Shown here: positions 1 to 43,054 of the stretch, piece after piece
Layout of the letters: every line of letters starts with the position of its first letter
How positions within the stretch are numbered: the stretch's first letter is position 1
Assembly: GCA_017556045.1 (NCBI GenBank)
Contig: JAFZFF010000002.1
Coordinates: forward strand, 1-43,054
Source of the DNA: Bacteroidaceae bacterium
GTDB lineage: Bacteria; Bacteroidota; Bacteroidia; Bacteroidales; Bacteroidaceae
Direction: 5' to 3'
Length of the DNA stretch: 43,054 nt
Program-made: the position numbers and the translations under genes
Notes under the pieces: model-generated
The model's database searches: none
What the model was told of the DNA's origin: nothing
The model's input: only the letters and a program-made list of their open reading frames with translations

Positions 1-28
1 AACAAGCTAAAGCACAGGAGGCATAATT

Positions 29-298
29 ATGGCAGCACAGAATGGTGAAATCCGCTACTTGACCCCCCCTACAGTAGACGTTAAGAAGAAGAAATATTGC
101 CGTTTCAAGAAGAGCGGTATCAAGTATGTTGACTATAAGGATCCCGAGTTCTTGAAGAAGTTCTTGAACGAGCAGGGTAAGATCCTTCCCCGTCGCATCA
201 CCGGTACTTCTTTGAAGTATCAGCGTCGTGTGGCTCAGGCTGTAAAGCGTGCACGCCACTTGGCATTGCTCCCATTTGTAACTGATATGATGAAATAA
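29..298 (+). CDS. rpsR: 30S ribosomal protein S18
   Basis: The 89-residue product is ribosomal protein S18, an rRNA-binding protein of the small-subunit platform that contacts S6. The basic stretch [20 protein letters not shown] and the core [16 protein letters not shown] are hallmark S18 sequence, and the length fits the family. The start is supported by a strong Shine-Dalgarno AGGAGG at 16-21, 7 nt before the ATG, which is unusual for this phylum where most genes lack one. It is followed 19 nt later by rplI. The usual order rpsF-rpsR-rplI predicts that rpsF lies just upstream of the window. Confidence 0.97.
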
Positions 299-317
299 TT
301 AAAAGGAGGAATTTAAC

Positions 318-767
318 ATGGAACTTATTTTAGTTGAAGACGTAGCAGGTTTGGGCTACAAGAATGACATCGTTTCAGTGAAGAAGGGTTATGGCCGTAA
401 CTATCTTATTCCCCAAGGCAAGGCAGTGATTGCTTCTGAGAGCGCTCGCAAGGTATTGGCTGAGAACTTGAAGCAGCGTGCACACAAGCTCGCTAAGATC
501 AAGGCTGACGCTGAGGAGTTGGCTGCTAAGCTCGCTCCCGTTGCATTGACCATCGCTACTAAGGTAAGCGCTACTGGTACAATCTTCGGTGCTGTTACCA
601 ATATCCAGATTGCTGAGGAGTTGGCTAAGCTTGGTTTCGAGATCGATCGTAAGACTATCGTTGTTAAGGACACCGTTAAGGAGGTAGGTTCTTACAAGGC
701 TATCGTTAAGCTCCACAAGGAGGTATCTGTAGAGATTCCCTTCGAGGTTGTAGCTGAGGAGGCTTAA
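318..767 (+). CDS. rplI: 50S ribosomal protein L9
   Basis: L9 of 149 residues, the family's usual length. The N-terminal rRNA-binding domain shows the classic pattern MELILVEDVAGLGYKNDIV then VKKGYGRNYLIPQGKA. A long charged helix (about residues 45-75, rich in Lys, Ala and Glu) leads to the C-terminal domain with the GTIFGAVTN motif. A strong GGAGG at 305-309 lies 8 nt before the ATG. It is co-transcribed with rpsR and ends 25 bp before a clear terminator hairpin. Confidence 0.97.
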   Translation: MELILVEDVAGLGYKNDIVSVKKGYGRNYLIPQGKAVIASESARKVLAENLKQRAHKLAKIKADAEELAAKLAPVALTIATKVSATGTIFGAVTNIQIAEELAKLGFEIDRKTIVVKDTVKEVGSYKAIVKLHKEVSVEIPFEVVAEEA

Positions 768-792
768 TCAACGAAACGACTCACATACAAAG

Positions 793-822
793 AATAGGCT
801 GAATCTTAGGATTCGGCCTATT
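793..822 (+). terminator. Terminator of the rpsR-rplI operon
   Basis: Two 13-nt arms (793-805 and 810-822) pair with one G-T wobble around a 4-nt loop, followed by a T-rich run. It sits 25 bp after rplI. Confidence 0.85.
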
Positions 823-924
823 TCGTTTTATTCCTTGTTGGTTTCTCTTATAACCTTTATTAAATTTTTCATATATATTATTTTACTTGTATTGCTTCAT
901 TGCTTGTACTTGCTAGTGAATAAA

Positions 925-958
925 ATAGAGGGGATGTGTGGCAACACATCCCCTCTAT
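925..958 (-). terminator. Terminator of glyA
   Basis: A perfect 15-bp stem (925-939 with 944-958) and a 4-nt loop. Read on the minus strand it lies 26 bp after the glyA stop and runs into TTTATT. On the plus strand it is flanked by A/T-rich sequence too, so it may work in both directions between convergent rplI and glyA. Confidence 0.85.
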
Positions 959-984
959 ATATTTAATTATTTGCCTTCTATTGC

Positions 985-2265
985 TTAGTATGCAAACAAG
1001 GGATAAGATTTCATTGTCTCGTTTACGCGAGCACGAACGCTTGCGATAACCTCTTCGTTCTCTACGTTAGAGAGTACGGTCTCGATCATCTCTGCGATCT
1101 CGCTCATGAGATCCTCCTTAGCGCCACGTGTGGTGATGGCAGGAGTGCCGAGGCGGATACCTGAAGTCTGGAATGCTGAACGGCTATCGAAGGGTACCAT
1201 GTTCTTGTTAACGGTGATGTCTGCTGATACGAGTGCCTTCTCAGCTACCTTACCTGTGAGGTCGGGATATTTATCACGCAAGTCAACAAGCATGCTGTGG
1301 TTGTCTGTACCGCCTGATACGATGGTGAAGCCGCGTGCGATGAGTGCCTCTGCCAAAGCCTTGGCATTCTTCTGTACTTGTGTCTGATACTCCTTGTACT
1401 CGGGCTGGAGAGCTTCGCCGAATGCTACTGCCTTAGCGGCGATGACATGCTCGAGCGGACCGCCCTGGATACCGGGGAATACGGCTGAGTCAAGCAATGC
1501 TGACATCATCTTAACTTCGCCCTTCGGAGTGGTCTTACCCCAGGGGTTGGGGAAGTCTTTGCCCATCATGATAACACCACCACGAGGACCACGCAGGGTC
1601 TTGTGAGTAGTAGAGGTCACGATGTGTGCGTACTTCACAGGATTGTCGAGCAAGCCTGCGGCGATGAGTCCTGCGGGGTGGGCCATGTCGATCATGAGGA
1701 TAGCGCCTACCTTGTCGGCAATCTCGCGCATACGCTTGTAGTCCCATTCGCGTGAGTAAGCAGAGCCACCACCTACGATGAGCTTGGGCTGCTCGCGAAG
1801 TGCTACCTCTTCCATCTGATCGTAATCTACACGGCCGGTCTCCTTATTCAAGTTATACTCGCAGGGAGTGTAGAGGATACCAGATGTGTTGACGAGCGAA
1901 CCGTGTGAGAGGTGTCCGCCATGAGCGAGGTTGAGGCCCATAAACTTGTCGCCAGGATTAAGGCAGGCGAGGAATACTGCGGCGTTGGCCTGTGCTCCTG
2001 AGTGGGGCTGTACGTTTGCCCACTCGGCTCCGAAGAGCTCTTTGAGGCGTTCGATAGCCAATTGCTCGCTCTTGTCTACTACTTCGCAACCTCCGTAATA
2101 ACGCTTGCCAGGGTATCCTTCTGCATATTTATTAGTCATGCATGAGCCCATAGCCTGCATTACTTGGTCGCTAACAAAGTTTTCTGATGCGATAAGCTCA
2201 ATGCCTTTGAGCTGTCGCTGATGTTCCTCTTCGATTAATTGGAACACTAAATCATCTCTTTTCAT
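985..2265 (-). CDS. glyA: Serine hydroxymethyltransferase
   Basis: The 426-residue cytosolic PLP enzyme interconverts serine plus tetrahydrofolate with glycine plus 5,10-methylenetetrahydrofolate, the main source of one-carbon units. Seen in the sequence: the N-terminal ELIASENF motif at 23-30, the [13 protein letters not shown] substrate loop at 47-59, and the PLP lysine in the motif [13 protein letters not shown] (K222). Length is normal for the family. It appears monocistronic: a -7 promoter box is seen upstream and a strong terminator downstream. Confidence 0.97.
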
Positions 2266-2318
2266 TGTTCTTAAAAGCTAAAAATAACCTAATACCTATA
2301 ATTTTTCTCAATGAGCTG

Positions 2319-2326
2319 CAAATGTA
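2319..2326 (-). promoter_or_regulatory. Likely -7 box of the glyA promoter
   Basis: On the minus strand the sequence reads TACATTTG, a match to the Bacteroidetes -7 consensus TAnnTTTG, 53 nt upstream of the glyA ATG. No good TTTG (-33) is seen at the expected distance; that position falls in the hairpin at 2338-2357. Confidence 0.45.
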
Positions 2327-2337
2327 TATAAAAATGA

Positions 2338-2357
2338 CGAAACGAAGAACCGTTTCG
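2338..2357 (-). terminator. Terminator of the flavin reductase/barrel operon
   Basis: On the minus strand CGAAACG, 6-nt loop, CGTTTCG, then TCATTTTTAT. It lies 32 bp after the stop of the outer-membrane protein gene and overlaps the expected -33 region of the glyA promoter. Confidence 0.65.
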
Positions 2358-2389
2358 CCCGATAAAAAATGTGTTTTTTAACAGATTTT

Positions 2390-3091
2390 CTAAAACATGA
2401 AGCCAATGGAGAAGCTCAGCACGTTTTTTCGGCGGTCAAACACTAAGAGATCTTGAGATATCTCTCCATTGAAGAGGGTAGCGTCGAAGTGGTCGGAGAT
2501 GTTGTGAAGGCCATATTCGAAGGAGAAATCGAAGAATACGGGACTGATATTGATGCCCAGGCCCAGCATAAGGCTGAAGTTGATGGGGTGGATGGTTTCG
2601 GCCACGTTAGAGAAGGGGAGCTTCTCGAAAATGTGATTACTGATGTCGGTAATTACAAACTTGGCTTTGGGGCCCATGAAGAATGACATGCCGTAGTCAC
2701 CATCTCTGATGATGTGATAGCCGTAGTAGAAGGGGAACTCTATGCCTGTGATCTTGGTGTAGATGGCTGAGCTCTCTTGGCTTTCGGTAACGGGGTACCA
2801 TTCTTTGATGGGGAATGAGATGGAGTATTTGCTGATGTTGTAGCTGCACTCGGTTTGCAGGTAGTGGCGCTTCATATTGAAGCGTACGAAGCCGGTGTAG
2901 AACGAACTTATCTCTGAGTGGCTCGTGTACTCCGTAATGGGGGTATGGAGTATGGTGAATTCATCCACATCATATATGGTGGAGCTGAAGCCTGTCTTCA
3001 ATCCATAGTTGATGGAGAATGCAGGCTTGTGCTGACCATAAGCATGTATGCTGATGATGAGTAGTGCGATGAGAGCCAATCGGTGACGCAT
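2390..3091 (-). CDS. Outer-membrane beta-barrel protein, function unknown
   Basis: The 233-residue product has a signal peptide (MRHRLALIALLIISIHAYGQ, cleavage probably after residue 18-19). The rest is mostly alternating hydrophobic/aromatic strands such as FYTGFVRFNMKRHYLQTECSYNI and FFDFSFEYGLHNI, and it ends in the aromatic residue F. This is the pattern of the small PorT-like barrels common in Bacteroidales. No catalytic motif is visible. Its ATG overlaps the stop codon of the upstream flavin reductase (TAATG), so the two are translationally coupled, but this does not by itself indicate a shared function. Confidence 0.75.
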   Translation of the reverse strand: MRHRLALIALLIISIHAYGQHKPAFSINYGLKTGFSSTIYDVDEFTILHTPITEYTSHSEISSFYTGFVRFNMKRHYLQTECSYNISKYSISFPIKEWYPVTESQESSAIYTKITGIEFPFYYGYHIIRDGDYGMSFFMGPKAKFVITDISNHIFEKLPFSNVAETIHPINFSLMLGLGINISPVFFDFSFEYGLHNISDHFDATLFNGEISQDLLVFDRRKNVLSFSIGFMF

Positions 3092-3663
3092 TACTTTCCT
3101 TTTTTCTTTTCTACTGACCAGCCAAACTTGCCTATCTTCTCGCCCAGATGGTAGTATCCTCCGTGGAGATATACCAGCGGGTCACTATCAGAGAGTTCAA
3201 ACTTGCCGGTCTCTTTGTTAATGTATTTCTCGTCGGCCATCACGTTTACCACATCGGCGATGTACATCTCATGTGAGCCGAGGGGGACGATTTCCTTAAC
3301 GCGGCATTCTATGCATAGGGGAGACTCTTCGATGATGGGGGCTGATACGATAGAGGCTTTTCCAGGGGTGAGGCCCATCTCGCGAAACTTGTCATAGTCG
3401 GCTCCTGAGCGCACTCCACACCAATCTGTAGCGCGTGCCGTAGCGGCATCGGTGAGGTTGATGACAAACTCCATGTTTTTCTTGATGATAGCTGCCGAGT
3501 GGCGTTCGGGGCGTACCGAGATGTAGCACATGGGAGGGTTGGTGCAGATGGTGCCTGTCCACGATATGGTGATGATATTGTACTCCTCCTCACATGCGCC
3601 ACAACTGACCATTACGGCGGGTAGGGGATATATCATCGTGCCTGGTTTCCAGTTTTGTTTCAT
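3091..3663 (-). CDS. Flavin reductase-like FMN-binding protein
   Basis: The 190-residue cytosolic protein belongs to the flavin reductase-like (FMN-binding split barrel) family. Seen: start GTMIYPLPAVMVSCG, the conserved NIITISWTGTICTNPPMCYISVRPERHSA block that forms the flavin pocket, and FVINLTD followed by WCGVRSGADYDKF. Members reduce flavin with NAD(P)H or act as flavoproteins of unknown substrate; the exact reaction cannot be read from sequence. The first gene of a two-gene unit with the barrel protein, whose start overlaps its stop by one base. Confidence 0.85.
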   Translation of the reverse strand: MKQNWKPGTMIYPLPAVMVSCGACEEEYNIITISWTGTICTNPPMCYISVRPERHSAAIIKKNMEFVINLTDAATARATDWCGVRSGADYDKFREMGLTPGKASIVSAPIIEESPLCIECRVKEIVPLGSHEMYIADVVNVMADEKYINKETGKFELSDSDPLVYLHGGYYHLGEKIGKFGWSVEKKKGK

Positions 3664-3689
3664 ATAATTGTATGTATGGTCAAAATAAG

Positions 3690-3727
3690 CTACAGTCTAC
3701 GGTGACGAAGCTTGCCGTAGACTGTAG
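3690..3727 (-). terminator. Terminator of the pyrB-pyrI unit
   Basis: A perfect 13-bp stem (3690-3702 with 3715-3727) with a 12-nt loop. On the minus strand it starts 10 bp after the pyrI stop and is followed by CTTATTTTG. It separates pyrI from the flavin reductase gene. Confidence 0.75.
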
Positions 3728-3737
3728 TCTTATAATA

Positions 3738-4199
3738 TTATACAAGTTTTACCTTATCCTTGTTCTGCTCTTTCTCGCAATAGTGACACTTGAGTGTGCC
3801 TGCTTGCTTATCGATCACGTGGAAGTAGGTGCTCATCGGCTCATTGTTGGTGATGCACTTGGGGTTTCCGCAACGTACTATGCCGTGTAGCTCGTCGGGG
3901 ATGATTACCTCCTTCTTTTCCACTACGTCAAAGTTACGGATGACATTGAGCACTACGTTTGGTGCTACTATTGCCAGGCGGCTGATCTCTTCGTCAGAGA
4001 AGAATTTGTCGGCTACCTTGATGATGCCTTTCTTGCCCAACTTGCTACTTTGGAGGTTGTATCCGATGGTAACGCTTGAGCTAAGCTTGTCCAGTTCGAG
4101 CAATGATGCGATGGTAAACACCAGTTCTGAGGGGATATGGTCTATAACGGTGCCGTTCTCGAGAGCGGCAACGAGTAGTTCGGTCTTCTTATTAGTCAT
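3738..4199 (-). CDS. pyrI: Aspartate carbamoyltransferase regulatory subunit
   Basis: A 153-residue regulatory chain that binds nucleotide effectors and holds catalytic trimers together. The C-terminal zinc site is intact: C110 (IVRCGNPKC), C115, C138 and C141 (KCHYC). The ATG at 4199 ([13 protein letters not shown]) is chosen because it gives the usual family length; an in-frame TTG at 4223 would add 8 residues (TIKIVLT...) and lies only 7 nt after pyrB. The pyrB-pyrI order matches enterobacteria and many Bacteroidales. The 31-nt gap before it contains TGAGAGTTGACAATT, which resembles the heptad repeats seen elsewhere in the window. Confidence 0.95.
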
Positions 4200-4230
4200 A
4201 GTCAGTACAATTTTAATTGTCAACTCTCAG

Positions 4231-5142
4231 TTAAATCTCCAATCCCAAGCAGTCGCAGATGAGTGCTTCGCGTATGTAGAGTCCGTTCTTAGCCTGCTGG
4301 AAGTAGTATGCCTTGGGGCTCTCATCCACATCGGTAGCGATTTCGTTAACACGGGGTAGCGGATGTAGTATGCGCAAGTTGTCGCGTGTGCCCTTCAGCA
4401 TGTCGGCTTTGAGGATATACACGTCTTTCACGCGCTCATACTCCATGAGGTCGGTGAAGCGCTCGCGCTGTACGCGTGTCATATAGAGTATGTCGGCGTC
4501 GGCGATAGTCTCCTCGGTAAAGTCGGTATGCTCCACGTAGTTGATGCCGTGCTCCTTGCAGTAGAGTTTATACTCGTTGGGCATCGCCAGCTCCTTGGGA
4601 GCGATGAAGTGGAAGTTGGGGTTGAAGTGGCGCATTGCCATCAGCAGAGAGTGTACGGTACGTCCATACTTGAGGTCACCCACAAGGTAGATGTTGAGGT
4701 TTTCCAGTGTGCCCTGTGTCTTATATATAGAGTAGAGGTCGAGCATCGTCTGTGAGGGGTGTTGGTTGGCTCCGTCACCAGCATTGATGATGGGCACGGG
4801 TGATATCTCACTGGCATAGCGTGCGGCTCCTTCGAGGTAATGACGCATCACGATGAGGTCAGCATAGTTGCTGACCATCATGATGGTATCTTTCAGGCTC
4901 TCACCCTTGGATGAGCTACTGGTAGCGGCATCGCTAAATCCGATGACACGTCCACTGAGGCGGTTTACGGCGGTCTCAAAGCTGAGGCGGGTACGTGTAG
5001 AGGGCTCGAAGAATAGGGTAGCGATTACCTTGCCATCCAAAGTCTTGCGATTGGGGTTCTCCTCAAATCGTGCAGCAGCTTCGAGCAAGCTCATGATCTT
5101 CTCTTTGCTCAGATCGGCTATGGTTACAAAACTCTTAGTCAT
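4231..5142 (-). CDS. pyrB: Aspartate carbamoyltransferase catalytic subunit
   Basis: The 303-residue enzyme joins carbamoyl phosphate and aspartate in the committed step of pyrimidine synthesis. All active-site blocks are present: [14 protein letters not shown] with STRT at 48-51, the mobile loop SSSSKGES at 75-82, [10 protein letters not shown] from 128, and HPLPRVNE at 260-267. The length is normal. Together with pyrI it forms the allosteric class B type complex. The upstream esterase gene ends only 27 bp before, so read-through from it is possible. Confidence 0.97.
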
Positions 5143-5169
5143 AGTATCTTTAGTTTTGTGTATGTATTC

Positions 5170-7173
5170 TTAGTATCTTGATGTCTTGCTGATGGTCACG
5201 CCCTGCCAGCTATCTGTGCGGAAGGGTGATGCGGGGAGTCCTGCGGCATTGAAGAGGTTGCCCAGGGGGTTGTGTGCCCATGCATAGCGTACTGCCAAAG
5301 GTCTGGGTACATCCTTGCAGCTCACCTCGATGCAGTTACCTACTACCTTGGCATCTGCCCAGTAGAACTTGTGGTCGGCACCAGCGATGGTGAATCCTTC
5401 GAGCTTGTCGCCCTTCACTACCAGCTTAGAGGTCGATGAGAACTTCAGTCTGATGACGTTGCCGTCTACCTCATAGCTCTCATATACGGGGCCCGAGCAC
5501 TCTACCGACATGCCATAGGTCTTGTTCAAGGCCTGCAGAGCGAGTCGGCGACCTACCTCCTGCTTGTTGCGGGGGTGGATGTCGTTGGCCTCACCTATAT
5601 CGATGGTCACTGCCATACCGGTGTTGGGTACTGTGCGTGCGGCCATGAGCTGAGCTTCGCGGAGTTCTGCCCATGTAGACTCTGTGGGATTTGTCTGACG
5701 TCCAGTGTAGTTAGCCAGCTGAGTGATGTAGAAGGGGAAGTCGTAGCCCCACTGCTCACGCCAGTCGGCAATCATCAGCTTCATGAGGTCTTGGTACTGG
5801 TATGCTCTGTCGTCGTTAGAGCAGCCCTGATACCAGATAGCGCCCTTGATGGTGTAAGGTACGAGGGGAGCGATCATGGCATTGTAGAGTACGGTTGACC
5901 AGTAGGGCTCGTTGTACATATTGACGGGGCGTGCGGGCATGCTACCATAGTCGGCATCTTTCTTTGATTTCCATGTGCCAGCAAGCGAGATCTTGCTTCC
6001 GTCAGGACCTTCGAGGTAGAATGACTGGTCGTTACCGGTGATGCCACCACCACCTGAATTGTCGATGATGCGGATAGCTACCTGGGTCTTACCCTCCTTG
6101 ACAAGGTTACCTGCGATGGTGTAGACGCGTGACTTGTTCCAACCCTGCTCTTTTCCGATCAGAGTGCCATTGAAGTAGGTGAAGTCCTTGTCATCAACGC
6201 CTGCGATATGCATCTTGATCTCCTTGCCTGCCCATGATGCGGGGATGTCTACGGTGCGGCGTACGAGTACGTGGCCATCAAAGTCGCGGTATACGCGCTC
6301 GAGGTTGCCGGGGAGCTTCATGTCGTCCCAGCGTGAGTCGTTGTGTGTAGCGTCTTTGAAGTCGTCGAAGTGTATGAATGCCTCGTCAAAAGTGTTTGCC
6401 AGGCGGTTCCATGCCTCTACAGCGCCTTGGCTCTTAGCCTTGCGCTCTTCGCGTGTAGTGGGCCATCCTGATACCATCTCAGCCTGTGCGCCCAGGTCTT
6501 TTACTCCTGCGAGTGCGTCCTTGCTCATCCATGCCTCGATGACGGTGCCGCCCCATGATGAGTGTATGAGACCTACGGGAACACCTGTCTTGAGGTGTAC
6601 CTCGCGACCGAAGAAGTATGCAGTAGCTGAGAACTCAGCGATGTTCTCGGGTGAGCATACCATCCATCCGTCACCATAGGTGGTGAAGTCCTCCTCGGGG
6701 ATAGAGCTGGTCACTCTCTCTACGCCGATGAGTCTGATCTTGGGGTATTTAGCATTCTTTACCTCTTCTTCGCAATTGGTCACCTTGGCCCAGTTGCCCA
6801 TTACGGGCATCTGCATGTTTGACTGGCCTGAGCAGAGCCATACCTCACCGATGAGGATGTTGCTGATGGTCACTGCATTGGCTCCATTCTCCTTGATTGT
6901 CATAGAGTAGGGGCCACCAGCCTTCGGTGTGCGCACCTTCACCATCCACTTACCGTTGGCGTCAGCCTCGGCGGTGTATGTGGCTTTGTTCCAAGATGTT
7001 GTCACTGCTACCTTAGCCTTGGGGTCAGCGGTACCCCATACGGGAGCGTCAGATTTTTGTTGCAGCACCATGTTGTCTGTAAACAGAGGACACATGTCGA
7101 TAGCTGCATTCGCGTTCATTGCCGATACTACCGACAATGCGAGAAACGCAAGAAACTTGTTAAATGTCTTCAT
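5170..7173 (-). CDS. Secreted sialate-O-acetylesterase-type SGNH esterase with inserted jelly-roll domain
   Basis: The 667-residue protein has a signal peptide (residues 1-23, cut near NANA|AIDM). After a beta-sandwich domain comes the esterase block I, GEVWLCSGQSNMQ (109-121), carrying the nucleophile serine. Block III is WYQGCSND, with Cys where Glu is common. The catalytic Asp/His pair is DIHP (D531, H533). About residues 275-395 (WDDMKLPG ... FYLEG) look like a GH2-type sugar-binding jelly roll inserted into the esterase, a known arrangement in this family. Members deacetylate sialic acid or plant glycans such as xylan; no sialidase or nan genes are nearby, so a plant-glycan ester is the more likely target. 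Co-oriented with the SGNH gene 59 bp upstream. Confidence 0.85.
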   Translation of the reverse strand: MKTFNKFLAFLALSVVSAMNANAAIDMCPLFTDNMVLQQKSDAPVWGTADPKAKVAVTTSWNKATYTAEADANGKWMVKVRTPKAGGPYSMTIKENGANAVTISNILIGEVWLCSGQSNMQMPVMGNWAKVTNCEEEVKNAKYPKIRLIGVERVTSSIPEEDFTTYGDGWMVCSPENIAEFSATAYFFGREVHLKTGVPVGLIHSSWGGTVIEAWMSKDALAGVKDLGAQAEMVSGWPTTREERKAKSQGAVEAWNRLANTFDEAFIHFDDFKDATHNDSRWDDMKLPGNLERVYRDFDGHVLVRRTVDIPASWAGKEIKMHIAGVDDKDFTYFNGTLIGKEQGWNKSRVYTIAGNLVKEGKTQVAIRIIDNSGGGGITGNDQSFYLEGPDGSKISLAGTWKSKKDADYGSMPARPVNMYNEPYWSTVLYNAMIAPLVPYTIKGAIWYQGCSNDDRAYQYQDLMKLMIADWREQWGYDFPFYITQLANYTGRQTNPTESTWAELREAQLMAARTVPNTGMAVTIDIGEANDIHPRNKQEVGRRLALQALNKTYGMSVECSGPVYESYEVDGNVIRLKFSSTSKLVVKGDKLEGFTIAGADHKFYWADAKVVGNCIEVSCKDVPRPLAVRYAWAHNPLGNLFNAAGLPASPFRTDSWQGVTISKTSRY

Positions 7174-7232
7174 AGGACGTGTGATTTATGAGTTTATTAT
7201 ATATGTACGCGTGATGTGTGTGTCGTCCACGA

Positions 7233-8312
7233 TTACTTCAGTGCCTTCTTCATTGTGGGCATCATGTTCTCTACGTAGCGCAACATGCCTACATCGGTAA
7301 AGTGGCTGCCATCTACCGTAGCGTCGCCATCGAAGCCCAGCATCTTCTCGGCCGATACGTAGTAGATCTTCTTCTCGCCTGCCTTCTTGAGCTTCTTGAA
7401 GAGGGTTGTCAGCGCGATGTTGCGGCCTACTACCTCCTCGTCGAGCTTGGTGTCAAATGCTGTGCGGGGGAAGATGGGGTCTTCTACGAAGATTACCGGC
7501 ACGTCGGGGTGAGCATCTCTCAGCACGCGGAAGAATGCTTCGCCCTTCTCTGCGATGAGCTTGTCTGAAGAGTTGGGGATACAGTCGATGACAAATACGC
7601 CTGGATCCTTGACGGTAGCCATCAGCTCGGCGATCTCCATGTCGAGGCGAGCGTTGCCGCTGAATCCGAGGTTGAATACCTCTCTGTCAAATCTGCGTCC
7701 CAAGATGTTGGTATATGCCATGCCCGGACGGCTTGCGCAGCCACCCTGCAGGATGCTGGTACCATACATCACGATGGGCTTCTCGGTAGAGGGACTGTTT
7801 ACCTTAGGCTGCTCCAATGTAGCGCCCTCGTCTACGCCAATCTCCAGTGACTTCACTCCGTCGTAGAGCGAGAGGTAGAGCATATATTCTCTCTCGATGG
7901 GCTGCATATTGCGTATTACGGTCCACTCGTTTAGTCCCTTCTTGGTAGGTCTGATGGGAGCTACTGCCTTCCATTCGCCATCAACGAGGGCATAGAGGTC
8001 GAGTCCGCGAGTGCCGAGGTCGGTCATATGATTTTGCTCGTTGTCAAAGAGTGCCTCCCACTTGATGCGCACCGATGTGGTGTTTGAGCAGAAGCGGATG
8101 TATAGGCCAGCCGAGTTGCGGCCCAATTTCCATACCTCTTTGCGGCTCACATTTTCTAATTTTGACGGCAGACGTTCGTAGCGTTCGTTAGTTTCCGTCG
8201 AGATTTTACCGTAAAGTGGGAACTCCGAAGCGTCAGTATACACGATTTTTTGTGCAAAAGTGCTCATTCCCATGCTGAGGGCGAGTGCTAAAAGAGTGGG
8301 TCTGATTTTCAT
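7233..8312 (-). CDS. Secreted SGNH/GDSL hydrolase with GxDLY N-terminal domain
   Basis: The 359-residue protein has a signal peptide (1-20, ending STFAQ). Residues about 25-175 form the beta-sandwich known as the GxDLY domain; the name-giving motif is GLDLY at 103-107. The catalytic domain follows: YGTSILQGG with nucleophile S186, GFSGN at 216-220, DCIPN with N247, and the Asp/His pair in DGSHFTD (D334, H337). All four SGNH blocks are intact. Such enzymes remove acyl groups from polysaccharides or oligosaccharides; the substrate is not known. It probably forms an operon with the downstream sialate-esterase-type gene. Confidence 0.85.
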   Translation of the reverse strand: MKIRPTLLALALSMGMSTFAQKIVYTDASEFPLYGKISTETNERYERLPSKLENVSRKEVWKLGRNSAGLYIRFCSNTTSVRIKWEALFDNEQNHMTDLGTRGLDLYALVDGEWKAVAPIRPTKKGLNEWTVIRNMQPIEREYMLYLSLYDGVKSLEIGVDEGATLEQPKVNSPSTEKPIVMYGTSILQGGCASRPGMAYTNILGRRFDREVFNLGFSGNARLDMEIAELMATVKDPGVFVIDCIPNSSDKLIAEKGEAFFRVLRDAHPDVPVIFVEDPIFPRTAFDTKLDEEVVGRNIALTTLFKKLKKAGEKKIYYVSAEKMLGFDGDATVDGSHFTDVGMLRYVENMMPTMKKALK

Positions 8313-8376
8313 AACCTTTTGATTGTCAAAGTTTATTATTGTTTTACGTTGGTTCGAGGTATTATTTATCGTTTTG

Positions 8377-8408
8377 CAAATTTACAAAAAAATCCGTAGT
8401 TGTTGAAA
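8377..8408 (-). promoter_or_regulatory. Promoter of the two-esterase unit
   Basis: On the minus strand TTTC (8405-8408), 20 nt, TAAATTTG (8377-8384), which fits the Bacteroidetes TTTG/TAnnTTTG pattern with one mismatch. The box ends 64 nt before the SGNH gene's ATG. Confidence 0.6.
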
Positions 8409-8658
8409 TTTTACGCGTGTTTTTATGCAAAAATGGTGTGAATTTTGGGGGCTTTCTTCTCGGTTTTCTTGCCAAATCGGCGCGAAATTATCGCCTATTC
8501 GATTTGATTTTATCGAACTTCCTTCCTTATTTTATCACAATGAGGGCAGAAAGGCCTCGGGCGTGGATGTGGATTATTGTACATAAAACACGTTGTAAAT
8601 AATAGAATATTAATATGTTGTAACATGGTGAATTGTTTGGATATAAAGCGTGAGTAGG

Positions 8659-8803
8659 GGTATTCAGGTATTCAGTATTCAGTTATTTAAAAGTGGAGAG
8701 GGTACATTGAAAAGAAATTTTATATATATTATAATATATATAACCTATTTTTTTACCTTTTCACTTCGTTTTTATTTAACTGAATACTGAATACCTGAAT
8801 ACC
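8659..8803. repeat. 145-bp palindromic element with TATTCAG-repeat arms
   Basis: Perfect 26-nt inverted arms, 8659-8684 and 8778-8803, each made of three tandem copies of (G)TATTCAG. The interior continues as an imperfect inverted repeat (GTGGAGAGGGTA against GTGAAAAGGTAA on the other strand) to an AT-only centre near 8720-8750. No reading frame inside. It looks like a small non-autonomous (MITE- or REP-like) element; no target duplication is visible. Confidence 0.7.
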
Positions 8804-8925
8804 TTTGCCCTGAAATGCTCGTGTGTCTGAGGTTGACTCTCTCACTCCTTTAGTGACCTTCTTGTGCGGGAATGTTGGCTATGAAAAATAGAGTGATATT
8901 TTCATAAAATCTTTGCCTCGAAAAG

Positions 8926-8957
8926 TTTGCATTATTGTGGAAAATTTCGTATCTTTG
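8926..8957 (+). promoter_or_regulatory. Promoter of the GH2 unit
   Basis: TTTG (8926-8929), 20 nt, TATCTTTG (8950-8957): a full match to the Bacteroidetes consensus, 38 nt before the ATG at 8996. Confidence 0.8.
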
Positions 8958-8989
8958 CAAATGTAAAAATGTACAATAACAACAAATAA

Positions 8990-13114
<4,125 letters not shown>

Positions 13115-13146
13115 TCCCTTTATAATCGATTTATAACTGTTATCGA

Positions 13147-14163
13147 ATGAAGAAGGCCTTCACCACATCTCTATCCCTTGCCCTACTCCTCCTCATAGGA
13201 GTGGGCATGGGTAGTTGTGCTCGTCAGGAGCCCTTCACGGGTTACCTGTTTGCCTACTTTGAGGGTGGTGGTGACCATCTGATGCAAGAGCAACTGCGCT
13301 TTGCTGTGAGCCGTGATGCCCGACACTGGGAGGCCCTCAATGGCAATAGGCCCATAATGCTGGCCGATACCGTGAGCAATAGCGGAGGCATACGAGATCC
13401 CCATATCTTGCGTGGCGTAGATGGGTACTATTATATCGTAGCTACCGATATGCTCGTGGCCAAGAATGGATGGCGTGACAATCCCGGAATCGTGCTGATG
13501 CGCTCAAGTGACTTGATACATTGGACACACGGTGCCATACATCTTGCTCATGATTGGCCTACCTTTGCAGATGCCTACTGGGTGTGGGCGCCACAGGTCA
13601 TCTATGACCATGAGGCTAAGGAGTATATGGTGTACTTCACCCTTCAGCGTACAGGGGATGGGCGCAGTACTCTCATTACCTACTACGCCTATGCCAATGA
13701 TGACTTTACTGCCTTTAAGAGTGAGCCTAAGCCACTCTTTGCGGCTAAGTATGGTAGCATAGACAATGATATCATCTATTATGATGGTACCTATCATCTG
13801 TTTTACAAAGGCAATACGAAGGATGAGCATGGCCACGAGTTCAAGAATGGCATTCAGCAAGCTACCTCAAAGAGCTTGCATGGCCCCTGGGTAGAGGACT
13901 TCCGCTACCTTGACGTATATGCCGACACGCATACGGGTGTAGAGGGAAGCAGTGTGTTTAAGCTCAACGATAGTGACCAGTATGTGCTCATGTACGATGT
14001 CTACGGTAGTGGACGCTATGAGTATCAGACCTCTACCGACTTGGTCAACTTTACGGATGAGCCCCAGTCATTTACCAAAGACTTTTATCCCCGCCATGGC
14101 TCTGTCATATCCATCACTGAGCGTGAGATGCAACGACTGATGGAGGCCTTTGGTGCGAATTAA
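13147..14163 (+). CDS. GH43-like glycosidase lipoprotein
   Basis: The 338-residue protein has a lipoprotein signal (hydrophobic stretch to MGSC, C24), so it is membrane-anchored. A five-bladed propeller of the GH43 type is indicated by GGIRDPHIL (D84, likely base), WAPQ (147-150), SIDNDIIYYDG (D206 or D208, likely pKa-setting Asp) and the likely acid E266 in GVEGSS. The three acidic residues needed for catalysis can thus be placed. Family members act on arabinan, xylan or beta-1,3-galactan; which of these cannot be told. It starts 32 bp after the GH2 gene. Confidence 0.8.
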   Translation: MKKAFTTSLSLALLLLIGVGMGSCARQEPFTGYLFAYFEGGGDHLMQEQLRFAVSRDARHWEALNGNRPIMLADTVSNSGGIRDPHILRGVDGYYYIVATDMLVAKNGWRDNPGIVLMRSSDLIHWTHGAIHLAHDWPTFADAYWVWAPQVIYDHEAKEYMVYFTLQRTGDGRSTLITYYAYANDDFTAFKSEPKPLFAAKYGSIDNDIIYYDGTYHLFYKGNTKDEHGHEFKNGIQQATSKSLHGPWVEDFRYLDVYADTHTGVEGSSVFKLNDSDQYVLMYDVYGSGRYEYQTSTDLVNFTDEPQSFTKDFYPRHGSVISITEREMQRLMEAFGAN

Positions 14164-14187
14164 TGATCTATAAACTAAGAATTTTCA

Positions 14188-14736
14188 ATGGAATATATCC
14201 CAACCAATATTGATGGTGTCTATCTGATAAAGCCTCGTGTGTTTAGTGATGCTCGAGGCTATTTCATGGAGGCATTCAAGCAGGAAGAGTTTGATGCCAA
14301 TGTATACCCCGTAAAGTTTGTACAGGACAATGAGTCGATGTCGACCTACGGAGTATTGCGTGGTTTACATTACCAGAAGGGCGAGTATAGCCAAGCTAAG
14401 TTGGTACGTGTCATCAAGGGACGTGTACTCGATGTAGCGGTAGATATGCGTCGCTCATCGCCTACCTTTGGTAAATATGTGATGGTAGAGCTGAGTGATG
14501 AGAATAAGATGCAATTCTTCATTCCTCGTGGCTTTGCTCATGGCTTCCTCGTGCTGAGTGATGAGGCAATATTTACCTACAAGGTAGATAATGCGTATGC
14601 GCCACAAGCAGAGGCTTCGGTGCTCTTCTCCGATAAGGAGATTGGTATCGAGTGGCCTATCGCATCGGAAGATATGGTGCTCTCTCCTAAAGATATGGCG
14701 GCGCTGCCTTTCTCTCAAGCCGAGTATTTTGATTAA
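14188..14736 (+). CDS. rfbC: dTDP-4-dehydrorhamnose 3,5-epimerase
   Basis: The 182-residue cupin enzyme makes dTDP-4-keto-L-rhamnose for cell-surface polysaccharides. The family pattern is complete: PRVFSDARGYFMEAF, VQDNESMSTYGVLRGLHYQ with catalytic H61, DVAVDMRRSSPTFG, FIPRGFAHGF and the catalytic tyrosine Y131 in FTYKVDNAY. Normal length. rfbA, B and D are not nearby, so it works with genes elsewhere. It follows the GH43 gene by 24 bp, although the two have no obvious functional link. Confidence 0.95.
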   Translation: MEYIPTNIDGVYLIKPRVFSDARGYFMEAFKQEEFDANVYPVKFVQDNESMSTYGVLRGLHYQKGEYSQAKLVRVIKGRVLDVAVDMRRSSPTFGKYVMVELSDENKMQFFIPRGFAHGFLVLSDEAIFTYKVDNAYAPQAEASVLFSDKEIGIEWPIASEDMVLSPKDMAALPFSQAEYFD

Positions 14737-14749
14737 GTCTTCCCAGGTA

Positions 14750-15316
14750 GTGAGCGCAGATCATGGTCATAATGGCGATGCCCTTCGGGATAGCCTCGAG
14801 GAGCGCTTATCGGGACGGCCAAGCATTACGTTGACGTTGGCTATTGCTCACGAAGCGATAGGCGATGAGCAGGTACTACAGGCGTTGTTGTCCCTTATAT
14901 ACACCGCTGGAGACCCTTTGCGCTGGAGAGTAGCTTGGGTATTGGTGAAGGTGAGCGAGGAGTGTCCCGCTCTGCTCATCGGTGAGCGTGGTGAGCTGAG
15001 TGCCTTGGCGATACGCCCTGACGTACCTTATGGGTTGAAGCGTCTGTTGTTTGGCGTGTTGTATAATATGCCCGATGCAGAGGAGGTGGATGTAGCGTTG
15101 CTCAATTGCTTGCTTGATACGATGGTTTGCCTACAGGCACCTCCAGGCGTACAAGCCTTGGCGATAAAGTTGGCGGCACGTATATGTAGCACAGATGAAG
15201 GCCTATGGAGTGAGTTCTGTTGTATAGTACAGAGCATGGAGCTTGAGTATTACTCGCCAGGAGTGAGGGCTTCCGTGCGGCATTGTTTGAAGAATAAGGA
15301 TAAAAAGAAACTATAG
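14750..15316 (+). CDS. Uncharacterised helical (HEAT-like) protein
   Basis: About 188 residues, not recognised as a named family. The sequence is almost entirely predicted helix (ALRDSLEERL, ALLSLIYTAGDPLRWRVAWVLVKVSEE, YGLKRLLFGVLYNM, GVQALAIKLAARI), spaced like HEAT repeats, with no signal peptide. The start is uncertain: GTG at 14750 is taken, and TTG at 14729, overlapping the end of rfbC, is an alternative; no Shine-Dalgarno helps. The frame stays open back into rfbC but that part is out-of-frame shadow. Only 2 bp separate it from the ABC ATPase gene, so the two products may act together. Confidence 0.65.
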   Translation: MSADHGHNGDALRDSLEERLSGRPSITLTLAIAHEAIGDEQVLQALLSLIYTAGDPLRWRVAWVLVKVSEECPALLIGERGELSALAIRPDVPYGLKRLLFGVLYNMPDAEEVDVALLNCLLDTMVCLQAPPGVQALAIKLAARICSTDEGLWSEFCCIVQSMELEYYSPGVRASVRHCLKNKDKKKL

Positions 15317-15318
15317 AG

Positions 15319-16713
15319 ATGAGTCGTAAGGTAATAGAGATTGTAGGTGGAGTGGCCAGGCATCCGCTTTATAGGATGCACGAGCCGATAGATTTTGTGC
15401 TTGGTGAGGGTGAGCAGTTGGCTATCGTGGGCCCTAATGGGGGCGGTAAGACGATGTTGGTCAATACGCTCATCGGACGCTATCCACTATTGATGAATGA
15501 GGTGCGCTATGACTTTGGCGATGCCAATGGACGTATGGCCTATGAGAATATATGCTATATAGCCTTTCGTGATAGCTATGGCGACTATGATCCTCACTAC
15601 TACTATCAGCAGAGATGGAACTCTCAAGATGTGGAGCAATCGCTCACGGTAAGAGAGTCACTCATGGTGACCGAGGGGAGCGAGGAGCTACTCCGTGAGT
15701 TCGCCGTCGATGTGCTCATGGATAAGCAGATGGTGATGTTGTCGAGTGGTGAGTTGCGCCGCTTGCAGATTGTCAAGGCACTGATGATGAGCCCTCGTGT
15801 GCTTATCATGGATAATCCCTTTATCGGGCTTGATGATACGATGCGTAACCAGCTCAAGCAGCTCTTACTCAAGCTGATAGATGATCGTGGACTGCAATTG
15901 ATACTTGTGCTCTCGCGTGAGGATGAGATACCTGACTTTATCACCCACGTGGTGCCTGTTGCCGATAGGGTGGTAGGAGACAAGGTGTGCTATACGGCTC
16001 CTTCGGTGGGCGGTACAGAAGAGCATCGTGTAGAGGAGGTCTCTGACATGACATCTGATGACGTGGTAATCGATTTTCGTGATGTCACCCTACGCTATGG
16101 CGAACATACAATCTTTAATAATCTGAACTGGACAGTATGCCGAGGCGAGCGATGGGCGCTGATGGGCCGCAATGGTAGTGGCAAATCGGCATTGCTTAGC
16201 TTGGTGTGTGCCGACAATCCTCAGTCGTATGCTTGCGACATCAGCCTCTTTGGCCGTCGACGTGGTACGGGAGAGAGCATTTGGGATATCAAGCGTCGCA
16301 TTGGTTATGTGTCGCCCGAGATGCACCGTGCCTACCTGAAGGACCTACCTGCCATCGAGATTGTGGCTTCGGGCCTGCATGATAGCATAGGATTATACGT
16401 ACGTCCGCGCCCCGAGCAAATGGGAGTGTGTAAGGAGTGGATGCGCACGTTTGGCATAGAGGAGCTTGCTGACCGCACCTTTCTTACCCTATCGAGTGGC
16501 GAGCAGCGCCTTGTCTTGTTGGCGCGTGCTTTTGTCAAAGACCCCGAACTGCTGATTCTCGACGAACCGCTACACGGCCTCGATACGAAGCGCCGCGAAG
16601 AGGTGCGTGGTATCATCAATGCATTTGGCCTACGAGAGGGCAAAACGGTAATCATGGTGACTCACTATCCCGAAGAGCTGCCTGCGTGCATTACTCATTA
16701 CAAGAAATTATAA
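15319..16713 (+). CDS. Soluble twin-domain ABC ATPase (ModF-like)
   Basis: 464 residues with two ABC domains and no membrane segments. Domain 1 has Walker A GPNGGGKT (38-45), signature LSSGE (141-145) and Walker B VLIMDN, where the catalytic Glu is replaced by N166; its H-loop histidine is also missing (LVLSRED). Domain 2 is complete: GRNGSGKS (283-290), LSSGEQR (391-397), LLILDE with E416, and H449. One ATP site is thus probably non-hydrolytic. Architecture resembles ModF-type proteins rather than ABC-F, since no long inter-domain linker is seen. No cognate permease is adjacent. Role unknown. Confidence 0.85.
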   Translation: MSRKVIEIVGGVARHPLYRMHEPIDFVLGEGEQLAIVGPNGGGKTMLVNTLIGRYPLLMNEVRYDFGDANGRMAYENICYIAFRDSYGDYDPHYYYQQRWNSQDVEQSLTVRESLMVTEGSEELLREFAVDVLMDKQMVMLSSGELRRLQIVKALMMSPRVLIMDNPFIGLDDTMRNQLKQLLLKLIDDRGLQLILVLSREDEIPDFITHVVPVADRVVGDKVCYTAPSVGGTEEHRVEEVSDMTSDDVVIDFRDVTLRYGEHTIFNNLNWTVCRGERWALMGRNGSGKSALLSLVCADNPQSYACDISLFGRRRGTGESIWDIKRRIGYVSPEMHRAYLKDLPAIEIVASGLHDSIGLYVRPRPEQMGVCKEWMRTFGIEELADRTFLTLSSGEQRLVLLARAFVKDPELLILDEPLHGLDTKRREEVRGIINAFGLREGKTVIMVTHYPEELPACITHYKKL

Positions 16714-16735
16714 CTCATAAATATACGAAAATAAA

Positions 16736-17635
16736 ATGTGGTTAGCATTAGCTTTTCTCTCGGCCTCACTGCTCGGCCTCTATGATGTTAGCAAGAAACA
16801 AGCGTTAAAGGGTAATGCCGTCATCCCGGTGTTATTTCTCAATACGCTCTTCTCATCGTTCATCTTCGCTCCGTTTATCATCATGTCGGCTACGACATCG
16901 GTGCTCGATGACACGATGTTATATGTGCCCATTCATGGGTGGGAGGTACATAAGTTCATCGTGTTGAAGTCGTTCATAGTGCTTGCCTCATGGCTCTTCG
17001 GATATTTCGGTATGAAGCATCTGCCCATCACCATCGTTGGCCCCATAAATGCTACACGCCCTGTGATGGTGCTCTTGGGTGCGCTACTTATCTTCGGTGA
17101 GAGGCTCAATGCCTATCAGTGGGTAGGTGTGCTGTTGGCTATCGTGTCATTCATGCTACTCAGCCGTAGTGGTAAGAAGGAGGGTATCGATTTTCGTCAC
17201 AATCGGTGGATATACTTTGTCATCTTGGCATCGGTGTTCGGTGCCGTGAGCGCTCTCTATGACAAGTATCTCATGAAGCGATTCGATAGTATGATGGTGC
17301 AGTCATGGTTCACTCTGTATCAGAGCATTATCATGGGAGTTGTCCTCATGGTATTGTGGTATCCCAAGCGTAAGCAGACCTCGCCATTCAGATGGTCGTG
17401 GGCTATACCGCTCATCTCGATATTCCTTTGCGTGGCCGATTTTGCCTACTTTACCTCTTTGTCTCAGGCTGGTTCGCTCATCTCTGTCGTCTCCATGGTG
17501 CGCCGCGGTAGTGTCATCGTGTCGTTCCTCTGTGGTGCGCTGCTCTTCCGCGAGAAAAATCTACGAAGCAAGGCCCTCGACCTCCTCCTTGTACTTCTCG
17601 GTATGCTCTTCCTTTACATTGGCTCAAAAGCATAA
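16736..17635 (+). CDS. EamA-family (DMT) transporter
   Basis: The 299-residue inner-membrane protein has about ten hydrophobic segments in two related halves. The EamA pattern is seen in GPINATRPVMVLLGALLIFGERLNAYQWVGVLLAIVSFML, with an equivalent in the second half (SMVRRGSVIVSFLCGALLFREKNL). Such transporters export or import small metabolites; the substrate cannot be read. It is last in the series starting with the GH2 gene. Its 3' end overlaps the convergent GNAT gene by 22 bp. Confidence 0.85.
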   Translation: MWLALAFLSASLLGLYDVSKKQALKGNAVIPVLFLNTLFSSFIFAPFIIMSATTSVLDDTMLYVPIHGWEVHKFIVLKSFIVLASWLFGYFGMKHLPITIVGPINATRPVMVLLGALLIFGERLNAYQWVGVLLAIVSFMLLSRSGKKEGIDFRHNRWIYFVILASVFGAVSALYDKYLMKRFDSMMVQSWFTLYQSIIMGVVLMVLWYPKRKQTSPFRWSWAIPLISIFLCVADFAYFTSLSQAGSLISVVSMVRRGSVIVSFLCGALLFREKNLRSKALDLLLVLLGMLFLYIGSKA

Positions 17636-18150
17636 ACCTCACGATGTAGCGTTCGAGCTACGAGGGCAGAGAATATAGGATTTTCTGCTCGTGTGCCCAT
17701 TAGTCGTAAGGGGATACCTTGACGGTCGGGTGTGTATGGTGGCTGATAGTAGTCGTGGTGGTAGAGTGTAAATCCATTACGCTCGTAAAATCGTACACGT
17801 CGTATGGCCATCTCCTCTGTGGGAGGCTCGGCCTCTAAGACTACGGGGAGCGTTTGTTGGCGGATGAAGGCCTTGAGAGCAATTGTGCCATAGCCTGATG
17901 AGCGGAGGGGGGGAGCGATGGCAAAGTGCTCGATGTATATAAAATCCTCGAACCTCCAATAGGTGAGTAGGCCAATGAATCTACCTTCATGGCATAGCGC
18001 AGAAGCCTTGAAGCGCTGCTCCTCTGCGATAAGGCGCTCGATACTCTCTACGGGGCGTTGCTCTTCGATAGGGAACGAGGCGAGATAGGTGTCTACCCAT
18101 GCATCCCAAAGGCTATCTGCCGCACTATGTATGGTGTGGATGCTTATCAT
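17614..18150 (-). CDS. GNAT-family N-acetyltransferase
   Basis: The 178-residue cytosolic protein has the GNAT acetyl-CoA-binding core: IEHFAIAPPLRSSGYGTIALKAF with R83-S-S-G-Y-G88 as the pyrophosphate loop, and the late motif RRVRFYERNGF. The acceptor is unknown. It lies 3 bp after the DUF2264 gene, as last gene of a DMT transporter-DUF2264-GNAT unit. The last 22 bp overlap the 3' end of the convergent EamA gene; both frames look genuine there. Confidence 0.85.
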   Translation of the reverse strand: MISIHTIHSAADSLWDAWVDTYLASFPIEEQRPVESIERLIAEEQRFKASALCHEGRFIGLLTYWRFEDFIYIEHFAIAPPLRSSGYGTIALKAFIRQQTLPVVLEAEPPTEEMAIRRVRFYERNGFTLYHHDYYQPPYTPDRQGIPLRLMGTRAENPIFSALVARTLHREVYAFEPM

Positions 18151-18153
18151 GAC

Positions 18154-20172
18154 TTAGAAGACGACCTTTTTCTTTGTACCATCGCTCAGAGTCACCTCTA
18201 CATAGCTGAGGTCATCGGCTACGTTGATAGCTTTGACAGGAGTGAGCTCCTTCTTGGTAAAGGCTTTGTCTCCCTTCTTCCATAGGTGTAATGTCACCAT
18301 GATATGAGTGTCAGTTACCTCCTTCTCGCTCATAATGAGGCTACACTGCTCGCTTACTGGATGTAGGCCAGTGGGGTAGTGTACATTGGTCTTATCCCAT
18401 CCGTAGAGAGGTACGGTAGCCAGTCGGTACTCGCCATTGCCGATGATAACAGCTTCGGGCACTCGGGGCGATTGCTCGATGCTGAAGGGCTTGTCCTCAA
18501 TCTGTGGTAGGGTATAGTGACCGAGGTGGATGGTGGTCGTTGTAGGTACTGAAACTCTATCTACTCGTAACACTCCGTTGGGGAGAGGTATGTCTGCAAG
18601 GTTATATTTTACATCGCGATTGGTCTCTAATACGGCATCGCGACGATAGATACCCTCCTCAAAGCTCTTGAAGGTGTAGAGGCGCAATACCTCCCAGCGA
18701 CCTCTGGCATTGAGTGTAGCATAGTTCATCGATACCTCGCCATGCTTGCCATCGGCCATCCAGGGAAACTCTGTGTGGTAGGCCAGCTTGTTATAGTTCT
18801 CAGAACTACGGAATTTTTGCCAGTCAGCAGCTACGGTCTCATGACACCATGAGCGCATCTCGGCACCACCCACGTTGGGGTAGTCGGTAATCATGAGATT
18901 GGTGGCGGGCTGTAGCTTGTTGTATACCTTGCCCTTCTTTAGTTCTTTGTCCCAAGGCCCATTGTTCTCCTTGGCTGTCCAAAAGGGATTGTCCTCGGGC
19001 AATAGCAATGCTAAGAATACCTTGCCACTCCAGTACACACTACCACGGCAACTATATATCTGCACCGCTGGCTCATAGGGACCGTAGAATCCGAGGGTAG
19101 GGACATTGTCTTCGAGGAAATTGGGGTGTTGCACAAACTGAAGTAAGGTAGATGATGCTATGCGGCGCATCCAGCCGTAGTTGATGTCGGCATCTGTCTG
19201 ATAACCCAGCAGAGCCAGTGGTATCACTGAGCCGAAGCGATAGGGTATGCTGCGTCCCCACATATTCATGCGACCTTCGGCATTGAACATATATGGATAA
19301 TTGTTCACGAGATCGAGCTGATTTTTCATGAACTGAGCTGCATATTCGGGGTAAAAGTGTCCGTACATCTGTGCCCAGATGGGGCCATACATCTGGAATG
19401 CCCACATACTGTAGTAGTCGTAGGCGGGAGAGTCATTGTACCATCCTTCACCGCGGTACAGGGCGAGGAGCTTCTTGAGACAATCTTCCATACGCCAATC
19501 GTTGACCTCATAGCCTTGTTGCTTGAAGAAGCTGATGACGAAGACATTGAAAAACATCCAGTTGCTATCGATAGTAGGTCCGTTGCCATAGCTGAGCATG
19601 GTAGCTGCCAGTTCATCCTTCTGAGCTTGTGTCAGTGGATCCCACAATACGTCGGTAGCAGTAGAGAGCGAGATGGCAAGTGCGCCAAATTCTACGAGTA
19701 TCTGACTAGGACCACCATTATGAGCGCGATGCTTGATGTAGCTGGGGCTCTTGGGGTCGATGAGGCAGAGTAGTTGATGACGGTAATAGTCGGCCACCTT
19801 GATGCCATTGAGTGTGAGGTCAGGATTTTCTCTTAGTAAAGGGGCGGCGAGGAAGAGCGTGCGGCAAAATCCCTCAAGCTTGGCCGTAGGTACCTGACTT
19901 TCGTGGTTGGGGTAGGTCTTGTCAAACTGCTTGGGGAAATACATCGGGTCGTCCATGGTGCGTATGTAGGTAAAGGCACCATCGAGCATCCACTCGGCGG
20001 CGTCAATCCATCCTTGTCGGTCGAGGCCCGTATAGGGACTTGTCTTATAGTTGGGGGTGGGGATGGTAAACGTCTGCTCGATACGGTGAGTAGGTGTTGC
20101 CACCTGAGCTGATGCAGTGATTGATACCAATGCAAAACCAATCAAAAGGCTCTTCAATGCTGATGCTTTCAT
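18154..20172 (-). CDS. Secreted DUF2264 protein, probable carbohydrate-active enzyme
   Basis: 672 residues when started at ATG 20172 (MKASALKSLLIGFALVSITASAQ), which gives a clean signal peptide; the longer frame running back to 20280 would bury it and overlap the upstream transporter. The body matches DUF2264: TDVLWDPLTQAQKDEL, NNWMFF-like SNWMFFNVF, GEGWYNDSPAYDYYSMWAFQMYGPIW and NMWGRSIPYRFG, an (alpha/alpha)-barrel rich in aromatic residues typical of glycoside hydrolases and lyases. From memory, GH154 (beta-glucuronidase) was built on this kind of protein; I cannot confirm membership. The transporter 14 bp upstream may import its product. Confidence 0.8.
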   Translation of the reverse strand: MKASALKSLLIGFALVSITASAQVATPTHRIEQTFTIPTPNYKTSPYTGLDRQGWIDAAEWMLDGAFTYIRTMDDPMYFPKQFDKTYPNHESQVPTAKLEGFCRTLFLAAPLLRENPDLTLNGIKVADYYRHQLLCLIDPKSPSYIKHRAHNGGPSQILVEFGALAISLSTATDVLWDPLTQAQKDELAATMLSYGNGPTIDSNWMFFNVFVISFFKQQGYEVNDWRMEDCLKKLLALYRGEGWYNDSPAYDYYSMWAFQMYGPIWAQMYGHFYPEYAAQFMKNQLDLVNNYPYMFNAEGRMNMWGRSIPYRFGSVIPLALLGYQTDADINYGWMRRIASSTLLQFVQHPNFLEDNVPTLGFYGPYEPAVQIYSCRGSVYWSGKVFLALLLPEDNPFWTAKENNGPWDKELKKGKVYNKLQPATNLMITDYPNVGGAEMRSWCHETVAADWQKFRSSENYNKLAYHTEFPWMADGKHGEVSMNYATLNARGRWEVLRLYTFKSFEEGIYRRDAVLETNRDVKYNLADIPLPNGVLRVDRVSVPTTTTIHLGHYTLPQIEDKPFSIEQSPRVPEAVIIGNGEYRLATVPLYGWDKTNVHYPTGLHPVSEQCSLIMSEKEVTDTHIMVTLHLWKKGDKAFTKKELTPVKAINVADDLSYVEVTLSDGTKKKVVF

Positions 20173-20186
20173 AGGATTATATTTTT

Positions 20187-21107
20187 TTATTTTCCTTTGT
20201 TGATGATATATATACCTGCCATTGCGAGTAGGGCTGCAATGAGATATTTGGCGTAGAATGGTTCGCCCAAGCAGAGACACGACGTGATGGCGCCTACTAC
20301 GGGGATGAGCGAGTTGAAGATGGCCACCTTGCCTACGGGGTTACAGCTTAGGAGTTTGTTGTAGAGAGCAAAGCCCAAGGCCGAAATGCAGATGAGCAAC
20401 GCTAAGATAAGGCATCCCATAGCAGTGATGTGGGGTAGGGTGCCTCCCATGAGTAGGCCAGGGATGATGAGTAATACTCCGCCTATGCCAAGGCTATAGC
20501 CTGTACCTACAAATACGTCTACACGGCGTGAAAGTCCACGTGTCATCAGTCCTGCAAAGGCCGAACATAATGCATTGAGTACTATCATGCCATCGCCCAT
20601 AAGAGTGAAGCGCCCACTCTCTGCTGAGCCTACATTAAGGATGAGGATACCGGTGATGCCGATGGCGCATCCGAGAATCTTACGCAAGGTAAGGCGGTCG
20701 GTCTTGAAAAACAGGCAAGCCAGCAACACCAAGAGGAAGGTTCCCAGTGAGTTGAGGATGGCGGCACGGGCTCCTTCGCTAAAGGAGAGTCCTATGTAGA
20801 AGAAGGTGTAGTGTAGGGTTGTGTTGAGCAATGCGAAAAGTAATATATAGCCCCAGTTCTTGGGTTTCGTGGGGGCGAACTTTCGTTTCGTGCATCCTGC
20901 AATGGAGAGCAGGATAAGGCCTGAGAGGCTGAAGCGTATGCCTGCAAAGAGCATCTTGCTGCTTGTCATTGCTTGCGTGACACCAAATTCAGCAAATCCC
21001 AATTTGATGAGCGGGTAAGCCCAACCCCAAGCGATGGCCGCGGTGAGAGCAAAGATTACAACCCATGTGGGGCGCTGGAAGATGCTTGTGTTTTCTGTAG
21101 TCGACAT
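20187..21107 (-). CDS. EamA-family (DMT) transporter
   Basis: The 306-residue membrane protein has about ten hydrophobic segments. Family features are AWGWAYPLIKLGF near the N-terminus, the end of repeat 1 (AAILNSLGTFLLVLLACLFFKTDRLTLRKILGCAIGITGILIL) and of repeat 2 (VAIFNSLIPVVGAITSCLCLGEPFYAKYLIAALLAMAGIYII). Substrate unknown. First gene of a three-gene unit with DUF2264 and GNAT, driven by a consensus promoter at 21147-21178. Confidence 0.88.
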   Translation of the reverse strand: MSTTENTSIFQRPTWVVIFALTAAIAWGWAYPLIKLGFAEFGVTQAMTSSKMLFAGIRFSLSGLILLSIAGCTKRKFAPTKPKNWGYILLFALLNTTLHYTFFYIGLSFSEGARAAILNSLGTFLLVLLACLFFKTDRLTLRKILGCAIGITGILILNVGSAESGRFTLMGDGMIVLNALCSAFAGLMTRGLSRRVDVFVGTGYSLGIGGVLLIIPGLLMGGTLPHITAMGCLILALLICISALGFALYNKLLSCNPVGKVAIFNSLIPVVGAITSCLCLGEPFYAKYLIAALLAMAGIYIINKGK

Positions 21108-21146
21108 TCTGATATTTCTATACCTTATTATTTCTTACAATCTTCG

Positions 21147-21178
21147 CAAAAGTACATAAACATCGCGATAATGCCAAA
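21147..21178 (-). promoter_or_regulatory. Promoter of the DMT-DUF2264-GNAT unit
   Basis: On the minus strand TTTG (21175-21178), 20 nt, TACTTTTG (21147-21154): exact consensus, 39 nt before the ATG. Confidence 0.8.
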
Positions 21179-21196
21179 TATCTTTTGTATAACAGC

Positions 21197-21333
21197 CTGA
21201 AAAAACTCAAATCAAGTTTTGGATTTTCTCTCAGCTTGCACAAATTTTAATCTGTAAAGCAGCTTGAAATTAGGCTGCGCTTCTGAAAAACTCAAATCAA
21301 GTCTTGGTTTTTCTCTCAGCTTGCACTAATTTT
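21197..21333 (+). repeat. Tandem pair of a 51-52 bp promoter-like repeat
   Basis: Copy 1 is at 21197-21248 and copy 2 at 21283-21333; they differ by one base insertion and a few substitutions. Each begins CTGAAAAACTCAAATCAAG and ends in TTGCAC(A/T)AATTTT. Each can fold as GAAAAAC...G(T/A)TTTTC. Copy 2 contains a full promoter; in copy 1 the -7 box has decayed to AAATTTTA. Confidence 0.75.
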
Positions 21334-21334
21334 G
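21303..21334 (+). promoter_or_regulatory. Promoter of tsaC-clc-fmt
   Basis: CTTG (21303-21306), 20 nt, TAATTTTG (21327-21334), 27 nt before the ATG at 21362. The -33 box lies inside the hairpin of repeat copy 2. Confidence 0.65.
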
Positions 21335-21361
21335 TAGCTTAAAGCATAAAAAAGTACGATA

Positions 21362-21937
21362 ATGAACGAAACTTACCGCGAAGAGATAAAGCGTGCGTGC
21401 GATGTACTATATAAGGGTGGGGTGATACTTTACCCTACTGATACGGTGTGGGGTATAGGATGTGATGCTACCAATGAGGAGGCTGTGCGCCGTGTGTATG
21501 AGATAAAACGCCGCATTGATAGCAAGGCTATGCTCGTCTTGGTAGATAGCGATGTGAAGGTCGATTTCTACGTTCGTGAGGTGCATCCCGTAGCATGGGA
21601 CCTCATAGAGCTTACGACTAAGCCCCTGACCATCATTTACGATGGAGCACGTAACCTGGCACCCAACCTCATCGCTGAGGATGGTAGTGTGGGTATCCGC
21701 GTCACTCGCGAGGAGTTTAGCAAACAGCTCTGCTTCCGCTTCCGCAAAGCCATCGTTTCGACCTCGGCCAATGTGAGCGGAGAGCCTACACCACAATCGT
21801 TTGCCGAGATTAGCGACGAGATTAAGCAGGCTGTAGACTACGTGGTAGGAGTGCGTCAGGAGGAACCTGCCGGCGCGGTGCCATCGAGCATCATCAAGCT
21901 TGGAGCACATGGCGAGGTAAAGGTGATACGACAGTAA
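21362..21937 (+). CDS. tsaC: Threonylcarbamoyl-AMP synthase (Sua5/YrdC/TsaC type)
   Basis: The 191-residue enzyme makes threonylcarbamoyl-AMP from threonine, bicarbonate and ATP, the first step of the tRNA t6A37 modification. Family motifs: GGVILYPTDTVWGIGCDA (20-36), the KRR...SK nucleotide-binding residues (49-55), STSANVSGEPTP and the end PSSIIKL. It lacks the extra Sua5 C-terminal domain, hence TsaC-type length. First gene of a three-gene unit. Confidence 0.92.
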   Translation: MNETYREEIKRACDVLYKGGVILYPTDTVWGIGCDATNEEAVRRVYEIKRRIDSKAMLVLVDSDVKVDFYVREVHPVAWDLIELTTKPLTIIYDGARNLAPNLIAEDGSVGIRVTREEFSKQLCFRFRKAIVSTSANVSGEPTPQSFAEISDEIKQAVDYVVGVRQEEPAGAVPSSIIKLGAHGEVKVIRQ

Positions 21938-21952
21938 TTAGCGTAAATATCT

Positions 21953-23755
21953 ATGGATTATATACAAAATAAAAAACAACCTTGGCTCGTGCGCTTCATC
22001 CAATGGAGAGAGGAGCATATCAGTGCCAAGAACTTCACGCTGATATTGGCCGTGCTCGTAGGTCTCTGTTCGGCCTTTGCAGCACTTGTGCTGAAGACGT
22101 TGATACATACCGTACAGCACTTCTTGACCGAGAACTTCAGCACTGATGAGGCTAACTACCTTTACCTGCTCTATCCCGTAGTGGGTATCTTCATTGCAGG
22201 TCTTTTTATCCGCTATATCGTGCGTGACGATATCGGACATGGTGTCACTAAGATACTCTATGCGATATCTCGTAAGCAGGCGCACATACGTCCGCACAAT
22301 ATGTATTCGTCGGTCATTGCCAGCTCTATCACCATCGGTTTTGGTGGGTCGGTCGGTGCCGAGGCTCCTATCGTGCTTACAGGATCGGCCATAGGCTCAA
22401 ACCTTGGTCGTCTGTTCCGAGTAGATGCCCGTACCATGATGCTACTCGTAGGATGTGGTGCTGCTGGTGCCGTTGCAGGAATCTTCAAGGCTCCTATTGC
22501 CGGATTGGTGTTCACCATCGAGGTGTTGCTCATCGACCTCACCATGTCGTCGCTCATGCCATTGCTCATATCGAGCGTGACGGCTGCTACCGTATCATAC
22601 ATCGCTACGGGTACGGAGTCAATGTTCCGCTTCACGATGGCCAACTCATTTACCATGGAGCGTATCCCGTATGTAATACTCATGGGTGTCATCTGCGGAT
22701 TCGTGTCGCTCTATTTTTCTGAAACGATGAACAAGTTGGAGAACTTCTTCCGTCGTTACAAGAATCCCTATGTCAAGTTTGTCATCGGAGGTATCGCATT
22801 AAGCTTGCTGATATTCCTCTTCCCTTCATTATACGGTGAGGGTTATGAGACCATCGAACTTCTGCTCAATGGTGCAAGTAACGCAGAGTGGGGCGAGGCG
22901 ATGTCAGGCTCATTCTTCTCAGGACACTCGCGTATGCTGCTCGTATATCTGGCACTGGTGGTGATGTTTAAGGTGTTTGCCACTACGGCTACGAATGCTG
23001 GTGGAGGATGTGGAGGTATCTTTGCGCCCAGTCTTTTCTTGGGATGCGTTACCGGATTTATCTTCTCGCACTTCTGCAACACTATTGGCGTCAGCGTCTA
23101 TCTCCCAGAGAACAACTTTGCCCTCTTCGGTATGGCAGGACTTATGTCGGGAGTGATGCATGCTCCGCTCACAGGTATATTCCTCATCGCCGAGCTTACG
23201 GGTGGCTACGACCTCTTCTTGCCGTTGATGATTACCTCGGCCTTCTCGTACCTTACCATTCGTATCTTCCAGTCGCATAGCATCTACTCAATGCGTTTGG
23301 CTAAGAAGGGTGAACTGCTCACACATGATAAAGATCAGTCAATCCTAACACTGATGCGTACAGAGAATGTCATCGAAAAAGATTTTCGTGCTACGACTGC
23401 CGATATGGAGCTGGGAGCATTTACGACCGTAATCTCAGAGTCGCGCCGCAATCTCTTCCCTGTGCTCAATAAGGATAATCGTCTCGTAGGCATCGTACAG
23501 CTCGATGATGTGCGTCATTATATGTTCCGTAGCGAATTGTATAGAAGATACACTATCGACAAGTTCATGCGTGACCCAGCAGCACGTATCTCGGTTACCG
23601 ATGCGATGGATGTGGTGATGCGTAAGTTTGACGATACTTCGGCATGGAACCTTCCAGTGGAAGATGAGGACGGACGTTATCTCGGCTTTGTGTCGCGCTC
23701 AAAGATATTTAATGAGTATCGCAAGATTATGCTCGACTACTCGGATGAACATTAA
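21953..23755 (+). CDS. ClC-family chloride channel/antiporter with CBS domains
   Basis: The 600-residue inner-membrane protein has the ClC fold in residues about 25-440 and two CBS domains (about 460-595) that usually bind adenine nucleotides. The selectivity motifs are divergent: GHGVTK (95-100) in place of GSGIPE, and GAEAP (135-139) in place of GKEGP, keeping the gating glutamate E137. GGGCGGIFAPSLFLG is the third motif. Whether it is channel or antiporter cannot be decided. It lies 15 bp after tsaC and 2 bp before fmt. Confidence 0.92.
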   Translation: MDYIQNKKQPWLVRFIQWREEHISAKNFTLILAVLVGLCSAFAALVLKTLIHTVQHFLTENFSTDEANYLYLLYPVVGIFIAGLFIRYIVRDDIGHGVTKILYAISRKQAHIRPHNMYSSVIASSITIGFGGSVGAEAPIVLTGSAIGSNLGRLFRVDARTMMLLVGCGAAGAVAGIFKAPIAGLVFTIEVLLIDLTMSSLMPLLISSVTAATVSYIATGTESMFRFTMANSFTMERIPYVILMGVICGFVSLYFSETMNKLENFFRRYKNPYVKFVIGGIALSLLIFLFPSLYGEGYETIELLLNGASNAEWGEAMSGSFFSGHSRMLLVYLALVVMFKVFATTATNAGGGCGGIFAPSLFLGCVTGFIFSHFCNTIGVSVYLPENNFALFGMAGLMSGVMHAPLTGIFLIAELTGGYDLFLPLMITSAFSYLTIRIFQSHSIYSMRLAKKGELLTHDKDQSILTLMRTENVIEKDFRATTADMELGAFTTVISESRRNLFPVLNKDNRLVGIVQLDDVRHYMFRSELYRRYTIDKFMRDPAARISVTDAMDVVMRKFDDTSAWNLPVEDEDGRYLGFVSRSKIFNEYRKIMLDYSDEH

Positions 23756-23757
23756 GA

Positions 23758-24747
23758 ATGAATAACAACAAAGATATGACAAAAGAGAATTTGCGAATCG
23801 TATATATGGGTACTCCCGACTTTGCGGTGGAGAGCCTACGCTGCCTTGTTGAGGGCGGATACAATGTGGTGGGAGTTGTCACAGGACCTGATAAGGCGGT
23901 AGGTCGCCATGGTAGTGTACTGCAACCTACTCCCGTGAAGCAGTATGCCGTAGAGCATGGCTTGCATGTGATGCAGCCCGAGCGCCTCAAAGACGAAGCC
24001 TTCCTCGAGGAGTTGCGATCTTTGCAGGCAGACCTTCAGATTGTGGTGGCTTTCCGTATGTTGCCCGAAGTCGTTTGGGCTATGCCGCCACTCGGCACCT
24101 TTAACCTTCATGCCTCGCTCCTCCCTCAATACCGTGGCGCAGCCCCTATCAATTGGGCGGTGATAAATGGAGATACCGAGACAGGTGTGACCACCTTCTT
24201 CCTCAAGCACGAGATTGATACAGGTGCTGTGATTCGTCAGGTACGCGTGCCCATTAGCGAAACAGATTGCGTAGGCGATGTACACGATCGTCTGATGATG
24301 CTTGGTGGAGGCGTAGTGTGTGAGACCGTAGATGCCATCATTGATGGTACTGCCGAAGCCACTCCTCAGGAGCAGATGATTACCGAGGAGTTGCGCCCAG
24401 CTCCGAAAATCTTCAAAGATACATGCCGCATAGAGTGGGGGAAGCCTGCCAAGCAGGTCTATGACTTCGTCCGTGGTCTATCGCCCTATCCTGCTGCATG
24501 GACCACACTGGTGATGCCCGATGGGGTAGAACATACCGTTAAGGTTTATGGAGCATCTATAGCAACTACAGACGATACATCTCAGCTTTGTGGCTCTATC
24601 AAGACCGATGGCAAGAACTATATTCATGTATACACCGCCAATGGTGCAATAAGTCTTCAAACACTACAACTCGCGGGAAAGAAACGTATGAACGTCGAAG
24701 ACTTCCTACGCGGATTCCGTCTTGCTGATGGTTGTAAGATGGTGTAA
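23758..24747 (+). CDS. fmt: Methionyl-tRNA formyltransferase
   Basis: The 329-residue enzyme formylates initiator Met-tRNA using 10-formyltetrahydrofolate. Seen: MGTPDFAVESL near the start, VVTGPDKAVGRH, and the catalytic block FNLHASLLPQYRGAAPINWAV with N116 and H118 and the third residue D154 (HEIDTG). The C-terminal tRNA-binding domain begins around residue 220 (WGKPAKQVYDFVRGLSPYPAAWT). ATG at 23758 is adopted; an internal ATG at 23776 (MTKENLRIVYMG) is equally plausible. The gene is last in the tsaC-clc-fmt unit and is followed by a terminator. Confidence 0.96.
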   Translation: MNNNKDMTKENLRIVYMGTPDFAVESLRCLVEGGYNVVGVVTGPDKAVGRHGSVLQPTPVKQYAVEHGLHVMQPERLKDEAFLEELRSLQADLQIVVAFRMLPEVVWAMPPLGTFNLHASLLPQYRGAAPINWAVINGDTETGVTTFFLKHEIDTGAVIRQVRVPISETDCVGDVHDRLMMLGGGVVCETVDAIIDGTAEATPQEQMITEELRPAPKIFKDTCRIEWGKPAKQVYDFVRGLSPYPAAWTTLVMPDGVEHTVKVYGASIATTDDTSQLCGSIKTDGKNYIHVYTANGAISLQTLQLAGKKRMNVEDFLRGFRLADGCKMV

Positions 24748-24772
24748 CAGAGTAGTGTGACTTAGCTTAAAT

Positions 24773-24810
24773 GACAGATGCGGATCTTTTCTCCAAAGTC
24801 CGCATCTGTC
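24773..24810 (+). terminator. Terminator of tsaC-clc-fmt
   Basis: A 12-bp perfect stem (24773-24784 with 24799-24810), extended inward by CTTT/AAAG, followed by GTTTTGTTT; 25 bp after the fmt stop. Confidence 0.88.
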
Positions 24811-24879
24811 GTTTTGTTTAGAAATTTCATGGCGCGGCTAATTTGAATTGCCTTCTACTGACCGCGCTCAGGCTTTTAC

Positions 24880-26130
24880 TTATTGCTTCTCTATGAAATC
24901 CTTGATGAGATTTACTGTTGGCTCATAGTTGGTGAAGATAGCGTTCTTCCAGGTGTCGTATACCGTGTGGTAGTACTTGAAGGCATCGCCATGCTCATTC
25001 ATGAAGAAGATGCAGGGCACGTGGCGCTCGGCAAAGGGGTAGTGGTCGCTATTGTCGGCCAGCTCGCTACGTTCTAATGTCTTGAAGTAGCCCTTCTCTG
25101 CATTGATCTGCTCAAAGAGCGCGTATCCTGCCATGCCTTCATCGCTCACCTCGCAATACTGGTTGGGGTTATTGTCGGCAACCATGTCGAGGTTGAAGAG
25201 ATACTTTATCTCACTCAGTGGTGCCAAGGGATGCTCGGCATACCACTCCGAACCGCGCAGGTTAGCATCTTCGCCTGAGAAGGCAATGAAATACATGTCA
25301 TACTCGGGTGTATGCTCGGCATAGTATGCTGCCAGGGTGATGATGGCTGCTGTGCCCGATGCGTTGTCATGAGCGCCAGGGTAGTAGGTCTTCTTACCCA
25401 GCTTGCCCAGGTGGTCGTAGTGAGCGGTAAATACATAGCAGCTATCATGCTTTTTACCCTCTACTTTAGCGATTACGTTGAAGCACTCATAGCCCTCGAG
25501 AAACTCATTCTCCATGTTCACCTTCACGGTCTTGGCTCCTTGGGGGAAGTCGGGCTTCACCCAGATGATGGGCTTTTCTCTTACTACCTCGCCATAGGCT
25601 TTGTAGAATTTGAGCGGAGCCTCCCATGTGTAGATGAGTCCCACGTTACTGCACTCCTTGCTCTGCAGCTTCTTGAAGTCTGCCATATGCTTGTAACTGA
25701 ACATAAAGTCGCAAACCACCATAGCACCCTTGTACTTTGGTGTGGCGAGGTCGGCAAATATCTTGTCGGCATCGTAGTTGAGCGTGTCTATATAGTATAG
25801 GTTGTATTCTCCCTTGATCGAGGGGTTGAACTCTCTGAGTGTGAAGTCCACGCCCGGCACCATCTTCTTGCCATCGATACTCATCTCCATCTTTCCAGGG
25901 AAGGTATTGATGTTTAGCTTAAAGGGCTGGCATACCACCTCGTCGGCTCCAACCTTTGTAAACTCCTTGGCAATCCACTTTCCTGCCTTGTTTGCTCCAT
26001 CTTCCGCATATCCACGTCCCTGATATTTAGCAGAGCTAAGTTCCTTTACGATCTTCTTGTAGTGTGCCAGATCTTGGGCACTGAGCTGTACGGTGATGAC
26101 CGCCAGCATGAGTAGTAATAACTTTTTCAT
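24880..26130 (-). CDS. Secreted M28-family metallopeptidase
   Basis: The 416-residue protein has a signal peptide (MKKLLLLMLAVITVQLSAQ). The M28 di-zinc site can be traced: H237 (AHYDHLG), D255 (AHDNASGT), the general base E287 with D288 (SGEDANLRGSEW, Asp where Glu is common), D315 (NLDMV) and H388 (YYHTVYDT). Residues about 95-205 fit an inserted PA-type domain. It is probably a periplasmic or surface aminopeptidase. It stands alone on the minus strand, facing fmt. Confidence 0.88.
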   Translation of the reverse strand: MKKLLLLMLAVITVQLSAQDLAHYKKIVKELSSAKYQGRGYAEDGANKAGKWIAKEFTKVGADEVVCQPFKLNINTFPGKMEMSIDGKKMVPGVDFTLREFNPSIKGEYNLYYIDTLNYDADKIFADLATPKYKGAMVVCDFMFSYKHMADFKKLQSKECSNVGLIYTWEAPLKFYKAYGEVVREKPIIWVKPDFPQGAKTVKVNMENEFLEGYECFNVIAKVEGKKHDSCYVFTAHYDHLGKLGKKTYYPGAHDNASGTAAIITLAAYYAEHTPEYDMYFIAFSGEDANLRGSEWYAEHPLAPLSEIKYLFNLDMVADNNPNQYCEVSDEGMAGYALFEQINAEKGYFKTLERSELADNSDHYPFAERHVPCIFFMNEHGDAFKYYHTVYDTWKNAIFTNYEPTVNLIKDFIEKQ

Positions 26131-26157
26131 ATAATGTTGTTTTATTTACACTTGCTG

Positions 26158-26165
26158 CAAAGTTA
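26158..26165 (-). promoter_or_regulatory. Likely -7 box for the M28 gene
   Basis: TAACTTTG on the minus strand, 27 nt before the ATG; no matching -33 box at the right distance. Confidence 0.4.
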
Positions 26166-26252
26166 CAATATTTTTCATCATGTCATCGTCAATTACCATT
26201 TTTTAGAGTCACTTCTACCCAAGTTTCAATAAAAACTCGTAACTTTGAGCGT

Positions 26253-26345
26253 ATGAAAATCGAAGAAGCTATACTCTATTGCCTCGCCAGCCAAAACCGA
26301 CAATCGAGCGAATTCTACAGTAGGAGATTTTTGGTGCAGGTATAA
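26253..26345 (+). pseudogene. Possible 5' remnant of a small gene
   Basis: A 30-codon frame beginning MKIEEAILYCLASQNRQSSE, preceded 5 nt upstream by TAACTTTG (26240-26247), a -7-like box. The start resembles N-termini of small helix-turn-helix proteins in this phylum, but the frame stops at once at 26343 and nothing recognisable follows. It may be a truncated gene whose body was replaced by the repeats downstream, or chance. Confidence 0.25.
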
Positions 26346-26348
26346 GCA

Positions 26349-26428
26349 GAAAAAGGGACTTCCCTTTTTTAGAAAGGGGAAAGGCCTTTTTTTATAAACA
26401 CACCTTCCTTTTTTCAAAAAGGGAAAGG
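26349..26428. repeat. Purine-rich tandem hairpin repeats
   Basis: Three related stretches of the form AAAGGGA...TTTTTT: AAAAAGGGACTTCCCTTTTTT (26350-26370), AAAGGGGAAAGGCCTTTTTTT (from 26373) and AAAAAGGGAAAGGCGTTTTTT (from 26416). The first folds on itself and the last pairs with CCTTCCTTTTTT at 26403-26414. They resemble terminators on either strand. Confidence 0.5.
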
Positions 26429-26496
26429 CGTTTTTTGCTTAGTGTAGCAAAATTGTCAAAGTATTTTCTCGGGAATAGTAAAACAGGGGATTCTCA

Positions 26497-26662
26497 GGTG
26501 AAAAAAGTTTATTTTCGGGGTGGCATGGCAATGCTTCGGAGCAGCAAATGGACAAATCACAATTGACAATTACCTATCGGATGGAAGTTTTCGTTAACGT
26601 TTTCGTTGGTAGCGAGCTCCACTCGCTCTGCCATGCCACCCCAAAAATAAACTTTTGTCACC
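26497..26662. repeat. 166-bp element with 34-nt terminal inverted repeats
   Basis: Arms 26497-26530 and 26629-26662 match at 32 of 34 positions (ends GGTGA, inner side GGGGTGGCATGGCA). The interior holds smaller hairpins (GCTTCGGAGC at 26533-26542; AGCGAG/CTCGCT at 26611-26627) and no gene. MITE-like; no target duplication recognised. Confidence 0.7.
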
Positions 26663-26731
26663 CAGGAAAGGGGTGTTTGGGGCGAAATGTTAGGATTTAG
26701 GGGTGAAAACTTTCGTTTTACGTCAGTCTCT

Positions 26732-26797
26732 AAAATCAGACAGCTGTGATAGATTTACCAGAGCCTTTCGTTGCGAAAAAAGCCTTTGTCTGATTTT
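26732..26797. repeat. Inverted repeat with 11-nt arms
   Basis: AAAATCAGACA (26732-26742) pairs with TGTCTGATTTT (26787-26797); inside lies a second hairpin TTTCG-ttg-CGAAA (26766-26778). Function unknown. Confidence 0.5.
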
Positions 26798-26837
26798 TCT
26801 ACTGAAAAGCTCTGATATTTGATACATCAACGTATTG

Positions 26838-26877
26838 CATTGCATGTATGCAACGAATCTGTTTCATGCGTGCAATG
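26838..26877. repeat. Hairpin with 13-nt arms
   Basis: CATTGCATGTATG (26838-26850) and CATGCGTGCAATG (26865-26877) are complementary with two G-U type pairs, the pattern of a conserved RNA stem or decayed palindrome. Confidence 0.4.
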
Positions 26878-26904
26878 GAAAAATTGGATAAAGAGAATTT
26901 TTGT

Positions 26905-26920
26905 AATCACTTAAGTGATT
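26905..26920. repeat. 16-bp perfect palindrome
   Basis: AATCACTTAAGTGATT followed by a run of T. It could be a protein-binding site or a short plus-strand terminator (stem AATCAC/GTGATT, loop TTAA). Confidence 0.4.
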
Positions 26921-26963
26921 TTTTCGCTCAACTCTTTTATAGACTGATGCTATGTGAATAAAA

Positions 26964-26985
26964 AGGAGCACCTGAGGGTGCTCCT
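26964..26985 (-). terminator. Terminator of the metallophosphoesterase gene
   Basis: AGGAGCACC, 4-nt loop, GGTGCTCCT; on the minus strand followed by TTTTATTC, 34 bp after the stop codon. Confidence 0.85.
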
Positions 26986-27019
26986 ATATCTATTTCAATA
27001 TGACAAGGTGTGGAGGGTA

Positions 27020-28699
27020 TTAAGGCACGTAGGGCTCGCTCACCAATTTCGTCGAAATGTTGTCGTATGAGTCGTATGCCTCTACCTCTACGGTGTACTT
27101 TGTGCCGGGCTCAAGGTCTGTGAACGTGGCGGTGAAGGTCTCGGGTTGCTCGCTATTCTTATAGAACTCTGAGAATATTCTTTGGGTGCGTACGGCAATG
27201 CCTTTGTCATTGATGAGTGTCACCTTGTAGCGGAATACGCAGTCATTATCAGTGGCTTGAGGGAAGGTGGCCTTTAAGCTGTTGTCTGAGTGACTGATGG
27301 TTACCTTTGCCTTGGTATCAAATACGGGTGCGGGAAGTCCGTCGCGGTAGGGTTTGTTGAGCGGGTTGTTATGTTGGTCTCGCTTGTCGGCATATGCGAA
27401 CTTTGAGCCATCGAAGGGTGGCTCGAGATTCCAGCGATTGTCGGGCTGTATCTCTTCGTCGATGCGGGTGTCATAACGTCGGATCTCTACATTGCCTTTG
27501 GGCTTTACATCAACGATCAAGCCTTCGGTGATGTATTGGTAAAAGTTGGGATGACAGGGGTCGGGCCAGTCAATTGTGTTGCCATGAATCTCGCTATAGT
27601 TGATCGAACCTGTACCGATGCCGGTGAAGTAGTTTTGCTCAGCACCATTGGGGTCTACACCCTGATGGATTGAGCGGGGGTCGCCGAGGGGATAGTGGCT
27701 ATGTCCACCGAATGTCACCACTTGAGGATACTTGTTGAAGATAGAGTTCAGCGTGCTCATAGCCCACACTGATATGCTACCAGAGCCCTCGCCAGGCCAT
27801 GAGCTGTAGCAGGTGTATTTGTTTGGGATGTGGGTGAATACAAAGATGGGTTTTCCGGGACACTCCTTAGATGCTCTTTCGAGCCATGCCTCCAGCTTTT
27901 CGCGTAAGTCATAGGGATAAGATGAGAGGTCGCTCGATGGGTTAGAGTCGTAGTTGTTACCACTTCTCACGCTAATGGTGATGAAGGGGTAACCCTTGAT
28001 GATTAAGTATTGGTCATGGGGATAGTCATTGCCATTGTTGAAGGGACGCATTTTTATGGGGTAGTTGCCACCACGTCCTCCGATATGGTCGTGGTTGCCC
28101 ATCATGAAGAGGATAGTATCTACAGGGTTGATATAGTTGCTATCATTTTTGAAAACCTGTATGAGCTGGTCGTATTGATACTCTTGACCACTGTCGGTGA
28201 TGTCGCCACACACGATGATGGCGTCGAGCTTACCTTTGGCGGTGAGTTGCTTCAGTGTGCGAGGCACCTTTATCATGGCGCCACCTCCCGTCTTAGTGCC
28301 GAAGTGTATGTCAGAGATTACTGCAAACGTGGGGTATTTCTCTGCATCTGTACCGTGCTGACATACCTTTATCACTTGTGATGAGCCATCTTTGGCCTTG
28401 AGACTCACCTTGGCGGTGCGATCAGCCGCCTTGGTGTTGGCTTTTACAGTGATACTTACCGCATCGTTAGTCTTCTTTACCTTGCACCATTTGGCATTGC
28501 TCGCCACGGCAAAGTCCAGATTGCTCTTCACCGTTACTTGTCTTTCGCTGGCATCTGTACCAAAATATACATTCTTCTCACTCTCGAGGTAGGTGCTACC
28601 TTGCTCGTTGGCAGAGGCCGCTACGCTGGGATGGGCATTCGCAGGTGCTAAAGCACATGCCATAACCATCATCAATGTGTATAACGCTTTTCTTTTCAT
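27020..28699 (-). CDS. Secreted BACON-domain metallophosphoesterase
   Basis: 559 residues with a signal peptide (to about residue 22, APANA). Residues about 40-116 form a BACON-like beta-sandwich (VTVKSNLDFAVASNAKWCKVKK ... QVIKVCQHG). The calcineurin-like catalytic domain has all metal ligands: D130/H132 (ISDIHFG), D166 (CGDITDSG), N202/H203 (MGNHDH), H290 (FVFTHIPN), H333/H335 (GGHSHYPLG). The C-terminal about 100 residues look like a fibronectin type III domain (FTDLEPGTKYTVEVEAYDSYDN). Probably a surface or periplasmic phosphoesterase of unknown substrate. It is divergent from the GH92 gene. Confidence 0.88.
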   Translation of the reverse strand: MKRKALYTLMMVMACALAPANAHPSVAASANEQGSTYLESEKNVYFGTDASERQVTVKSNLDFAVASNAKWCKVKKTNDAVSITVKANTKAADRTAKVSLKAKDGSSQVIKVCQHGTDAEKYPTFAVISDIHFGTKTGGGAMIKVPRTLKQLTAKGKLDAIIVCGDITDSGQEYQYDQLIQVFKNDSNYINPVDTILFMMGNHDHIGGRGGNYPIKMRPFNNGNDYPHDQYLIIKGYPFITISVRSGNNYDSNPSSDLSSYPYDLREKLEAWLERASKECPGKPIFVFTHIPNKYTCYSSWPGEGSGSISVWAMSTLNSIFNKYPQVVTFGGHSHYPLGDPRSIHQGVDPNGAEQNYFTGIGTGSINYSEIHGNTIDWPDPCHPNFYQYITEGLIVDVKPKGNVEIRRYDTRIDEEIQPDNRWNLEPPFDGSKFAYADKRDQHNNPLNKPYRDGLPAPVFDTKAKVTISHSDNSLKATFPQATDNDCVFRYKVTLINDKGIAVRTQRIFSEFYKNSEQPETFTATFTDLEPGTKYTVEVEAYDSYDNISTKLVSEPYVP

Positions 28700-28728
28700 A
28701 TCAGTACTGTTTTAACACTAAAGTAGTG

Positions 28729-28736
28729 CAAAGATA
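28729..28736 (-). promoter_or_regulatory. Likely -7 box of the metallophosphoesterase gene
   Basis: TATCTTTG on the minus strand, 29 nt before the ATG; a good -33 box is not seen. Confidence 0.45.
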
Positions 28737-28855
28737 CCGTTTTTTTACTGAAAACTCTCTTTTGACAAATGAAAAATGGCGGATGTGAATATTTGTCGGT
28801 TCGGTTCATATATGATCAGCGTCTGTCACGCTGAAGTTTGTTTGCTCTCATTCGT

Positions 28856-28887
28856 TTTGTGTGTACAAATATTTTGTGTTACCTTTG
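28856..28887 (+). promoter_or_regulatory. Distal promoter of the GH92 gene
   Basis: TTTG (28856-28859), 20 nt, TACCTTTG (28880-28887), an exact consensus. A small hairpin GAGGT-aaa-ACCTC (28887-28899) sits at the expected transcription start. Confidence 0.65.
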
Positions 28888-28920
28888 AGGTAAAACCTCT
28901 TAGATACTTTCACTCGCTGA

Positions 28921-28977
28921 GAATAAGCAATTGCTCCATTCATTAAAACAAGTTTTATTCATGTCAATTGCTTATTC
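28921..28977. promoter_or_regulatory. Inverted repeat between the two GH92 promoters
   Basis: GAATAAGCAATTG (28921-28933) and its exact complement CAATTGCTTATTC (28965-28977). The right arm covers the -33 box of the proximal promoter, so it could be an operator or an attenuator of transcripts from the distal promoter. Confidence 0.45.
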
Positions 28978-28998
28978 GCTCGTTTATTCGTATCTTTG
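28967..28998 (+). promoter_or_regulatory. Proximal promoter of the GH92 gene
   Basis: ATTG (28967-28970), 20 nt, TATCTTTG (28991-28998), 27 nt before the ATG. Confidence 0.65.
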
Positions 28999-29025
28999 TA
29001 AAAAAATAATCCACATTATAAACGT

Positions 29026-31245
29026 ATGAAGAAACTACTTTTGTCATTCGTGTTGGCAACGGCTTTCTGTGCCACTTATGCCGACGACCACACAATGTAT
29101 GTGAATCCCTTCATTGGTACACAGACCGATGATACTGGTGCGCTGAGCGGAAGCACCTTCCCTGGTGCTACTATGCCGCAAGGTATGGTGCAGCTGAGTC
29201 CCGAAACCGAGAACAACGTAACATGGGACCCTTGCTCGGGATACGACTACAATAAGGATAAGATATATGGCTTTACCCATACCCATCTGAGCGGTACTGG
29301 TTGTACCGACCTCATTGATGTGAGCCTGATGCCCGTGTCGTGGAAGGTGACTCCAAAAGAGTTGCAGGCTGGCGACTTTGGTCAGACCTATAGTCACGAT
29401 GCTGAGGCTGCAAGGCCTGGCTATTACATGGTGCAGCTACAGGAGAGCGGTGTGAAGGTGGAACTCTCTGCTACCGTACGTACTGGCATTCACCACTACA
29501 CCTTCCCCAAAGGAAAGCAACAAACTGTGGTTCTCGACCTTGACCGTAGCACCTTTAAGGGCGAAGCCTACTACACCGGAAAGCGTGCCTATGACATCAT
29601 CCAAAGCCAGATACGCATTGTGGACAATCGTACCATCGAAGGTTACCGCATCATCACCGGTTGGGCCAAGATGCGCAAGGTGTATTTTCGTGCCGAGTTC
29701 TCACGCCCCTTTACGTCGCATCTGCTTATGGATGGTGGCCGCAATGTCGGACAGAGCGAAGTCATCAACGGCCGTGTGTTGCGTAGCGCACTCTCCTTTG
29801 ATGCCAATGAGGGGCAGGAGCTCACTGTGAAAGTGGCCATCTCTCCGGTCGACAGCCATGGCGCACGCCTCAATATGAAGGCTGAGGCTCCCAGCTGGAA
29901 CTTCAACTACTACGTGCAGGCGGCACATGATGCTTGGCAGAAGGAGTTGGCGTGCATCGATATTGAGGGTACCGACGAACAGAAATTCATTTTCTACACA
30001 GGACTCTACCATGTGCTCATGCAACCCAATACCATGAGTGATGTGGATGGTCGCTACATGACTACCAACTACGAGATCAAGCAGATGCCTGAGGGACAAG
30101 CATATCACAGTACCTTCAGCCTGTGGGATACATTCCGCTCAGCACATCCTCTCTATACCCTCATTGCTCCCGATGTAGCCGCTCAGTTTGTGCGCGACAT
30201 GGTGCTCCATCATGAGTCATACGGCTATCTGCCTATCTGGGATCTCTGGGGGCAAGAGAACTACTGTATGATTGGCAACCATGCCATTCCTGTGCTCTCT
30301 GATGCTATCCTGGCCGAACTGCCTGGCATCGATGTGGAAAAGACCTATCAGGCTATGGTGGAAAGCAGCACACGTAGCCACTATAATTCTCCCTTTGAGG
30401 TATGGGAAAAGCATGGCTACATGCCACAAAACCTACAGAGAATGAGTGTGAGCATCACCCTTGAGCAGGCGTTTGATGACTGGTGCGTAGCTGCCGTGGC
30501 AAAGAAACTGGGCAAGATGGACGATTATGAGCGTTTCTACAAGCGTAGCGAATCATACCGCAACCTCTTCCATGCGGAGTCAGGCTTCTTCCGTCCCAAG
30601 AACGACAATGGCGAGTGGGTTGATCCTTTCGATCCTCTGAGCTACGAAGAGCCTTGCTTCATTGAGGGTAACGCATGGCAATACATGTGGTTCGTGCCTC
30701 ATAACCCTCAGGGCATGATAGACCTGTTTGGCGGTCCTAAGGGCTTCATACAGAAGCTCGACGAGAACTTCACCCTCACTGCTACCAGCGGTGAGCGCAA
30801 CGGTAATGCCAGCGGATTCATCGGACAGTATGCCCATGGCAACGAGCCCAGCCACCACACCGTATACTTCTATAACTTTGCAGGTAAGCCCTCACGTACA
30901 CAGGAACTGGTGGAACAGGTACGCAGTAGCTTCTACAACGCTACTCCTTGCGGATATGCCGGTAACGACGATTGCGGACAGATGTCAGCATGGTACATAT
31001 TCTCTGCTCTTGGCTTCTATCCCTTCAATGCTGGTTCGGCAGAATATGTCATCGGTACACCGCTCTACACGAAGGCCACCCTGCACTTGGCAGGTGGAAA
31101 GGACTTTGTTATCAATGCTCCCAACAAGACCGACAAACGCATCTATGTAAAAAAAGTGAAGCTTAATGGTAAGCCTCTTACAGACCTCAAGCTCACTCAC
31201 CAGCAGATTATGGAAGGTGGCACACTCGACTTCCAACTGAAGTAG
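29026..31245 (+). CDS. Secreted GH92 alpha-mannosidase
   Basis: The 739-residue protein has a signal peptide (residues 1-19, ending ATYA|DD). Family GH92 enzymes are calcium-dependent, inverting exo-alpha-mannosidases acting on N-glycans or yeast mannan. Seen: VNPFIGT and STFPGATMPQGMVQLSPET (43-61), YGFTHTHLSGTG (81-92), WDLWGQENYCMIGNHA and the catalytic-base block YAGNDDCGQMSAWY with D648/D649. Length is typical. No SusC/SusD pair or other mannosidase is adjacent, so it is an isolated enzyme. It has its own promoters and terminator. Confidence 0.92.
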   Translation: MKKLLLSFVLATAFCATYADDHTMYVNPFIGTQTDDTGALSGSTFPGATMPQGMVQLSPETENNVTWDPCSGYDYNKDKIYGFTHTHLSGTGCTDLIDVSLMPVSWKVTPKELQAGDFGQTYSHDAEAARPGYYMVQLQESGVKVELSATVRTGIHHYTFPKGKQQTVVLDLDRSTFKGEAYYTGKRAYDIIQSQIRIVDNRTIEGYRIITGWAKMRKVYFRAEFSRPFTSHLLMDGGRNVGQSEVINGRVLRSALSFDANEGQELTVKVAISPVDSHGARLNMKAEAPSWNFNYYVQAAHDAWQKELACIDIEGTDEQKFIFYTGLYHVLMQPNTMSDVDGRYMTTNYEIKQMPEGQAYHSTFSLWDTFRSAHPLYTLIAPDVAAQFVRDMVLHHESYGYLPIWDLWGQENYCMIGNHAIPVLSDAILAELPGIDVEKTYQAMVESSTRSHYNSPFEVWEKHGYMPQNLQRMSVSITLEQAFDDWCVAAVAKKLGKMDDYERFYKRSESYRNLFHAESGFFRPKNDNGEWVDPFDPLSYEEPCFIEGNAWQYMWFVPHNPQGMIDLFGGPKGFIQKLDENFTLTATSGERNGNASGFIGQYAHGNEPSHHTVYFYNFAGKPSRTQELVEQVRSSFYNATPCGYAGNDDCGQMSAWYIFSALGFYPFNAGSAEYVIGTPLYTKATLHLAGGKDFVINAPNKTDKRIYVKKVKLNGKPLTDLKLTHQQIMEGGTLDFQLK

Positions 31246-31275
31246 TCTACACCTTATACATGGCATAAAAGCAAT

Positions 31276-31306
31276 TGTTCCCCGTCTTTCCGAAAGACGG
31301 GGAACA
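31276..31306 (+). terminator. Terminator of the GH92 gene
   Basis: 15-nt perfectly complementary arms (31276-31290, 31292-31306) followed by TCGTTTTTT; 30 bp after the stop. Confidence 0.92.
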
Positions 31307-31438
31307 TCGTTTTTTCTATCACAACATTACTTCGGGGTAATGATGTGTAGAGTGAATCTTTGTAATAAAATGAGGAATGATAGTATGATCACTCTTCAAA
31401 AAAAGATAAATTGTTCAATGAAAAGTTTACATTACTTA

Positions 31439-31472
31439 AGGAGCCGCTCTCGGGGAAACGAGATCGGCTCCT
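31439..31472 (-). terminator. Probable terminator of the arabinose operon
   Basis: Arms of 14 nt (31439-31452, 31459-31472) with one mismatch, 46 bp after the araB stop. The T-run on the minus strand is weak (TAAGTAATG), so efficiency is uncertain. Confidence 0.6.
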
Positions 31473-31518
31473 CAGTCATTTGGTACAATCTTTTTTATGA
31501 AGGAATAGAGTAGGGGGA

Positions 31519-33117
31519 TTACTTCTTTGCCTTCACTGCTGCTGCCTCGATGGGGAGACAAGCCTTGTAGTTCTCGATGTAGGCGTTGAAACCTTCGATA
31601 TCTTCTTGGGTAGGAGCAATCTCTTCGCCCGTGTTGCCGCCGAATACTACCTCTTCGAGATAGTCTTCGAGTGAGCGCTTGTCGGCATTGTTCACCAAGA
31701 ATGAGCCGAGCAGTGCCATACCCCATGCGCCACCTTCGCCTGCGGTCTCCATGACAGAGATGGGTGAGTTGATGGCGGCGGCGAGGATGCGCTGGCCTAC
31801 GCCCTTGGTCTTGAAGAGGCCACCGTGACCAGTGATGCGGTCAACACGGATCTTCTCTTCGTTGAAGAGGATGTCGTTACCAATTTTGAGTACACCTACC
31901 GATGCATGCAGGTGGGCACGCATGAAGTTGGCGAGGTTGAACTTGTCGCCTGCTGAACGTACGAACATGGGGCGACCCTCCTCCATACCAGTGATAGGCT
32001 CACCTGAGATGTAGTTGTATGAGATGAGGCCACCGCAATCGGCATCGCCAGCAAGTGCGTGATTGTAGAGCTTGCCATAGATTTCGTTCATATCTACGGG
32101 GATTCCCATTAGTTCTTGGTACTCCTTGAAGAGGTTTACCCATGCGTTGAGGTCTGAGGTACAATTGTTGCAGTGTACCATAGCTACGAGGCTACCATCG
32201 GGAGTGGTGACCATATCAATCATCTCGTAGGGCTTAGAGAGGTCTTTCTCCAATACAATCATTGAGAATGATGAGGTACCTGCCGATACGTTACCTGTGC
32301 GCTGCTTCACGGCGTTGGTGGCTACCATACCGGTGCCTGCGTCGCCCTCGGGAGGACATACGGGGATGCCTGCCTTGAGGTGGCCAGAGGGGTCGAGCTT
32401 CTTGGCGCCTTCCTCGGTGAGAGAACCTGCGTTTTCACCAGCGAGCAATACCTTGGGGAGGATGTCGGTGAGCTTCCAGTCGAAGCCCTTGGGTGCTACG
32501 AGGTTGTCGAACTTCTCGATCATCTCAGCAGAGTAGTTCTTGGTCTCGGGGTCGATGGGGAGCATACCTGATGCGTCGCCGATACCGAGTACCTTATTGC
32601 CTGTTACTTGCCAGTGTACATAACCTGCGAGGGTGGTGAAGAATTCGATGTCCTTCACGTGCTCCTCGCCATTGAGGATAGCTTGGTAGAGGTGTGAAAT
32701 ACTCCAACGCAAGGGGATATTGTATACAAACAACTCTGACAATGCTGCTGCTGCCTGACCAGTGTTGGTGTTGCGCCATGTGCGGAAGGGAACAAGGATG
32801 TTTTCGCTCTTGTCGAACGCCATGTAACCATGCATCATAGCACTGAAGCCGATAGCCGCAAGAGTCTCAATCTCGGTGCCGTAGAGCTCACTGACATTCT
32901 TGCGAAGGTCAGCATAGCAGTCCTGCAAGCCGTTCCAGATAGCGTCGATGCTATAGGTCCAAAGTCCGTCGACCAATTGGTTTTCCCAAGTGTGGCTTCC
33001 CTGTGCGATGGGCTTATTGTCTTGGTCGATGAGCACGGCCTTGATACGTGTTGATCCGAGTTCGATACCGAGTACGGCCTTGCCCGATTCTATAGTTTGT
33101 TTTGCTATTAGGCTCAT
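31519..33117 (-). CDS. araB: FGGY-family ribulokinase of the arabinose operon
   Basis: 532 residues from ATG 33117 ([31 protein letters not shown]); the longer frame up to 33204 runs into the palindromic element and is rejected. FGGY features: the phosphate-loop [49 protein letters not shown], and the C-terminal ATP motif [26 protein letters not shown] followed by [13 protein letters not shown]. It is the sugar-kinase type that serves as L-ribulokinase in Bacteroides, not the E. coli AraB subtype; function is inferred from its place after araA. Last gene of the operon. Confidence 0.88.
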
Positions 33118-33134
33118 AGTGGAATAATTATAAT

Positions 33135-33252
33135 GGGGACCCTCCCTAACCCTCCCTCTAGGGAGGGGACTAGTACATCGCGGAAGATTATAAATGATAT
33201 TCACGATGTCGGTATTGCCCCTCCATAGAGGGAGGGGTTGGGGAGGGTCCCC
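33135..33252. repeat. 118-bp palindromic element between araA and araB
   Basis: Inverted 36-nt arms, 33135-33170 and 33217-33252, both starting from the outside with GGGGACCCTCCC and containing CCCTCCCTCTA; they differ by about two substitutions and one indel. The arms also contain a nested hairpin (CCTCCCTC/GGGAGGGG). Inner bases ACATCG (33175-33180) and CGATGT (33204-33209) extend the fold. It lies 17 nt before araB and 11 nt after araA and would form a very stable stem in the operon mRNA. Confidence 0.8.
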
Positions 33253-33263
33253 TTTTGTTTATA

Positions 33264-34799
33264 TTAGCAAAGTGCCTTGTTCAACATGTAGTACACCTCA
33301 TTCATGCGGAGCTCCTGCTTGAAGCTGCTGATGGTGGTGTTCTTGTTGATCTTGATGTACTCGATGCCTACCATCTCAGCGAAGTCTTCCCAGTACTCCT
33401 CGTTGATGTCGTATGAGAATGCGCTGTGGTGGGTACCGCCTGCAAGGATCCATGCGCCAGCACCGATCTCGAAGGTGGGCTGAGGAATCCAGAGAGCTGA
33501 TGCCACGGGGAGGTTAGGCATAGGCTTGGGCTCGATGCACTCTACCTCCTGTGAGATGAGGCGGAAGCGGTTGCCGAGGTCTACGATGGTAGCCTTGATA
33601 CCGTAGCCGGTCTTAGAGGTAAACACGAGACGTGCGGTCTGCTGCTTGCGGATACCGATGCCGAGGAAGTGTACCTCGAGCTTGGGCTTCTCCTCAACGG
33701 CAATGTCGGGACAAATCTCGAGCATGTGGCTCTGGAGGCATGATGACTGGTTACCAGCGAAGTTGAGGGTGTAGTCCTCGAGGAATGAGCAACCCTTAGG
33801 CATACCCTGCTGGATAACCCAGAGTGTGCGGCAGAGGCAAGCGGTCTTCCAGTCGCCCTCAGCACCGAAACCGATACCTTCGGCCATGAGGCGCTGTGAT
33901 GCGAGGCCGGGAATCTGGTCGAAGCCTACGAAGTTGGGATCGTCGATATCTGCGCCACCGAGGTCATCAAAGTTGGTGGTGAAGGCTGTAGCACCCTCAT
34001 CGGCCAATACGCGACGCAATGCGATCTCTGCCTTAGCAGCATTCTTCACCTTCTGCCAATATACCTCTTCGCCGCTCTCGTCGATCTTGATTTCATACAT
34101 GCTCTTGTACTCCTCAACGAGTGCATCAGCCTCGGCGTCGGTCACCTTCTTGAGATACTCCATGAGTGATGATACGGGGTAGTAGTCAACGTGGTAGCCC
34201 ATGCGCTGCTCAAACTCTACGCGGTCGCCATCGGTAACGGCAACGTTGTTCATGTTCATACCGAACATGAGGCATCGTGTGTTCTTAGCATCTGCAACAC
34301 CAGCTGCTACGCGTGCCCATACGGCAATCTTCTCCTGTGCCTCCTGGCTCTTCCAGTAGCCACAAACTACCTTGCGAGGTACGCGCATGCGAGTGCAGAT
34401 GTGACCGAACTCGATGTCGCCGTGAGCAGACTGGTTGAGGTTCATGAAGTCCATGTCGATGGTCTCCCAGGGAATCTCTGCGTTATACTGTGTGTGGAAG
34501 TGGAGGAGGGGCTTCTGCAAAGTCTGCAATGCCTTGATCCACATCTTAGCGGGTGAGAAGGTATGCATCCATGTGATGACACCTACGCACTTCTCTTCGT
34601 TGTTGGCTGCCTTCATCACGGCATCGGCCTCCTTAGAAGAGTTTGCTGTACCTTTATAAACTACCTTGATAGGGATAATGCCGCTATTATTGAGGCCATC
34701 TACCATCTCTCTTGAGTGACCGTCAACGATTTTTACGGTTTCACCTCCGTAGAGGAGCTGGGCACCTGTGACCCACCAGATTTCATAATTTTCAAACAT
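33264..34799 (-). CDS. araA: L-arabinose isomerase
   Basis: The 511-residue cytosolic enzyme converts L-arabinose to L-ribulose with a divalent metal. ATG 34799 (MFENYEIWWVTGAQLLYGGETV) matches the family start; the TTG at 34808 is less likely. Family blocks seen: EIWWVTGAQLLYG, ITWMHTFSPAKMW, HFHTQYNAEIPW, the substrate loop EGIGFGAEGDWKTA, and SFLEDYTLNF with the catalytic glutamate. Gene order araD-araA-araB is as in other Bacteroidales. The 5' side, which once faced araD, now holds the S23 cassette. Confidence 0.96.
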   Translation of the reverse strand: MFENYEIWWVTGAQLLYGGETVKIVDGHSREMVDGLNNSGIIPIKVVYKGTANSSKEADAVMKAANNEEKCVGVITWMHTFSPAKMWIKALQTLQKPLLHFHTQYNAEIPWETIDMDFMNLNQSAHGDIEFGHICTRMRVPRKVVCGYWKSQEAQEKIAVWARVAAGVADAKNTRCLMFGMNMNNVAVTDGDRVEFEQRMGYHVDYYPVSSLMEYLKKVTDAEADALVEEYKSMYEIKIDESGEEVYWQKVKNAAKAEIALRRVLADEGATAFTTNFDDLGGADIDDPNFVGFDQIPGLASQRLMAEGIGFGAEGDWKTACLCRTLWVIQQGMPKGCSFLEDYTLNFAGNQSSCLQSHMLEICPDIAVEEKPKLEVHFLGIGIRKQQTARLVFTSKTGYGIKATIVDLGNRFRLISQEVECIEPKPMPNLPVASALWIPQPTFEIGAGAWILAGGTHHSAFSYDINEEYWEDFAEMVGIEYIKINKNTTISSFKQELRMNEVYYMLNKALC

Positions 34800-34812
34800 A
34801 GTTTTCAAATTT

Positions 34813-34849
34813 AATGGATAATTGAGAATGGATAATTGAGAATTAATAG
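34813..34849 (+). repeat. Left terminal inverted repeat of the cassette
   Basis: Heptads AATGGAT, AATTGAG, AATGGAT, AATTGAG, AATTAAT, then AG, reading inward. Confidence 0.75.
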
Positions 34850-34884
34850 TCTCATCGCTGCACTCTCTTTTATCTCGGTTAATA

Positions 34885-35238
34885 CTAATTGTTCTGTTTT
34901 GAAGTTTTGACTATACTGATTAAAATTTTGAGAATTTCTTCGCAATCTGCAAATATACTGTCATACATCGTGGTTGTAATATATTCAGTTCTATGTAATA
35001 ACTCTAACCAATAACATGTCTCATTAGCCTCTTTCAGTGCAATATTGTTTTTATTCAAGAAATCGGCTTTGCTCTGTGCATGTTCTGCCTCTCTTACATT
35101 TGCTCCGATGCTTGTTCCTGATCTTAATAGTTGTTTGCTTAAGACGAATTCGCTTTGTTCTTTGCACAAATATTTGTACAAGTTTACGATTCTTATAGAG
35201 AACTCTAAAGTCTTATCTATAATAACATTGTCCTTCAT
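34885..35238 (-). CDS. Four-helix-bundle protein (S23/IVP family)
   Basis: The 117-residue protein is of the type first seen as the reading frame inside 23S rRNA intervening sequences and related to the bAvd accessory protein of diversity-generating retroelements. Seen: four amphipathic helices and the family pattern KTLEFSIRIVNLYKYL, LSKQLLRSGTSIGANVREAEHAQSKADFLNKNNIALKEANET, YWLELL. No catalytic residues are known; bAvd-like proteins form basic pentamers that bind nucleic acid. Its ATG is 3 bp inside the right terminal repeat. Its base composition (AT-rich) differs from the ara genes, a sign of transfer. Confidence 0.88.
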   Translation of the reverse strand: MKDNVIIDKTLEFSIRIVNLYKYLCKEQSEFVLSKQLLRSGTSIGANVREAEHAQSKADFLNKNNIALKEANETCYWLELLHRTEYITTTMYDSIFADCEEILKILISIVKTSKQNN

Positions 35239-35240
35239 AA

Positions 35241-35277
35241 CTATTAATTATCAATTCTCCATTATCAATTCTCAATT
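35241..35277 (-). repeat. Right terminal inverted repeat of the cassette
   Basis: On the minus strand, heptads AATTGAG, AATTGAT, AATGGAG, AATTGAT, AATTAAT, then AG, reading inward to the start of the S23 gene. Confidence 0.75.
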
Positions 35278-35290
35278 ACAAAAACTGAGC

Positions 35291-35992
35291 TTAGTGGCTC
35301 TGTTTTTTCTGACCATAGTAAGCATTAGGACCGTGCTTGCGGTTGTAGTGCTTCTCGATGAGGAGTGGGTTCATCGTGGTCTCGGGATTGAGAGTAAATG
35401 AGATGTAGGCCATCTTGGCGCATTGCTCCATCACCTTGGCATTGTATACCGCATTGGCGGGGCTGGTGCCCCATGAGAAGGGACCATGGTTTCTTACCAA
35501 TACACCGGGAGTGTGATCGGGGTTGATACCCTCGAAGCGCTTCACGATGACGTTACCAGTCTCCAGTTCGTACTCACCCTCGACCTCTTCCCTGGTCATA
35601 GCCTCGGTGCAGGGAATCTCCTTGTAGAAGTAGTCGGCATGTGTGGTACCGATGTTGGGGATGTCCTTGCCAGCTTGTGCCCAAGCGGTGGCGTAGGTAG
35701 AGTGGGTGTGTACTACACCTTGTATGTTGGGGAATGCGCGGTAGAGCACGAGGTGGGTAGGTGTATCCGATGAAGGATTGAGGTCTCCCTCTACAACCTT
35801 GCCCGTGTGGAGGTCTACTACTACCATGTCTGATGCCTTCATGTTGTCGTAGTCTACGCCGCTGGGCTTGATGACTACCAATCCCTTTTCGCGGTCGATA
35901 CCCGATACATTACCCCAAGTGAATATCACCAAACCCTGTTTTACAAGGTCAAGGTTGGCTTGGAATACTTTTTGTTTGAGTTCTTCTAACAT
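35291..35992 (-). CDS. araD: L-ribulose-5-phosphate 4-epimerase
   Basis: The 233-residue class II aldolase-fold enzyme makes D-xylulose 5-phosphate, linking arabinose to the pentose phosphate pathway. Seen: TWGNVSGID (25-33), KPSGVDYD (42-49), SSDTPTHL (74-81) with D76, the zinc histidines H95 and H97 ([11 protein letters not shown]), and H169 ([10 protein letters not shown]), which correspond to E. coli AraD D76, H95, H97 and H171. It lies 33 nt after araR. The cassette begins 14 bp after its stop. Confidence 0.96.
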
Positions 35993-36025
35993 AGCTTTGT
36001 ATATTAATGTACGCGTGTGGCGCCG

Positions 36026-36703
36026 TTATATCTTAAGTCTTTGTGAATTGTTGTATTTCTCTTCGTTGAACCTATAGAGTGAAGCTCCGCGTCGCGATGT
36101 GGTCTTATCGATGAGTCGGGTCTTCTCTATAAAGTCTCTCTCTGCTACACGCTTTCTGAAGTTTCGCTTATCCAAGGCCGCTCCATTGATGGCCTCATAG
36201 AGGCTCTGTAGCTGTGTGAGTGTGAAGTACTCGGGCAACAGGCTGAAGCAGGTGGGCTGCAACTCTGCTTGTACCTTCATCACAGTCTTGGCTCGTTCTA
36301 CCATCTGTTCGTGGTCGAAGAGTAGGGCAGGTAGCTCATTGATGTTGATCCAATGTGCATTGTGTGACTCTACAAGCTGACGGTCATAGTCGTTGATATT
36401 GATGAGTGCGTAGTAGGCGGTAGAGATTACGCGTTCGCCGGGGTCTCTTCCCACCTTGCCAAATACGCCTACCTGCTCCATGAACACGTTGGTAAGTCCA
36501 GTGAGCTCGAAGAGTACGCGCTTGGCCGCATCGTCAACACTCTCGTCTTCTTGTACGAATCCACCCATCAGTGACCACTCGCCCATGCCCGGGTCAAACT
36601 TTCGTTTCAGGAGGAGGAGGTTAAGCTCTCCTCCGCTGAATCCGAAGATGATGCAGTCTACAGCATGGTAGAACCTTGGATGTAGAGAATAATATTCTTG
36701 CAT
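36026..36703 (-). CDS. araR: NUDIX-family transcriptional regulator of arabinose use (AraR)
   Basis: 225 residues: an N-terminal NUDIX-like domain (to about 150) and a C-terminal winged helix (LTQLQSLYEAINGAALDKRNFRKRVAERDFIE). The NUDIX box keeps G48 and E54 and R62, but the following Glu is V63 and the last Glu is L67, so hydrolysis is unlikely and the fold probably senses the sugar. This is the type described as AraR in Bacteroides thetaiotaomicron, a repressor released by L-arabinose. Its place inside the operon it should control fits autoregulation. Confidence 0.9.
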   Translation of the reverse strand: MQEYYSLHPRFYHAVDCIIFGFSGGELNLLLLKRKFDPGMGEWSLMGGFVQEDESVDDAAKRVLFELTGLTNVFMEQVGVFGKVGRDPGERVISTAYYALININDYDRQLVESHNAHWININELPALLFDHEQMVERAKTVMKVQAELQPTCFSLLPEYFTLTQLQSLYEAINGAALDKRNFRKRVAERDFIEKTRLIDKTTSRRGASLYRFNEEKYNNSQRLKI

Positions 36704-36712
36704 TACCGTTGA

Positions 36713-38470
36713 TTACCAGAAGTAGATGTAGAAGGCTACGGTGATACCGAGGATGATAGCGGTGTGGATGATATCCCACTTATCCCAGCTGCGCTTGGTA
36801 GCTTCTCTCTGCTCGGGAGTAGAGGTGCCGAATACGAGGCCCTTGATCTCCGACTCTGCCTTGGGCTGAGTGCAGAGGCTCACTACGAAGCATACGAGCA
36901 AGCAGAATACCAACATACATCCGCAGAAGAAGAGCCAGTTGAAGTCGTAGAATACAGCCTTGAACCAACCCTCGGGAGCACCCGGTACACTGGTGTAGAG
37001 GATCTTGGCGCCCAGACGGGTGATACCTACTACGAGACCAGAGATCAATGCCCACTGACCACCCTTAGGAGTAGCGCGCTTCCAGCAGATACCCATCAAG
37101 AAGGCTGCTGCGATACCGGGAGCAAGCACTGACTGTACATCCTGCAAGTAGAGGTAGAGGACGTCACCGATGCTCTTCATTACGGGGATCCAGAGGATAC
37201 CGAGAGCTACGATGATCACAGTAGCAATCTGGCCAATCTTTACGAGCTTCTTACCATACTCCTCAGAGTCGGTTACACGACCATCCTCAGCAATTACTGG
37301 ATTGGGGTCGGGATGCTTTACCTTATATACGTCGATAGTGTAGAGCATAGCCGAAGAGTTGAAGAGCGATGCCAATGATGACATCAAAGCAGCGAGGATA
37401 CCGCATACTACTACGCCCTTGAAGCCTGCGGGGAGCAACTTAGCCACGAGCAAGGGGAAGGCAACGTCACCATTCTCCAATACGGGAGCCATGGCCTGAG
37501 CAAGCTCTGAGTTGATCACACCAGTCTTTGCACCCTGTGCCAATGCGAATGCAATCATACCGGGGATGAGGAACAAGAATACGGGGAGCAACTTGAGGTA
37601 TGCGCCGAAGATAGCACCACGGCGTGCCTCACGCTCGTTCTTACCAGAGAGTACGCGCTGTACGATGAACTGGTCGGTACACCAGTACCAGAAACCGATT
37701 ACTGCAGAGCCGATGAGTGCGCCCAACCAAGGATACTGGGGGTCGCTATTGCCACGCATGAGGTGGATCATAGTGCCTTGAGCTCCTTCGTAAGCGGGAG
37801 TCACATCGCAGAGGGTCATCAAGTTATTCCAGCCACCAAGCTCCTTCAGTCCAAGAGCGAGGATTACCACTGAGCCTACCAAGAGGATGGGAGTCTGCAA
37901 TACAGAGGTCTTCAGTACTGACTCCATGCCACCGAGGATAGTATAGATAGCGGTGAGCAATACGAGTCCGATAGCTGCTACCCAGAAGAAGTCGATGGTC
38001 CAGCCGAGGATAGTGATTGACTCAATGCCAAATACTTGCTGGAATACCACACCACCTGCATATACGGTCACCGCTACCTTGGTGAGCACATAGCTGATGA
38101 GTGAGATGTAGGTGAGGATAGTGCGTGACTGCTTGTTGAAGCGCTTCTCCAAGAACTCAGGCATGGTGAGTACCATACTGCGCTCATAGAAGGGTACGAA
38201 TACCCATGCAAGTACCAGAATCATCCAACCCTGAATCTCCCAGTGTGCCATAGCCAAGCCGCTTGATGCGCCTGAACCTGCCAAACCGATAAGGTGCTCA
38301 GAACCGATGTTTGAAGCAAAGATCGAGGTACCGATAGCCAACCATGTAGCATCGCGGCCACTCAAGAAATAGTCAGAAGAGTTGTCCTTCTGCTTTCTCA
38401 TCACACTTATTACAATCCATATCATTGCTGCTGCAAACAGGCCAATGACAATCCAGTCTAATAATGCCAT
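36713..38470 (-). CDS. Sodium/solute symporter, probable L-arabinose importer
   Basis: The 585-residue protein of the SSS family has about 14 hydrophobic segments. Family features: SDYFLSGRDATWLAIGTSIFASNIGSEHLIGLAGSGA near the start, FYERSMVLTMPEFLEKRFNKQSRTI, and WYWCTDQFIVQRVLSGKNEREARRGAIFGAYLKLLPVFLFLIPGMIA, the sodium-binding core. It is the only transporter in the operon and so the likely inner-membrane arabinose importer. It lies 9 bp before araR and 35 bp after the mutarotase gene. Confidence 0.92.
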   Translation of the reverse strand: MALLDWIVIGLFAAAMIWIVISVMRKQKDNSSDYFLSGRDATWLAIGTSIFASNIGSEHLIGLAGSGASSGLAMAHWEIQGWMILVLAWVFVPFYERSMVLTMPEFLEKRFNKQSRTILTYISLISYVLTKVAVTVYAGGVVFQQVFGIESITILGWTIDFFWVAAIGLVLLTAIYTILGGMESVLKTSVLQTPILLVGSVVILALGLKELGGWNNLMTLCDVTPAYEGAQGTMIHLMRGNSDPQYPWLGALIGSAVIGFWYWCTDQFIVQRVLSGKNEREARRGAIFGAYLKLLPVFLFLIPGMIAFALAQGAKTGVINSELAQAMAPVLENGDVAFPLLVAKLLPAGFKGVVVCGILAALMSSLASLFNSSAMLYTIDVYKVKHPDPNPVIAEDGRVTDSEEYGKKLVKIGQIATVIIVALGILWIPVMKSIGDVLYLYLQDVQSVLAPGIAAAFLMGICWKRATPKGGQWALISGLVVGITRLGAKILYTSVPGAPEGWFKAVFYDFNWLFFCGCMLVFCLLVCFVVSLCTQPKAESEIKGLVFGTSTPEQREATKRSWDKWDIIHTAIILGITVAFYIYFW

Positions 38471-38505
38471 AATGTTTTATTGTTGTTATGATTTTGGTTT
38501 ATGAT

Positions 38506-39669
38506 TTACTTCTCTACAGAGAACTTATACACGCAACGGCTATAGTACTTCTGTCCGGGCTCCACGGTTGCTGAGGGCCATCCTTCGAGGTGGCTCTTGT
38601 TGGGAGTATCGGGGTACTTCTGTGTCTCGAGGCAGATAGCAGTGCGCTGGTTGATGCTCTTGCCATCCTTACCATTGTTGGTGCCGTCGAGGAAGTTACC
38701 TGTATAGATTTGGATACCAGGCTCGTTGGTATATACGTCGAGTACAATGCCTGTCACGGGGCTCTTCAGTGTAGCACACACTTCGGTGTCGTCGCACTTG
38801 GTGTTGAGCACCCAGTTGTGGTCATAGCCATTACCATTCTTCAGCTGGTCAAAGTCGTAGTTGTTGATCTCCTTGCCAATCTCCTTGAAGGCGGTGAAGT
38901 CCATCGGAGTGCCAGCTACAGGAGCTATCTCACCGGTAGTCATGAATGTGCTGTCCACGGGAGTATAGTAGTCGGCGTTGAGCTGCAACTCATGGTTAGT
39001 GATGGGCATCTGAGGATTGCCGTTGAGGTTAAAGTAAGCGTGGTTGGTGAGGTTGATGACGGTCTTCTTGTCTGTAGTAGCAGTCCACTCGATGTCGATA
39101 GCATTATCGTCGGTCAATGTATACGAGGTCTTTGATACTACGTTGCCGGGGAATCCAGCTTCGCCATCGGGACTTGTGGTTACCAGCACGATTTGGTTGT
39201 CTGATACCTTCTCTACGTCATACACGTGGTATTGCCAGCCCAGAGGAGCGGGCTCCAAGGTGCATCCACCATGCAGGCAGTGACCATAATTATTCTTGGG
39301 GAGGTCGTAAGTCACGCCGTCGAGGGTGATCTCGCCACCAGCGATGCGGTTAGCGTATTGGCCAATCGATGCGCCGAAGTCACTGGGCTTGGTGGAGTAG
39401 TCGGTGATGTTGGTGAAACCGATGAGTACATCCTGCATATTGCCATTCTTGTCGGGCACCATGATAGATACGAGTCGTGCTCCGAAGTTGGTGATACATA
39501 CCTCCATGCCATTCTTGTTGGTCAGGGTGTAGAGGTCGGTCTGTTTGCCCTTAATCTCTGTCTGGAAATCAGCGCGTTTCAGTCCTGAGATAGGCTCGCT
39601 CTTCTGAGGAGCATTACATGCTGTGAACAATGCCAATGCACACATAGCTCCGATAAATGCTTTCTTCAT
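38506..39669 (-). CDS. galM: Aldose 1-epimerase (mutarotase) lipoprotein
   Basis: The 387-residue enzyme interconverts alpha and beta anomers of aldoses. It has a lipoprotein signal (LFTAC, C18), so it acts outside the cytoplasm, speeding anomer exchange before uptake. Catalytic residues are H133 (LHGG), H210 (NLTNHAYFNLNG) and E348 (CLETQKYPDTPN). In Bacteroides arabinose loci the equivalent gene is called araM in some papers. First gene of the arabinose operon; a palindrome upstream is the likely control site. Confidence 0.92.
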   Translation of the reverse strand: MKKAFIGAMCALALFTACNAPQKSEPISGLKRADFQTEIKGKQTDLYTLTNKNGMEVCITNFGARLVSIMVPDKNGNMQDVLIGFTNITDYSTKPSDFGASIGQYANRIAGGEITLDGVTYDLPKNNYGHCLHGGCTLEPAPLGWQYHVYDVEKVSDNQIVLVTTSPDGEAGFPGNVVSKTSYTLTDDNAIDIEWTATTDKKTVINLTNHAYFNLNGNPQMPITNHELQLNADYYTPVDSTFMTTGEIAPVAGTPMDFTAFKEIGKEINNYDFDQLKNGNGYDHNWVLNTKCDDTEVCATLKSPVTGIVLDVYTNEPGIQIYTGNFLDGTNNGKDGKSINQRTAICLETQKYPDTPNKSHLEGWPSATVEPGQKYYSRCVYKFSVEK

Positions 39670-39763
39670 ACTGTCTTGTTTTTATGTGTAATACTTAGTT
39701 TTGCTGCTTTTACGTATTTCGAGTGTAAAAGTAACACTATTTCTTCATTCCAAAGAAATAAAA

Positions 39764-39790
39764 ACTATGTTTTATAACATAAAACAGTGT
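39764..39790. promoter_or_regulatory. Candidate AraR operator
   Basis: TGTTTTATAACATAAAACA (39768-39786) is a perfect inverted repeat (8-nt arms, 3-nt centre), with AC/GT symmetry two bases further out at both ends. It lies about 100 bp upstream of the first gene of the operon. A nearby minus-strand TTTG (39751-39754) and TACTTTTA (39726-39733) could form a promoter, though their 17-nt spacing is short. Confidence 0.5.
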
Positions 39791-39813
39791 ATTTAGCCTT
39801 TTTTAGAGCTCTT

Positions 39814-42219
39814 TTAGAATTCTATGAGCAGGCGTGCATTGATACGTCGTCCTGTGAGGTAGTTGGGCACGGCGTAGCGGTGGTTCTCGGTATCGGTAAT
39901 CCAGTAGTATGAGTTTACGTTGTTGATGCCAAGGAGGTTGAAGGCATCTACGCCGAGCCAGATGTTGCGGAAGTACTGTTGCCATCCGTGGTGGATGTCG
40001 TGCTCCTCATTGTTGAGTACGCGGTAGCTCATGCCAATGTCCACACGGCGGTAGGCAGGTGCGCGGAAGATCTGTTTCTCACGTCCCGAGTGGGGAGGCC
40101 CGAAGGGAAGTCCGCTGGCATATACGGCACGCAGGTTCATCTGCCAGCGGTCTGAGCCGGGGAAGTAGTCGGTGAGGCATAGCGATACGTTTACACGTTG
40201 ATCCGTGGGGCGCGGATACCAGTGTCCGTCAATCTTCTCCTCGGTACGCATGATAGAGGCAGTGAGCCATGAGTCGGTGCCAGGGATAAACTCTCCGAAG
40301 AGCTTCATGTCGAGTCCAGCAGCATAGCCCGAGGCGCAATTCTCACCGTAGTAAGTGAGGCGTACGTTGTTGATATTGTAGGGGATAAGGTTCGATAGCG
40401 CCTTGTAGTATACCTCAGAGGTAAACTTGAAGGGGCGGTCCCACACGCGGAACTGATAGTCCATGGCTCCCACCACTTGTATGGAGCGTTGCGACTTGAT
40501 ATCTTTGTTGAGTTTTACGTACGATGAGCCACCAGCCTGCACCGTGTCGCGATACTCTTTGTAGAAAGGGCTCTGGTAGTAGACACCTGTTGCGAGGCGG
40601 AAGGTAAACTTGTCGTTCTCCTCGGGTATGAAGCCTACCGAAAGTCGGGGCGAGAAGAGCGGCTCATTATTGTAGGTCCAATAGGATAGTCGTGCACCTC
40701 CGTTAATGACGAGAAGTCCTGCGTCAGTATGCTTGCGCCAAGTGTCTTGCACGAAGGTCGAGAGGCGATGATTGTGTACCTCATTGCGTGAGCGTAGGTT
40801 GTAGATGAGCTCTATCTTCTCTCCCGTATGGGGTAGCGAGTATCCTGCCGAGTCGCGCATCTCCCATTCGTTGATGTCGTCGCTGATATTCTCCAGCTTA
40901 TATTCGGCTCCCCACTGCAGTTCGTGTTGCTCGCGTTTGTGCTGTCCGCCCATGCCCACCGAGGCTACCGAGGCGCTGAGGTAGTTGCGTGCATGCTCCA
41001 TGTAGGTGCCCACGCCCATGTTCTTGTCCTCATCCACATCGTTGAGCCAGTATTGGCTGACGATGTCAAAGGTCTCCTCCTCTTCGGTGCGGTAGGCCGA
41101 TGCGTTGAGGCTGAGCTTGTTGTTGTCATCGATGTCGTAGGTCAGCGTGAGAGCTCCGAACGAGGTGAGGAATTGGTCTATCTCCTGTCCGCCAAAGTAT
41201 ACCTTAAACTCCTTTACATCGTCCAATGTGCCGAACGAGGTGTTGCGATCTGAGGGGATAAATCGATAGTCGTTTTTCGATACATTGCCGATGAATCCCA
41301 CCTCAAGCTGCTCTGTGAGTCGGTAGGTGAGGTAGGTCTGATAGTCTACAAATGAGGGGTCATACTCACCGTTCGTGTCGAGCGTTCCCAGCAGGTAACG
41401 GCTGGTCTTATAGCGCAGGCTATGGGTCATGCTCCACCTCTTCTCCTTGCCTATACCCACGTAGGCATTGGCACCGAGCAAGCCAGCCGAAACGGAACCC
41501 TCCAGTTCTGTAGGGCGGCGGTAGGTGATGTCGAGCACGCTACTCATCTTGTCGCCATACTTGGCCTCGAAGCCTCCCGAAGAGAAGCCTATGTTCTCTA
41601 CCATGTCGGGGTTGATAAACGATAGTCCCTCCTGCTGCCCCGCACGGATGAGCAGTGGACGATATATCTCTATGCCATTGACATACACGGAGTTCTCGTC
41701 GAAATTACCTCCTCTGACGTTGTAGGTTGACGATAACTCGTTGGTACTACTCACACCCGCTTGTGTAGCGATAAATGACTCTACCGAGCCACCCGACGCA
41801 TCGGGCATCAGACGTGCCTGCTTCTGCTTGAGGTGCTGCATACCACCCGTCTGGCGGCGTATCTCGCGTATGGTCACCCCTTGCAGTGCCGTGTTGGTGT
41901 GGGGGAGCATGATGTCCATCGTGATTACTCCCGTAGGCTTGCTGAGTATACGCTTGCGAGTCTGGTAGCCTATCATCGAGTAGGTGATTTCTATGGTGTC
42001 GGCAGTAGCCAGGTGTAGCGTGTATTCACCCTTAAGGTCAGTGGTGGTACCCTTCATCTGGCGCGCCACCCAGATATTGGCAATCTCTACAGGACTACCC
42101 GTCTCGTCGGTCACGGTACCCTTGATGAGGACAGTGCCACTCTCCACACTCTCTTGAGCATGGAGTAGGGTGGAGACACCCGTCAACAGGAGTATGATAA
42201 GTAGGACTACCTTCTTCAT
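39814..42219 (-). CDS. TonB-dependent receptor with carboxypeptidase-regulatory-like domain
   Basis: The 801-residue outer-membrane protein has a signal peptide (to about 22, LLHAQ). Residues about 30-115 form a CarboxypepD_reg-like beta-sandwich (IKGTVTDETGSPVEIANIWV ... TTTDLKGEYTLHL). The plug is about 125-230 (LMPDASGGSVESFIATQAGVSSTNELSSTYNVRGGNFDENSVYVNGIEIYRP). The remainder is a 22-stranded barrel ending in an aromatic F. It is not of the SusC type and no SusD follows, so a small ligand such as a metal chelate or oligosaccharide is possible; unknown. Although next to the arabinose operon, a separate unit is likely. Confidence 0.92.
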   Translation of the reverse strand: MKKVVLLIILLLTGVSTLLHAQESVESGTVLIKGTVTDETGSPVEIANIWVARQMKGTTTDLKGEYTLHLATADTIEITYSMIGYQTRKRILSKPTGVITMDIMLPHTNTALQGVTIREIRRQTGGMQHLKQKQARLMPDASGGSVESFIATQAGVSSTNELSSTYNVRGGNFDENSVYVNGIEIYRPLLIRAGQQEGLSFINPDMVENIGFSSGGFEAKYGDKMSSVLDITYRRPTELEGSVSAGLLGANAYVGIGKEKRWSMTHSLRYKTSRYLLGTLDTNGEYDPSFVDYQTYLTYRLTEQLEVGFIGNVSKNDYRFIPSDRNTSFGTLDDVKEFKVYFGGQEIDQFLTSFGALTLTYDIDDNNKLSLNASAYRTEEEETFDIVSQYWLNDVDEDKNMGVGTYMEHARNYLSASVASVGMGGQHKREQHELQWGAEYKLENISDDINEWEMRDSAGYSLPHTGEKIELIYNLRSRNEVHNHRLSTFVQDTWRKHTDAGLLVINGGARLSYWTYNNEPLFSPRLSVGFIPEENDKFTFRLATGVYYQSPFYKEYRDTVQAGGSSYVKLNKDIKSQRSIQVVGAMDYQFRVWDRPFKFTSEVYYKALSNLIPYNINNVRLTYYGENCASGYAAGLDMKLFGEFIPGTDSWLTASIMRTEEKIDGHWYPRPTDQRVNVSLCLTDYFPGSDRWQMNLRAVYASGLPFGPPHSGREKQIFRAPAYRRVDIGMSYRVLNNEEHDIHHGWQQYFRNIWLGVDAFNLLGINNVNSYYWITDTENHRYAVPNYLTGRRINARLLIEF

Positions 42220-42297
42220 TATTTAAGAATCTGTTGGGGTTTTATTTCAAGTTTAGTTGAGAGATGTTTTTGAGTAGATTTGCACCATTTGGACGCA

Positions 42298-42317
42298 GCA
42301 AATAGTGGTCTATTTGC
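42298..42317. promoter_or_regulatory. Palindrome upstream of the TonB receptor gene
   Basis: GCAAATAGTGGTCTATTTGC: perfect 8-nt arms with a 4-nt centre, 78 bp upstream of the receptor's ATG. Operator-like; the regulator is unknown. Confidence 0.4.
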
Positions 42318-42565
42318 AAGGGCAAAGAGTGTAAAGATGCCAAAAAGATCCTCAAATAAACAGAAAAGTACAGCATAAAAACAAATTAGCGGTAAAATTC
42401 AAACAGATTCTTAGTACTAACGCAGAATCGTGGCAAAACGTATATTGTGGCAGTGATTTTTTATGTTTGATAGATAGAGTTAGCAAAGCGTCGCTCCTCG
42501 GGAATAAGCCCTATCATGCCCCTTCCTATATATGTGGCTGCGGCAAAAATAAAATTCTCGATATA

Positions 42566-42597
42566 TTCGTTTCTTAAAAAATAAAATCCTATATTTG
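42566..42597 (+). promoter_or_regulatory. Promoter of fba
   Basis: TTCG (42566-42569, one mismatch to TTTG), 20 nt, TATATTTG (42590-42597), 46 nt before the ATG. Confidence 0.7.
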
Positions 42598-42643
42598 CAG
42601 CGGTAAACAAATTTGTACAAACCAAATAAAAATCAATTAAAAA

Positions 42644-43054
42644 ATGATTAACTACAAAGAATTGGGTCTTGTAAACACTAAAGAGATGTTTGCAAAGGCA
42701 ATGGAGGGTGGTTATGCTATCCCCGCTTTCAACTTCAACAACATGGAGCAGCTCCAGGCTATCGTACAGGCAGCTGTTGAGACCAAGTCACCCGTAATCC
42801 TTCAGGTGTCTAAGGGCGCTCGTCAATACGCTAACCAGACTCTCCTCCGCTACATGGCTGAGGGTGCTGTAGAGTACGCTAAGGAGCTCGGTTGCGAGAA
42901 ACCCGAAATCGTTCTTCACCTCGACCACGGTGATAGCTTCGAGACATGTAAGTCTTGCATCGACATGGGCTTCTCTTCAGTGATGATCGACGGTTCACAC
43001 CTCCCCTACGAGGAGAACGTAGCTCTCACAAAGAAGGTTGTTGAGTATGCTCAC
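42644..43054 (+). CDS. fba: Class II fructose-bisphosphate aldolase (5' part)
   Basis: The first 137 codons, running off the window end in frame. The enzyme splits fructose 1,6-bisphosphate in glycolysis using zinc. Seen: AKAMEGGYAIPAFNFNNMEQLQAIVQAA, ILQVSKGARQYANQ, and the zinc-binding block VLHLDHGDSFETCKSCIDMGFSSVMIDGSHLPYEENV with the catalytic Asp and metal His in LDHGDS. It has its own promoter. The 3' part lies beyond the window. Confidence 0.95.
   Translation, partial: MINYKELGLVNTKEMFAKAMEGGYAIPAFNFNNMEQLQAIVQAAVETKSPVILQVSKGARQYANQTLLRYMAEGAVEYAKELGCEKPEIVLHLDHGDSFETCKSCIDMGFSSVMIDGSHLPYEENVALTKKVVEYAH

What the first reader, a model, noticed from the sequence alone, without database searches (positions are those of the whole stretch)
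34813..35277. S23/four-helix-bundle gene as a compact mobile cassette inside the arabinose operon
A single AT-rich gene is bracketed by 37-nt inverted repeats (32/37 identical), each made of five heptads, and splits araD from araA. Free-standing S23-type genes are common in Bacteroidetes but their mobility is not explained. Here the boundaries are precise enough to define a transposable unit with no transposase. It could be moved by a retroelement or transposase acting in trans, or the protein itself may bind the heptad hairpins.
Basis: partly seen in the sequence, partly recalled or inferred. Interest (0 to 1): 0.75.

Follow-up and report, generated by a model that had tools for sequence, protein, structure and literature searches.

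The report
Mobile S23 gene with heptad-repeat ends
A small gene inside a sugar-use operon is bracketed by matching mirror-image seven-base repeats; the same arrangement surrounds many of its relatives across bacterial phyla and was copied together with its gene elsewhere in this genome, so it looks like an unrecognised kind of jumping gene with no known enzyme to move it.

Summary
In detail: S23 gene 34885-35238(-) lies between araD and araA, bracketed by 39-nt inverted repeats (34/39; inner 37 nt 32/37) built of heptads. It belongs to a large class. Inverted flank scores have median 21 in 31 genus loci against 7 for mispaired flanks; 64 of 78 loci from many phyla score 13 or more. The repeat sequence differs between loci; what is kept is period 7 and the match between both ends. 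GxxExxY genes show a weaker 9-nt period. In this genome another S23 cassette exists as two copies (20 of 357 nt differ) in two junctions, shared from heptads to heptads; a relative has only one. The korA/korB junction is empty, or holds S23, GxxExxY or a DUF559-like gene, in different species. At araD/araA four relatives keep only the right array and the segment after S23, probably a deletion scar; G007 and G008 are empty. Imperfect pairs (G:U 87, A:C 97) give no sign of RNA pairing. Reverse transcriptase and HUH transposase are patchy in the genus and were not found in this genome. A mobile cassette is well supported; the moving enzyme is unknown. Closest known: S23 intervening sequences of 23S rRNA.

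The parts
35240..35278 (-). Upstream (5') arm of the cassette: five imperfect heptads, purine-rich on the gene's strand, 12 nt after the araD stop and 1 nt before the S23 start
   Evidence: the repeat finder I1; sequence
34885..35238 (-). S23 / four-helix-bundle protein gene, 117 aa, ATG start, TAG stop
   Evidence: the ORF listing; PF05635 E 1.9e-29; TIGR02436 E 1.3e-31; solved relative 2RLD at E 5.7e-56, profile search
34851..34884 (-). Segment between the S23 stop and the downstream arm (TATTAACCGAGATAA...), shared with four relatives that lack the gene
   Evidence: alignment and shuffles; one exact copy in the genome
34812..34850 (-). Downstream (3') arm, inverted partner of the upstream arm (34 of 39), 12 nt before the araA start
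   Evidence: the repeat finder I1; count
35291..35992 (-). araD, L-ribulose-5-phosphate 4-epimerase: upstream neighbour, same strand
   Evidence: PRK08193 over its cut-off
33264..34799 (-). araA, L-arabinose isomerase: downstream neighbour, same strand (ATG read by eye)
   Evidence: AraA_N, AraA_central, Arabinose_Iso_C

Best explanation
This is one copy of a widespread transposase-less mobile cassette: one S23 gene between two tandem arrays of ~7-nt units that are reverse complements of each other. Shown by comparison: the arrangement recurs around S23 genes in many phyla; the arms match within a locus but differ between loci; the period is 7; the gene mostly runs in sense with both neighbours in narrow gaps; a cassette has been copied with its arrays to a second junction in this genome, and relatives differ in what the same junction holds. 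Inferred mechanism: cassette and arms move as one DNA unit. The S23 protein (five chains in each of its two solved relatives, one of them reported as a homopentamer) binds the heptad arms when they are single-stranded or cruciform and helps ordinary host replication or repair enzymes copy the unit into another gap by template switching. Recognition would be of the repeated 7-nt hairpin geometry and not of a fixed sequence, which would explain why each locus has its own heptad. Sense orientation inside operons would be kept by selection, because the gene depends on the host operon's transcript and harms it least there. Loss by deletion leaves solo arrays or short gene-less hairpins.
For: Matched arms: 31 genus loci, own-pair inverted score median 21, 930 mispaired pairs median 7 (95th percentile 14), direct own pairs median 8; of 78 loci with flank among 80 fetched from many phyla, 64 score >=13 against 83 of 920 mispaired pairs; background, 4 of 315 ORFs score >=16, one of them the window's S23; 9 of 11 plasmid loci >=13. 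Period 7: autocorrelation 0.437 at 7 and 0.40 at 14 against 0.25-0.29 elsewhere; background intergenic flat. Copying: two S23 copies of this genome differ at 20 of 357 nt and at 1 of 44 nt of the left array, between unrelated flanks; similarity starts in the left heptads and ends where the right array begins; relative G008 has only the fcl-gmd copy and G006 neither. Occupancy: korA/korB read in 18 genomes is empty in 9, S23 in 3, GxxExxY in 5, DUF559-like in 1. Repeated arrivals: at a GHMP-kinase junction two origins are forced by supported branches; ychF/lgt S23 genes lie in two supported clades that also hold genes from other junctions. Orientation: both neighbours co-directional in 26 of 28 and 53 of 72 loci, against 135 of 279 background triplets. 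DNA rather than RNA: G:U 87 against A:C 97 among 3424 facing bases in 97 loci.
Against: No direct evidence that S23 binds the arms or that the unit moves. In G008 and G006 the gene after gmd is not the one found in this genome, so their lack of the second copy is not a strict empty site; the two copies lie 1.6 kb apart, so local duplication by ordinary recombination is not excluded; and they belong by sequence to the divergent S23 branch, not the window's. 14 of 78 broad loci score under 13 and both phage loci have no arrays. A strong 7- or 14-nt array was called before the gene in 22 of 31 genus and 52 of 78 broad loci, after it in 20 of 31 and 57 of 80, so not at every locus. A divergent branch (L004, L071, L072, L073, L082) has less regular units by eye. 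No target-site duplication could be defined. Protein similarity and array similarity at different sites correlate only weakly (Spearman 0.16).
Confidence: 0.55

Rival explanations
1. RNA-level element: the arms pair in the operon mRNA, the S23 gene is looped out and RNase III cuts the stem, as in S23-bearing intervening sequences of 23S rRNA. The structure is then kept by selection on RNA.
For: Same protein family, inverted ends and mostly sense orientation; the Coxiella IVS has a 28-bp terminal stem, RNase III processing and heptameric repeats before the ORF (PMC4990558, passages).
Against: Among imperfect pairs sense G:U (87) is no commoner than A:C (97), p 0.51; RNA-level selection should favour G:U. 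Four of 72 broad loci lie antisense to both neighbours, as do two plasmid copies between cas2 and cas1.
Confidence: 0.15
2. Moved in trans by a resident reverse transcriptase, with S23 as an Avd-like cofactor: a relative of diversity-generating retroelements that copies the operon transcript.
For: S23 resembles the DGR accessory protein Avd (weak NCBIfam match E 8e-4; PMC10053308 passages); sense orientation.
Against: RVT_1 was found in 5 of 19 genus genomes and not in this one, nor in G001 and G017, which have four S23 matches each. This genome is 78% complete and those 88-89%, so absence is suggestive only.
Confidence: 0.1
3. Passive: heptad tandem repeats arise by polymerase slippage anywhere in intergenic DNA, and S23 genes merely tend to sit there; matching arms come from generic inverted-repeat correction. 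No cassette.
For: Heptads are over-represented in many bacterial genomes and slippage has been proposed (PMC4692102, passages; PMC4679880, passages); arrays exist without S23.
Against: 7 of 179 background intergenic stretches carry such arrays and 4 of 315 ORFs have matched arms >=16, against 56 of 78 broad S23 loci >=16. The arrays were copied along with the gene in the C38 pair.
Confidence: 0.15
4. REP/RAYT-like: the arms are ends for an HUH (Y1) transposase supplied in trans, with S23 as passenger.
For: A gene between inverted short repeats and many orphan repeats in the genome resembles RAYT genes between REPs (recalled, no call).
Against: Y1_Tnp was found in 7 of 19 genus genomes and not in this one; the ends differ in sequence from locus to locus, unlike REPs (recalled).
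Confidence: 0.05

Closest known systems
S23-bearing intervening sequences (IVS) of 23S rRNA, e.g. the 428-nt IVS of Coxiella burnetii (PMC4990558, passages)
   Same: One S23 gene between terminal inverted repeats; similar length; heptameric repeats next to the ORF; a host transcript around it; scattered, horizontally acquired distribution.
   Different: Here the host is a protein operon, not a rRNA helix; the arms are heptad arrays matched on both sides and different at each locus; pairing shows no RNA wobble signature.
Heptameric repeats of Xanthomonas (GGGAATC) and Nostoc (GGGGAYT) (PMC4692102, section on xanthomonads read, other passages)
   Same: 7-nt tandem units, intergenic, mostly between genes running the same way; 70 and 75 convergent inverted pairs in two Xanthomonas genomes.
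   Different: Its authors report no general association with mobile elements, and S23 is not mentioned in the main text. Xanthomonas campestris does encode an S23 protein (2GSC, XCC0516); whether those repeats bracket it could not be checked here.
REP sequences with RAYT (TnpA-REP) genes, and MITEs (recalled)
   Same: Short inverted ends, one gene or none, many orphan copies.
   Different: No HUH or DDE enzyme inside, no shared end sequence, tandem 7-nt ends.
Avd of diversity-generating retroelements
   Same: Related four-helix bundle.
   Different: Only S23 lies between the arms and no reverse transcriptase was found in this genome; the Avd model scores 19.7 against a cut-off of 80.

Membership tests
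S23 / 23S_rRNA_IVP protein family (PF05635, TIGR02436) | Sequence over the curated cut-off | tested here: met
   102.5 bits against 33.8; 109.1 against 24
23S rRNA intervening sequence (IVS) | Lies inside a 23S rRNA gene | tested here: not met
   Lies between araD and araA; no Rfam match in the window at the gathering threshold
23S rRNA intervening sequence (IVS) | S23 ORF bracketed by inverted repeats | tested here: met
23S rRNA intervening sequence (IVS) | Stem cut by RNase III | not testable with these tools
   No transcript data; indirect wobble test is negative
RAYT/REP (IS200-like) element | Y1 HUH transposase gene within the element or in the genome | tested here: not met
   Only S23 lies between the arms; Y1_Tnp not found in this 78%-complete genome, 7 of 19 in the genus
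Diversity-generating retroelement | Reverse transcriptase with the Avd-like gene | tested here: not met
   None found in this 78%-complete genome; Avd model far under cut-off
Insertion sequence or MITE | End sequence shared between copies, with target-site duplication | tested here: inconclusive
   Ends differ between most loci but are shared by the C38 pair; a duplication could not be defined because arrays vary in unit number

The most novel reading that the evidence does not exclude
S23 cassettes are autonomous elements whose own protein recognises the period and hairpin form of 7-nt arrays, not a sequence, and moves them with host enzymes only; GxxExxY (9-nt units) and DUF559-like (G-run ends) cassettes are parallel families of the same kind. 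The unexplained heptameric repeats of many bacterial genomes are then largely the ends and relics of S23 elements, and rRNA intervening sequences are copies that landed in 23S genes.
Probability: 0.35. Interest if true: 0.92.

Novelty: new variant of a known kind. Interest (0 to 1): 0.8.

Why it matters
How S23-bearing intervening sequences move is still described as unclear (PMC4990558, passages), and the excess of heptameric repeats in bacterial genomes has been ascribed only to slippage in the papers seen here (PMC4692102, PMC4679880, passages). If free-standing S23 genes travel with matched heptad ends, both questions become one and can be tested in an ordinary laboratory anaerobe. It would also add a class of mobile element with no known recombinase, whose ends match by period and pairing without sharing a sequence, and which settles inside operons of central metabolism.

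Tried and rejected
Rfam scan of the window: no match. A repeated family for the segment after S23 (TATTAACCGAGATAA): one exact copy in the genome and six places with two mismatches, so not a dispersed repeat. Reading the four array-only araD/araA junctions as virgin target sites: set aside, because they share the post-S23 segment with the window; that S23 entered a pre-existing array is not strictly excluded. Concerted evolution of arms: looked at orthologous sites by eye; one compensatory outer-unit change at korA/korB (L060 against L173), but at araD/araA the down arms of four species are near identical while the up arms vary, so not claimed. All-frame stop codons as the purpose of the arrays: left arms stop all three frames in 64 of 95, but unit-permuted arms do so in about 60%, so explained by period and composition. 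Arrays seeded by the target sequence: unsupported, since the C38 copies share their left array. Sequence specificity of S23 for its heptad: weak correlation only. Obligate reverse transcriptase or HUH transposase in trans. Family survey: AATTGAN arrays and PF05635 go together (31 both, 28 S23 only, 6 arrays only, 56 neither; Fisher p 3.5e-7), but genomes are related and I did not correct for that; the tool's control, the pattern read backwards, is itself a heptad array (AGTTAAN) and outnumbers the pattern in several genomes (for example G017, G035, G123, G125), so it is no clean null. Literature: ten searches (two searches listed 20 of 152 and 20 of 36) listed no paper on heptad-bracketed S23 cassettes; most subscription journals and preprints are not in that library. 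PMC8934634 (passages) mentions a GxxExxY gene beside one reverse transcriptase only.

Full report
WHAT IS THERE. The gene at 34885-35238 (minus strand) encodes a 117-residue S23 / four-helix-bundle protein (PF05635 E 1.9e-29; TIGR02436 E 1.3e-31). It lies between araD and araA, all on one strand. Its two sides are 39-nt inverted repeats, 34 of 39 complementary, each of five imperfect heptads of AATTGAN/AATGGAN type. Spacing is tight: 12 nt from the araD stop to the upstream arm, 1 nt to the S23 start, 34 nt after the S23 stop, 12 nt from the downstream arm to araA (read).

IT IS ONE OF MANY. I scored the best inverted match between the 120 nt before and after each S23 gene. For 31 S23 loci of the genus (31 of the 39 rows, those given loci there or) the median is 21; for 930 mispaired flanks it is 7 with a 95th percentile of 14; the direct-repeat score of true pairs has median 8; in 19 of 31 loci no other locus's downstream flank matches as well. 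Five of the 31 score under 13. Among 315 ORFs of 90 aa or more in twenty 20-kb stretches of three genus genomes plus the window, 4 score 16 or more, one of them the window's own S23. A scan of genome contigs found 590 relatives and kept the best 80, from Bacteroidota, Clostridia, Verrucomicrobia, Lentisphaeria, Sulfurovum, Leptospiraceae, Acidobacteria, Fibrobacter, a cyanobacterium and others. Of the 78 with enough flank the median is 19, 64 score 13 or more and 56 score 16 or more; of 920 mispaired pairs 83 and 42 do. These 80 are the closest relatives of a Bacteroidota alignment, not a random sample of the family. Of 11 loci that I took from 26 plasmid records (two of them near-identical Planktothrix loci), 9 score 13 or more (150-nt flanks) and all have a 7- or 14-nt array on at least one side; the two phage contigs with S23 have none. 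In this genome PF05635 has 8 matches; I placed 7, and 6 of these score 13 or more.

WHAT IS CONSERVED. The arm sequences differ between loci (AATTGAG, GTTAAGA, AGTTCAT, AATTAGG, AATGCAA, AATTCGT and more), while the two arms of a locus match. The autocorrelation of 222 S23 flanks peaks at 7 (0.437) and 14 (0.40), with 0.25-0.29 at other shifts; background intergenic DNA is flat, and 7 of 179 background stretches hold a 7/14-nt array. By the same threshold such an array stands before the gene in 22 of 31 genus and 52 of 78 broad loci, and after it in 20 of 31 and 57 of 80. The arm before the gene has more G than C in 78 of 97 loci and fewer in 14. Both neighbours run with the gene in 26 of 28 genus loci and 53 of 72 broad loci (background 135 of 279 triplets); the gene is antisense to both in 0 and 4. 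A divergent S23 branch (L004, L071, L072, L073, L082) has less regular units by eye.

OTHER CARGO. At araD/araA, genome G016 carries a GxxExxY (PDDEXK_3) gene instead. I took 26 of the 35 PF13366 rows; 23 had enough flank. With 150-nt flanks their inverted scores have median 12 (mispaired 8, 95th percentile 14); 10 of 23 reach 13. Their flank autocorrelation is 0.320 at 9 and 0.322 at 2, lower elsewhere, and a strong 9-nt array was called in 8 of 49 flanks: a 9-nt class is there, but weaker than the heptads of S23. At korA/korB, of 18 genomes where the junction was read, 9 are empty with only a few bases between the genes, 3 have S23, 5 GxxExxY and 1 a DUF559-like nuclease gene (named from its sequence by recall) between GGCCCCCC...GGGGGGCC ends.

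COPYING AND LOSS. Contig C38 of this genome holds two S23 cassettes at the junctions fcl-gmd and gmd-fucP (gene names by recall). From the start codon to the end of the shared block 20 of 357 nt differ, and 1 of the 44 nt before the start codon, which are six heptads; beyond them the flanks are unrelated, and on the other side similarity stops where the right arrays begin. Relative G008 (gmd 94% identical) has S23 at fcl-gmd and none within 1.5 kb after gmd; G006 has none at fcl-gmd nor in the 768 nt held after gmd. The fcl-gmd copy is therefore most simply the older one. But the gene after gmd is a different one in both relatives, so this is not a strict empty site, the copies are 1.6 kb apart, and they belong to the divergent branch. 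At araD/araA none of 13 relatives' junctions with both genes (12 genomes) has S23: 8 have no array, 1 has GxxExxY, and 4 (G002, G012, G014, G018) have the right array preceded by a segment that aligns to the window's sequence from the S23 stop to the array (0 of 500 shuffles reach the score for each; G007 and G008 do not align). By eye the alignment continues into the last S23 codons. The simplest reading is loss of the gene and left arm by deletion. Four other genomes, three of them labelled Prevotella or Prevotellaceae, carry S23 at this junction (L152, L163, L170, L180); that segment of theirs does not clearly align to the window's (6 to 186 of 500 shuffles as high), and their S23 genes form a supported clade (100/100) without the window's, although a single origin is not ruled out. 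At a GHMP-kinase gene in Flavobacteriaceae supported branches force two origins; at ychF/lgt the S23 genes lie in two supported clades that include genes from other junctions, while the tool's own count, which leaves out ungrouped rows, needs only one. The heptad also occurs without the gene: 121 matches to one pattern in this genome against 25 for the pattern read backwards; of the 30 loci read (about 24 distinct places) only the window's holds S23, and some others are short hairpins with 22-37 nt between the arms.

HOW IT MAY WORK. Arms paired in RNA should tolerate G:U. Of 3424 facing bases in 97 loci (of 109 with flank, those scoring 14 or more), 2955 are Watson-Crick, 87 are sense G:U and 97 are sense A:C (binomial p 0.51). 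This speaks against selection on an mRNA stem and for pairing or copying at the DNA level. A reverse transcriptase (PF00078) was found in 5 of 19 genus genomes and a Y1 transposase (PF01797) in 7 of 19, neither in this genome; the genome is 78% complete, so this is suggestive only. The two solved relatives, 2RLD and 2GSC, each have five chains, and the Xanthomonas one is reported as a toroidal homopentamer (PMC4990558, passage). I therefore propose that the S23 ring binds heptad hairpins by their spacing and lets host enzymes copy the unit; every step of that sentence is inference. In 121 genomes of the family, AATTGAN arrays and PF05635 occur together more than chance (31 of 59 against 6 of 62, p 3.5e-7, uncorrected for relatedness); the six exceptions show that arrays can be present where no S23 is found.

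RELATION TO WHAT IS KNOWN. The nearest known thing is the S23 intervening sequence of 23S rRNA: in Coxiella it has a 28-bp terminal stem, RNase III processing and tandem heptamers (GACAGAT) before the ORF (PMC4990558, passages). The present cassette fails the defining feature of an IVS, its place in rRNA. Heptameric repeats with many convergent inverted pairs are described in Xanthomonas (PMC4692102, one section read, other passages) and TAACTGA heptamers in Beggiatoaceae, Cyanobacteria and Bacteroidetes (PMC4679880, passages); 'S23' does not occur in the main text of either. Ten searches of the paper library (named in Tried and rejected) listed nothing on heptad-bracketed S23 cassettes.

Noticed in passing
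window 33132-33152 / 33235-33255: A gene-less GC-rich inverted repeat (CCCTCCC...GGGAGGG) at the next junction of the same operon, between araA and the kinase gene; it resembles the ends of the DUF559-like cassette in G012.
   Followed up: partly
window 8659-8692 / 8770-8803: A gene-less inverted pair with GTATTCA-type heptads and 77 nt between the arms, upstream of a large glycoside hydrolase-like gene (name by recall): looks like a miniature S23-type element.
   Followed up: no
window 26497-26530 / 26629-26662: Another strong inverted pair (CGGGGTGGCATGGCA...TGCCATGCCACCCC) in an intergenic region, of unknown kind.
   Followed up: no
L112-L139 (GxxExxY loci of the genus): Some GxxExxY nuclease genes are flanked by 9-nt repeats (CACGAATNT, CACAGATTN), often also as hairpins on one side: a possible parallel cassette family worth its own study.
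   Followed up: partly
L290, L291: In Nostoc TCL26-01 and Anabaena cylindrica plasmids an S23 gene sits antisense between cas2 and cas1; in Planktothrix plasmids (L293, L294) between a helicase gene (drmD in one) and a gene annotated in one as PglX methyltransferase.
   Followed up: no
L263: In G007 the gmd-fcl junction has a gene-less inverted pair of AGGAGTTC-type arrays with about 60 nt inside, and L258, L261, L262 and L274 have arrays without a gene there (by eye).
   Followed up: no
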